Positions 1-46,177 of a stretch of DNA of 46,177 nt are shown one piece after another. The notes beneath the pieces were generated by a model, which saw nothing but the letters and a program-made list of their open reading frames with translations, was not told the DNA's origin and did no database searches. Origin of the DNA: Citreicoccus inhibens (GTDB lineage: Bacteria; Myxococcota; Myxococcia; Myxococcales; Myxococcaceae); assembly GCF_019039035.1 (NCBI RefSeq), contig NZ_JAHNZT010000049.1, forward strand, positions 1 through 46,177, given 5' to 3'. Position 1 is the first letter of the stretch, and the number at the start of each line of letters is the position of its first letter. Both the position numbers and the translations under genes were made by a program.

Positions 1-1
1 C

Positions 2-595
2 AAGGCCGCGCCCCGAGGGGCCGCCCCGCCACCGGCCGAGGCGCCGCCCGCGGGTGCGCCCGCCGCCGCGCCGGCCGCTCCGAGCGGTGGTGGCGCGGGG
101 CCCGCGTCCTCCGTGGCGGGGCAGCGCAGCAAGACCGAGGTGCAGGTGGCGCTGGCGTTGGAGCAGGGCCACCGGGCGCTGGCAGCGCAGGATGCTCGCT
201 CGGCGTTGGCGCAGTTCGAGTCCGCGCTCCAGGCGGATGACCGGAACCTGTCCGCGATGCTCGGGCGCGGCGCGAGTCAGTTGGCGCTGGGGAAGGCGGC
301 CGAGGCGCTCTCGACGGTGGAGCGCGCGCGGGCGTTGAACCCCCGGCATGCGGACCCATACTTCTGGTTGGCGTGCGCGCAGCTTCGGCTGAACAAGCGG
401 GCCCAGGCGCTGGAGGCGCTCAAGGGCGCCGTGGGCCGCGGCTGGGCCGCGCCGGAAGGACACTGGCTGGTGGATGCGGAGCTCAAGCGCCTGTCCGATG
501 CGGGCGCGGAGTTCCAGCCGCTGCTCAAGCAGGCGCGCAGCCGCAAGCGGCCCGCGAGCCGCGAGCCGCAAGGATTCGGAAGCGCCAGCCCGTGA
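2..595 (+). CDS. TPR-repeat protein, C-terminal part (5' end outside window)
   Basis: The frame is open to the left edge of the window, so this is the C-terminal part of a longer protein. The first 35 or so visible residues are an Ala/Pro/Gly-rich linker. After it come about three tetratricopeptide-like helix pairs, with typical alternation such as GHRALAAQDARSALAQFESAL followed by a proline/asparagine turn. The end is a basic tail (KQARSRKRPASRE). No catalytic motif is visible. An Ala/Pro linker leading to TPRs is common at the end of myxobacterial Ser/Thr kinases and of envelope proteins, so the missing part could be either. The stop codon overlaps the GTG start of the downstream kinase by four bases (GTGA), which suggests translational coupling and perhaps a shared pathway. 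Confidence 0.7.
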   Translation, partial: KAAPRGAAPPPAEAPPAGAPAAAPAAPSGGGAGPASSVAGQRSKTEVQVALALEQGHRALAAQDARSALAQFESALQADDRNLSAMLGRGASQLALGKAAEALSTVERARALNPRHADPYFWLACAQLRLNKRAQALEALKGAVGRGWAAPEGHWLVDAELKRLSDAGAEFQPLLKQARSRKRPASREPQGFGSASP

Positions 596-1590
596 ACCCG
601 ACGCCCCCCGTGTCGAAGCCTGTGCGGGTCTTCGGCAACTACGAGATCCTCTCGGTGCTCGGCAAGGGAGGCATGGCCGAGGTGTATCGCGCGCGGGTGC
701 GCTCCGGCCCTTTCGAGGGCTGGACGGTGGCGCTCAAGCGGCTCTTGCCCTCGCTGACGCGAGACCCCGCTTCGGTGACGCTCTTCGCTCGCGAGGCCCA
801 CCTGTCCCGGCAGTTGGATCATCCCAACATCGTGAAGGTGCTCGACGCGGGGATGCTCGAGGGCGTCTCGTTCATCGTGATGGACCTGGTGGACGGACGG
901 GACCTGGGGCAAATCCTCCGCCGCTGCAAGGTCCGCGGCATCCCGCTGCCCATCGACTTCGCGGTGTACCTGGGCAAGGTGCTCATGGAGGCGCTCGCGT
1001 ACGCGCACACCGCCACGGGGCCGGGCGGCGAGCCGCTGGGCATCGTCCACTGCGATGTGTCTCCCTCCAACCTGTTCATCTCGCGCGTGGGGGAGATCAA
1101 GCTGGGCGACTTCGGCGTCTCGCGCGTGCTGGTGGATGGCCAGCTCCAGGGCGGCGAGGTGCTCGGCAAGCCGTACTACCTGTCGCCGGAGTCTCTCCAG
1201 GGCGCGGTGAGCCCGGAGGCGGACCTGTGGGCCGCCACGGTGGTGCTGTACGAACTGCTCACGCTGCATCGCCCGTTCACCGGCGCGACGCCCGAAGAGG
1301 TGTTCGCGGGCATCCTGTCTCGGAACTACCAGCCGCTGCGCAGCCTGCGCCCGGACATTCCGGAGGCGCTGGAGGACGTGGTTGCCCGCGCCTTCTCCGA
1401 GCGCATCGAGGACCGCTTCCCCTCGGCGGAGGCGTACGCGCATGCCCTCGCGCCTCACTACGACGAGCGCGTGGGGACGCCGCTGGCCATCGCCGCGGTG
1501 GTGCGCGGCCTGTTCGGCGCGAGTGATGACACCGCGGGGGCGGCCAGCGCCGCGGGCGAGTCCCAGGGCCCCGGCAAGGGCGTGGGCTGA
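592..1590 (+). CDS. Cytosolic Hanks-type Ser/Thr protein kinase
   Basis: Protein of 332 residues starting at the GTG that overlaps the preceding stop codon; the frame is open further upstream but runs over the TPR gene. Kinase motifs appear in order: glycine loop GKGGMAEV (24-31), ATP lysine K49 in VALKRLL, catalytic loop HCDVSPSN (153-160), DFG (173-175) and an SPE version of APE (198-200). The proton-acceptor Asp155 and metal-binding Asn160 are kept. The arginine before the aspartate is a cysteine, so this is a non-RD kinase and may not need activation-loop phosphorylation. The roughly 50-residue tail has no membrane segment or sensor domain, so the protein is probably cytosolic. Substrates cannot be read from the sequence; the coupled TPR protein is the obvious candidate partner. 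Confidence 0.93.
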   Translation: MNPTPPVSKPVRVFGNYEILSVLGKGGMAEVYRARVRSGPFEGWTVALKRLLPSLTRDPASVTLFAREAHLSRQLDHPNIVKVLDAGMLEGVSFIVMDLVDGRDLGQILRRCKVRGIPLPIDFAVYLGKVLMEALAYAHTATGPGGEPLGIVHCDVSPSNLFISRVGEIKLGDFGVSRVLVDGQLQGGEVLGKPYYLSPESLQGAVSPEADLWAATVVLYELLTLHRPFTGATPEEVFAGILSRNYQPLRSLRPDIPEALEDVVARAFSERIEDRFPSAEAYAHALAPHYDERVGTPLAIAAVVRGLFGASDDTAGAASAAGESQGPGKGVG

Positions 1591-1685
1591 GCAGGGGGCG
1601 GTATGGCTCCTTGGTCTCGGTTGGAGGTCCACGTCTGGATGCGGACCTTTCCTTCCGCGTGCCCGAGCGCGCGTGGAGGAGAGCG

Positions 1686-1859
1686 ATGGCAACCGAGCCC
1701 CGTCCCGACACCCCCGAGGTCGAACCCGAGCGAACCGTGAGGCCGCCCGGCTTCGAGAGGCATCCTCCCAAGCCCGGTGAGGCGAAGGAGGGCATCCCAG
1801 GCTACGGACAGCCCGACGAAGAGGTCCGCGAGCAGAAGCTCCCAGAGCAAGACTGGTAG
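1686..1859 (+). CDS. Small acidic Pro-rich hypothetical protein (57 aa)
   Basis: The ATG is preceded by a strong Shine-Dalgarno (GGAGGA, six-base gap), which decides the start; the same frame is open further upstream but without such a site. The 57 residues are highly charged and proline-rich, with no membrane segment, cysteine or recognisable domain (RTVRPPGFERHPPKPG, then a C-terminal PEQDW). It is probably intrinsically disordered. It sits alone between the kinase and the oppositely oriented desulfurase gene. I do not recognise the family and assign no function. The good ribosome binding site and GC-rich third positions favour a real gene. Confidence 0.55.
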   Translation: MATEPRPDTPEVEPERTVRPPGFERHPPKPGEAKEGIPGYGQPDEEVREQKLPEQDW

Positions 1860-1887
1860 GTGGGGCACGCCGTCCCGGTCGGACGGC

Positions 1888-3054
1888 TCAGGCGCTCCGA
1901 CTGACCGGAGCCTCCGTCACGGCGCGGACGCGGGGCACATGGGTTCGCAGCGCGCGCACCACGTGCTCCACCTCCTGCCGGGTGGTGCCTGGCCCCACGC
2001 TGAAGCGCACGCTCGCGCGTGCCTGGGTGGGGGAGAGCCCCATCGCCAGCAACACGTGCGAGGGTGTCAGCGTCCCGGACGAACACGCCGCGCCCGACGA
2101 CGCGCAGATGCCCTCCAGGTCCAAGGCCATCAGCAGCGTCTCCGCTTCGACACCCTCGAAGCGCACGTTGCTGGTGTTGGGAACTCGCGGAGCTCCGCCT
2201 CCGTTCACGATGACGCCCGGCAGGCAGGTGCGCAGCTCCCGCTCGAAGAGGTCCCTCAGCGCGCCTTGCTGCTCCGCGCACTCGCGTTGCTCGGTGGCCG
2301 CCAGCTCCAGGGCAAGCGCGAGGGCCTCCACGGCGGGCACGTTCTGCGTGCCGCCTCGGCGGCCTCCCTCCTGGTGGCCCGGGACGAGCGCGCGAAGGTC
2401 CACGCCCTTGCGCACCACCAACACGGCCGCGCCTTGCGGACCCCCGAACTTGTGCGCCGACAGCGACAGCAGGTCCGCGTCCACCTCGCGCAGCGTCAGC
2501 GGCACCTTGCCCGCGGCCTGCACCGCATCGGTGTGGAAGAGGATGCCTCGCTGACGACACGCGCGGGCCAGCTCCGCCACGGGCTGGAGCACGCCCGTCT
2601 CGTTGTTGGCCCACATGAGCGAGCACAGCGCGGTGTCCGGAGTGAGCGCCTCGAGCAGTGCCTCCAGGGGAACGTGGCCATCGGCGCGCGGGGCCACGCG
2701 AATGACCTCCGCGCCTTCTCGCTCCAACTGCGCGAGGGCGGCCAACGTCGCGGGGTGCTCGATGGTGGAGGAGACCACGCGGCGGCGCTCAGGATTCGCC
2801 CGCGCCGCGAAGGCGCCTCGGAGCGCGAGCGCGTTCGACTCACTGCCAGAGGCCGTGAAGCAGACCTCCTTCGGCTCACATCCCAGGACTCGCGCTACGC
2901 GCGCGCGGGCCACGTCCAGTTGCGCGCGGGCCTCGCGTCCCGCCGCGTGCACGCTGGAGGCATTGCCGAAGCCGCCCTGCGAATAGGTGTGCGCGAGCAG
3001 CTCGCTCACCTCGGGGCGCAGGGGCGCGGCCGCGTTGTAATCCCAGTAGATCAC
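1888..3054 (-). CDS. Cysteine desulfurase (NifS/IscS-like, class V aminotransferase)
   Basis: 388 residues, full length for the family. It has the N-terminal WDYNAAAPLRPEV signature, the cofactor-site histidine in TIEHPA (H100), the PLP lysine in SAHKFGGPQG (K202), GGTQNVP, and the sulfur-accepting cysteine in SSGAACSSGTLTPSHVL (C324). It should take sulfur from cysteine as an enzyme persulfide for Fe-S cluster or thio-tRNA synthesis. The GTG start overlaps the stop of the upstream DHH gene by four bases (GTGA), so the two are translationally coupled. No IscU, IscR, HscA or MnmA gene lies nearby, so it may be an accessory desulfurase and its dedicated acceptor is unknown. The exact subgroup (IscS versus NifS) cannot be settled by eye, so no symbol is given. 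Confidence 0.93.
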   Translation of the reverse strand: MIYWDYNAAAPLRPEVSELLAHTYSQGGFGNASSVHAAGREARAQLDVARARVARVLGCEPKEVCFTASGSESNALALRGAFAARANPERRRVVSSTIEHPATLAALAQLEREGAEVIRVAPRADGHVPLEALLEALTPDTALCSLMWANNETGVLQPVAELARACRQRGILFHTDAVQAAGKVPLTLREVDADLLSLSAHKFGGPQGAAVLVVRKGVDLRALVPGHQEGGRRGGTQNVPAVEALALALELAATEQRECAEQQGALRDLFERELRTCLPGVIVNGGGAPRVPNTSNVRFEGVEAETLLMALDLEGICASSGAACSSGTLTPSHVLLAMGLSPTQARASVRFSVGPGTTRQEVEHVVRALRTHVPRVRAVTEAPVSRSA

Positions 3055-4172
3055 GTGTCCTGCGCCGACAGCAGCGCGACGGGCCGCTCATCCGAGACGC
3101 CGAACGACTCGAGGAAGCGCGCCACCAGCTCGCGCTTCAGGGCCTTGCGCTTGTTGATGTTGCCGGACAGCGGGAGCCGCGCGCCGGCCATGCTGCCGTG
3201 ACCACCCGACGAGCCGCCGAAGTCCTCGCAAATCTCCCGGATGAGCCGCCCCGCGTTCATGCGCCGGTCCTTCACGCGCAAGCTGAGGAAGAGCTGGTTG
3301 CGGAAGGTGCCGTACGCGAGCGACCACTTCATGCCCTCGAGGAACATGAGGCGCTCGGCGACCTCGGCCACCATGTCCGGGGAGTAGATCTCCTCCAGGT
3401 CCGTGATGACGGCGGTTCCGTACACCTTCGCCCGCTCGATGGCCGTGTGGTACATCTGGAAGTAGCGCGCGGGCAGCTCAGGGTGCTCGATCTGCCCCAG
3501 CAGCGACTTGTCGCAGCGCGGGAACAGCCACAGGTAGCTGTCCACGTCCGTCTGGGTCGTCTCGCGGCCCAGGTCCCGCGTGTCCGCCTTGATGCCGTAG
3601 AAGAGGCCCGTGGCCACCTCCACCGAGGGCTCCAGGCGCGCGGCGCGCAGGTACTCCACCAGCATGGTGGACGTGGCGCCGAAGTCACCGCCCACGTCCG
3701 CGAAGGGCGCCTGCAGGCTCTCGTCGCGCAGCGGGTGGTGGTCCACCACGATGTCCGCGCGCAGCCGGGACGGCAGCGAGTGGTTGGCCACGGGCGGCTG
3801 CGTGTCCACCAGACCAAACAGGTCGTATTCGGTGAAGTCGATCTGCGACACGTGCGACACGGGCAGCCGCAGCACCTTCACGAAGGCGATGTTCTCGGCG
3901 CGGCCGATGATGCCGCCGTAGCCCACGTGGGCCTCGATGCCTGCCCGGCGCTCCAGCAGGTGAGCGAGCGCCACGGCGGCCGCGAGCGAATCCGGGTCCG
4001 GGTTGTCGTGCGTGAGGATGAGGGCCCGGTGGTGTCCCTTGGTCACTCGAAGCAGGCGCTCCAGCTTGTCGCGGGCGGGAAGATGGGCGAGCCGCGCTGG
4101 CGGGGGCTCCGTCAGCTCGCCGCCGGAGGCAACCGGAGCGCGACGGCTGTGGAGAGAGTGGGTCACGGGCAT
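3051..4172 (-). CDS. DHH-family phosphoesterase (NrnA/RecJ-like)
   Basis: 373 residues with all metal-site motifs of the DHH superfamily: HDNPDPDS (55-62), DTQPP (123-127), the name-giving DHH (144-146), DTRD (197-200), and the C-terminal DHHA1 glycine signature GGHGSMAG (323-330). Such enzymes use two Mn ions to hydrolyse nano-RNA, pAp or cyclic dinucleotide products. The insert between DHH and DHHA1 is compact, as in NrnA-type proteins, and there are no CBS domains. The N-terminal 30 residues are a low-complexity leader. It is coupled by a GTGA overlap to the cysteine desulfurase, an unusual pair. Turnover of pAp, a product of sulfur metabolism, would be one way to link them, but that is inference only. 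Confidence 0.88.
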   Translation of the reverse strand: MPVTHSLHSRRAPVASGGELTEPPPARLAHLPARDKLERLLRVTKGHHRALILTHDNPDPDSLAAAVALAHLLERRAGIEAHVGYGGIIGRAENIAFVKVLRLPVSHVSQIDFTEYDLFGLVDTQPPVANHSLPSRLRADIVVDHHPLRDESLQAPFADVGGDFGATSTMLVEYLRAARLEPSVEVATGLFYGIKADTRDLGRETTQTDVDSYLWLFPRCDKSLLGQIEHPELPARYFQMYHTAIERAKVYGTAVITDLEEIYSPDMVAEVAERLMFLEGMKWSLAYGTFRNQLFLSLRVKDRRMNAGRLIREICEDFGGSSGGHGSMAGARLPLSGNINKRKALKRELVARFLESFGVSDERPVALLSAQDT

Positions 4173-4334
4173 GGGTGCTCTTCTTTACTTCCTCCGGCTC
4201 GCGGTTTCGAGCCGTCGGATGTCCTCCCGATGACATTCGGGAAGCGGGTCTCTGGCACCTCAATGGTGTCGACGCGCCGCCCGACCTTCACCAGGAGCCC
4301 GACCGGCAGGGGCCCGGGTGCCCCCACGCCGGGC

Positions 4335-4372
4335 GGGCGACACGTCACCCCGAGTGGGGGGACATGTCGCCC
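4335..4372 (-). terminator. Strong hairpin downstream of the fic-like gene
   Basis: Twelve-base arms (GGGCGACACGTC and GACATGTCGCCC) plus an inner four-base GC stem around a GAGT loop, starting 7 bases after the stop of the Fic-like gene. The only outer-arm mismatch is C-A when read on the + strand but becomes a G-U wobble in reverse-strand RNA, so the fold is better in the direction expected for a terminator of the fic gene. No U-tract follows, which is common in GC-rich genomes. Confidence 0.55.
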
Positions 4373-4378
4373 CGTCGC

Positions 4379-5218
4379 CTACTCGATGGCCTTGTACTTG
4401 CGATTGAGGTCGCGGAAGTACTTCACGCCGTTGTCGAGCGAGTTCTCCATCGCGTCCATCAGCACCGTGCGGAACGCGGCCACGGGGCCCCGGAAGGACT
4501 CGTAGTAGCGCTGGCGATCAATGGAGTGGATGACGGCGGGCATGTAGCCGTTGCGCAGCAGGATGAGGTTGCTGCACATGCGCCCCACCTTCCCGCTGTG
4601 CTCGGTGAAGGGGAAGATCTGCAGGAACTCGTGCTGGACCGTGGCGGCCTGTTTGATCGGATGGAACTCGCGGAACTCGGCGCCGGCCGTGTAGTCCACG
4701 AGCTTCTCCAGCCGGGCCTGGATCTTCGCGGGCTGGGTGATGTCGTGGAAGTAGGTGCGGTGCAGCGGCATGTCCTTGCGGAAGCCGGCGCGGTCGCGCT
4801 CCTTGGCCAGTTCCTTCTCCGTGCGCTCACGGCGCTCCATGCGCGCGCGCTCGGTGAGGGCCTCGGGCGTGTTGCCGAGGAAGAGGTCGTGGATCCGCTT
4901 GATGGTGGTCAGCGTGATGGCGGCCTGCTTCTTCGCGCCCTGGGACTCCTCGCGGATGTAGTCGCAGGCGGCCTTGTGGTTCCGGACCTCCAGCACCACG
5001 GGGATCATGGAGGCTTCGGCACTGGTGCGCGCGGGGAACAGCGCCGCCATCAACTCCTGATGGGTGTAGACCACGCCCTCCAGCGCGGCGTCGTGGTAGA
5101 TCCACGACATCTCGAACTTCTCGAGGAACTCGCGCGCGGGCGCCTTGTCCTTGTAGATGTCGAGGTACTCGCGGAGCGCCTCGTTCTTCTCGTCGATGTC
5201 CTGGTAGCGTTCCTTCAC
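4379..5218 (-). CDS. Fic-fold protein with degenerate catalytic motif (probable pseudoenzyme)
   Basis: 279 residues with a Fic architecture: the N-terminal helix carrying an alpha-inhibitory-like element (DAALEG, 43-48), the conserved NHKAACDYI helix (80-88), and the core helix-loop-helix ending in RMCSNLILLRNGY. Where active Fic proteins have HPFxDGNGRxxR, this one has FPFTEHSGKVGR (202-213). The catalytic histidine is Phe202, GN is replaced by HS and the first Arg is Lys; the acidic residue (E206) and the last Arg (213) remain. AMP transfer by the known mechanism should be impossible, so the protein is either a binding or regulatory pseudoenzyme or uses different chemistry. The start is GTG with AAGGAG upstream. 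It follows the AAA ATPase gene but has its own promoter-like sequence, and a hairpin terminator behind it. Confidence 0.85.
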   Translation of the reverse strand: MKERYQDIDEKNEALREYLDIYKDKAPAREFLEKFEMSWIYHDAALEGVVYTHQELMAALFPARTSAEASMIPVVLEVRNHKAACDYIREESQGAKKQAAITLTTIKRIHDLFLGNTPEALTERARMERRERTEKELAKERDRAGFRKDMPLHRTYFHDITQPAKIQARLEKLVDYTAGAEFREFHPIKQAATVQHEFLQIFPFTEHSGKVGRMCSNLILLRNGYMPAVIHSIDRQRYYESFRGPVAAFRTVLMDAMENSLDNGVKYFRDLNRKYKAIE

Positions 5219-5296
5219 GGACTGCGGCTCCTTCTTGCTCCGGGCCTCCGCGGGCGCTGTCCGGGAGCGTGCGCCGGGCGGTACAACGGCACGCGG

Positions 5297-5325
5297 ATTC
5301 TAGAAATTCCAAGCGTTTGGAACAA
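5297..5325 (-). promoter_or_regulatory. Putative sigma70-type promoter of the fic-like gene with internal palindrome
   Basis: Reading the reverse strand, TTGTTC is followed after 17 bases by TAGAAT (5 of 6 matches to the -10 consensus), about 80 bases before the fic GTG. Between the two boxes lies a perfect palindrome TTCCAA-N4-TTGGAA (5307-5322), placed where a repressor would block RNA polymerase. The segment is the only AT-rich patch between the AAA and fic genes. The palindrome could instead be a weak hairpin terminating the AAA gene. Confidence 0.45.
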
Positions 5326-5338
5326 ATAAATCCCCACA

Positions 5339-6676
5339 CTACAGGTTGACGAGGAACACCTCGCACGCCTGGTCGAGCAAATCCTTGGACAGGGCGGGGG
5401 GGAGCTGGCGGTAGCGGGCGGCGTCCTTGATGAGGGACACCAGGTCGCGGGGATGGCAGGCGCGCAGGTGCATGCTGCGGGGCTTGTAGTAGTGCTCCAG
5501 CAGGTAGGTGACGGCCTGCTCCACGTAGGGGATGCCCGCGGCCTCGCAGACCCGGCGGAAGATTTCCCGGTACGTCTCCTCGTCCGGGTCGCCCACCTCA
5601 ATCTTGTACTTGATGCGGCGCAGGAAGGCCTCGTCCACCAGCTCCTTGGGGTCCAGGTTGGTGGAGAAGACGAGGAGCTGATCGAACGGGATCTCGAACT
5701 TCTTGCCCGTGTGCAGGGTGAGGAAGTCCACCCGCTTCTCCAGCGGGACGATCCACCGGTTGAGCAGGTCCGTGGGGTGCACCTTCTGCCGGCCGAAGTC
5801 GTCGATGAGGAGCATGCCGCCGTTGGCCTTCACCTGGAACGGCGCCTCGTAGAAGCGCGTGCCCTCCGAGTAGATGAGGTCCAACGTCTCCAGCGTCAGC
5901 TCACCGCCCACCACCACCGAGGGGCGCCGGCACAACAGCCACCGGTGATCCATCTCGAAGGTCTGCCGGCGGCCGGATTGATCGCGTCCCATCTCCAGGG
6001 GCACGGGCGTGTGGATGAGCCGGTCGTAGACCTTGATGATCTGGTTGTCGATCTCCAGGCAGTGCGGGACGAACACCTCGCCACCGAACATGTGGGAGAT
6101 CGCCTCGGCCAGACTCGTCTTGCCGTTGCCCGGCGCGCCGAACAGGAACAGTGAGCGGCCCGAGTTCACCGCGGGGCCCAGCTTGTCCATCAGCTCCGCG
6201 GAGACGGTGAGGTGGCTGAGCGCCATCACCAGGTCCTCCTGGCTGACGACGGGGGTCTCCTCGGTCTGGCTGCTGATGAGCGCGTTGTATTGCTCGATGG
6301 GCACCGGCGCCGGGCCCACGTACGTGCTGCGCGTGAGCGCGTCGCGCGCGTACTCGCGGCCCTTCTCGGTGAGGATGAACTCCACGGAGGCGCGGCCGAA
6401 GCCCTTGCCACCCCGCAGGTCCACCAGCTTCTCCGTCGCGAGGAAGTCCACCACCTGCTCGACGACGCCCGTCCACGGCAGGCGCATCTCGTCGGCGATG
6501 CCCATGCCCGTGCCGTTTCCCGTGTAATACAGGTACTTCAGCGCGATATCGGACAGCAGGCCCATCTTGAGCCCCGTGTCCTCCAACGACTTCGGCTCCC
6601 CCGGAGCGATGTCGAGGATGGCTGGGTTCTCAAGCTTGAATGGATTGTCTTCGAACGAATACCCGGCGGGAGGCAT
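5339..6676 (-). CDS. AAA-family ATPase with N-terminal winged-helix-like region
   Basis: 445 residues. Residues 1-140 are a helical, probably winged-helix region (LTEKGREYARDAL resembles a wHTH wing/helix end) followed by a GPAPVPIEQY linker. The ATPase core has Walker A GAPGNGKTS (180-188), Walker B LLIDDF (289-294), sensor-1 STN (338-340) and an RR pair at 353-354, the place of the arginine finger. The C-terminal 85 residues are a helical lid. The acidic pair in Walker B is DD rather than DE. The closest general class is MoxR-like or chaperone-like AAA proteins that remodel a partner. The partner may be the Fic-like protein encoded just downstream, but that is inference from gene order. I do not recognise a named gene. 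Confidence 0.85.
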   Translation of the reverse strand: MPPAGYSFEDNPFKLENPAILDIAPGEPKSLEDTGLKMGLLSDIALKYLYYTGNGTGMGIADEMRLPWTGVVEQVVDFLATEKLVDLRGGKGFGRASVEFILTEKGREYARDALTRSTYVGPAPVPIEQYNALISSQTEETPVVSQEDLVMALSHLTVSAELMDKLGPAVNSGRSLFLFGAPGNGKTSLAEAISHMFGGEVFVPHCLEIDNQIIKVYDRLIHTPVPLEMGRDQSGRRQTFEMDHRWLLCRRPSVVVGGELTLETLDLIYSEGTRFYEAPFQVKANGGMLLIDDFGRQKVHPTDLLNRWIVPLEKRVDFLTLHTGKKFEIPFDQLLVFSTNLDPKELVDEAFLRRIKYKIEVGDPDEETYREIFRRVCEAAGIPYVEQAVTYLLEHYYKPRSMHLRACHPRDLVSLIKDAARYRQLPPALSKDLLDQACEVFLVNL

Positions 6677-6730
6677 CGGGTGGGGTTGTACTCGATTTCC
6701 CCCCGCCGCCGGGATGTCACGGGGATGTCG

Positions 6731-7678
6731 TCAAACGTAGGTGAGCCAGTCGGCGTACTTCGGCTCCTGGCCGCGGACGACGCGGAAGTACGTGTCCTGG
6801 ACGAACCGGGTGATGGGGCCGGGCTTGCCGGCGCCGACCTGGCGGTCATCCACCTCGCGCACGGGGGTGATTTCCGCGGCGGTGCCGGTGAAGAAGATCT
6901 CGTTGCAGATGTAGAGGGCGTCGCGCGTGAAGGTGACCTCCTCCACGGGGCGGCCGCTGTCGCGCAAGAGGCGCAGCACGGTGTCGCGGGTGATGCCGTC
7001 CAGGATGGGGGAGGAGAGGGGCGGCGTCTTGATGATGCCCTTCTTGTTCACCATGAAGAGATTCTCGCCGGAGGCCTCGGCGACGAAGCCGCTGATGTCC
7101 AGCATGATGGCCTCGTCGTAGCCGGCGAGCACCACCTCGTGTTTGGCGAGGATGGAGTTGACGTACTGGCCGGTGATCTTGCCGCGCACCATGTTGACGT
7201 TCACGTGCATACGGGTGAACGAGCTGACCTTGGCGCGGATGCCCTCGCGAATGCCCTTGTCACCCAGGTACGCGCCCCAATCCCACGCCGTGATGGCGGC
7301 GCGGGTGGGGTTGACCGCGCCCAGGCCCATGGCGCCGTCGCCCATGAAGACGATGGGCCGCAGGTACGCGCCGTTGGCGAACAGGTCCCGCTGCCGGCGC
7401 AGGAGCTCCAGCGTGGCCTCGACGAGGTCGTCCTCGCTGTACGGCAGCTTGAGCATGCAGATGTGCGCCGAGTCGAGCAGGCGCTGGATGTGCTCACGCA
7501 GCCGGAACACGGCCAGCCGCCCGTCGTGCGTCTTGTAGGCCCGGATGCCCTCGAAGACGCCGAGCCCATAGTGGAGCGCGTGCGTCATCACGGGGACCTG
7601 GCCCTCGTCCCAGGCGACGAACTTCCCGTCCAACCAGATGTGATTCGCGCGCAACGTGCTGTTGCTGGTCGAGCTCAT
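6731..7678 (-). CDS. ilvE: Branched-chain amino acid aminotransferase
   Basis: 315 residues. The frame is open 34 codons further upstream, but the ATG at 7678 has a good site (GGAAGGA) and matches the usual family start. Class IV aminotransferase features include an HALHYGLGVFEGIRAY block, the PLP lysine in GKITGQYVNS, LAGYDEAIMLD, the cofactor-binding ASGENLFMV, and ITRDTVL. These match the bacterial IlvE group rather than D-amino acid transaminase or aminodeoxychorismate lyase. It makes the last step of leucine, isoleucine and valine synthesis; branched-chain keto acids also feed iso-fatty acids, important in myxobacteria. No other ilv or leu gene is adjacent. It lies between a lipase-like and an AAA gene, so it may share a transcript with them without a shared function. 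Confidence 0.93.
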   Translation of the reverse strand: MSSTSNSTLRANHIWLDGKFVAWDEGQVPVMTHALHYGLGVFEGIRAYKTHDGRLAVFRLREHIQRLLDSAHICMLKLPYSEDDLVEATLELLRRQRDLFANGAYLRPIVFMGDGAMGLGAVNPTRAAITAWDWGAYLGDKGIREGIRAKVSSFTRMHVNVNMVRGKITGQYVNSILAKHEVVLAGYDEAIMLDISGFVAEASGENLFMVNKKGIIKTPPLSSPILDGITRDTVLRLLRDSGRPVEEVTFTRDALYICNEIFFTGTAAEITPVREVDDRQVGAGKPGPITRFVQDTYFRVVRGQEPKYADWLTYV

Positions 7679-7772
7679 GGGGGTTCCTTCCAGAGGGGAG
7701 GGGGAGGACCGCGCGACATCTTTCCCCGACCCATCAGGGAGGTCAAAGCGTGAAAGTCCCTCGTGGGGACAT

Positions 7773-9188
7773 TCAGGCAATGGGTGGAAGCGGGGCGAGC
7801 ATCCGGCGCAGGAAGGGCATGTCCTCGGCCAGGGCCTTGCGGCCGAAGTGCAGCGCCTTCGAGGCCAGCTCGACCGAGGGCACCACGTCCAGCGGTGACA
7901 GCGTGCGCGTGAACTGTTTGACGTGGTGGGCGTAGGGCAGGTTGGGCCCCACCGTCATCGCGGCCAGCCGCTGAAGTGGAATCCACAGGGGCGTGGCGAG
8001 TCGAGGCGCGAAGCCATCCAGCGCGAGGATGAACGCGTTGCGCGTGCCGATGCGGCCCTTCGCCACCGCGCGCCACGCGGCCTTGGCGGGCAGGTTGTCC
8101 ACCAACCCGCCATCGATGAGGCGCGCCACGCCGTGCTGGGCCATGAGGCCATCCAGCAGGCCGTGCATGTGCGGATCCTCTCGCAGCACGTCGTAGTGGA
8201 TGACGCCGGGCAGCGCGGACGAGAAGCCCGCGGCGTCCAGCGCGTCGAAGTCGGCCGTGTCGTCGTCCGCGCCCAGGTGCAGGCGCAGCGTGATTTCTGG
8301 CCGGGTGAACAGCTCGGAGATGGCGCCGACCGCGGCCTGGAGTCGCCGCGCGACGCTCGCGGGGTTGAGCAGTCCCAGGGGGCTGGGGCCCAGCAGGCGC
8401 TCGTAGTACTCGAGCGGGCGGGGGAGCATGCCGCGGCGGATGCCTCCCACGGCGATGAGCGTGGGCACCGGCAGATCCTTGAGCCGCATGCCGCTGCCCT
8501 CGGGCCCCGCGCCGAAGAAGCGGCCCAGGCCCGCGCGCAGGAACAGCCGGAGGGCCGCGGGCACGCCATACCGGCTCTCGGTGGAGATGAAGCGGAAGAG
8601 CTTCCGGAACGACAGCCCCCGGACGATGTTGATCATCTCCGTGGGGTCGAACCGGGACATGCGCGAGCGCATCAGCGCGAGGATGGCGCCCATGGACGTC
8701 CCCGCGAGCAGCTTGGGCTCCAGGCCGTGCTCGGCCAGGAGATTCATCGCGCCCAGGTAGACGAACGCGGTGCCGCCTCCGCCCCCCGCGACGAGCACGA
8801 GCGACTTGTGGCGGACCTCGTGGTCGATGGCCTCTCCTGACACGCGCGCGCGCATGCGGCGCACCAGCGCGTCTCGGGCCTGGAGGCTCTGCTCGCGCAA
8901 GTCCCTGACGTGCGGGACGAGCCGGTCGCGGGTGATGGGCCGGCTGCCCTTCAGGATGGGGCCGAGCCGACGCTCCACGTCCTCGCGAAAGGGCGTGAGC
9001 TGCGCGCCGACGCCCACGTCACATCCCTCGCTGCGGACCTTGTAGAGTCGCGCGAGGGACAGGGCCGTGCGCAGGATGGCCTCCTCGCGCGCGTCGAGCA
9101 GGCCGGGGCTGGCGAGCGATGCCCGCACGAGCGCCAGCTCCATCTCCTCGAGCGGCCGCGTTATCTGGAAGCGTTCCTTCAGGAGCAC
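7773..9188 (-). CDS. Patatin-like phospholipase
   Basis: 471 residues. The patatin core starts near residue 128 with the glycine oxyanion loop AGGGGGTAF (134-142). The nucleophile motif GTSMG gives Ser165 and the DGG motif gives Asp359, which together form the catalytic dyad. The N-terminal 125 residues are helical and of unknown role. There is no signal peptide, so the protein should be cytosolic or peripheral on the membrane, hydrolysing acyl groups of phospholipids. The GTG start lacks a clear Shine-Dalgarno; an in-frame ATG at 9143 is an alternative that leaves the domain intact. It is 27 bases downstream of the MoxR gene and probably shares its transcript. Confidence 0.9.
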   Translation of the reverse strand: MLLKERFQITRPLEEMELALVRASLASPGLLDAREEAILRTALSLARLYKVRSEGCDVGVGAQLTPFREDVERRLGPILKGSRPITRDRLVPHVRDLREQSLQARDALVRRMRARVSGEAIDHEVRHKSLVLVAGGGGGTAFVYLGAMNLLAEHGLEPKLLAGTSMGAILALMRSRMSRFDPTEMINIVRGLSFRKLFRFISTESRYGVPAALRLFLRAGLGRFFGAGPEGSGMRLKDLPVPTLIAVGGIRRGMLPRPLEYYERLLGPSPLGLLNPASVARRLQAAVGAISELFTRPEITLRLHLGADDDTADFDALDAAGFSSALPGVIHYDVLREDPHMHGLLDGLMAQHGVARLIDGGLVDNLPAKAAWRAVAKGRIGTRNAFILALDGFAPRLATPLWIPLQRLAAMTVGPNLPYAHHVKQFTRTLSPLDVVPSVELASKALHFGRKALAEDMPFLRRMLAPLPPIA

Positions 9189-9215
9189 GGAGGGGCGTTC
9201 ACCAAGAGGCCGTGC

Positions 9216-10157
9216 TCACGCCTGGGCGATCTGCGACAGGTTCGCGCGGGCCTTCTCGATGTCGCCCTCGTACTTGAGGACGAGGTTCAGCGTGGAGGCC
9301 ACCATGTCCGCGGTCAATGACTCGGCGTTGAGCAGGGCCAGGCTCTGCGCCCAGTCGAGCGTCTCGCTGATGGACGGGGCCTTCTTGAGGTCCAGGGCGC
9401 GGATGGCCGCCACCGCCTCGATGACCTGCTCGGCGAGCGTCTGCGGCACCTGCGGCAGCCGCGCGCGGACGATGCGCAGCTCGCGCTCGCGGTCCGGAAA
9501 GTCGATGTGCAGGTGCAGGCACCGGCGCTTGAGCGCGTCGGAGAGCTCCCGGGCGTTGTTGGACGTCAGCACCACGCGGGGGATGTGGCGGGCCTTGAAG
9601 GTGCCCAGCTCGGGGATGGTGACCGCGTTGTCGGAGAGGACCTCCAGGAGGAAGGCCTCGAACTCGGGGTCCGCCTTGTCGATTTCATCCACCAGCAAGA
9701 GGGCAGGGCGCTCCGAGAGCTGGGCGCGCAGGATGGGGCGCGGCAGGAGGAAGCGCTCGGAGAAGAACACCGCGTCGCCGCTCGCGAGCCGGTCCGCCGC
9801 CTCGGCGAGCGTCCGGGCGCCCTCGGTCATCTCGCCAATCTTGTCCTTCAACAGCTGGGTGTAGAGCAGCTGCTTGGCGTACTCCCACTCGTAGAGGGCC
9901 TTGGCCTCGTCGAGCCCCTCGTAGCACTGGAGACGGATGAACTCGCGGTCCAGCGCCGTGGCCAGGGCCTTGGCCAGCTCCGTCTTGCCCACCCCCGCTG
10001 GGCCCTCCACGAGGATGGGCTTGTCCATCCGGTCCGCGAGGAACGCCGCGGTGGCGATCTCGGAGGAGGACAGGTATCCCACCTGCTCCAGCCGGCTGGA
10101 GGCGTCTTCCACGCTGGCGAACGGGCGGGTGGCGGTCGTCGGATTCGAGGGGTTCAC
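9216..10157 (-). CDS. MoxR-family AAA ATPase
   Basis: 313 residues, typical for MoxR proteins. Walker A is GPAGVGKTE (52-60), Walker B LLLVDEID (153-160), sensor-1 LTSN (197-200), and RR (211-212) occupies the arginine-finger site. MoxR ATPases usually work with VWA-domain proteins to mature or activate enzyme complexes. No VWA gene is adjacent here, so the client is not evident. The start is a GTG with AAGG upstream. It faces a divergent intergenic region that contains a dyad and is the first gene of a likely unit with the patatin gene. Confidence 0.9.
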   Translation of the reverse strand: MNPSNPTTATRPFASVEDASSRLEQVGYLSSSEIATAAFLADRMDKPILVEGPAGVGKTELAKALATALDREFIRLQCYEGLDEAKALYEWEYAKQLLYTQLLKDKIGEMTEGARTLAEAADRLASGDAVFFSERFLLPRPILRAQLSERPALLLVDEIDKADPEFEAFLLEVLSDNAVTIPELGTFKARHIPRVVLTSNNARELSDALKRRCLHLHIDFPDRERELRIVRARLPQVPQTLAEQVIEAVAAIRALDLKKAPSISETLDWAQSLALLNAESLTADMVASTLNLVLKYEGDIEKARANLSQIAQA

Positions 10158-10267
10158 GAGCGGACCTTAACCGAGGGGTTCCTTTGAAACTGCGGCAAAA
10201 ATGCCAGGGTCTTGGTCGGAATCTCCACGCCCAGCCCGTCCTGCCGCCCTGCAACCCTTCGGAATTT

Positions 10268-10291
10268 GGGTGAGAAATATTTTTCGCACCC
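10268..10291. promoter_or_regulatory. Inverted repeat in divergent intergenic region (candidate operator)
   Basis: Ten-base arms GGGTGaGAAA and TTTCGCACCC around a TATT centre, with one mismatch, lie in an AT-rich patch between the divergent MoxR and small-membrane-protein genes. The position, 110 bases from one start and 60 from the other, suits an operator or a promoter element. No T-tract or nearby gene end suggests a terminator. Confidence 0.4.
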
Positions 10292-10351
10292 TGGGCACGC
10301 ACTGTGCATCTCTATGCGCGCACCCAAGAAACAGCAGCGAGGTCGGCAGTC

Positions 10352-10570
10352 ATGTGGGCGTGGTTGAGGATGGCGATGGCGGTGGTGGTCGTGTTCATGC
10401 CGGGCGGCTTTCCGCTGCTCCTGGCATACATCGCGGCACGCACGCTGCGTGCCCGGTGGCGCGAGGCCCGGATGGCCGCTCGCGCGCACGGCCGCAGCCT
10501 GTCGGTTCGCGACGTGGTCGCGAACCTTCACTTCAAGGACCTGATCCGCGAAGCCCGCGCGGCGCTGTAG
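10352..10570 (+). CDS. Small single-pass membrane protein (72 aa), unknown function
   Basis: The ATG at 10352 is chosen because GAGG lies about nine bases upstream and because it places the hydrophobic stretch at the N-terminus; the frame is open 16 codons further upstream. Residues 3-26 (LRMAMAVVVVFMPGGFPLLLAYIA) form one membrane helix interrupted by PGG. A very basic, Arg-rich cytosolic tail follows (RTLRARWREARMAARAHGR) and then a short amphipathic end. I do not recognise it. It is transcribed away from moxR and followed by a clear terminator, so it seems to be a single-gene unit. Confidence 0.6.
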   Translation: MWAWLRMAMAVVVVFMPGGFPLLLAYIAARTLRARWREARMAARAHGRSLSVRDVVANLHFKDLIREARAAL

Positions 10571-10642
10571 GCGCCGGGAGTCCGGCGGGTGCCGGATGTC
10601 CGTCAGCGGGCGGACCGTGGATGAGGTGAAGCATCAACGCAA

Positions 10643-10684
10643 GGGGCCCCGCTCGGTTGGTCGAGCGCGGGCCCCTCGCTTTTC
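10643..10684 (+). terminator. Rho-independent terminator between convergent genes
   Basis: Arms GGGGCCCCGCTCG and CGAGCGCGGGCCCC pair almost completely around a short GTTGGT loop, and TTTT follows at 10680-10683. It lies 70 bases after the small membrane gene and just before the end of the oppositely oriented aglZ. On the reverse strand the stem lacks a T-run, so it mainly serves the + strand gene. Confidence 0.75.
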
Positions 10685-10687
10685 TGG

Positions 10688-13600
10688 CTACTTGTCCAGC
10701 TCGTCCACCAGGGCGGTCCAGTCATCCTCTCCGGCGGCGGGGCTGGTGGGCAGCTGCATCACCACCGTGCGGTCCGACGGCTCCTCCAGGTCCTCGCCGA
10801 GCGGTACGGGCTGCGGCGGGGGCTGAGGCGCGGCCTTCTTCGCCGCCGGGGCCGCCGCGGGCTTGGCGGCGGCGGGCCTGGCGGGCGCCTTGGCCGGGGT
10901 GGGCGCAGCGGCGGGGACCACCGGGTTGAGCTGGGTGCGCAGCTCGGCATCGCCCTCGTCCGGGACGGGCGCGGGCGTCTTGCTCACGGCGGCCTTGGCG
11001 GCCGGGGCGGGCGTGGCGGCAGCGGCGGGGGCCTTGCTCTTGTAGCGAGCCAGCTCCAGCTCGGCGACCTTGAGCGCCTTGCTCTTCTCCTGCACGGACT
11101 GCTGCAGGCGCGCGACCTCCTGGGCCTTGATGGCGTCGCGGCGCTCCAGCTCCGCCTTCTGCTTGGCGGACTGCTCCTCCAACTCCTTGAGCTGGCGGGC
11201 CTCCAGGTCCTTGCGCTCCTTCTGTGCCGTGGCGAGCCGCGCGGCGGTCTCCGTGGCCTTGCTCTCGGCGGCGGAGACGCGGGTGGTCAGCTCCTTCTCG
11301 ACGCGGACCTTGCCGCTCTGCGCGTTTTCGACGGCCAGCTCCAGGTCCTGGATCTTCTTCACGCGGGCCGCGAGCTGTCCCTGGACGTCCTTGAGCTTGG
11401 TGTCGGCCTCGGCGGCGCGAGCCTGGGCCTCCTGGCCGAGCTGCGCGATGCGCTGCTCCGCCTTGGCGAGCTTCGCGGCGAGGTCATCCGCGTGCTTCTT
11501 CGCCTCGCCAGCGGCGGCCTGGGCCTGCTGCGCCTGCTGCTGGCTGCGCGCCTCGGCCTGCTGGAGCTGGCCCGCGATGCCGTCGCGCTCCGCGACCAGC
11601 CGCGCCTGGGCCTGCGACGCGCCCTGGAGCTGCCCGTCGCGCTCGGCGATGACCTTGCGCGCGGTGTCCAGTTCGCCCGAGACGCCCGAGAGCTGCTGGC
11701 CCATGGCGTCCGCGTGCTTCTTCGCATCGGCGGCCTGGGCCTGGAGCCTTCCCTCGAGCTGCTTGAGCTGCTCGGTGCGGGTGGCCACCTCGCGGTTGAG
11801 CACCTCGCCCTGGCGCATCTTCTCCTGGGTGACCTGAGTGAGCTTGCGGAGCGTGTCGGACAGCTCCTTGCCCTTGGTGGTCAGGTCGTTCTGGAGCAGC
11901 TCCTCTCGGCGCTGCGACTCGTTGGTGAGCGCGTGGTGGCGCTCCTCGAGGTCGTGACGCGCGTCCTCGGACTGGGCCAGCGAGGAGGTGAGGCGCGTGA
12001 CCTCGGCGACGCGCTCACCCAGTTCGTGCTTGGTGACGATGAGCTGCTCGGCCAGGTCCTCGCCGTGGGCCTGGGCCTCGGCGAGCTGTCCTTCGAGCGC
12101 GGCCTGGGCGCTGGCGGCCTGCTGACGGGAGGTGACGTGCGCCTGCTGCTCGTGGGCCAGGGCGTCCCGCGTGGCCGCGAGCTGTCCCTGCGTCTCGGCG
12201 AGTTGGCGCGACGTGGCGTCCAGCTCGGACACCAGCCCATCGCGCTCGCCCGTGAGGGCCTGGATCTGAGCGCTCGTTTCTTCCGCCAGTCGGGCGTGCG
12301 CGGCCCGTTCGGCCTCGTAGTTCCCCTGCGTCTCCGACAGCTCGGCGCGAAGCTGACCGATCTGCCCGGTCAGCTCCTGCTCCAGCTCGTTCTTCGCCTG
12401 GCCGAGCGCCTGCAACTCGGCGATGCGCGCGTTGCGCTCCTGGGTGGTGCGCGCCAGGGAGTCGTTTGTCTCCTGGAGGGCGCCGCGCGTGTCGTTCAGC
12501 TCCGCGTCCAGCGCGTCCCGCTGCTGGGTGGTGGTGGCGAGCTGCTCGCGGGTCTGCTCCAGCGCTCCCTGGGTCTGCGCCAGCGTCTGGCTGGTGGCGT
12601 CCAGCTCCCCGCGCGTCTCTGCGAGCGTCGCTTCCGTGCTCGCCAGGGTGGCCTGGGTGTCCGCCAGCGTCTGCTCGGTGCTGGCGAGCGTGCCCTGCGT
12701 CTGTGCCAGGGTGTGCTCGGTGCGGGAGAGCGTCTCCTGGGTCTGCGCCAGCGTCTGGCTGGTGGCGTCTAGCTCGCCGCGGGTGCTGGACAGCGCCTCC
12801 TCGGTCTGGCCCAGCCGGGTCTGCGTCTCCGCGAGCTGCTGGCTGGTGGCCTCCAACTCGCCGCGTGTCTCGGCGAGGGTGGCTTCCGTGCTGGAGAGCG
12901 TGGCCTGGGTGTCCGCCAGCGTCTGGCTCGTGGCTTCGAGGTTGCCGGTCAGCTCGGCGATGCGCGCGTCGCGTCCGGCGACGTCCGCCTGGAGCCCCTC
13001 GACGGTGGCGTCGCGCTGGGCGACGGTGTCCTCGAGCGAGGCCACGCGCGCCTGGAGCTGCTCACCCTGCTGCTGAGAGGCCTCGAGCTGCTCGGTGAGC
13101 GCCTGGATCTGTCCGGTGAGGTCGGCCTCCTGGGCCTCCTTCGCCGCGCGCAGCTCCTGGAGCTGGCCCGTGAGGTCCTGCTCCAGCGCGTCCTTCGCAT
13201 CCTGGAGCGCCTGGAGGCGGCCCTGGAGGTCTTGGATCTGCCCGGTGAGGTCCTGCTCCAGCTCGTTCTTCGCCTGGCCGAGCGCTTCCAGCTCGCCCGT
13301 GAGTTCGGCCTCGCGGTCCGCGAGGTGGGCCTTGATGGCCTCGACCTCGCCCTCCAGCTCGCCGATGCGCTCCAGGTGCTGCTGGATGGTCGAGTTGAGG
13401 TCGGCCTCGTGGTTCTCGTTGCGGGTGATGGTCTCCGCCAGCTCGCGCTCGAGCGAGGAGATCTTCGAGTCCCGCTCCTCGACGCGCTGGGTGAGCTCCG
13501 CCTCCTGCGCGTCCTTGTCCAGCTTGAGTTGATCGCGCTCGCCCGTGGTGCGAGACAGGTCGCCCTCGAGGTCCGCGACCTGCTGCGTGAGGCGCTGCTC

Positions 13601-14974
13601 GAGCGCGGCGCGCTCGGCATTGAGGCGTTCGATCTCCGCGTCGGAGCGAGCGGCGTGCTCCTCGGCGGTGGCCGAGCGCGTCTCCAGGCCGCGGACCGTG
13701 TCGTCGCGCTCCTGCTCGGTGCGCCGCAGCTGCTCCTGCACGGCCTGCAACTCGCCGGTCAGCTCGGCGTAGCGCTGATCCCGCTCGCCGATGGTGCGAC
13801 CCAGCTCGGACTCGAGCCCATCGCCGCGCTCGCGCAGGCGGGCGATCTCCGCCTCATGGGCGCGCCCGGTCTCCTGGAGACCTTGCTCCTTGACCTCGAA
13901 CTCGAGCGTGACGACGCCGAGGTGCTTCTCCAGCTTGTCGTACTCGCCATTGAGGCGGTCGATCTCCGCGGCCCGGCGCCCGAGTTCGTCGTCGCGGTTG
14001 TGGACCTCCTTGCGAAGGACGTTGATGTCCTTCTCCTTGGAGGCGACGACCTCGATGAGGTCCTTCTCCGCGGAGAACTTCTGCAGGAGCAGGTCGTCCA
14101 CCGTGGCGCCGTGCTCGCGCTCCTTCTGGACGATGGACTGTTGGGCGTCGTTGAAGCGACGCAGCAGATCATCCACCTGCATCTTGAGGCCCTGCAGCTC
14201 CACGTCCTTCTCGTGGAGGCGGTCCTCGACGGACAGGAGCTCGCGCTCGCGCACGCTCCAGATCTCCGAGAGGCGAGCGAGCTGGGCCTCGCGCCCCTTC
14301 AGCTCGTCGCGGAGGATCTGGATCTTCCCTTCCGGCGTGCCCATCAACTCGCGGCGCGGGGGCGGGCGCTTGAGCTGGCGCGACTCGGCGAGCAGCTCCG
14401 CCTTGCGGTCCGCGATGGACTGGAAGGCGCGGTCCATGAACGCGCGATCCTCGTCGGTGATCGCGCTGCGGCGCTCGCGCTTGGGCAGGCGAGGGGGGCC
14501 GCCCGCGTTGGTGCGCAGCGGCGGCGGCATGGGCGGCGGAGACTCGCGCGGGGCGTTCCCGTTGAGCGCCGCGTCCAGCGAGTCATCCGACTCCTCGCTC
14601 CCGGGCGTGACGATGCCGGCACTCATCGAGGCCAGCTCGCCCATCTCGAAGGGGATGACGAGGTAGCCGTCGGCCGCGCCTTGCGTCTGACGGTGTTGGT
14701 TCAGCCCCTCCACACCCGTATCGGAGGAGAGCAGGAGGACCTTGAGGTTCTGGCCCCACTTGCCCTTCTTGATCTGCCCGCAGAGGGTGAACCCGGACTG
14801 ATCCGGCAGCTCCGCGCGAACGACGACCAGATCAGGCCGGCGCTTCTCCAACTCGCGTTGAGCGTCCGCGGACGTCGCCGCCATGGCCGTCTGGTAGCCC
14901 GCGCTTTTGAGCACGGTGGCCATGCTGAGGGCGAAGTCGTTCTGGCTTTCGACGATGAGGACCCGACGCTCCAT
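10688..14974 (-). CDS. aglZ: AglZ-type gliding motility protein: pseudo-receiver plus giant coiled coil
   Basis: 1,428 residues; M. xanthus AglZ, as I recall it, is about 1,400 residues with the same plan. Residues 1-120 are a receiver fold without phosphorylation chemistry: the acidic pocket is reduced to E9, the phospho-acceptor site is Arg53 (DLVVVRAELPD), and the usual KP switch is IP (LVIPF). A linker with paired acidic residues follows, then roughly 1,100 residues of continuous coiled coil (200-1310). Part of this is built of near-identical units such as TLAQTQ and TLASTE. The last 110 residues are Ala/Pro-rich and end in an acidic DEPSDRTVVMQLP-like/DDWTALVDELDK segment. AglZ is a cytoplasmic filament-forming scaffold that binds MglA and organises A-motility complexes. 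FrzS has the same plan but is much shorter. Confidence 0.85.
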   Translation of the reverse strand: MERRVLIVESQNDFALSMATVLKSAGYQTAMAATSADAQRELEKRRPDLVVVRAELPDQSGFTLCGQIKKGKWGQNLKVLLLSSDTGVEGLNQHRQTQGAADGYLVIPFEMGELASMSAGIVTPGSEESDDSLDAALNGNAPRESPPPMPPPLRTNAGGPPRLPKRERRSAITDEDRAFMDRAFQSIADRKAELLAESRQLKRPPPRRELMGTPEGKIQILRDELKGREAQLARLSEIWSVRERELLSVEDRLHEKDVELQGLKMQVDDLLRRFNDAQQSIVQKEREHGATVDDLLLQKFSAEKDLIEVVASKEKDINVLRKEVHNRDDELGRRAAEIDRLNGEYDKLEKHLGVVTLEFEVKEQGLQETGRAHEAEIARLRERGDGLESELGRTIGERDQRYAELTGELQAVQEQLRRTEQERDDTVRGLETRSATAEEHAARSDAEIERLNAERAALEQRLTQQVADLEGDLSRTTGERDQLKLDKDAQEAELTQRVEERDSKISSLERELAETITRNENHEADLNSTIQQHLERIGELEGEVEAIKAHLADREAELTGELEALGQAKNELEQDLTGQIQDLQGRLQALQDAKDALEQDLTGQLQELRAAKEAQEADLTGQIQALTEQLEASQQQGEQLQARVASLEDTVAQRDATVEGLQADVAGRDARIAELTGNLEATSQTLADTQATLSSTEATLAETRGELEATSQQLAETQTRLGQTEEALSSTRGELDATSQTLAQTQETLSRTEHTLAQTQGTLASTEQTLADTQATLASTEATLAETRGELDATSQTLAQTQGALEQTREQLATTTQQRDALDAELNDTRGALQETNDSLARTTQERNARIAELQALGQAKNELEQELTGQIGQLRAELSETQGNYEAERAAHARLAEETSAQIQALTGERDGLVSELDATSRQLAETQGQLAATRDALAHEQQAHVTSRQQAASAQAALEGQLAEAQAHGEDLAEQLIVTKHELGERVAEVTRLTSSLAQSEDARHDLEERHHALTNESQRREELLQNDLTTKGKELSDTLRKLTQVTQEKMRQGEVLNREVATRTEQLKQLEGRLQAQAADAKKHADAMGQQLSGVSGELDTARKVIAERDGQLQGASQAQARLVAERDGIAGQLQQAEARSQQQAQQAQAAAGEAKKHADDLAAKLAKAEQRIAQLGQEAQARAAEADTKLKDVQGQLAARVKKIQDLELAVENAQSGKVRVEKELTTRVSAAESKATETAARLATAQKERKDLEARQLKELEEQSAKQKAELERRDAIKAQEVARLQQSVQEKSKALKVAELELARYKSKAPAAAATPAPAAKAAVSKTPAPVPDEGDAELRTQLNPVVPAAAPTPAKAPARPAAAKPAAAPAAKKAAPQPPPQPVPLGEDLEEPSDRTVVMQLPTSPAAGEDDWTALVDELDK

Positions 14975-15037
14975 GAAGCCCTTGACCCAGCAAAAAGTGC
15001 AGTGAAAACCGGAACATCCTACCGGCCGGCAGCAAGC

Positions 15038-15054
15038 CTTGGAAAGTTTCCAAG
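15038..15054. promoter_or_regulatory. Perfect 17-bp palindrome upstream of aglZ
   Basis: CTTGGAAAGTTTCCAAG is a perfect palindrome around one central base, lying in the 99-base gap between the glycosyltransferase stop and the aglZ start, 64 bases before the latter. It could be an operator or a short hairpin (7 bp, 3-base loop) ending the glycosyltransferase transcript; no T-run follows. It shares the ten bases TTCCAAGCGT with the palindrome at 5307-5322. Confidence 0.4.
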
Positions 15055-15073
15055 CGTCGCTCGGTTGGCTGCC

Positions 15074-18000
15074 TCACGAGTTGCGGCCACGGACCGGACC
15101 TTCAGGGCCGGGATCCGAGGCGCCCCGAGGCGTTTGCGGGCCGTCATCCCGCCCGGGGAACGTCGTGGGCGGGGTGTGCCGAGCAAAGCGGGTTCCCTCA
15201 GGAGGGCAGTAGCCGTGGGCGAGCTGGGCGAACCAGGCGTTGAGGGCCGAGGGTGGAGGCTCGGGCGAAGGCCCTTCGTCATCCAGCTCGGCGTCCTCGT
15301 GCGTGGCGTCGGCCTCCAATACCTCGTCGGCGCTGATCTCCTCGGGCTCGTCGCCTCGGCCGCGCGCGGACAGCGGGGAGACCTCGTCGAGCTCCTCATC
15401 CTCCAGCGGTTGGGCGTCTGACGACGAGATCTCCTCGGGCTCGTCGTCCGCGGGCGTGTAGGTGCGCAGCGAGGCCTTGAGGACCGGCGGAGTGGCGGGA
15501 CGGGACGACAGGTCCACCGGCGAGAGCCGGGGAGGGGGCTGGCGGGGAGGAACGGGCGGCGGTGCCGTGGCGCGCGGGGGGAGCGGGGGCGGGCGATCCG
15601 TGTCCGAGAGACTGCCGCCTCGGATGGGGGCCTTGCCCGACTCGAAGAGGACGGGGATGCGGGTCGAGGCCGTGCGAGGGGGCTCCGCGACGGGCAGTCC
15701 CCCGCGAATGGGCGGTCGGTCCGTGTCCGACACGGTGTTCAGCCGAGGCGGAGTGGGGCGCTCCGTGTCGGTGACGCGCGCGGGATCCGGGCTGCGCGGT
15801 GGAAGGGCCGGGAAGGCCCCGGTCGAAGCGGTTCGCGGCGGCTCCGTCTTCGTTGTCCCGCGGCTCGGCACGAGGGAGCGCATCGGGACGATGGGGGTCG
15901 GGGCCGGCGGCTCGTGGTCGTCGACCCACGCGGCCGAGGGGCGCTCAGGCGTCGTCGGACCGCGGGCGGGCGACGGAGGCGGCGGCTCGTCGCGGTCCGA
16001 GGGGCTTGCTCGCCGAGAAGGGGGCTCGTCGCCACGCTCCAGCGAGGCCGGCCGGCGGACGATGGGCGTGGGGGAGTCCGCCTCGCGCTCCGCGGAGCCC
16101 GGCTTGCGGACGATGGGGGTGGGGGCGGGCGGCTCCTCGTCTCGCTCGATGGACGGAGACTTGCGCGCACCGGTGTCCTCCGCGTTGCGCGCGGCGATCT
16201 CGGGCGGCGTCGGTCGACGAACCGTGAGTGCGTCGTCGTCGCGCTCGACGCGGCTGGGCGATGCGGTTCTCCGAGGCGCGTCGTCTTCGCGTTCAGGTCG
16301 GCCTGCGGTGGTCAGCCCGCGAACGGCACCATCTTCGTCACGCTGCGAATCTTCGAGACCCAGCGGGCGCCGGACGATGGGCGTGGGCGACGGCGCGTCA
16401 CCTTCGCGTGCCGCATCGTCACTGGAGTTCGCGCGTCGCCTGCTGCTCGTGGCCTGCGAGGTGTCGCGGTCCTCTGGCGGGTCTTCGAGCCCGAGCGGTC
16501 GGCGGACGATGGGGGTCGGAGACGGCGAGTCCTCCTCGCGCTGCGAATGATCCGTCCGCCTCCGACGGTGCCCGTTCGAGAGAGACGAAGCCCCGGGCTC
16601 GCGCTGCGGCTCATCGAGACCCAGAGGCCGGCGAACGATGGGCGTGGGCGACGGCGATTCCTCGTCGCGAGATGCGCTGCTTGAGGAGCGCGAGCGGTGG
16701 TTGCCGCTCCTGGGCGATAGGCCCTCGCGCTCGCTCGGCCGATCCTCGAGGCCGTGGGGACGGCGAACGATGGGAGTCGGGGAGGGGGCCTCATCCTCGT
16801 GCGCGGAGGTCGTGGTGCTCAGCGCGCTTCGCAGCTGCGCTGCATTGGCGGGGACCTCATCCTCGTGCCCAGAGCCCGAGTCATTCGGTCCGCTTCGCTG
16901 CTGCGCTGCATTGGCGGGGACTTCATCCTCGTGCCCAGAGCCCGAGTCATTCGGTCCACTTCGCTGCGTCGCTGCGCGGGCTGGCGCTTCACTGTGGCTC
17001 AGGGATTCCGCGTCATTCAGCGCGCTTCGCTGCGGCGCAGCACGGGATCGACCTTCATCATCGCTCGGGGCAGCTGCAGTGGTGTTCGCGCTTTGCTGAA
17101 CCGATGACTGGGACGAGGCTTCGTCGTCCCTCAGGGATGCGGTGTCATTCAGCGCGCTTCGCTGGGTCGCAGCGCGGGTGTGAGGTTCATCGTCGCTCGG
17201 AGCGGCTGCGGTGGTGTTCGCGCCTCGCTGACTCGCTGAACGGGACGAAGCCTCGTCGTCTCGCTCAGCGAGCCCAGGTTCCTCGGATTGCCGAGCGATG
17301 CGCTCGGATGCTTGCGCCGCATCCTCACGGTGGAGGGTGTTCGTGGAGTCAGCGTGCTGGCCGTCGTTCGCGAGTGACGCTGCGGCCTGTTCGTTCCGCG
17401 CGTCTTCGGAGTTCGATGAACGCTGAACCGTGGACGGAGGCGATCCTGCTTCGTCGCTGTGCTCTTGGTCGTCTCTGCCGTGCGTCCTAGGGGGGAGCGA
17501 CGCGTCATCCTGGAGTTGCGCACGCTCGCCTGCGGCGTCCTGCGAAGAGGCCGACGCGTCCTCGTGTTGTGCGCTCTCTCCACTGTGTGACTTCAGGAGA
17601 TTCGCGGCAGCGTCGCGGGTCTTCGGGTTCGTCCCCGCATCGCTGGCCTGTGCCCGCGCGGTGGAGCCGGAGGCGTTGTCTTCTGAGGTCGAACCCAGAC
17701 GCTCAGGCAGCGGACGCAAGCTGGTCGCGGGTGCCTCGGCCGAGGCGTTGCCGGGAGCTGTGCCGGCCACTGTTCCGGTGTCGACTTCTCCACGGTGATT
17801 CGTGGCGACAGCGCCGTTGTTGTCCGGGGCCGCTGCGGTGGTTGGCCCGAGGGTGCTTGCCTTGGGCTCGCTGCTCCCTGGCACGGCAGGAAGCTCCACC
17901 TTCGACGTCGTGCGCGCGGAGACGGCGACATCGACTGCGGACGCGGTGCGTGCCGGGGCCGACTTCGGCGCGGTCGGCTCCTCGACGAGCAGGCTCGCGT

Positions 18001-19531
18001 CGCGCGGAGTCTTGTCCGGTGCGGTGGGAATGGGGCTCACCGTCGTGGCGGCCTCATCGGAGGGTTCCTCCCTGAGCGGGAGCCCCATCACGACGGGCGG
18101 CTCGGCCGGGCGGGCGTCTGGCTCCGTCTTCACGAGCCGACGATCGAGGCGCTCCTCCACCACCTGACCCACCACGATGGGCGCGGCCTCGCGTGCCTCC
18201 TGGGCCGCATCCAGGGTCTGGTTTCGCGGCGCGGCGGGGCTGGGCGCGGACGACTCGACGGAAGGCTCCGAGACTCCCAGCAGCGCCAACCGGTTGGTGG
18301 GCGTCCCCGTCATCGTGACGTCGGGGAGCGACTCACTGGAGTCGCCGGTCGGGCGCGGCCCGCGCTTCTCCAGCAGCCCGTCGTAGAGATCGAGGAGCCG
18401 GCCTCGGATGCGCCCCGCTTCCAGCGCGGTCTCCGCATGCGCTCGTGCCGCTCGGCCCAATGCCAGCCGCCGAGGAACATCCCGCGCCAACTCGATGATC
18501 CGATCCGCCATCGCGCGGACATCCCCAGGCGCGAAGAACACAGCCGCGCTCGAGGGGATGAGCTCGCGAGTGACGGGCAGCTCCGCGGCGATGACCGGGC
18601 GCCCCGCGGCCAGGTACTCGGACACCTTCGCCAAGGGCCCGCCCTGCATCCGGTTGCGCTCGGAGTCGTCGAGCGGCAGCACGCCCACGTCCGCCAGCGC
18701 GAGCACCTTGGCCAGGTCGTCATGCGCGACCGGTGGCTGGAACTCCACGAGGTCCTGGAGGCCCTGCTCCCGCACCAGATCCTCCAGGTGCGGTTTCCAA
18801 TCCGGATGCTGGGCGCCCACCAGCGTGAGGCGCACGGGCTCCTGCTTCGCGGCGAGGGCCGTGGCGCGCAGCAGCAGGGGCAATCCCTGCCAGCCCACCT
18901 GACTCCCCAGGTACATCATGCGCAGCGGCTTGCCGTCCGGGAGCCCCACCACGCTCGGGGCATACGGCGTCAGGTCCACCGGCGCGCGGAGGACCCGGAC
19001 CTGCTCCTCCGCCGCACCAAGCCCTTGGATGAAGCTCCGAGTCGTCTGCGAGCCGGTGATGACGAGGTCGGCGTTCATCAGGCAGAACAACTCCTGACGC
19101 CGCACCTTGGAGAGGAAGCGCCGATCGCCCTCCAACTGCGGATGGGTGAAGCGGAGCTCCTGCGACGGGAACGTCTGCGCCTCGTAGATGAGGCGATAGC
19201 CGTAGTCGCCCTTCAGCTCGCACAGCGCATAGCCGCCGAAGGGGTCCGTGAAGTGGGCGAGTGCGTAGTCCTCGCTCTCCAATTGGCGGCGTACCGCGCG
19301 CTCGAAGGCTTGGATTCGCGACGCGAGGTCCCCCGAGCCCACCGGCACGCGCAGCAGCCGCGCGCCCTGGTACTTCTCGATGTGGGAGTGGTCTGGCGTC
19401 TTGGCGGAGAGCACGACCACGGTGAAGCGGTCGGGCAATGCCTTGAGATACTCCGTCAATCGACGCGAGGAGCCCGACGGACCCGGAATCACGTCGAAGC
19501 TGCACAGGAGGAGTCTGGGCAGGTCGCTCAA
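15074..19531 (-). CDS. GT4 glycosyltransferase with ~1,090-residue disordered repeat tail
   Basis: 1,485 residues. Residues 1-390 are a complete GT-B fold, family 4: an N-terminal half with PGPSGSSRRL, the linker GSQTTRSFI, and a C-terminal half with LGSQVGWQGLPLLLRA, LVGAQHPDW and PLAKVSEYLAAGRPVIA. Glu305 is the second Glu of the EX7E motif and the first is Gly, as in some GT4 subgroups. Everything after about 390 is predicted disordered: Ser/Ala/Asp/Glu-rich stretches, about seven PTPIVRRP-type repeats (roughly 920-1215), proline-rich segments, and a very acidic end. A normal GT4 stops at about 390. Neighbours are aglZ downstream and a divergent DUF4912/GH57 pair. The enzyme should move a sugar from a nucleotide donor to a glucan or surface polysaccharide; substrate unknown. 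The tail may tether or cluster it. Confidence 0.85.
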   Translation of the reverse strand: MSDLPRLLLCSFDVIPGPSGSSRRLTEYLKALPDRFTVVVLSAKTPDHSHIEKYQGARLLRVPVGSGDLASRIQAFERAVRRQLESEDYALAHFTDPFGGYALCELKGDYGYRLIYEAQTFPSQELRFTHPQLEGDRRFLSKVRRQELFCLMNADLVITGSQTTRSFIQGLGAAEEQVRVLRAPVDLTPYAPSVVGLPDGKPLRMMYLGSQVGWQGLPLLLRATALAAKQEPVRLTLVGAQHPDWKPHLEDLVREQGLQDLVEFQPPVAHDDLAKVLALADVGVLPLDDSERNRMQGGPLAKVSEYLAAGRPVIAAELPVTRELIPSSAAVFFAPGDVRAMADRIIELARDVPRRLALGRAARAHAETALEAGRIRGRLLDLYDGLLEKRGPRPTGDSSESLPDVTMTGTPTNRLALLGVSEPSVESSAPSPAAPRNQTLDAAQEAREAAPIVVGQVVEERLDRRLVKTEPDARPAEPPVVMGLPLREEPSDEAATTVSPIPTAPDKTPRDASLLVEEPTAPKSAPARTASAVDVAVSARTTSKVELPAVPGSSEPKASTLGPTTAAAPDNNGAVATNHRGEVDTGTVAGTAPGNASAEAPATSLRPLPERLGSTSEDNASGSTARAQASDAGTNPKTRDAAANLLKSHSGESAQHEDASASSQDAAGERAQLQDDASLPPRTHGRDDQEHSDEAGSPPSTVQRSSNSEDARNEQAAASLANDGQHADSTNTLHREDAAQASERIARQSEEPGLAERDDEASSRSASQRGANTTAAAPSDDEPHTRAATQRSALNDTASLRDDEASSQSSVQQSANTTAAAPSDDEGRSRAAPQRSALNDAESLSHSEAPARAATQRSGPNDSGSGHEDEVPANAAQQRSGPNDSGSGHEDEVPANAAQLRSALSTTTSAHEDEAPSPTPIVRRPHGLEDRPSEREGLSPRSGNHRSRSSSSASRDEESPSPTPIVRRPLGLDEPQREPGASSLSNGHRRRRTDHSQREEDSPSPTPIVRRPLGLEDPPEDRDTSQATSSRRRANSSDDAAREGDAPSPTPIVRRPLGLEDSQRDEDGAVRGLTTAGRPEREDDAPRRTASPSRVERDDDALTVRRPTPPEIAARNAEDTGARKSPSIERDEEPPAPTPIVRKPGSAEREADSPTPIVRRPASLERGDEPPSRRASPSDRDEPPPPSPARGPTTPERPSAAWVDDHEPPAPTPIVPMRSLVPSRGTTKTEPPRTASTGAFPALPPRSPDPARVTDTERPTPPRLNTVSDTDRPPIRGGLPVAEPPRTASTRIPVLFESGKAPIRGGSLSDTDRPPPLPPRATAPPPVPPRQPPPRLSPVDLSSRPATPPVLKASLRTYTPADDEPEEISSSDAQPLEDEELDEVSPLSARGRGDEPEEISADEVLEADATHEDAELDDEGPSPEPPPSALNAWFAQLAHGYCPPEGTRFARHTPPTTFPGRDDGPQTPRGASDPGPEGPVRGRNS
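15885..16785 (-). repeat. Array of seven PTPIVRRP-coding repeats in the glycosyltransferase tail
   Basis: Seven dispersed copies of a short unit appear at about 15888, 16053, 16104, 16371, 16501, 16630 and 16757. On the + strand each reads close to CGGACGATGGGCGTGGG, encoding (S/A)PTPIVRRP on the reverse strand. The four right-hand copies have the extended form SPTPIVRRPxGLE and near-even spacing of about 130 bases (43 residues). The remaining copies are shorter and diverged. Confidence 0.8.
16824..16955 (-). repeat. 66-bp tandem duplication inside the glycosyltransferase tail
   Basis: Two adjacent 66-base units differ at only a few positions and encode the 22-residue unit RSGPNDSGSGHEDEVPANAAQ(Q/L) twice. 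Diverged relatives (APARAATQ, SAHEDEAPS) flank them. Because 66 is a multiple of three the frame is kept. Confidence 0.85.
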
Positions 19532-19663
19532 GCGGGGCGCAGGATACCGGGACGTTTCCTAGGTGTCATGGGGGACGGATGAAGAAGCGGGGTCCGCAGA
19601 CCAACACATGTAGTGCTGACACGTTGACCCTCCGCGTGCCGCGACCTAAAGGCGAGGGTGTCC

Positions 19664-21019
19664 ATGGACCACCTCAAGCGTGTCACCGTGAGCTACCTTC
19701 GAGAGCTGGCTCGGAAGCACCTCGGCCCTGGCCACCGCAAGAAGAACAAGCAGCAGCTCATCGCGGCACTCGCGGCCTATGTCCCGGTCCTGGCTCGGCT
19801 GGTGCGCAGTGCCGGAGGGAGCCTCCTGCCGCGGCTCGAAGCGGCCAGGGACGCCATCCGCCGCAAGGCCCGAAGAAAGTCCCAGAAGCGGACCGATGCC
19901 TCGTCACAGAGTGCCGGGGCTGGTGAGACCCAGGACCTGGACAGCACGGCGGAGCAAGACTCCGGTTCCACAGGCGGTGTCGAGAAAGCGCGGACGCAGA
20001 CCGACACGGCTCGTGGCGTCGCGACCACCAAGCCGGCCCACGTCGTGAATTTTCCACCCAGGCTGCGCGGGCATCCCACGGCATCGGGCGCCACGCGTGG
20101 GCAGGAGTCCCTCTCCGCGACTGAAGAGGTCGCCGCGCAGGTCGCTGCCGTGGAGCCGCCACAGCACCCAGCCGAGCCCTTGGTGGAGGGCTTCTTCGTC
20201 GCGCGAGTCGCGGGCGAGCGCGAGGCGCGTCGGCATCATCTGTTGGAGGAGCAGGCCAGGTGGTTGCCGCCCGCGGACCAGTCCTCCGAGTACGACGAGC
20301 ATCTGGGCGAGCTGCCGCTGGACTACGAGGACGATACGGCGCTGCTGATGCCGCGCGACCCTCATACGCTGTTCGTGTTCTGGGACTTCAGCGCCGCCAC
20401 CCGCGCACGCGCCTTGGAGGGCTTGGACGCTCCCCGCGCGGTGCTCAAGGTGTTCGAGGGTGAACAGCTCGTGCGCGAGGTGGAGTTCGCCCTGGAGTCT
20501 CGCAGCTTCTACATCCACGGGCTTCCTCCGGGGCGGCCCTATCGTGTGGAGGCGCACTTCATCGCGAAGGATGGCAGTGGGCGCCGGATTGGGGGCTCGA
20601 CGAACCGCGTGGTGCTGCCGCCCTCGGGGCCGTCCTCGGACACCTCGGTGCGCTTCCTGCGCATGCCGACGGGCTTCGAGGCCGCGCGGAGTGACATGGC
20701 GGAGACCGCGGCCACCGCGCACACTCGCACCGCCGAGTTCGAGGAGCGCGAGTACATCCGCTGGCGCCGAGTCCAACTGCCCGGCAGCTCGGGGGCGCTG
20801 GACATCCCCGAGCTTGAGCGGGAGCGCATCGCGCGCGCTGTCCCACCGCAGTCCTCCGGTCCCGGTGTGCCCACCGAGTCGATGCCTCGTGGACCGGGCG
20901 CATCGGATCAGCGCTACCTGAGCGGCGTCGCGCGGCCTCCCGGCGCGTCGGATCAGCGCTACGCGCGCTCCGAGAAGGAAACCCCCGAGCCAACGCCCTC
21001 TGGGCGTGGCCGCACGTGA
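19664..21019 (+). CDS. DUF4912-domain protein with SAP/Rho-N-like N-terminus
   Basis: 451 residues from the ATG at 19664; an in-frame GTG two codons earlier is equally possible. Residues 8-50 form a helix-extension-helix element (VSYLRELARKH, KKNKQQLIAALA) like SAP or Rho-N motifs, which often bind nucleic acid or proteins. A 150-residue basic and then polar linker follows. Residues 217-335 match DUF4912: LPRDPHTLFVFWDFS-type core, VLKVFEGE, FYIHGLPPGRPYRVEAHF. This domain looks like an immunoglobulin-like or carbohydrate-binding beta fold and, as I recall, sits next to GH57 and GT4 genes in many bacteria. The C-terminus carries two GASDQRY repeats. Its stop overlaps the start of the GH57 gene (GTGA), so they are coupled. 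Function is likely a helper in glucan metabolism. Confidence 0.85.
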   Translation: MDHLKRVTVSYLRELARKHLGPGHRKKNKQQLIAALAAYVPVLARLVRSAGGSLLPRLEAARDAIRRKARRKSQKRTDASSQSAGAGETQDLDSTAEQDSGSTGGVEKARTQTDTARGVATTKPAHVVNFPPRLRGHPTASGATRGQESLSATEEVAAQVAAVEPPQHPAEPLVEGFFVARVAGEREARRHHLLEEQARWLPPADQSSEYDEHLGELPLDYEDDTALLMPRDPHTLFVFWDFSAATRARALEGLDAPRAVLKVFEGEQLVREVEFALESRSFYIHGLPPGRPYRVEAHFIAKDGSGRRIGGSTNRVVLPPSGPSSDTSVRFLRMPTGFEAARSDMAETAATAHTRTAEFEEREYIRWRRVQLPGSSGALDIPELERERIARAVPPQSSGPGVPTESMPRGPGASDQRYLSGVARPPGASDQRYARSEKETPEPTPSGRGRT

Positions 21020-22638
21020 ACCTCCAAGGACACCCAGAACGACCTATGAGCCCGGGCTCCCTCGCGCTGGTCCTGCACGCGCACCTTCCCTTCGTTCGCC
21101 ATCCCGAGCACGAGAACTTCCTCGAGGAGGACTGGCTCTACGAAGCCATCTCCGAGACGTACCTCCCGCTCTTGAGGGTCTTCGACTCGCTGGCCGACGA
21201 GGGCGTTGCGTTCCGTCTCTCGATGACGCTGTCGCCCACGCTCGTCACCATGCTGCGCGACGAGTTGCTGATGTCGCGCTACGCCCGGAAGCTCGACCAG
21301 CTCTGCGAGCTGGGCGCTCGGGAAGTGCACCGCACGCGCGATGACCCCACGTTCGGTCGACTGGCTCGCTTCTATCGCGACCACTTCGAGTCCCTGCGCG
21401 TCCTCTTTCGCGAGCGCTATCGGCGCGACCTCGTGGGCGCGTTCCGTCGACTCCAGGACGCGGGCCACCTGGAGATCCTCACCTGCAACGCGACCCATGG
21501 GTTCCTGCCGCTGATGCAGCAGACGCCCGAGGCCGTGCGCGCGCAGGTGACGGTGGCGGCCAATCACTATCGCCAGACGTTCGGCAGAGATCCCGCGGGC
21601 ATCTGGTTGGCGGAGTGTGGTTACTTCCCCGGGCTGGAGCGCGTGCTGGCCGCCGAGCGCATCCGCTACTTCTTCGTGGACACGCACGGCCTCACGGACG
21701 CCACGCCTCGACCGCTGCATGGGCCCTACGCGCCCATCTTCACCGAGGCGGGAGTCGCGGCCTACGCACGCGACCCCGAGAGCTCCCAGCAGGTCTGGAG
21801 CACCGAGCACGGGTATCCGGGCGACCCGGACTACCGCGAGTTCTATCGCGACATCGGATGGGACCTGGACCTGGACTACGTCCGGCCCTTCATCCAACCC
21901 ACGGGCGAGCGGAAGAACACGGGCTTCAAGTACTACCGCATCACGGGCAAGACGAACGACAAGCGCCCCTATGAGCCCGACGTCGCGCGCCAGCGTGCCG
22001 CCGTGCACGCGGGCAACTTCCTGTTCAACAGACAGCGCCAGATGGAGTACCTCGCCACGCGAATGGGAGGACGCACGCCCGTCGTCGTCGCGCCGTACGA
22101 TGCGGAGCTGTTTGGCCACTGGTGGTTCGAGGGACCGCACTTCATCGAGGCCCTGCTGCGTCAGGCCGTGCACGCCCGCGAGCAGGTGCGGTTGGTGACA
22201 CCCTCAGATGACCTGCGAGCGCATCCGGAGAATCAAGTGGCCACGCCGCCGCTGTCCTCCTGGGGGGCGGGGGGCTACGCAAACATGTGGCTGGATGGCT
22301 CCAACGATTGGATCTACCGCCACCTGCACCACTGCTCGCGCAAGATGGTGGCGCTTGCCCGAGACTTCCCCGATGCGTCCGAGTTGCGCCGACGCGCGTT
22401 GAACCAGGCCGCGCGTGAACTCCTGCTGGCGCAGTCCTCCGACTGGGCCTTCATCATGAAGACCGGGACCATGGTGGACTATGCGGTCCGGCGCACGCAG
22501 GAGCACCTGCTGCGTTTCCTGCGCCTGCATGATCAGGTGCGCTCGGGCGCCATTGACGAGGGGTGGCTGGCGCACGTGGAGGGGCGGGACAACTTGTTCC
22601 CGGAGCTGGACTACCGGGTGTACCGGCCCGCGGGGTGA
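21016..22638 (+). CDS. GH57-family (DUF1957) 1,4-alpha-glucan branching-type enzyme
   Basis: 540 residues from the GTG overlapping the upstream stop; an ATG at 21046 is an alternative and leaves the conserved start SLALVLHAHLPFVRHPEH. GH57 features: the His-rich first strand (HAHLPF, 21-26), the nucleophile in WLAECGY (E200), the proton donor in APYDAELFGHWWFEG (D362), and the helical C-terminal domain with SSDWAFIMKTG. This is the layout of GH57 branching enzymes, which form alpha-1,6 branches in glycogen-like glucans in the cytoplasm. The flexible catalytic loop usually carrying a Tyr is not obvious, so amylase or transferase variants remain possible. It is coupled to the DUF4912 gene and divergent from the GT4 gene. 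Confidence 0.9.
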   Translation: MNLQGHPERPMSPGSLALVLHAHLPFVRHPEHENFLEEDWLYEAISETYLPLLRVFDSLADEGVAFRLSMTLSPTLVTMLRDELLMSRYARKLDQLCELGAREVHRTRDDPTFGRLARFYRDHFESLRVLFRERYRRDLVGAFRRLQDAGHLEILTCNATHGFLPLMQQTPEAVRAQVTVAANHYRQTFGRDPAGIWLAECGYFPGLERVLAAERIRYFFVDTHGLTDATPRPLHGPYAPIFTEAGVAAYARDPESSQQVWSTEHGYPGDPDYREFYRDIGWDLDLDYVRPFIQPTGERKNTGFKYYRITGKTNDKRPYEPDVARQRAAVHAGNFLFNRQRQMEYLATRMGGRTPVVVAPYDAELFGHWWFEGPHFIEALLRQAVHAREQVRLVTPSDDLRAHPENQVATPPLSSWGAGGYANMWLDGSNDWIYRHLHHCSRKMVALARDFPDASELRRRALNQAARELLLAQSSDWAFIMKTGTMVDYAVRRTQEHLLRFLRLHDQVRSGAIDEGWLAHVEGRDNLFPELDYRVYRPAG

Positions 22639-22738
22639 CGGATTCGGGAAGAGGCGCGCGCGCGAGGTGTTCGCTGGATGGCCCCTGGAGCAATGGACCG
22701 GGTTGCGGGGCCCATTTCAGGTCTAGGTTGGACATCCT

Positions 22739-24209
<1,471 letters not shown>

Positions 24210-24229
<20 letters not shown>

Positions 24230-24277
24230 GGTGAGGGGCCTCAGCGCGCCGAAGTTGTCGTGAGGTGAGGGGCTTCA
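24210..24277 (+). repeat. 34-bp tandem duplication across the degP-like stop codon
   Basis: Two adjacent 34-base copies (24210-24243 and 24244-24277) agree at about 31 positions. The first copy contains the last codons and stop of the protease gene; the second lies in the non-coding gap and still resembles that gene end (GCCGAAGTTGTCGTGA). It is a recent-looking local duplication. Confidence 0.8.
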
Positions 24278-24322
24278 ACGCCCGGAGGTGCCGTCTCGCG
24301 AGCGCGGGACGGCGCCCAGCGC

Positions 24323-26239
24323 TCAGGCCTTGGCGATGCCGGAGGGGAGGGGGGGCTCGGCGGGAGGTGCCTGCGGCCCGCGCTCTCTCCCGGGATGCAT
24401 CTCCATCCCAGCCGCGTACGGCGTGGTGCGGTTTCGCCCCGTGCGCTTGCTGCAATAGAGCGCCGAGTCCGCGCAATCCACCAACGTCTCCTGGCTGGTC
24501 GCGTCGGTGGGGAAGTGCGCCACGCCCACCGAGACGGTGATGTGGCCGCCCGGCAAGCCTGGCTGCGCGAGGTCCGGAGCGTCCGCCACCGCGCGGCGCA
24601 GCTTCTCCGCGACCTCCGTGGCGTCCTCCTTGGTCACCTGCGGCAAGAGGAGGACGAACTCCTCGCCGCCATAACGTCCCAGCGTGTCCACCTTGCGCGC
24701 GCGCAGGCGCAGCACGTCGCAGACCCGGCGAAGCGTCTCGTCACCCGCGCGATGGCCCGCGAGATCGTTGAGCCGCTTGAAGTGATCCACGTCCACCATC
24801 AGCAATGCGAGCGGAACACCGAAGCGCTGCGCCCGAGCCATCTCCAGCTCCAGCCGCTGGAACAGGTGGCGCCGGTTGGGCACGCCCGTGAGCGCGTCCG
24901 TGAGCGTGAGTGTCACGGTCTCCGCATGCAGCCGCGCGTTCTGCACCGCGGTGGCGGCCTGCTCGCCCACGGAGGTGAGCAGCTCGATCTCCTCGGCGGA
25001 GAAGGCGGCCGGCTGGGGGCGCAGGAAGTTGATGACGCCCAGCAGCGTGTCCACGTGCACCATGGGCACGGCCAGCAGCGAGCCCTCGTCCTTGCGGCCG
25101 TTCACCAGGGCGCGGCGCGCGTAGACGCTGGTGCGGTCCGCGAGGTCGGGGATGTAGACGGACTTGCGAGTCTGCGCGGCGCGGCCACACGCTCCCTCGC
25201 CCATCGCGAAGGTCATTCCCTCGGCGCCGCTGCCATCCGGCCACGCGCGGCGAACTTCCAGCATGCCTTCGGCGTTGACGAGCATGATGGAGAAGTCGGG
25301 GATGTGGAGCCGCTCCACCACGAGCTGGGTGATGCGCCCGAGCAACTCGTCCAACTCCAGCGTGGAGTTGAGTGAACGGGCCACGTCGAAGAGGAGCGAC
25401 AGCTCGCGCAGGCGCTCTTCCAATTCGTCCTTGAGCGCCAGCTTCTCCTTCACCAACGCGAGGTCTCGGTGGGTGTCGATCTCCTCCACCTTCATGGACG
25501 TGAGGCGCGCGAGCATCTGGTTGAAGGCGGCGCCCAGCCGGGAGATTTCGTCGGTGCCACGTGCCTCGGCGCGCACCAGGAGGTCGCCGGCCTCGGCGCG
25601 GCGCATGACCTCGCTGAGCCGCTTCAGTGGGCGCGTGAGGACGAAGCGCAGCGCCAGCCACGTCACCAGCCCGAGCATCGCCGCGAACAGCGCCATGGCG
25701 CCCAGCGCGCTGCGGAAGACCTGCTGGAGCTGGCGGTAGAGCACGGGCTCCGTCATGCGCACCTGGAGCACGCCTGCGTGCTGTCCTCCCTCGCCCGTGT
25801 GGCAGCCGGTGCACTCGGGGCCGCCCAGCGGACGCACCACCTCGGTGCCATGCTCGCTGGAGCGCGCCGCCTCGGGGCCCGGGGCCGTCAGCCGCGTGGC
25901 CTCGGGATGCAGATGCCCTTGCTCGCCCGCGCGCCGGCTCCAACGGATCCGCCCGTCGGGCGTGAGGACGCGCAGGTCCTCCACCGAGCGGAACAAGCGC
26001 GCGTCCGACGCGAGCACCTCCGCGACCGCGCCGTGCGGAGGCGCGCCGGGGGCCTGGGGCAGGGTGAAGGTGGACGCGACGAACTCGGCCAGTGCGAGGG
26101 CTTCCAGGTGGGTGCCTTCGCGAACGGCCTGCCGCGCCTCACGGCCGAAGTGGGCCACGCCGACCAATGCCACCACCAGCCCGGGCAGGGCGATGCTCCA
26201 CAACAACTTCCTACCAATCGTGTCGGGACCCAGGGCCAT
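24323..26239 (-). CDS. Membrane diguanylate cyclase with periplasmic haem motif, HAMP and GAF domains
   Basis: 638 residues. TM1 (11-31) is followed by a periplasmic domain of about 145 residues ending with the c-type haem attachment motif CTGCH (143-147), then TM2 (175-201). HAMP comes next (201-252), then a coiled linker, GAF (288-435) and a GGDEF domain (445-610). The active site is GGEEF (524-528) and is intact, and the inhibitory I-site RKVD (515-518) is present. It should make cyclic di-GMP from two GTP, with feedback inhibition and redox or gas control through a covalently attached haem. The last 35 residues are a Pro-rich tail. It is transcribed alone, convergent with the protease and divergent from the YfiH gene. 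c-di-GMP is known to influence motility and development in myxobacteria. Confidence 0.93.
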   Translation of the reverse strand: MALGPDTIGRKLLWSIALPGLVVALVGVAHFGREARQAVREGTHLEALALAEFVASTFTLPQAPGAPPHGAVAEVLASDARLFRSVEDLRVLTPDGRIRWSRRAGEQGHLHPEATRLTAPGPEAARSSEHGTEVVRPLGGPECTGCHTGEGGQHAGVLQVRMTEPVLYRQLQQVFRSALGAMALFAAMLGLVTWLALRFVLTRPLKRLSEVMRRAEAGDLLVRAEARGTDEISRLGAAFNQMLARLTSMKVEEIDTHRDLALVKEKLALKDELEERLRELSLLFDVARSLNSTLELDELLGRITQLVVERLHIPDFSIMLVNAEGMLEVRRAWPDGSGAEGMTFAMGEGACGRAAQTRKSVYIPDLADRTSVYARRALVNGRKDEGSLLAVPMVHVDTLLGVINFLRPQPAAFSAEEIELLTSVGEQAATAVQNARLHAETVTLTLTDALTGVPNRRHLFQRLELEMARAQRFGVPLALLMVDVDHFKRLNDLAGHRAGDETLRRVCDVLRLRARKVDTLGRYGGEEFVLLLPQVTKEDATEVAEKLRRAVADAPDLAQPGLPGGHITVSVGVAHFPTDATSQETLVDCADSALYCSKRTGRNRTTPYAAGMEMHPGRERGPQAPPAEPPLPSGIAKA

Positions 26240-26301
26240 GCGCGCGGCAAACCGTTCTCACCGGGGGGCTGGTTTACCGCCAGTTGCCGAAGAGTTGACG
26301 A

Positions 26302-26330
26302 ATTGTCAGTCCGGTAACGCGCACTGTCAA
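26302..26330 (-). promoter_or_regulatory. Putative sigma70-type promoter of the diguanylate cyclase gene
   Basis: On the reverse strand TTGACA (perfect -35) is followed after 17 bases by GACAAT (4 of 6 for -10), predicting a transcript start about 55 bases before the ATG. A small dyad TGAC-N5-GTCA (26296-26308) overlaps the -10 box and could be an operator. Confidence 0.55.
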
Positions 26331-26423
26331 ACGGACTCGCACCGAATCTGTGTGACGAAACGGGGTCGCCCATCGCACGGGTTGCGTGCGAGGTCGCGCG
26401 GGGGCGTTACGCTGGTGGGACCG

Positions 26424-27188
26424 ATGACGCTGCCTTCTTTCGTGACGTCCTCCCTGCTGCCCGTTCCGCATGGTTTCTCGACCCGAGAGGGTGGGGTGTC
26501 CGAGGGCCCCTATGCCTCGCTCAACCTGGGGTTCGCGGTCGGCGACGCGCGCGAACGCGTGGAAGAGAATCACCGAAGGCTCGCGCAGGCGGCCGGGGCT
26601 GCGTTGGGCGCGCTGGGCAGAGTCTCCCAGGTCCACGGCGACCGCGTGCTCGAAGCACGCGGTCGCCCGGACGACGGGGGGCTGCGCCCGGTGCTGGGCG
26701 AGGCGGATGCCCTCTGGACCGAGGAGGAGGGGGGCTGGGTGGCGGTGGGAACGGCGGACTGCGTGCCGGTGCTGTTGGTGGATCCCGATGGCCGGCGGGT
26801 GGCGGCGGTGCACTCGGGTTGGCGCGGGACGGATGCGGACATCAGCGCGCGGGTGGTGGAGGTGCTGGTGGCGCGCGGGGCACGGCCGGACCGACTGCTC
26901 GCGGCGGTGGGGCCCTGCATCCAGCGCTGCTGCTACGAAGTCTCCCCAGAGCTGGCCGAGCGGTTCACCCGCCGTTTCGGCCCGGACGTGGTGACCCCCC
27001 ATGCCACGCACCCCCATCTGGATCTGCCGTTCGCGGTGCGGCGCACGCTGCTCACGGCGGGGCTGCTGTCCGCACATGTGGACGTGCTACAGGCCTGTAC
27101 GGCGTGTGACGCGGCGCGGTTCTTTTCGCATCGCCGCGATGCGGGACGCACTGGCCGTCACCTCAACTTCGTGGTGCGGCGCTTCTAG
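26424..27188 (+). CDS. pgeF: YfiH/PgeF-family multicopper-oxidase-fold enzyme (laccase domain)
   Basis: 254 residues from the ATG with GGTGGGA upstream. The frame is open far upstream, but the family starts here (FVTSSLLPVPHGFSTREGGVS). Metal ligands of the family are in place: H71 (QVHG), C113 (TADCVP) and H130 (HSGWRG), along with VGPCIQRCCYEV and the C-terminal HRRDAGRTGRHLNFV. YfiH proteins are reported as purine nucleoside phosphorylases/adenosine deaminases and, in E. coli, as a peptidoglycan editing factor. Cytoplasmic. Its gene often lies near cell-division or envelope genes, which fits the YbgF-like and LysM genes downstream. Confidence 0.92.
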   Translation: MTLPSFVTSSLLPVPHGFSTREGGVSEGPYASLNLGFAVGDARERVEENHRRLAQAAGAALGALGRVSQVHGDRVLEARGRPDDGGLRPVLGEADALWTEEEGGWVAVGTADCVPVLLVDPDGRRVAAVHSGWRGTDADISARVVEVLVARGARPDRLLAAVGPCIQRCCYEVSPELAERFTRRFGPDVVTPHATHPHLDLPFAVRRTLLTAGLLSAHVDVLQACTACDAARFFSHRRDAGRTGRHLNFVVRRF

Positions 27189-27261
27189 GCAGGGCCGATT
27201 TCTTGACGCTCTCGGACGGGGCTTCCTATCCTCGGGAGCAGACCTCTCTCGACCCAGGCCC

Positions 27262-28092
27262 GTGCTGGAGCGCTCCTTCCTCTTCCGTTTGCTGGCTGCC
27301 GTGGCGCTGAGCGCGCCCTGCGCCTGCGCCACCCCCTCCGCTTCGTCGGCGGAGCTTGTGGCGTTGCAAGCCGAGGTGCACACGCTGCGCGATACGCAGG
27401 CCCGGCTCCAAGAACGCCTGCAGCGCTTGGAGGATCGCGACGCCGTCAGCCGCGCCCCCCGAGCCGCCGCGCCGGTGTCCGCTTCCTCCGCGCCCCCCGC
27501 CGCGGGAGAGAACTCGTCCCTGAACCTGCCGCCGTCGGAGTTGGCGGTGGTGCGACTCAAGCCCCGGAATGATCCCGCGCCGCGCATCCCCACCGCTGTC
27601 TCCGTGGTGGAGCCGGACTCCGATCAGATGGAGATGTTCATCTCCCCGGTGGACGAGTCCTCGGCCGCCTCCGTCACGCCGGTCCGTGAGTCGGGCCTCC
27701 CGGAGCGCGACCCCGCGGTGCTCGACGCGGAATACGAGCACTCCGTCTCGCTGCTGCGCACGGGCAACGTGGAGGGCGGCGTGGAGCGGCTGGCTCGCTT
27801 CGCCGCCGAGAACCCGCGCCACCCGCGCGCCGACAACGCGCTGTACTTCAGCGGGTTGGGCCAGGTGGGGTTGAAGGACTATGCCGCCGCCGCGAAGACG
27901 TTCGAGCGGCTCATCGAGACCTATCCCGCCGGAGATGCCATGCTGGACGGCATGCTTCGGCTCGCGGAGTGCCGGGTGCGGCTGAACCAAGCCGCGCAAG
28001 CCCGTGCACTCTACACCCGCGTCGTCACCCAGTTCCCGGGGACGGCCGCCGCCACGCAGGCGGAGCAGCGGCTCGCCGCGCTCTCGCCTTGA
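27262..28092 (+). CDS. YbgF/CpoB-like exported coiled-coil and TPR protein
   Basis: 276 residues from a GTG at 27262, chosen because it gives a signal sequence directly (LERSFLFRLLAAVALSAPCACA); the ribosome binding site is weak. Cysteines at the end of the hydrophobic part hint at a lipoprotein, but the lipobox is poor. A short coiled coil (about 30-57, LQAEVHTLRDTQARLQERLQ) is followed by a proline-rich linker and three TPRs (about 155-276) ending RVVTQFPGTAAATQAEQRL, the classic YbgF end. YbgF/CpoB links the Tol-Pal system with peptidoglycan synthesis. Here no tolB or pal is adjacent, though TolQ/TolR-like genes lie 5 kb downstream. Confidence 0.8.
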   Translation: MLERSFLFRLLAAVALSAPCACATPSASSAELVALQAEVHTLRDTQARLQERLQRLEDRDAVSRAPRAAAPVSASSAPPAAGENSSLNLPPSELAVVRLKPRNDPAPRIPTAVSVVEPDSDQMEMFISPVDESSAASVTPVRESGLPERDPAVLDAEYEHSVSLLRTGNVEGGVERLARFAAENPRHPRADNALYFSGLGQVGLKDYAAAAKTFERLIETYPAGDAMLDGMLRLAECRVRLNQAAQARALYTRVVTQFPGTAAATQAEQRLAALSP

Positions 28093-28121
28093 AGCCCTTT
28101 TCGTCGAAAGGACGTCGTCCG

Positions 28122-29333
28122 ATGCGCACCCGGATCCTCGCCTCGCTGCTCGTGCCACTCGCCGTTGCACCCGTCTGGACGGCCCGCGCTCAGCAGCAGG
28201 ATGGCGCCGAAGACGAGGCCTCGCAGGGCGGTGAGACGGAGGGCGCGGAGGTCGCCGACGAGCCCGAGCGCCCCACCCGCGTCGCAGTTCCCCCCGGCAC
28301 CCAGGGCCGCGAGAGCGCGCCGGGCGAGGTCCACACGGTGGAGTCCGGGGACACGCTGTGGGACCTGTCCCAGCGCTACCTCGGCAGCCCCTGGTACTGG
28401 CCCAAGGTCTGGTCCTACAACCCGGAGATCGCCAACCCACACTGGATCTACCCGGGCAACCAGGTCCGGTTCTTCGCCGCGGGCGAAGAGGTCCCCTCGC
28501 GCGTCGAGGCGGGAGCGCCCGTGGATGTCGCGCCGGCCACGGAGATTCCCGAGGAGACCAACGCGGTCACCGTCAGCGGGAAGATTGGCTACGACGGCTC
28601 CAGCGCCACCACCGTGACGACGCAGGGCTTCGTCACCGCGCGCGAACTGGACGAGGCGGGCCGCATCGAGGGCGCGTCCACGGGCTCGGTGATGCTGTCC
28701 GCGCCGGATCAGGTCTACGTTCGCTTCAAGCGCAACAAGGCCGCCAAGGTGGGCGACCGCTACGTCGTCTTCCACACCCAGCAAGAGGTGAAGCACCCGG
28801 TGACGGGGGCTCGCGCGGGCTACCTCACCCAACTGCTCGGCTCGCTGCGCGTGGTGGCCCTGAACGATCAGGTCGTCACGGCGCAGATCATGGAGACGTG
28901 GGACCCCATCTCCCGCGGTGACCTGGTCGGCCCCTACGGCGAGCACCTCACCACGAAGGTCTCGCCCAAGCCCAACGCCAAGGAAGTGCTGGGCGTGGTC
29001 CTCGTCCCCATGGTCCCGTACCTGACCATGGTCGCGGAGAACTACTTCGTCGTGGTGGACCGGGGCAGCGCCGACGGCGTCCAACTGGGCAACACCTTCA
29101 CCATCGAGCGCAAGGGCGACCCGTCCAATGACGTGCTGGGCAAGCCGCGCACCAAGCCCGGCGAGGTGGCCAAGAACGACCGCGTCTACCCCTGGGAGCG
29201 CATTGGCCAGTGCATGGTCACCGAGCTGCGCGAGCACTCCGCGAACTGCCTCCTGAGCCGGACGCTTCAGGAGATTGGACCGGGCGACCGGGCGGTGATG
29301 CGGGTGGGTGGTTCTCCCACCGCGAGTCGCTGA
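28122..29333 (+). CDS. Exported LysM-domain protein
   Basis: 403 residues. The ATG at 28122 has AAAGGA upstream and opens a signal peptide (RILASLLVPLAVAPVWTARA, cleavage near 23). After an acidic linker comes one LysM domain (70-118: VHTVESGDTLWDLSQRYLGSP through YPGNQVRF), which binds peptidoglycan glycans. The remaining 280 residues form a beta-rich domain with repeated GD(R/L)-type turns (AAKVGDRYVVF, SRGDLVGPYG, LGNTFTIERKG, GPGDRAVMRVG) and no enzymatic motif that I recognise. LysM proteins with such tails are common beside dprA in deltaproteobacteria. It is 29 bases after the YbgF-like gene, so both are probably co-transcribed envelope proteins. Confidence 0.85.
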   Translation: MRTRILASLLVPLAVAPVWTARAQQQDGAEDEASQGGETEGAEVADEPERPTRVAVPPGTQGRESAPGEVHTVESGDTLWDLSQRYLGSPWYWPKVWSYNPEIANPHWIYPGNQVRFFAAGEEVPSRVEAGAPVDVAPATEIPEETNAVTVSGKIGYDGSSATTVTTQGFVTARELDEAGRIEGASTGSVMLSAPDQVYVRFKRNKAAKVGDRYVVFHTQQEVKHPVTGARAGYLTQLLGSLRVVALNDQVVTAQIMETWDPISRGDLVGPYGEHLTTKVSPKPNAKEVLGVVLVPMVPYLTMVAENYFVVVDRGSADGVQLGNTFTIERKGDPSNDVLGKPRTKPGEVAKNDRVYPWERIGQCMVTELREHSANCLLSRTLQEIGPGDRAVMRVGGSPTASR

Positions 29334-29382
29334 AGCACGGCAGGAATCCTGCACGCCCCGGACGCACGGAGGGGCTCAGCGC

Positions 29383-29411
29383 TTGACCGCTGCCAGTCCG
29401 GTGTTTATGTG
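29383..29411 (+). promoter_or_regulatory. Possible promoter of dprA-topA
   Basis: TTGACC (5 of 6) and, after 17 bases, TATGTG (TAT conserved) lie about 40 bases before the dprA ATG. A separate TATATA at 29440 is too close to the start codon for a leadered transcript. The 120-base gap is the only interruption between the LysM gene and dprA. Confidence 0.35.
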
Positions 29412-29453
29412 TCGCGCCCCTCCTGACTGACCCATCCTCTATATAGGTGGGTA

Positions 29454-30596
29454 ATGCGTGGGGGGGCGGGTATGGCGGACGCGGCGACGAACCATCTCTT
29501 GGCGGAACAACAGGCGTGTCTGGCGCTCTGGGCCATACCGGGTCTGGGGCCTCGGACGCTCGCGGGGCTTCGTGTGTTCGCGCAAGGAGACCTGGGCGCG
29601 CTCGCGCTCGGCCCGGTGAGCGCGTGGTTGGCTGGAGCGCCTGTCCCGGCGTCCGTGCGAGAGCGGCTGGCCCGCGTCGACTCCCTGCCCTTGTTGGCCG
29701 AGCGTCTCTGGGGGGCCTGTCAATCGTCTGGGACCCGAGTGGCCTTCGCTGGGGAGCCCGCGTACCCCGAGCGGTTGCGAGAGGTGGCGGATGCTCCGCC
29801 GCTGCTCTTCTATCGCGGCGAGCCAGGGCCGCCCCGGCGCCGCGTGGCCATGGTGGGCAGCCGCCATCCGGACCAGGGATTCCTGCCCTTTGCTCGCACC
29901 TTCGCCCGCCGCGTGGCGGAGGCTGGCGTCGGGGTGGTGTCAGGCGCGGCGGCGGGGGTGGACCGGGCGTGCCACTGGGGCGCGCTCGACGCGGACGGGG
30001 AGACGTGGGCCTTCCTCGGGTCCGCGCTGGATGCGTTGGACCCTGCTCAAGCCCGGTTGCTGCCTCACTTCCTGGGGCGCGGGGGCGTGTTCTTCAGTGA
30101 ACTTCCGCCGGGCGTCCGTGCGAGCACGACGACCTTCCCGCGCCGCAACCGGCTCATCGCCGGTGCATCGGATGCGGTCCTGGTGCTCCGGGCGGGCCTG
30201 TCGTCCGGCAGTCTCTATACGGTGGAGGCCGGGAGGACTCAGGGCCGGCCGGTGCTCGCCTTGCCTGGCGACGTGTGGCAGGAGGCGGCGGCGGGTTGCA
30301 ATGCCCTGCTGCGGGACGGGCGGGCACAGGCGTGCACGTCTCCTGAAGACGTGTGGCGGGCGGTGGGCATCCATCCCGGGCGGGCCGTACCTCCTGGAGA
30401 GGACGCTTCATGGTGGGAGGCGCTTTCCACGGAAGCACGCGGGGCCTACCGGTTGTTGGGCAAGGTTCCCCGCTCTTTCGATGACGTCCTGGCGGGCGGC
30501 CAGTTATCGGTGGCGGCCCTGACGAGCGCCTTGGTGGAGTTGGAGTTGTCGGGGCTGGTGGTTCAGCACCCGGGAAAGCTGTACGAGAAGGTCTGA
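29454..30596 (+). CDS. dprA: DNA processing protein DprA
   Basis: 380 residues. The ATG at 29454 has AGGTGG just upstream; a second ATG at 29472 is an alternative. N-terminal helix-hairpin-helix-like part (IPGLGPRTLAGL), then the Rossmann-like DprA core: VAMVGSRHP, VVSGAAAGVDRACHWGAL, FPRRNRLIAGASDAVLVLRA, and GRPVLALPGD. The C-terminal 70 residues are a winged-helix (LVELELSGLVVQHPGKLYEKV). DprA loads RecA on single-stranded DNA taken up in natural transformation, which is known in Myxococcus. It lies 22 bases ahead of topA, the usual order in many bacteria. Confidence 0.95.
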   Translation: MRGGAGMADAATNHLLAEQQACLALWAIPGLGPRTLAGLRVFAQGDLGALALGPVSAWLAGAPVPASVRERLARVDSLPLLAERLWGACQSSGTRVAFAGEPAYPERLREVADAPPLLFYRGEPGPPRRRVAMVGSRHPDQGFLPFARTFARRVAEAGVGVVSGAAAGVDRACHWGALDADGETWAFLGSALDALDPAQARLLPHFLGRGGVFFSELPPGVRASTTTFPRRNRLIAGASDAVLVLRAGLSSGSLYTVEAGRTQGRPVLALPGDVWQEAAAGCNALLRDGRAQACTSPEDVWRAVGIHPGRAVPPGEDASWWEALSTEARGAYRLLGKVPRSFDDVLAGGQLSVAALTSALVELELSGLVVQHPGKLYEKV

Positions 30597-30618
30597 GGTA
30601 GTTCGAGGTAGGAGAGTC

Positions 30619-33165
30619 ATGGCCACGCGGACGAAGAAGAAGGCGAGCGACACGGAGGCGGCCGAGGAGACGACCGCCCGCAAGACGGCGGCGCGCAAGT
30701 CGCCGGCCAAGGCGAAGAAGCCTGCGGCCAAGGCCAAGGCCAAGAAGACGGCGACCCGTCGGAAGTCTGCGGCTCAGTCCGGCGAGCTGGCCTCCGTCGA
30801 GGCGGACGCCGAGGTGGAGCCCACTCCGCGCGGCAAGGGCCCGCATTACCTGGTGGTGGTGGAGTCGCCCGCCAAGGCGAAGACCATCAAGAAGTACCTG
30901 GGCAGCGGCTACACCGTGAAGGCCTCGGTGGGCCACGTGAAGGACCTGCCCAAGAGCAAGATGGGCGTCGACGTGGAGCACGGCTTCCAGCCCCAGTACG
31001 AGGTCATCAAGGGCAAGGAGAAGGTGCTCAACGAGCTGAAGAAGATGGCCAAGTCGGTGGACAAGGTCTTCCTGGCCACGGACCCGGATCGCGAGGGCGA
31101 GGCCATCGCCTGGCACATCAAGGATGAGCTGGCGCACCCGGACTCCATGCGGGTGACCTTCAACGAAATCACGAAGAAGGCCATCCAAGAGGCCATCGCG
31201 CACCCGCGCGAGCTGAACCAGGACAACTACGACTCGCAGCAGACGCGGCGCATCCTGGACCGGCTCGTCGGCTACCAGATCTCGCCGCTGCTCTGGAAGA
31301 AGATCCGCCGCGGCCTGTCCGCCGGGCGCGTGCAGTCCGTGGCGGTGCGGCTCATCGTGGAGCGCGAGGAGGAGATCAAGCGCTTCATCCCCGAGGAGTA
31401 TTGGTCCCTGGACGCGCTGCTGGAGGGCCCCGCGGGCCCGCCGCCGTTCAAGGCCAAGCTGTCCAAGGTGGACGGCAAGAAGGTGGAGCTGAAGGACCGC
31501 GCGACCACCGAGGCGCTGGTCTCCGAGCTTCAGCAGGCGGATTTCGTGGTGTCCAAGGTGGACCGCCGCGAGCGGCGCCGCAACGCGCCCGCGCCGTTCA
31601 TCACCTCCAAGCTCCAGCAGGAGGCCGCCAACCGCCTGCACTTCACGGCCAAGAAGACGATGACGCTGGCCCAGAAGCTCTACGAGGGCGTGCCCCTTGG
31701 TGAGGAGGGCCAGACGGCGCTCATCACGTACATGCGTACGGACTCCACGCGTCTGTCCGACGACGCCGTCAAGCAGGTGCGCGAGTTCATCGGCACGAAG
31801 TACGGCGCGGACATGCTCCCCGAGGAGCCGGTGGTGTACCGCAGCCGCAAGGGCGCCCAGGACGCGCACGAGGCCATCCGGCCCACGTCGCTGGAGTACC
31901 CGCCCGAGCGCGTGCGCGCCCACTTCGAGGCGATGGACGAGCTCGACATGTTCAAGCTGTACGAGCTCATCTGGAACCGGTTCGTCGCCTGCCAGATGAA
32001 GCCCGCCGTCTATGATCAGACGGCCGCGGACATCGCCGCGGGCCGGGCCACGTTCCGCGCCTCGGGCAGCACGCTGAAGTTCCCGGGCTACCTCGCGGTG
32101 TATGGCGCGGGCCTGACGCCCGAGGAGGAGGCCGAGAAGGAGAAGGCCAAGGCCGCGGGTGACGAAGGCGCCGAGGACGCCGTCGGCGAGCTGCCGCCGC
32201 TCAACGAGGGAGAGAAGCTGGCCCTCCAAAAGCTCCTGCACGAGCAGCACTTCACCCAGCCGCCCCCGCGCTTCAGCGAGGCCACGCTGGTGAAGGAGCT
32301 GGAAGAGAAGGGCATCGGCCGCCCGTCCACCTACGCCGCCATTCTCTCCACCATCCAGGACAAGAAGTACGTGGAGAAGTTGGAGGGCCGCTTCCGGCCC
32401 ACGGACCTGGGGCAGATGACCAACGAGATGCTGGTCAAGCACTTCCCCCACGAGATGGACGTCACGTTCACCGCGAGCATGGAGGAGAAGCTGGATCAGA
32501 TCTCCGACGGCGGCGCGAGCTGGAAGATCGTCCTCAAGGACTTCTACGGCCCCTTCAAGGAGACGCTGGAGAAGGCCGAAGCGGAGATGCGCGACGTCAA
32601 GCGCGAGGAGATCAAGACGGACATTGCCTGCGAGAAGTGCGGCAATCCGTTCGTCATCAAGTTCGGGAAGATGGGCCACTTCCTGGCGTGCTCGAACTAC
32701 CCCGACTGCAAGAACACGAAGGACTTCAAGCGGGACGCCGAGGGCAAGATCGTCATCGTGGAGGAGGAGACCACGGACGAGAAATGCGAGAAGTGCGGCA
32801 AGCCCATGCTCGTCAAGCGCGGCCGGTTCGGGCGATTCCTGGCGTGCTCGGGCTACCCGGACTGCAAGACGTCCAAGCCCATCTCCATCGGCGTGTCCTG
32901 CCCCGAGTGCAAGCAGGGCTACCTGACCGAGCGCCGCAGCGGCCGCGGGAAGATCTTCTTCGGCTGCAACCGGTACCCGGACTGCAAGTTCGCCGCGTGG
33001 GACCGTCCGCTGGCCGAGTCCTGCCCCCAGTGCCAGTCGCCATACCTCCTCCAGAAGTTCTCCAAGCGGGACGGTGCCTACATCGCCTGCCCCAACAAGG
33101 AGTGCGACTACCGGCGCGAGATCAAGGAGCAGCCGGGAGAGGCGGGCCCGTCCTCGGCCGCTTGA
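30619..33165 (+). CDS. topA: DNA topoisomerase I with histone-H1-like N-terminal tail
   Basis: 848 residues; AGGAGA upstream of the ATG. The first 73 residues are a Lys/Ala/Arg-rich, H1-like tail absent from standard TopA. The TOPRIM domain carries E82 and the DPDREGE acidic cluster (155-161). The nucleophilic tyrosine is Y371 in LITYMRTDSTRLS. The C-terminus has four zinc-ribbon modules from about 671: three with CxxC...CxxYPDC spacing and a last one ending CPNKECDYRR. It relaxes negative supercoils by a type IA single-strand passage. The basic tail may raise DNA affinity, as similar tails do in other GC-rich bacteria where the tail is usually at the C-terminus. Confidence 0.97.
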   Translation: MATRTKKKASDTEAAEETTARKTAARKSPAKAKKPAAKAKAKKTATRRKSAAQSGELASVEADAEVEPTPRGKGPHYLVVVESPAKAKTIKKYLGSGYTVKASVGHVKDLPKSKMGVDVEHGFQPQYEVIKGKEKVLNELKKMAKSVDKVFLATDPDREGEAIAWHIKDELAHPDSMRVTFNEITKKAIQEAIAHPRELNQDNYDSQQTRRILDRLVGYQISPLLWKKIRRGLSAGRVQSVAVRLIVEREEEIKRFIPEEYWSLDALLEGPAGPPPFKAKLSKVDGKKVELKDRATTEALVSELQQADFVVSKVDRRERRRNAPAPFITSKLQQEAANRLHFTAKKTMTLAQKLYEGVPLGEEGQTALITYMRTDSTRLSDDAVKQVREFIGTKYGADMLPEEPVVYRSRKGAQDAHEAIRPTSLEYPPERVRAHFEAMDELDMFKLYELIWNRFVACQMKPAVYDQTAADIAAGRATFRASGSTLKFPGYLAVYGAGLTPEEEAEKEKAKAAGDEGAEDAVGELPPLNEGEKLALQKLLHEQHFTQPPPRFSEATLVKELEEKGIGRPSTYAAILSTIQDKKYVEKLEGRFRPTDLGQMTNEMLVKHFPHEMDVTFTASMEEKLDQISDGGASWKIVLKDFYGPFKETLEKAEAEMRDVKREEIKTDIACEKCGNPFVIKFGKMGHFLACSNYPDCKNTKDFKRDAEGKIVIVEEETTDEKCEKCGKPMLVKRGRFGRFLACSGYPDCKTSKPISIGVSCPECKQGYLTERRSGRGKIFFGCNRYPDCKFAAWDRPLAESCPQCQSPYLLQKFSKRDGAYIACPNKECDYRREIKEQPGEAGPSSAA

Positions 33166-33209
33166 GTTGGAAAGTCCCAGTCATTCCGGGACCCTGGGGC
33201 GCCGCTGTC

Positions 33210-33239
33210 TTGACACGCTCGGCGGCGGCGCCCTAGAAG
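33210..33239 (+). promoter_or_regulatory. Consensus-like promoter upstream of the TolQ/TolR-like genes
   Basis: TTGACA (perfect -35) and TAGAAG (4 of 6) are separated by 18 bases, about 90 bases before the start of the TolQ-like gene. It lies in the 162-base gap after topA, which indicates that the motor genes have their own transcript although they sit in the dprA-topA direction. Confidence 0.6.
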
Positions 33240-33327
33240 TCCAGGCTGCTCCCTCCTGTGGCAGCACCTGGCGCCCCGGTCCGGATGGGCGCCCGCGGGG
33301 GCGGGTGGCGAAAGGATCCTGGGCGCA

Positions 33328-34071
33328 ATGATTCCGTCGGTGAGCGAGCTGCTGGACGTGGTGGTCGCCAATACCCCCGCGGAGGCCGGCCACTCCGGTG
33401 GCCTCGTGGATTTCATCGTCAGTGCCTTCAAGGCGGGCGGACCCTTCATGTACGTGAACCTGTTCTGGTTCGCGTGCTCGGTGGCGGTGGTGCTGGAGCG
33501 GGCCATCACCTTGTTGTTCCGCTACAACCTCAACGCGCCGCCCTTCGTCGAGCAGATCAACAAGCTCGTGCGCAGTGGCAACCTGGATCGCGCGGTGAAG
33601 CTGTGCAGCGCGGCGCCGCACTCGCCGCTGGCGAAGGTCATCCGCGCGGGGCTGGCCAACGCCAACCGCGGGGAGATTGAAGTCGCCAAGGCCATTGAAG
33701 AGGCCATGGCCGAGCACTCGCCGCACGTGTCGCGCCGCATCCCCTGGCTGTGGTCGCTGGCGAACATCGCCACGCTGGTCGGGCTGGTGGGCACCATCTA
33801 CGGCCTCATCAACACGTTCCGCGCGCTCGGCAACGTGCCGGCAGAGCAGAAGCAGGCGCTGCTCTCCAACGGTATCTCCGAGGCCATGTACAACACGGGC
33901 TTCGGGCTCTCCATCGCCGTCATCTGCATCATCTCGCACCTGTTCCTCACCAACTACGCGAAGAACATGGTGGAGACGGTGGAGCTGCATGCGCTGAAGC
34001 TGGAGAACCTGCTGTCGCGGCGCGGCGGCGCGGACCCCGCGACCACGGAACTCGAGGCCCGCGCGTCCTGA
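33328..34071 (+). CDS. aglX: TolQ/ExbB/MotA-family proton channel subunit (AglX-like)
   Basis: 247 residues with three membrane helices (about 41-64, 139-163, 190-210). The family signature ATLVGLVGTIYGLINTF is in TM2 and the conserved threonine of YNTGFGLSIAV in TM3, both lining the proton path. With a TolR/ExbD partner it forms a proton-driven stator-like complex. M. xanthus has two such gene sets with motility names, aglRQS and aglX/aglV. The surroundings here (aglZ upstream, trmFO and a TolB-like lipoprotein downstream) fit what I remember of the aglX/aglV/aglU locus, hence the symbol. AglR cannot be excluded without alignment. Downstream genes follow within 7 and 2 bases. Confidence 0.88.
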   Translation: MIPSVSELLDVVVANTPAEAGHSGGLVDFIVSAFKAGGPFMYVNLFWFACSVAVVLERAITLLFRYNLNAPPFVEQINKLVRSGNLDRAVKLCSAAPHSPLAKVIRAGLANANRGEIEVAKAIEEAMAEHSPHVSRRIPWLWSLANIATLVGLVGTIYGLINTFRALGNVPAEQKQALLSNGISEAMYNTGFGLSIAVICIISHLFLTNYAKNMVETVELHALKLENLLSRRGGADPATTELEARAS

Positions 34072-34078
34072 GGGCCTC

Positions 34079-34597
34079 ATGGCGTTCTACTACTCGCGGC
34101 GCAAGCTGAAGCCTCGTGAGGAAGAAGAGACGGGCGAGCTGAACATCGTCCCGTACCTCGACATCCTCATGAACCTCATCATCTTCATGCTGCTGTCCAT
34201 CACCGGCCTGGCCGCGTTCGGCACGCTGAACGTCAACGCGCCCAACTACGGGGCTCCCTCGGCCGGGGTGGCGCAGGAGAACGCGGATCAGCCCAAGCTG
34301 ACGCTCTCCGTGCTCATCTCCAAGAAGGGGCACTACATCAGCAGCGAGAACGCCATCCTCGGTGAGGAGGGCGCGCCCTCGGTGCCCATGAAGGCGGACG
34401 GCAGCTACAACTTCGACGAGCTAACCGCGCAGATGGTGAAGATCAAGGGCGCCTTTCCCAAGGAGACCAAGGTCATCGTGGCGGCGGAGCCCGAGACGCC
34501 CTACGAGGTGCTCATCCAGACGATGGATGCCATCCGCGAGACGCAGGGCACGGGCCGGCAGTTGCTCTTTCCGGATGTCACGTTGGGGACGCTCTGA
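34079..34597 (+). CDS. aglV: TolR/ExbD-family motor protein (AglV-like)
   Basis: 172 residues: a basic/acidic cytoplasmic start (YYSRRKLKPREEEE), one membrane helix (23-47) and a periplasmic domain of about 120 residues with typical TolR end (VIVAAEPETPYEVLIQTMDAIRE). The single proton-carrying aspartate is D28 in VPYLDILMNLIIFML. The paralogue AglQ of the gliding motor is also known for a D28 residue, so AglQ remains an alternative identity. It pairs with the TolQ-like protein 7 bases upstream, and together they convert proton flow to mechanical work across the envelope. Confidence 0.85.
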   Translation: MAFYYSRRKLKPREEEETGELNIVPYLDILMNLIIFMLLSITGLAAFGTLNVNAPNYGAPSAGVAQENADQPKLTLSVLISKKGHYISSENAILGEEGAPSVPMKADGSYNFDELTAQMVKIKGAFPKETKVIVAAEPETPYEVLIQTMDAIRETQGTGRQLLFPDVTLGTL

Positions 34598-34599
34598 CC

Positions 34600-35184
34600 A
34601 TGGCCGAGCCCACCACGCCCGCCCCACTGAGCGCCGTTGAAGAAGAGCAGCTCGCGCGCATGCGCTACCGCCGCGCGCTGGTGCGCAAGAAGCGCAAGGA
34701 GCGCGAGGCGGCTGGGGAGATCAAGGAACTCAACATCACCGCGATGATGGACATGATGACCATCATCCTGGTGTTCCTCCTCAAGTCGTTCGCCTCGTCG
34801 TCGGCGGCGATCACCGCCTCGGAGGATGTGCGGCCTCCGGTGTCCACGACGCGGGCCACGCCCAAGGACACCGTGGCGGTGACCATCACCCCCAAGAACA
34901 TCATGGTGGGGGACAAGGAAGTCGTCCGCCTGAAGGAAGGGCGCATCCCCGCGGAGCAGCTCCAGGGGCGGCTGGTGCCCGCGCTCGACGTGCAGCTCAA
35001 GAAGGAAGTGGAGAAGCTGAAGTACATCGCCTCGCGCAATCCGGCGGCGCCCTTCAGCCACGAGCTGTCTGTCATCGCGGACAAGAAAGTGCCCTACGAC
35101 ATGCTCCTCACCGTGCTCTACACGGCGGGGCAGAACGAGCTGGAGAACTACCGCTTCGTCGTGCTCAAGAAGGGCGACGACTGA
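34600..35184 (+). CDS. Second TolR/ExbD-family protein
   Basis: 194 residues. A long charged cytoplasmic start (RYRRALVRKKRKEREAAGEIKEL) precedes one membrane helix (46-66) with the conserved aspartate D51 in TAMMDMMTIILVFLL. The periplasmic domain ends in the family's FVVLKKG. It starts two bases after the previous stop, so it is in the same operon. One TolQ-like and two different TolR-like subunits is the same stoichiometric layout as AglR-AglQ-AglS, where the two ExbD-like subunits form a mixed dimer; AglS would be its counterpart. Confidence 0.85.
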   Translation: MAEPTTPAPLSAVEEEQLARMRYRRALVRKKRKEREAAGEIKELNITAMMDMMTIILVFLLKSFASSSAAITASEDVRPPVSTTRATPKDTVAVTITPKNIMVGDKEVVRLKEGRIPAEQLQGRLVPALDVQLKKEVEKLKYIASRNPAAPFSHELSVIADKKVPYDMLLTVLYTAGQNELENYRFVVLKKGDD

Positions 35185-35188
35185 GGGC

Positions 35189-35211
35189 GCTCCCTCGCGT
35201 GGCGAGGGAGC
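35189..35211. terminator. Hairpin between convergent genes
   Basis: A perfect ten-base stem GCTCCCTCGC / GCGAGGGAGC with a three-base loop begins four bases after the stop of the second ExbD-like gene and ends 13 bases before the stop of the opposing DksA-like gene. No T-run on either side, so it would act as a GC-type bidirectional terminator. Confidence 0.6.
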
Positions 35212-35224
35212 ACCCGCGGAGTCC

Positions 35225-35620
35225 CTAGAGCGTGGGCGCGGCGGTGGTGTGGCCCCCGCGCATCTCCAACTCATGACGGGTGGCGTCCTCTTCGCAGCGG
35301 ATGGCGAAGGGCAGGGCCTCCAGCCGCTCGATGGGGATGTCCGCGCCGCAGTCCACGCACGTCCCGAAGACGCCCATGTCCATGCGGCGCAAGGCCGCGT
35401 CGATGAGCATCACCTCGCGGCGCTGGGACTCCACCAGGCTGGACAGGGTGTAATCCGCCAGCTCGGATTGGGCGTTCTCCTCGTACTCGGGATCGCGCTC
35501 CTGTTCCTTCAGGGCGCTGAGTTCCCGGTGAGCGCCGTCGCTGGCGCTCAGCAGCTCGCGGCGGCGCCGCTGGAGGATGGCGCGGATCCGCATCAGGTCT
35601 TTCTCTCGGCTCGTGGCCAT
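35225..35620 (-). CDS. DksA/TraR-family zinc-finger protein with Cys-to-Asp change
   Basis: 131 residues; strong GGAGG before the ATG. N-terminal coiled coil (8-80), then the zinc-finger end CVDCGADIPIERLEALPFAIRCEED. Cysteines 88, 91 and 109 are kept, but the fourth ligand is Asp112. DksA proteins insert their coiled coil into the secondary channel of RNA polymerase and work with ppGpp. The conserved DxxDxA at the coil tip of true DksA is not clearly present, so this belongs to the broader TraR/DksA-like group. It is transcribed against the motor genes and divergently from trmFO. Such regulators are abundant in myxobacteria; its targets are unknown. Confidence 0.88.
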   Translation of the reverse strand: MATSREKDLMRIRAILQRRRRELLSASDGAHRELSALKEQERDPEYEENAQSELADYTLSSLVESQRREVMLIDAALRRMDMGVFGTCVDCGADIPIERLEALPFAIRCEEDATRHELEMRGGHTTAAPTL

Positions 35621-35890
35621 GCTCGCCTCCGTGTGGGAGTGGACTGGCGCTCGCCCGGACGCTCACCGTCGTCCGAGCTGAGACCGGGGAAAGGTGGGGA
35701 CGTGGCCCGAGGAGGGGAACCACGCCCTGGCCCAGCGGGCTGAGTCGGGCTGGAGAGGGGGCGGGCGGCCTGGGCCCGAGGGCGTGGGCCTGGGGGTGAC
35801 GGGAGTGGTTTCGCGGCTGGGAAACGGCCGTGGCTTCCTGCTAACAGGAGGGCGACGGGCCGTGCCTCTGCGGCGAGCCCGGGAGGACTC

Positions 35891-37267
35891 ATGTCGGACG
35901 TGAAGCAGCAGCGGGTGACGGTGGTGGGCGCGGGATTGGCGGGGACGGAGTGCGCCTATCAGCTCGCGCGCCGTGGGGTGCCGGTGGTGCTGCGCGAGAT
36001 GAAGCCCCACAAGCGCTCGCCCGCGCACAAGTCCGACTCGCTCGCGGAGCTGGTGTGTAGCAACTCGCTGCGCTCGGACAACCCGGAGAGCGCCATTGGC
36101 CTGTTGCACGCGGAGCTGCGCGCGCTGGGCTCGCTCGTGCTGGGCAGCGCGGACGCGAACCGCGTGCCGGCCGGAGACGCGCTGGCGGTGGAGCGCGAGC
36201 GCTTCTCGGCCACCATCACCGAGCGGCTGCGCCAGCTGCCCAACGTGGAGATGGTGGCGGGCGAGGTGGAGCGGTTGCCCGACGAAGGTCTGATGGTGGT
36301 GGCCACGGGGCCGCTCACGTCCGACGCGCTCACCGCCGAGCTGGAGCGGCACGTGGGCCAGAAGCTCTATTTCTACGACTCCATCGCGCCCATCGTGTCA
36401 GGTGACTCCATCGACATGAACGTCGCGTTTCGTCAGAGCCGCTACGGCAAGGGCGGAGGGGATGACTACCTCAACCTGCCGATGACGAAGGACGAGTACT
36501 ACCGCTTCATCGCCGAGGTGAAGGCGGGGCAGAAGCTGGTTCCGCACGCGTTCGAGGAACCCAAGTACTTCGAGGGGTGTCTGCCCATTGAAGTGATGGC
36601 CGAGCGCGGAGACGACACCCTGGCCTATGGGCCCATGAAGCCGGTGGGCCTGCGGGACCCGCGCACCGGGTTGGATCCGTACGCGGTCGTCCAGCTGCGC
36701 ATGGAGGACACCGCGGGTACGGCGTGGAACATGGTGGGCTTCCAGACGCGCCTGACGTGGGGCGAGCAGAAGCGCATCTTCTCCACTTGCATCCCCGGGC
36801 TCCAGCAGGCCGAGTTCCTGCGCATGGGCCAGATCCACCGCAACACGTTCATCGACTCGCCGCGGTTGCTCGCGCGGGACTTGTCGCTCAAGTCCGAGTC
36901 GCGGCTGTTCTTCGCGGGGCAGATCACCGGCGTGGAGGGCTACGTGGAGAGCGCGGCGTGCGGCTATCTGGTGGCGCTCGCGGTGCACGCGCGTCTGCGC
37001 GGCGTGGAGTGGACGCCGCCGCCCGCGACCACGGCGCTGGGCTCGCTGTACCGGCACGTGACGGGTGAGGCGCACCCGCCGGACCATCCGCACCAGCCCA
37101 CGAACGTCATCTTCGGTATCTTTCCGCCGTTGGCAGGGCGGGTGAAGAAGGCGGACAAGCGCGCGGCGTACTCGGCGCGCGCGAAGGATGACCTCACGGC
37201 CTGGCTGCCGAGCGCGGGCATCCCGGGCGCCGAGTCCACGGGGCACGACGAGCAGAGGAGCGCATGA
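35891..37267 (+). CDS. trmFO: Methylenetetrahydrofolate-tRNA (uracil-5-)-methyltransferase
   Basis: 458 residues; GGGAGGA before the ATG. The FAD Rossmann motif is [12 protein letters not shown] (11-22). Diagnostic blocks of TrmFO follow: [27 protein letters not shown] with C56, [28 protein letters not shown] with the second catalytic-type Cys, YAVVQLR, and [16 protein letters not shown]. It makes m5U54 in the T-loop of tRNA using methylene-THF and FADH2. It sits in the ancient topA-trmFO-xerC-hslVU order, with extra genes inserted on both sides. Its stop overlaps the ATG of the next gene (ATGA), so the two are coupled. Confidence 0.97.
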
Positions 37268-38895
37268 TGCGGCTTCGGAGAGTCTGGACGGCGGGCCTGC
37301 TGGCCGCCCTCGCGGTGTCGGGGTGCAAGCGCAACAGCGAGGAGCGAGGCACGACCGCCCGCGGCGGAAGCAAGGCCGCGGGAGACACGGTGGCCAGCGC
37401 CGCGCGTGGTGGACCCAAGGTGGGCGGGATGGGGACGCTCCTGGCCGCGGGCAAGGCCTCGGACCTGCGCGTCTCTCCGGATGGCCAGTTCGGCGCGTTC
37501 CTGATGAACGGCCAGAAGCCGCATCTGGACGGCATCCCGCCGCAGATGCTGGTGGGCTCGTTGTTCGTTGTTCCAGTCGAGGGCGGCAAGCCGCGCGAAG
37601 TGGGCGCCGGCGTGACGAACGTGCCGGGCGGTCTGCTCTTCGCACCGGACTCTCGGCACCTCTTGTTCCTCACGGGCTACAACCCCGCCGTGCAGTCCGG
37701 GGAGTTGCACGTGCTTCCGCTCACCGATGCCACGGCCGAGCCCGTGACGCTGGGCTCGGCGGTCACGTACATGCTGCCCAGCCCGGATGGGACGCGGCTG
37801 GCGTTCGTGGATGGCGGCGTGTTGAAGCTCGGTCCGCTGCCCTCGGGGCCGTTCCAGAGCGTGGCGGGCGAGGTGAGCACCGCGCAGTTCACGCCAGACA
37901 GCAAGACGCTGTTGTTCAAGCGGCGGCTCACGGCCGCGGGCGGGCTGGCGGCGGTGCGAGTGGATGCGCCGGGAACGCTCGTGAAGCTGGCGGACCAGGT
38001 GGGGGACTACCAGGTCTCGGTGGACGGCTCTCGCATCGCCTACCAGGTGCGCAGTGAGTCCGCGCGCGGCATGTATGACTTGTTCCTCGCCGATGCCGCG
38101 TCATTGAAGGGGCAGCGGCTGGCGGTGGGCTCGAAGGCGTTCGCTTTCTCCCCGGATGGGAAGTGGTTGGCGCGCACGGAGAACGGCAAGCCCGAGCAAC
38201 TGGGCGACCTGCACGTCGGGCCAGCCGCGGGCGGCTCGGGGCGAAAGGTGGGCGAGGCGGTGGAGGAGTTCTCCTTCGCGCCGGACTCGAAGGCGGTGGG
38301 CTTCCTGGAGAAGTACGACCAGCCGGCCCGCGCGGGCGCGATGACCGTGGCGACGCTGCCGGACGGAGCGCCGCGACAGGTGGGGTCGCGCGTGCCGAAC
38401 TTCGTCTGGGGCACGGACAGCCGCTACGTCGCGTTCCTCTCGCGTTTTCTGCGGCCGGTGTTCTCGGTGGACTTGATGCTGTACCCGGTGGGCGGCGAGA
38501 AGGCGGAGAAGGTGGGCCGCGGCGTCTTTGGCTACGGCTTCATGCCCGGCAACGAGGCGGTCATCTTCCGCACCAACTGCATCCGGGATGGACGCGCGTG
38601 TGACTTCAAGGCGCTTGACCTCCAGGACCGGGCCACGGAGCCGAAGACCTGGCTTCAGGGCATCTACACGTACAAGGTGTCGGGGGATGGCGGGCGCGTG
38701 CTCGCGACCTACGCGCGCATGGACTCGGACACGTACGACGTGGCCGTCTACGACGTGAAGTCCCAGGCGAGGAAGACGCTCGACCAGGGCGTGCAGGTGC
38801 CGGCGTACTTCGCGGGCAAGAATGACTCGCGGGCGCTGTACATCATCACCCAGGGGACCAATCCCGGCGTCTATGCGGCGGTCGCGACGCCCTGA
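37264..38895 (+). CDS. aglU: TolB-like beta-propeller lipoprotein (AglU-like)
   Basis: 543 residues. Signal peptide II with lipobox AVSGC, lipidated Cys21, and Lys at +2, which favours outer-membrane or default sorting. After a polar linker there are about ten PD40/WD-like units, each with a (F/V)SPDG or APDS core: [109 protein letters not shown]. That makes one or two propellers. M. xanthus AglU is a WD/TolB-like lipoprotein needed for A-motility and spore maturation and, as I recall, sits beside trmFO; I infer orthology. It is coupled to trmFO and close to the TolQ/TolR-like operon, so it may be that motor's periplasmic partner. Confidence 0.85.
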
Positions 38896-38955
38896 CGGCG
38901 CGGCGCGTCTGGAAAGGTGCGGCGCGCGCGGGGGTGTGCTGTGTTCCCCGGCGGA

Positions 38956-41193
38956 ATGACTTCGCTCGTCTATCGCCGCTATGGCGGCTCGCTTCAGGTC
39001 GACATCCCGACCTTCGATGTCCTCACCGAGGCCGTTCGCATCCCGGCCACCCAGTGGATCGCCACGGCCTGCCCCCTGGAGGGCCTGAGCTGTGATGCGC
39101 GCTTCCTCAAGTTCGTGGACTCGGATGGCAATGGCCGCATCCGCGTCGAGGAGGTTCGCGCCGCGGTGGAGTGGATCGCGCAGCGGCTGAAGGATCGCCG
39201 TGGGGCGGACGCTTCCAGCGACGTGTTGGAGCTGGGTGCTGTTTCGGACACCGGCGCGGCGCTGAAGGACGCGGCGCGGATGATCCTCCAGACGCTGAAC
39301 GCGCCGGACGTGACGCGCATCTCGCTGGAGCAGGTGCGCGCCAGCGACAAGGCGCTGCGAGAGGCGGGGAAGAACGGGGATGGGCTCGTGGCCCCCGCGT
39401 CGCTGCCCGAGCGCCTGCGTCCGCTGGGCGAGGCCATCCAGTCCTCATTCCCCGAGGTGAAGAACCGCGCGGGGAAGCCCGGCATCGACGTGGCCGCGGT
39501 GCAGCGGTTCCGCGAGGCACGCACGGCGTTGCTCGCGCATCTGGATCAGCGCGCGGGCCTCTTTTCATGGGGGGAGGCCAGCCTGGAGCGGGCCCGGCGC
39601 GTGCGCGAGGTGGCGCCGCTCCTGGACGGCTACTTCCTGCAGTGTCGGCTGGTGGCCGCGCAGCCCGAGGCGGCGGCGAGCCTGCGGCTGCGCGCGGAGC
39701 GAGTCGAGGGCGCGCTCGGAGATTTGACCGCGTTGGGCAAGGCCGCGGACGAACTGCCCGTGGCCCCGCCGGAGTCCTCGGGCGTGCTCACCTGGGCGAA
39801 GCTGTTCCGGGGGCCCGCCTACGAGCGCCTGGAGTCCTTCCGCCGCGACGTGGTCGTGCCGCTCCTGGGCGATGGCGAGCGCCTCACCGACACGGCGTGG
39901 CGCGAGCTGAGCGCGAAGGCGAGCGCTGTCCTCGCGTGGAATGACACGCTGGAGGCGAGCCCACTGAAGAAGCACGTGGAGCTGCTGCCCGGCGTGCGCG
40001 ACGAGGACCTCGACGCCATCGAGGCCGCGAGCCGCGAGGACCTGGCGCTCCAGGGCACCCTGGGCGCCATCGATGAGCTGGAGCGGATCATCCTGTACCA
40101 GCGCTGGCTGCTCGTGTTCGCCAACAACTTCATCAGCATGCCCGACCTGTACCTGCCGAAGCGGCGGGCGCTGGTGGAGAAGGGCACGCTCATCATGGCC
40201 GGCCGCAAGTACATGCTGTCGGTGCTGGCGAAGGATCGCGCGCAGCACGCGGCGCTCACGGGCCAGGGCACCACCTGCATCCTCTACGTCAGCGTGGCGC
40301 CCAAGGAGGGCGGCGCCAGCTACGAGGTGGCGGTGCCCGTCACGCGCGGGCGCAGCACCGAGCTGGGGGTGGGCAAGCGCGGCGTCTTCTACGACGTGGA
40401 TGGCAAGGAGCACGACGCCACCGTCACGCAGGTCATCCGGCAGCCCGTGTCGCTGTGGGAGTCCATGACGATGCCGTTCGCGCGCATCGGCACCTTCATC
40501 ACCTCGAAGGTGGAGGGACTCGCGTCCACGGGGGAGAAGACCTTCGATGCGACGCTGGAGAAGGGCTACACCCAGACAGTGGCCGCCGTTCCGCCGCCCC
40601 CGACTCCGGCCGCGCCCGCGGCGGCTGCTCCGGCGGGAGGCGTGGCGGGCGTGCTCGCGGCGGGAGGCATCGCGTTCGCGGCCCTGGGTTCGTCGCTGGC
40701 CTTCATCCTGACGCAGGTCAAGGCGCTGACGCTGGTGGACCTGGTCACCGCGGTGACGCTCATCGCCATCGTGGTCATGGGGCCCGCGGGGCTCCTGGGG
40801 TGGCTGAAGTTGCGCCGCCGCAACCTCGCGCTGTTGCTGGAAGGTTCAGGGTGGGCGCTGAACGATCGCTTGATGCTGACGTCGGACTTGTCGGCGCTCG
40901 TCACGCGCAGGCCCAGGCTTCCGGCGCAGGCCCGGGTGGATCACCTGGACGTGGTGCGCAGCGCGCTGCACCGCGATCCCGAGGACGATGAGCGCGAGGG
41001 CATGTCGTGGTGGGCTCGCGCGGGCCTGACGTTGGCCATCCTCTTCGTCTTGTTGTGGCAGGTCCGCGAGCCGCTCACCGCATACCTGTGCACGCATGGC
41101 TGGCTGTCCGAGGACATGTGCCGCGCGTTGTTGCCGCAGCAGATGCCGCCCGCGCCGCCGCTCGTCGCGCCTCCCGCGGCGCCCAAGCCGTAG
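38956..41193 (+). CDS. Unrecognised EF-hand membrane protein
   Basis: 745 residues from the ATG at 38956; GTG at 38941 or a start at 38917 are possible because no start has an ideal ribosome site. Near the N-terminus is a canonical EF-hand loop DSDGNGRIRVEE (55-66) with all calcium positions filled. A second, poor one follows (GKNGDGLVAPAS). The central 450 residues are helical with a conserved-looking block WLLVFANNFISMPDLYLP and a beta-rich stretch (CILYVSVAPKEGG to GVFYDVDGKEHDATV). After an Ala/Pro linker come two adjacent membrane helices (GVLAAGGIAFAALGSSLAFIL, LVDLVTAVTLIAIVVMGPAGLL) and later a third (AGLTLAILFVLLWQV). No signal peptide, so the large part is cytoplasmic. It follows the AglU-like gene by 60 bases and precedes xerC by 13. 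I do not know the family. Confidence 0.8.
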   Translation: MTSLVYRRYGGSLQVDIPTFDVLTEAVRIPATQWIATACPLEGLSCDARFLKFVDSDGNGRIRVEEVRAAVEWIAQRLKDRRGADASSDVLELGAVSDTGAALKDAARMILQTLNAPDVTRISLEQVRASDKALREAGKNGDGLVAPASLPERLRPLGEAIQSSFPEVKNRAGKPGIDVAAVQRFREARTALLAHLDQRAGLFSWGEASLERARRVREVAPLLDGYFLQCRLVAAQPEAAASLRLRAERVEGALGDLTALGKAADELPVAPPESSGVLTWAKLFRGPAYERLESFRRDVVVPLLGDGERLTDTAWRELSAKASAVLAWNDTLEASPLKKHVELLPGVRDEDLDAIEAASREDLALQGTLGAIDELERIILYQRWLLVFANNFISMPDLYLPKRRALVEKGTLIMAGRKYMLSVLAKDRAQHAALTGQGTTCILYVSVAPKEGGASYEVAVPVTRGRSTELGVGKRGVFYDVDGKEHDATVTQVIRQPVSLWESMTMPFARIGTFITSKVEGLASTGEKTFDATLEKGYTQTVAAVPPPPTPAAPAAAAPAGGVAGVLAAGGIAFAALGSSLAFILTQVKALTLVDLVTAVTLIAIVVMGPAGLLGWLKLRRRNLALLLEGSGWALNDRLMLTSDLSALVTRRPRLPAQARVDHLDVVRSALHRDPEDDEREGMSWWARAGLTLAILFVLLWQVREPLTAYLCTHGWLSEDMCRALLPQQMPPAPPLVAPPAAPKP

Positions 41194-41206
41194 CTCGGAG
41201 TCCGCC

Positions 41207-42109
41207 ATGTCGAACCTGTCGCCGCTGCTCGAGAAGTTCCGCGCCCATCTGGAGGACGAGAAGGGCGCGTCGCCGCACACCGTGCGCAACTATCTCATCG
41301 ACCTGGTGGACTACGAGCGCTACCTCGTCGAGCGCATGAAGCTGTCGCTCCTGGCCGGCTCGCATGCGGCCATCCGCGGCTATCTGGGCACGCTGAGCGT
41401 GGACCATGCACCGTCGAGCCGCGCGCGGCGGCTCGCGAGCATCAAGTCCTTCTACAAGTACCTGGTGCGCCAGAAGCTGCTGTCGGCGAGCCCCGCCAAG
41501 TTGGTCAAGAGTCCCAAGCTGCCCAAGACGCTGCCCAAGGTCCTGCCGGTGGAGGAGGTGTTCGCCATCCTCGACATGCCGGACCTCGCGTCCGTGCTCG
41601 GGCTGCGCGACAAGGCCATCCTGGAGATTCTCTACGGCGGCGGCCTGCGTATCAGCGAGCTGTGCGGCCTGGACCTGCTCGACGTGGACCGCAGCAGCCG
41701 CATCGTCCGGGTGATGGGCAAGGGCAGCAAGGAGCGCCTCGTGCCGCTCAACGCGCAGTCCATCCGCGCGCTGGAGGCCTATCTGGCGCGGCGGGGCGAG
41801 CTGCTTGCGTTGCCTCGGCCCGCTCAAGCGCCGGACGCGATGTTCCTCAACTTCCGGGGGGGGCGCCTGACGCCTCGGAGCATCGCCCGCCACCTGGACG
41901 ACTACGTGCTCCAGTGCGCGCTGGCTCGCCGGGTCAGCCCGCATGCCATGCGCCACTCCTTCGCCACCCACCTGCTCGGCGGAGGGGCGGACATCCGCAG
42001 CATCCAGGAGCTGCTGGGCCACGCCAGCTTGTCCACCACCCAGAAGTACACCCACGTCACCTTCGAGCAGTTGCAGGAGGTCTATGACGCCGCGCACCCT
42101 CGCGCGTAG
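41207..42109 (+). CDS. xerC: Site-specific tyrosine recombinase XerC
   Basis: 300 residues from the ATG with GGAG six bases upstream; the frame is open into the previous gene. The SAM-like N-terminal domain (1-100) is followed by the catalytic domain with all residues: R148 (GGLRISELCGL), K172, H246 and R249 (HAMRHSFATHLL), H272 (LGHASLSTTQKYTHV) and the nucleophile Y281. With XerD it resolves chromosome dimers at dif. XerC rather than XerD or an integrase is favoured by length, sequence and by position just before hslV-hslU, the same as codV-clpQ-clpY. Confidence 0.93.
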   Translation: MSNLSPLLEKFRAHLEDEKGASPHTVRNYLIDLVDYERYLVERMKLSLLAGSHAAIRGYLGTLSVDHAPSSRARRLASIKSFYKYLVRQKLLSASPAKLVKSPKLPKTLPKVLPVEEVFAILDMPDLASVLGLRDKAILEILYGGGLRISELCGLDLLDVDRSSRIVRVMGKGSKERLVPLNAQSIRALEAYLARRGELLALPRPAQAPDAMFLNFRGGRLTPRSIARHLDDYVLQCALARRVSPHAMRHSFATHLLGGGADIRSIQELLGHASLSTTQKYTHVTFEQLQEVYDAAHPRA

Positions 42110-42179
42110 GGTGCGCGAGCGGACAGCGGCTCGGTGTTTCCTGGTAGCGGACGGGGTGGCTTGTTAGATCCCCTGGACC

Positions 42180-42707
42180 ATGTTCCACGGCACCACCATT
42201 CTTTGTGTGCGGCGCGACGGAAAGGTCGTCATCGCGGGCGACGGACAAGTCAGCCTCGACAAGACCATCATGAAGAACACGGCGCGCAAGGTGCGCCGCA
42301 TCGGAGAGGGGCAGGTGCTCGCGGGCTTCGCGGGCAGCACCGCCGATGCCTTCACCCTGTTCGAGCGCTTCGAGGCCAAGCTGAAGGAGCACCAGAAGAA
42401 CCTGGCGCGCGCGTGCGTGGAACTGGGCAAGGACTGGCGCACCGACAGGTACCTGCGCCGCCTGGAGGCGCTGCTCATCGTCGCGGACCGGGAGAAGACG
42501 TTCATCCTCTCGGGCGCGGGCGATGTGATCGAGCCGGACCATGGCATCGCCGCGGTGGGCAGCGGCGGCTCCTATGCGCTGTCCGCGGCCCGCGCGCTGT
42601 TGGATCACACGAAGCTGCCCGCTCGCGATGTCTGCACGCATGCCATGGCCATCGCCGCGGACATCTGCGTGTACACCAATTCCAACGTCACCTACGAAGA
42701 GCTCTGA
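42180..42707 (+). CDS. hslV: ATP-dependent protease peptidase subunit HslV
   Basis: 175 residues. N-terminal-nucleophile peptidase: the mature start is expected at Thr5 (after MFHG, giving [11 protein letters not shown]), with the catalytic-site lysine in NTARKVRRI and [14 protein letters not shown]. It forms a two-ring dodecamer capped by HslU and degrades misfolded or regulatory proteins in the cytoplasm. The four-residue leader MFHG, as in several other bacteria, is longer than the single Met of E. coli. The gene is ten bases ahead of hslU. Confidence 0.97.
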
Positions 42708-42717
42708 GAGGTCTCCC

Positions 42718-44115
42718 GTGGCAGAAACGCGCAAGATGTCCGCCTTCACGCCCCGCGAGGTCGTCAGCGAGCTGGATCGCTACATCGTGGGCCAGAACGC
42801 CGCCAAGCGAGCGGTCGCCATCGCGCTGCGCAATCGCTGGCGCCGTCAGCAGGTCCCCGACGACCTGCGCGATGAAATCTATCCGAAGAACATCATCATG
42901 ATCGGGCCCACGGGCGTGGGGAAGACGGAGATCGCCCGCCGCCTGGCGAAGCTCGCGCAGGCGCCCTTCGTGAAGGTGGAGGCCTCCAAGTTCACCGAAG
43001 TGGGCTACGTGGGCCGCGACGTCGAGTCGATGATCCGCGACCTCGTGGAGGCAGCCCTCGCGCTCGTGCGCGACGAGGAGACGGAGAAGGTCAAGCCGCG
43101 CGCGGAGGAACTGGCCGAGGACCGGCTGATGGAGCTGCTCCACAACGGGGGCTCGGCCCCGCGTCCCGCCTCGCCTCCGCCGTTTGGCTTCGCGCCGCCG
43201 CCTCCGCCCGCGCCCTCGCGCCTGGGGGAGTCCGAGCGCGAGAAGCTGCGCGCGCAGCTCCGCGCGGGCACGCTGGATGATCAGTACGTGGAGGTGGAGA
43301 CGAGCGAGTCCTCGCCCACGTTCCTCAAGGGCTTCTCGGGGCAGGGGATGGAGGAGATTGGCGTCAACCTCCAGGACCTGTTCAAGAACATGCCGGGCAT
43401 GAAGAACACGCGGCGGCGTCGCGTGCGCGTGCCCGAGGCGCTCCAGGTGCTCAAGGCCGAGGAGGCGCAGAAGCTGGTGGATCCAGACCGCGTCCAGCGA
43501 GAGGCGCTCATCCGCGCCGAGTCCAGTGGCATCGTCTTCATCGATGAGATCGACAAGATCGCCAGCCGCGAGGGCTCGAAGGCGGGCGGGCCGGACGTGT
43601 CGCGCGAGGGCGTGCAGCGCGACATCCTGCCCATCGTCGAAGGGTCGACCGTCAACACCAAGTACGGTCAGGTGAAGACGGACCACATGCTGTTCATCGC
43701 GGCCGGCGCGTTCCACGTGTCCAAGCCCGCGGACCTCATCCCCGAACTGCAAGGGCGCTTCCCCATCCGCGTGGAGCTGGAGCCGCTGTCGGGCGAGGAC
43801 CTGGTGCGCATCCTGCGCGAGCCGAAGAACTCGCTCTTGCGGCAGTACACCGCGCTGCTCGCCACCGAAGGCGTGCGCCTGTCCTTCACCGACGACGCCA
43901 CGACGGAGCTGGCGCGCATCGCCCAGCAGGCGAACGAGCGCACGCAAAACATCGGCGCTCGCCGTCTGCACACCGTGCTGGAGCGACTGTTGGACGAGGT
44001 GTCCTTCACGGCCAGCGAGATGGGGCCTCGGGATTTCCAGGTGGACGGCAACTATGTGCGCGAGCGGCTGGGCGCCATCGTCCAGGACGAGGACCTGTCG
44101 CGCTACATCCTCTAG
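42718..44115 (+). CDS. hslU: ATP-dependent protease ATPase subunit HslU
   Basis: 465 residues from a GTG with GAGAGG upstream; an ATG six codons later (MSAFTPREV) is the alternative. AAA+ features: GPTGVGKTE (63-71), Walker [12 protein letters not shown], sensor and RR blocks, and the diagnostic C-terminal end DEDLSRYIL that docks into HslV. The I-domain (about 110-250) contains a proline-rich insertion (145-170, [18 protein letters not shown]), probably a flexible surface loop. It unfolds substrates and feeds them to HslV. Confidence 0.97.
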
Positions 44116-44160
44116 CGCGCTAGCTTGCGCGCCTTCCCGTCCGCATCGAGGAACGAAGCC

Positions 44161-45375
44161 TTGTCGCAAGCCGAAGCCACCGCCAACGACTCCCTCATCC
44201 AGAAGGCGAAGCGTCACCTGCTGCAGAACTACAAGCAGCAGCCGCTCGCGTTGGTGCGTGGCCAGGGCACGCGCGTCTGGGACGCGGATGGGCGCGCGTA
44301 CCTGGACTGCATCGGTGGCATCGCGGTGTGCGCGTTGGGCCACTGCCATCCGGAGGTGACGGCGGCGGCGAAGGCGCAGCTCGACACGCTCTGGCACGTC
44401 TCCAACGCGTTCTATTCGCAGCCGCAGATTGACCTGGCCGCGATGCTCACCGAGTTCGCGGGCCTGCCGCGCGTGTTCTTCTGCAACTCGGGCGCGGAGG
44501 CCAACGAGGCGTTGCTGAAGCTGGCGCGCAAGGTGATGAAGGACCGAGGCACGCCCGAGCGCTTCGAGGTCATCTCCTTCGAGAAGAGCTTCCACGGCCG
44601 CACGCTGGCCACCGTCACCGCCACCGGGCAGGCCAAGTACCACGCGGGCTTCGAGCCGCTGCCCGCGGGCTTCCGCCACGTGCCCTATGGCGACCTGGAG
44701 GCCGTGCGCCGCGCCGTGGGCCCCAGCACCGCCGCCATCCTCGTGGAGCCCATCCAGGGAGAGGGTGGGGTGCGGGTCGCGCCGCAGGGCTTCCTCGCGG
44801 AGCTGCGCGCGCTGTGCGACGCGCACGGGTTGCTGCTGCTCGTGGATGAGATCCAGACGGGCATGGGCCGCACCGGCAAGCCCTTCGCCTTCATGCACGA
44901 GGGCATCCAGCCGGACGCCATCAGCGTGGCCAAGGCCCTGGGCAATGGCCTGCCGATTGGCGCGATGTTGTGCAAGGAGGCGCTCGCGCCGAGCCTCGCG
45001 CCAGGGACGCATGGCACCACGTTTGGTGGCAACCTGGTGGCCGCCGCCGCCGCGCAGGTGGTCGTCCGGACGCTGCGCGAGCCGTCGATGCTCCAGTCCG
45101 TCGCCGAGAAGGGCGAGTACTTCCTGGCGCGGGCGCGGGCGCTCCAGGCGCGCCTGCCCGCGGGCCGCATCCAGGCGGTGCGAGGCCGAGGCCTCTTGAT
45201 GGGCGTGGACGTGGGGCAGGAGTCGGGCCCCATCATCGCGCGGCTGCGCGCCGAGGGCCTGCTGGTGAACGCCGCGGGCGAGACGACGGTGCGCTTCGCG
45301 CCGCCCTTCATCATCACCCACGCGGAGCTGGACGAGGCCCTGGGCATCCTCGAGCGCGTCCTGGCGGCCCTCTGA
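44161..45375 (+). CDS. argD: Acetylornithine/succinyldiaminopimelate-type class III aminotransferase
   Basis: 404 residues from a TTG start chosen because GAGGAA sits eight bases upstream. Class III aminotransferase motifs: CNSGAEANEALLKLAR, SFHGRTLATVTATG, LVEPIQGEGG, the LVDEIQTGMGRTG cofactor segment, PLP lysine K258 in SVAKALGNGLPIGAML, and GTHGTTFGGN. The overall match is to ArgD, which acts in arginine (and often lysine) synthesis, rather than to GABA or ornithine aminotransferases. It follows hslU by 45 bases with no terminator visible. No other arg gene is in the window. Confidence 0.9.
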   Translation: MSQAEATANDSLIQKAKRHLLQNYKQQPLALVRGQGTRVWDADGRAYLDCIGGIAVCALGHCHPEVTAAAKAQLDTLWHVSNAFYSQPQIDLAAMLTEFAGLPRVFFCNSGAEANEALLKLARKVMKDRGTPERFEVISFEKSFHGRTLATVTATGQAKYHAGFEPLPAGFRHVPYGDLEAVRRAVGPSTAAILVEPIQGEGGVRVAPQGFLAELRALCDAHGLLLLVDEIQTGMGRTGKPFAFMHEGIQPDAISVAKALGNGLPIGAMLCKEALAPSLAPGTHGTTFGGNLVAAAAAQVVVRTLREPSMLQSVAEKGEYFLARARALQARLPAGRIQAVRGRGLLMGVDVGQESGPIIARLRAEGLLVNAAGETTVRFAPPFIITHAELDEALGILERVLAAL

Positions 45376-45413
45376 GCTGGGGGGATAGTCCTCGGGGGCG
45401 AGGGCCTGGGTGT

Positions 45414-45443
45414 TTGACGCCCCGCGTTCCGGACTCCTACACT
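45414..45443 (+). promoter_or_regulatory. Putative sigma70-type promoter of the J-domain gene
   Basis: TTGACG (5 of 6) and TACACT (4 of 6) are separated by 18 bases in the 100-base gap after argD, predicting a transcript starting about 25 bases before the TTG start of the next gene. Confidence 0.5.
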
Positions 45444-45475
45444 CTGCGACCCGGCAAGCTGCCTTGGATCCTCAC

Positions 45476-46177
45476 TTGAGCGAGCCCAACTCGATCGTCG
45501 GCCTGGGGGCCCGAACAGACCACGTGGCCACGGTGCCCCACCTGGATACCGCTCGCCTCCAGCTCACGCAGGAGGAAGGGCTGGTGCTCGGGCTGGTGGG
45601 CCGTGTGGAGCGCATCGACTCGGTGCTGGCGCGCTCCAGCCTGGGCGAGGCGCACACCATCGCCGCGCTCCTGTCCCTGCGCGCCAAGGGCGCCATCGTG
45701 CCCGCGCGCATCGTCCCGCGAGCCCAGCCCGCGCCCACGGTGGATGCCGCCATGGCCGAGCAGGTGGACCTGGAGCCCGAGCGGAAGAAGGAGATCATCG
45801 AGCTGGAGCGCTCGCTCGACACGATGGATCACTTCGCCGTCCTCGGCATCGCGCCCGGCGCCACGGCCGCGGACGTCAAGCAGGCCTATTACACGGCCTC
45901 GCGGCGTTTCCACCCGGACCGGTACTTCGGCAAGAACCTGGGCAGCTTCCGCGCGCGGATGGAGCGAATCTTCCGCCGCCTCACCGAAGCCCACAACGTG
46001 CTCAGCCAGGATGAGCGCCGCGAGGCATACCTGCGCGCGAATCCCGCCCTCGCCGCGGCCGCTGCGCCGCCTGCCCCGGCCCCTCGTCCCACGGCGGCGG
46101 TCGCTCCCGTGGCCACGCCTCCGCCGCCCCGCGCTCCCGCCGCGCCTGCTCCGGCGGCGCCCGTGCCCGCCCGCCCC
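45476..46177 (+). CDS. J-domain protein with N-terminal winged-helix-like domain (3' end outside window)
   Basis: The frame runs to the right edge without a stop. The start is a TTG at 45476 (another TTG at 45464); GGA lies seven bases upstream. Residues 20-80 (LDTARLQLTQEEGLVLGLVGRVERIDSVL) look like the winged-helix part found in DUF4388-type myxobacterial proteins. Residues 118-185 are a J-domain: DHFAVLGIAPGATAADVKQAYYTASRRF with the essential HPD at 146-148 (HPDRYFGK). After it the protein is Ala/Pro-rich. J-domains stimulate the ATPase of DnaK-type chaperones. The missing C-terminus will decide the type; TPR or PilZ ends are common in related myxobacterial proteins. Confidence 0.8.
   Translation, partial: MSEPNSIVGLGARTDHVATVPHLDTARLQLTQEEGLVLGLVGRVERIDSVLARSSLGEAHTIAALLSLRAKGAIVPARIVPRAQPAPTVDAAMAEQVDLEPERKKEIIELERSLDTMDHFAVLGIAPGATAADVKQAYYTASRRFHPDRYFGKNLGSFRARMERIFRRLTEAHNVLSQDERREAYLRANPALAAAAAPPAPAPRPTAAVAPVATPPPPRAPAAPAPAAPVPARP

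Follow-up and report, generated by a model that had tools for sequence, protein, structure and literature searches.

Described GT4 glycosyltransferases (MshA, sucrose-phosphate synthase, HepE, PimB' and GlgM) have the Pfam GT4 domains and the GT-B fold in common with the protein considered here. A comparable plan is found in FtsZ and SSB, in which a variable disordered linker joins the folded core to a conserved peptide at the C-terminus, and this peptide docks on partners. Of interest here is the way in which gliding myxobacteria couple a motility scaffold to surface polysaccharide. According to passages of PMC12802240, the M. xanthus response regulator EpsW activates the phosphoglycosyl transferase EpsZ; AglZ, as described in part of PMC4546325, binds MglA and co-localises with the Agl-Glt machinery. 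Together, these reports make a link between a scaffold and a glycosyltransferase plausible.

The window, that is, the whole stretch of Citreicoccus inhibens DNA that was analysed (46,177 nt), carries what appears to be a new arrangement: a GT4-type enzyme whose tether bears a docking-type tip and whose gene has a fixed place next to aglZ (Table 1). The host gene occupies 15074-19531 on the minus strand and encodes 1485 aa from a TTG start; M1 of the tailed glycosyltransferase (GT) hardly varies among 34 aligned orthologues. Identity to known GT4 enzymes is 11-23% in the Foldseek list obtained with the model of orthologue L093, and the window protein differs from them in the replacement of the canonical Arg, Lys and first Glu, in its ~1,100-residue tail and in its conserved tip. 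The likeness to FtsZ and SSB, analogous and not homologous, lies in the three-part plan, the drifting linker and the conserved tip; the fold, however, is unrelated, the cargo is a sugar-transfer domain and the linker reaches ~1,430 residues. As with EpsW and EpsZ, a receiver-domain protein and a sugar transferase of the same bacterial group are involved, but EpsZ is a phosphoglycosyl transferase and not a GT4 enzyme, and EpsW is single-domain and phosphorylated (PMC12802240, in part), whereas the AglZ receiver reportedly lacks a functional phosphorylation site (PMC4546325, in part). Of AglZ and FrzS, both treated in that part of PMC4546325, it is aglZ that is the fixed neighbour here.

Table 1. 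Features of the tailed glycosyltransferase gene and its neighbourhood (window coordinates; aa, residues of the window protein).
Feature	Position	Strand	Basis
aglZ, receiver domain and long coiled coil	10688..14974	-	Pfam Response_reg and coiled-coil-type matches
GT-aglZ spacer (99 nt) with conserved DNA blocks	14975..15073	-	DNA alignment of spacers
Conserved C-terminal peptide around LNAWFAQLAHGYCPPEGTRFARHTPPTTFPGRD	15143..15256	-	orthologue pattern, profile A1, dN/dS
Acidic segment, two EPEEIS motifs (aa 1366, 1397)	15272..15454	-	sequence
Seventh, degenerate copy PTPIVPMR, aa 1211-1218	15878..15901	-	motif count
Six PTPIVR[RK]P copies, span	16050..16780	-	whole-genome pattern scan
PTPIVR[RK]P copies 4-6	16365-16387, 16101-16123, 16050-16072	-	whole-genome pattern scan
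PTPIVR[RK]P copies 1-3	16758-16780, 16626-16648, 16497-16519	-	whole-genome pattern scan
Tandem 66/132-nt repeats (22/44-residue units) in tail	16781..17260	-	repeat search, TRF
PVVMGLPLR linear motif after GT domain, aa 479-487	18071..18097	-	cross-genus pattern comparison
Disordered Pro/Ala/Ser/Arg/acid-rich tail, variable-length tether, aa 389-1485	15077..18367	-	orthologues, pLDDT, dN/dS
GT4-family (GT-B fold) glycosyltransferase domain, aa 1-388	18368..19531	-	Pfam, AlphaFold2, Foldseek, dN/dS
Divergent DUF4912 gene, not universal context	19658..21019	+	Pfam
GH57 branching-enzyme-like gene, not universal context	21016..22638	+	Pfam, NCBIfam

The earlier note had placed a GT4 domain in the first ~390 residues, and Pfam agrees: Glyco_transf_4 / Glyco_trans_1_4, GT4 models, match at aa 19-187 and 205-351, and four GT4-type models (Glyco_transf_4, Glycos_transf_1 type) exceed the gathering score. 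In the AlphaFold2 model of L093, the block-mean pLDDT is 77-98 in 38 of the 39 blocks over residues 1-390, the remaining block being at 57. Foldseek with this model gave MshA as the best match (3c4q_B, TMt 0.76, probability 1.00), the nearest folds being MshA, sucrose-phosphate synthase and HepE, which identifies the domain as GT-B. The pLDDT of the L093 tail is mostly <50; its sole helix, at the tip (522-528), has a pLDDT of about 63 and was not ordered on the L093 GT domain.

The canonical GT4 donor site, which comprises an Arg, a Lys and E-x7-E (positions mapped on HMMER alignments), is mostly replaced: the Arg, Lys and first Glu correspond to S210, Q215 and G297 in 64, 70 and 68 of the 76 aligned sequences, and the second Glu is retained (E305 in 68/76). 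No relative among the 20 that were aligned, which include the 411-aa paralogue from this genome, carries the canonical Arg and Lys, and parts of a signature of their own (WQG; RN..QG..P.K) recur in many of them. The replacement is thus a trait of the subfamily, from which inactivity does not follow.

The rest of the protein, read in the earlier note as a long, low-complexity disordered tail, is indeed such a tail, of ~1,100 residues in one translated frame. Beyond the GT domain, the composition is 14% P, 13% A, 12% S and 17% D+E, and Pfam gave no match in the tail at E 0.001. GC3 in the tail frame is the highest of the three codon positions in 8/10 blocks of 150 codons, the exceptions being a tie in 1051-1200 and a value below position 1 in 751-900; in six orthologue pairs, dN/dS is 0.17-0.39 for the tail and 0.02-0.08 for the GT domain. 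Codon-position GC and dN/dS therefore indicate that the tail is translated, and they exclude the separate gene or assembly artefact for which the earlier note had allowed.

Clear GT orthologues (>50% identity) occur in 83 genomes of the family, the window's own included, as counted by eye; the GT-domain search matched 96/96 family genomes at E 0.001, but a ~30%-identity paralogue and further GTs contribute to that count. A first set of 60 orthologue loci was fetched and a second set gave seven further loci, leaving aside L170 (open end) and L162, L171 and L174 (GT missing from the piece). A tail is present in 60/60 fetched loci and its length in the 59 complete orthologues is 187-1431 aa (median 579). 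The orthologue comparison proposed earlier thus shows the tail itself to be kept, but neither its length nor the PTPIVRRP repeat. The acidic end noted earlier is also there, a loose EEIS-like pattern being found in 52/59 complete orthologues, but the last ~60 residues also include a distinct conserved peptide.

This peptide has a consensus of ~35 residues, PWFAQLAHGYCPPEGxxFARHTPPTTFPGRD. The pattern W....[LIVMA]..GYCPP....F.R..PPT.[FM]PG lies near the end of 59/59 complete orthologues, with GYCPP 24-48 residues before the last residue, and GYCPP is at the end in 7/7 second-set loci; L095, whose contig stops within the tail, was left out of all tip counts. In similarity to the window, the 31-residue tip core surpasses the GT domain at 16 of 17 loci and ties with it in L099 (52%/52%); the alignable mid-tail shows 31-56% in these 17 comparisons, apart from 73% in the congener L059. 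The tip dN/dS is 0-0.06 in five of six pairs, the sixth value (0.67) being based on few synonymous changes. By dN/dS, by the 17 comparisons and across the 59 complete orthologues, the terminal peptide stays conserved on a linker that drifts.

Profile A1, made for the tip, matches 82/96 family genomes, once in each except for a second, weak match in G075. Outside the family, it matches 2/99 other genomes of the phylum, weakly (E 0.004-0.005); in the window's genome, the host gene has E 6.6e-25 and the runner-up 0.09. In fragmented assemblies, the tip may sit on another contig than the GT, and five of the 14 family genomes without an A1 match (G008, G016, G026, G078, G087) are fragmented assemblies with the GT present. 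Of the others, four (G081, G084-G086) have a nearly tail-less GT beside aglZ, and both GT and tail are gone from G045; no GT orthologue and no aglZ were found in G049 and G082. In G021 and G083, the contigs end beside GH57; 'co-loss' of GT and aglZ was considered for these two and rejected, since the contigs stop <400 nt from GH57 and the missing genes are probably an assembly effect. A scan of 84,980 named species for the tip pattern gave 43 loci, in Myxococcaceae-type genera or MAGs bar one 'Comamonas'. Comparison of the tip with the PDB gave two matches (E 0.16-0.19), which are not credible. The record titled 'Comamonas sp. KCTC 72670' (L201, BNCN01000003.1) has this myxobacterial locus, and its title is probably a mislabel.

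PTPIV occurs seven times in the window protein (aa 918, 962, 1005, 1049, 1137, 1154 and 1211), as five PTPIVRRP, one PTPIVRKP and one PTPIVPMR. The seven PTPIVRRP-like motifs counted earlier are thus six PTPIVR[RK]P copies and one degenerate copy, far above expectation from shuffling (5,000 tail shuffles gave 5 PTPIV in total, at most one per shuffle). Scanned with a degenerate DNA pattern covering PTP[IVM]VR[RK]P, the 9.05 Mb genome gives six matches, all inside the host gene, and none with the reversed control; the search for other proteins with the motif, which the earlier note had proposed, therefore found none elsewhere in the genome. PTPIVP-type copies occur also in genera g19 and g7. 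Four of the PTPIV copies are 43-44 residues apart, which equals a 129-132 nt DNA repeat, so that part of the repetition is duplication; a 66-nt array directly precedes these four copies in the tail.

The strict form PTP[IVL]V[RK][RK]P is found in 8/60 orthologue loci (L044-L049, L059, L060; two genera) and is missing from 52/60, which does not fit the earlier idea of PTPIVRRP as the conserved docking element. In 71 proteins, the window's included, the relaxed form TP[IV][IV][RK].P occurs at every locus of g1, g5, g19 and g8 and at 3/7 of g7, with 2-11 copies per locus in g1, g5 and g19, 22 loci having 3-11, and ~0 in shuffles; it is missing from the remaining 12 genera of the family, g3 and g6 among them, and from four loci tested outside it. 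Since even the relaxed form is limited to a few genera, the repeat was rejected as a family-wide element: on sequence comparison, the PTPIVRRP-type repeat is lineage-specific, and the universal element of the tail is its end. The commonest mid-tail pattern across genera is the PVVMGLPLR motif, and P[VI]VMG.[PV] is found in 44/59 complete orthologues. In L091 (g10), another, somewhat PVVMGLPL-like tail motif, RPLVAGTPLEALPQPK, is present in six to seven copies; the amplified tail motif thus differs between lineages.

The aglZ gene follows the GT gene immediately and in the same orientation in 59/59 first-set loci that reach that far (L095 stops before it) and in 7/7 second-set loci. The adjacency seen in the earlier note is therefore fixed (66/66 loci) and links the tailed GT genetically to an A-motility gene, although most of these loci come from a single family and do not count as independent. 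The tip locus also adjoins aglZ in 43/43 named records, which overlap with the same species and are likewise not independent; 30 of them carry the GT on the piece, and the other 13 pieces start within the tail or do not extend far enough upstream. The spacer blocks GGAAACTT..CCAAG, TAGGATG and CGGTTTTCACTGCACTTTT are kept in crown genera and perhaps represent a separate aglZ promoter, so the linkage may partly reflect regulation. The DUF4912-GH57 pair was considered as the main context of the gene and rejected: neither gave a match in the fetched 3.5 kb upstream in L092 (g12), L096-L098 (g26) and L101 (g4). L099 (g16) has no DUF4912 match within the fetched 3.5 kb upstream, and L094 and L095 are uninformative on the pair owing to contig ends.

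Part of PMC4546325 gives AglZ of M. xanthus as MXAN_2991 and part of PMC12802240 gives the family-57 hydrolase as MXAN_2994, from which we infer that the counterpart of the tailed GT is MXAN_2992. Locus-tag searches of the open literature found no paper on MXAN_2992 and no experiment on the gene, and a description of a GT upstream of aglZ was not found in the literature searched, though AglZ is known; the available part of PMC7310880 names no MXAN_29xx gene. Identity of the gene with agnA was also considered and rejected, because agnA is gltC, MXAN_2541. By synteny, the GH57 neighbour would correspond to MXAN_2994, named among EpsW-enriched proteins in part of PMC12802240.

Beyond the family, f7 and f8 are two families that likewise have a tailed GT immediately upstream of an aglZ relative (L139-L142), and all four tails carry, 33-39 residues from the end, the related peptides DEWLGHIVFGYAPF, DAWYHSLVLGFAPL, DEWLGHVLLGYAPF and DEWLSHVLLGYAPF. 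Shuffled last 60 residues match this diverged tip (W..hh.GYAPF) 0-2 times in 2,000; a related peptide is found in 4/4 aglZ-linked tailed GTs outside the family and in 0/19 unlinked or tail-less GTs. The expression used in these first comparisons was written after the peptides had been seen, and a profile search in 195 genomes served as a later check. Profile A4, built from the L139-L142 peptides and L184, gave six matches at E 3e-11 or better and all others at E 0.04 or worse; the six are the five source loci, all beside aglZ, and a new one at a contig end in G160. The f11 relatives of the GT (L144-L147, L151, L154), with no aglZ on the piece, have 171-245-residue tails with a recurring [FWY]LLGGPP[FY], so that motif-bearing tail ends may be common throughout the GT subfamily; inspection of their neighbours by eye showed no pattern.

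Tail and enzyme can also occur apart. The aglZ-linked GTs of L155, L158, L159 and L160 are nearly tail-less (26-55 residues), so the tail is not needed for linkage, and they have lost further donor-site residues; in L172 (G045), GT and tail are gone and aglZ is kept. Conversely, G051 (L173) has lost the GT and has, just upstream of aglZ, a 107-residue ORF with LEPWLAQLLQGYCPV, the start of which (MTELRRLLL) resembles the GT start MSDLPRLLL and the codon-position GC of which looks coding. In G158 (L184, f8), a DUF4912-like gene and aglZ flank an acidic ORF that has at most 323 residues and carries EEWLGHVLMGYAPFCV close to its end; in G160 (L245), of the same genus, an acidic ORF of 160 residues containing DEWLGHLLLGYAPFEV lies next to a DUF4912-like gene (both DUF4912-like genes assigned by eye). 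L245 was not used to build A4; aglZ was not found in the G160 assembly, the contig of which stops 262 nt beyond the ORF. Pfam found no domains in the L173 and L184 proteins, and an orthologous GT was not found in the assemblies of G051, G158 and G160, all three of which are draft genomes; G159, of the genus of G158 and G160, retains the GT. The GT has therefore been lost at least twice, and one genus includes two species with the tail only. Of 20 loci with an aglZ relative but no known GT next to it, L184 alone has the tip nearby on that strand.

The explanation we favour, with a probability of about 0.5, is a GT4-family glycosyltransferase, presumably cytoplasmic, held on a long disordered tether whose tip would dock on AglZ or its complex. 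Tether length and repeats evolve fast, the TP[IV]V[RK]xP copies being a lineage-specific multivalent addition. The C-terminal ~35 residues, a short W-containing helix followed by GYCPP...PPTxFPGRD, would be a putative docking peptide that ties the GT to AglZ itself or to a gliding-motility complex containing AglZ; docking would place or time glycosyl transfer with the motility machinery, the enzyme being presumably active and possibly serving polysaccharide synthesis. A bolder form, which we put forward tentatively as possible but doubtful, takes the tip as a dedicated AglZ-docking peptide and the tethered enzyme as a source of local glycosyl transfer at bacterial focal adhesions; the tail and not the GT would be the core of the partnership, because the docking tail is kept where the enzyme is lost. 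Against docking on AglZ stands the persistence of aglZ without the tail in L155, L158, L159, L160 and L172.

The same observation would suit a tip on the same tether that binds a membrane, cytoskeletal or polysaccharide-assembly protein unrelated to AglZ, the neighbourhood being a matter of regulation or history, as would the conserved spacer DNA. In an AlphaFold2 prediction of the tip, the spacer and AglZ 1-250, read through the 99-nt spacer, the tip helix had a pLDDT of about 64 and the pTM was 0.38; judged from these two scores alone, there was no confident placement of the tip on AglZ 1-250. The tip is, however, found only at this locus, other families included, and survives there without the GT, which makes a partner other than AglZ rather unlikely. 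The survival of the tip in three genomes that lost the GT also accords with a GT domain that is a non-catalytic sugar-nucleotide sensor or spent enzyme in a protein acting mainly as an adaptor, a reading compatible with the favoured one; the donor-site replacements in most of the 76 sequences and the further losses in the tail-less forms point the same way. This reading is nevertheless unlikely, the missing Arg and Lys being common to the 20 relatives and the domain dN/dS being very low.

Two other readings turn on the tail itself. The repeat could be its working part, with TPIV (pT-x-x-V) as putative multivalent phospho-Thr sites that an FHA domain, for instance the one in GltG (PglI), would recognise. 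Some FHA domains prefer pT-x-x-[IVL]. PglI/GltG has a cytosolic FHA domain, according to part of PMC3169522, and the relaxed motif is at all g1, g5 and g19 loci; but it is missing in g3, g6 and other genera that retain tail and tip, and a duplicated DNA unit carries several of the copies, so that this role is improbable. Neutral low-complexity growth by tandem duplication would account for the range of tail lengths and the 66/132-nt arrays. The presence of a tail at all 60 loci, its dN/dS of <0.4, the invariance of the tip and the recurrence of motifs in mid-tail speak strongly against it, leaving it very improbable for the tail as a whole; for the tip, it is already unlikely.

If the favoured reading of a tethered GT4 enzyme docking through its tip is true, the protein would stand as a clear example, in bacteria, of an enzyme whose 1,000-residue tether ends in a docking tip. 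The conserved tip beside aglZ, present without the enzyme in three genomes, offers a 35-residue handle on the coupling of motility and polysaccharide.

Decay of the AglZ receiver domain in the absence of the tail was looked for across loci and no consistent pattern was seen. The receiver and the next segment show 40-42% and 72-73% in three g23 loci, 77/81 in L158 and 72/84 in L172; the 20 aglZ relatives that have no known GT beside them, some possibly FrzS-like, resemble the tailed outside loci. AglZ itself also ends in a W-containing peptide: DDWTALVDELDK in the window (10688-10740), EDWNALVDELDK in L172 and DAWTKLLDTLD in L173.
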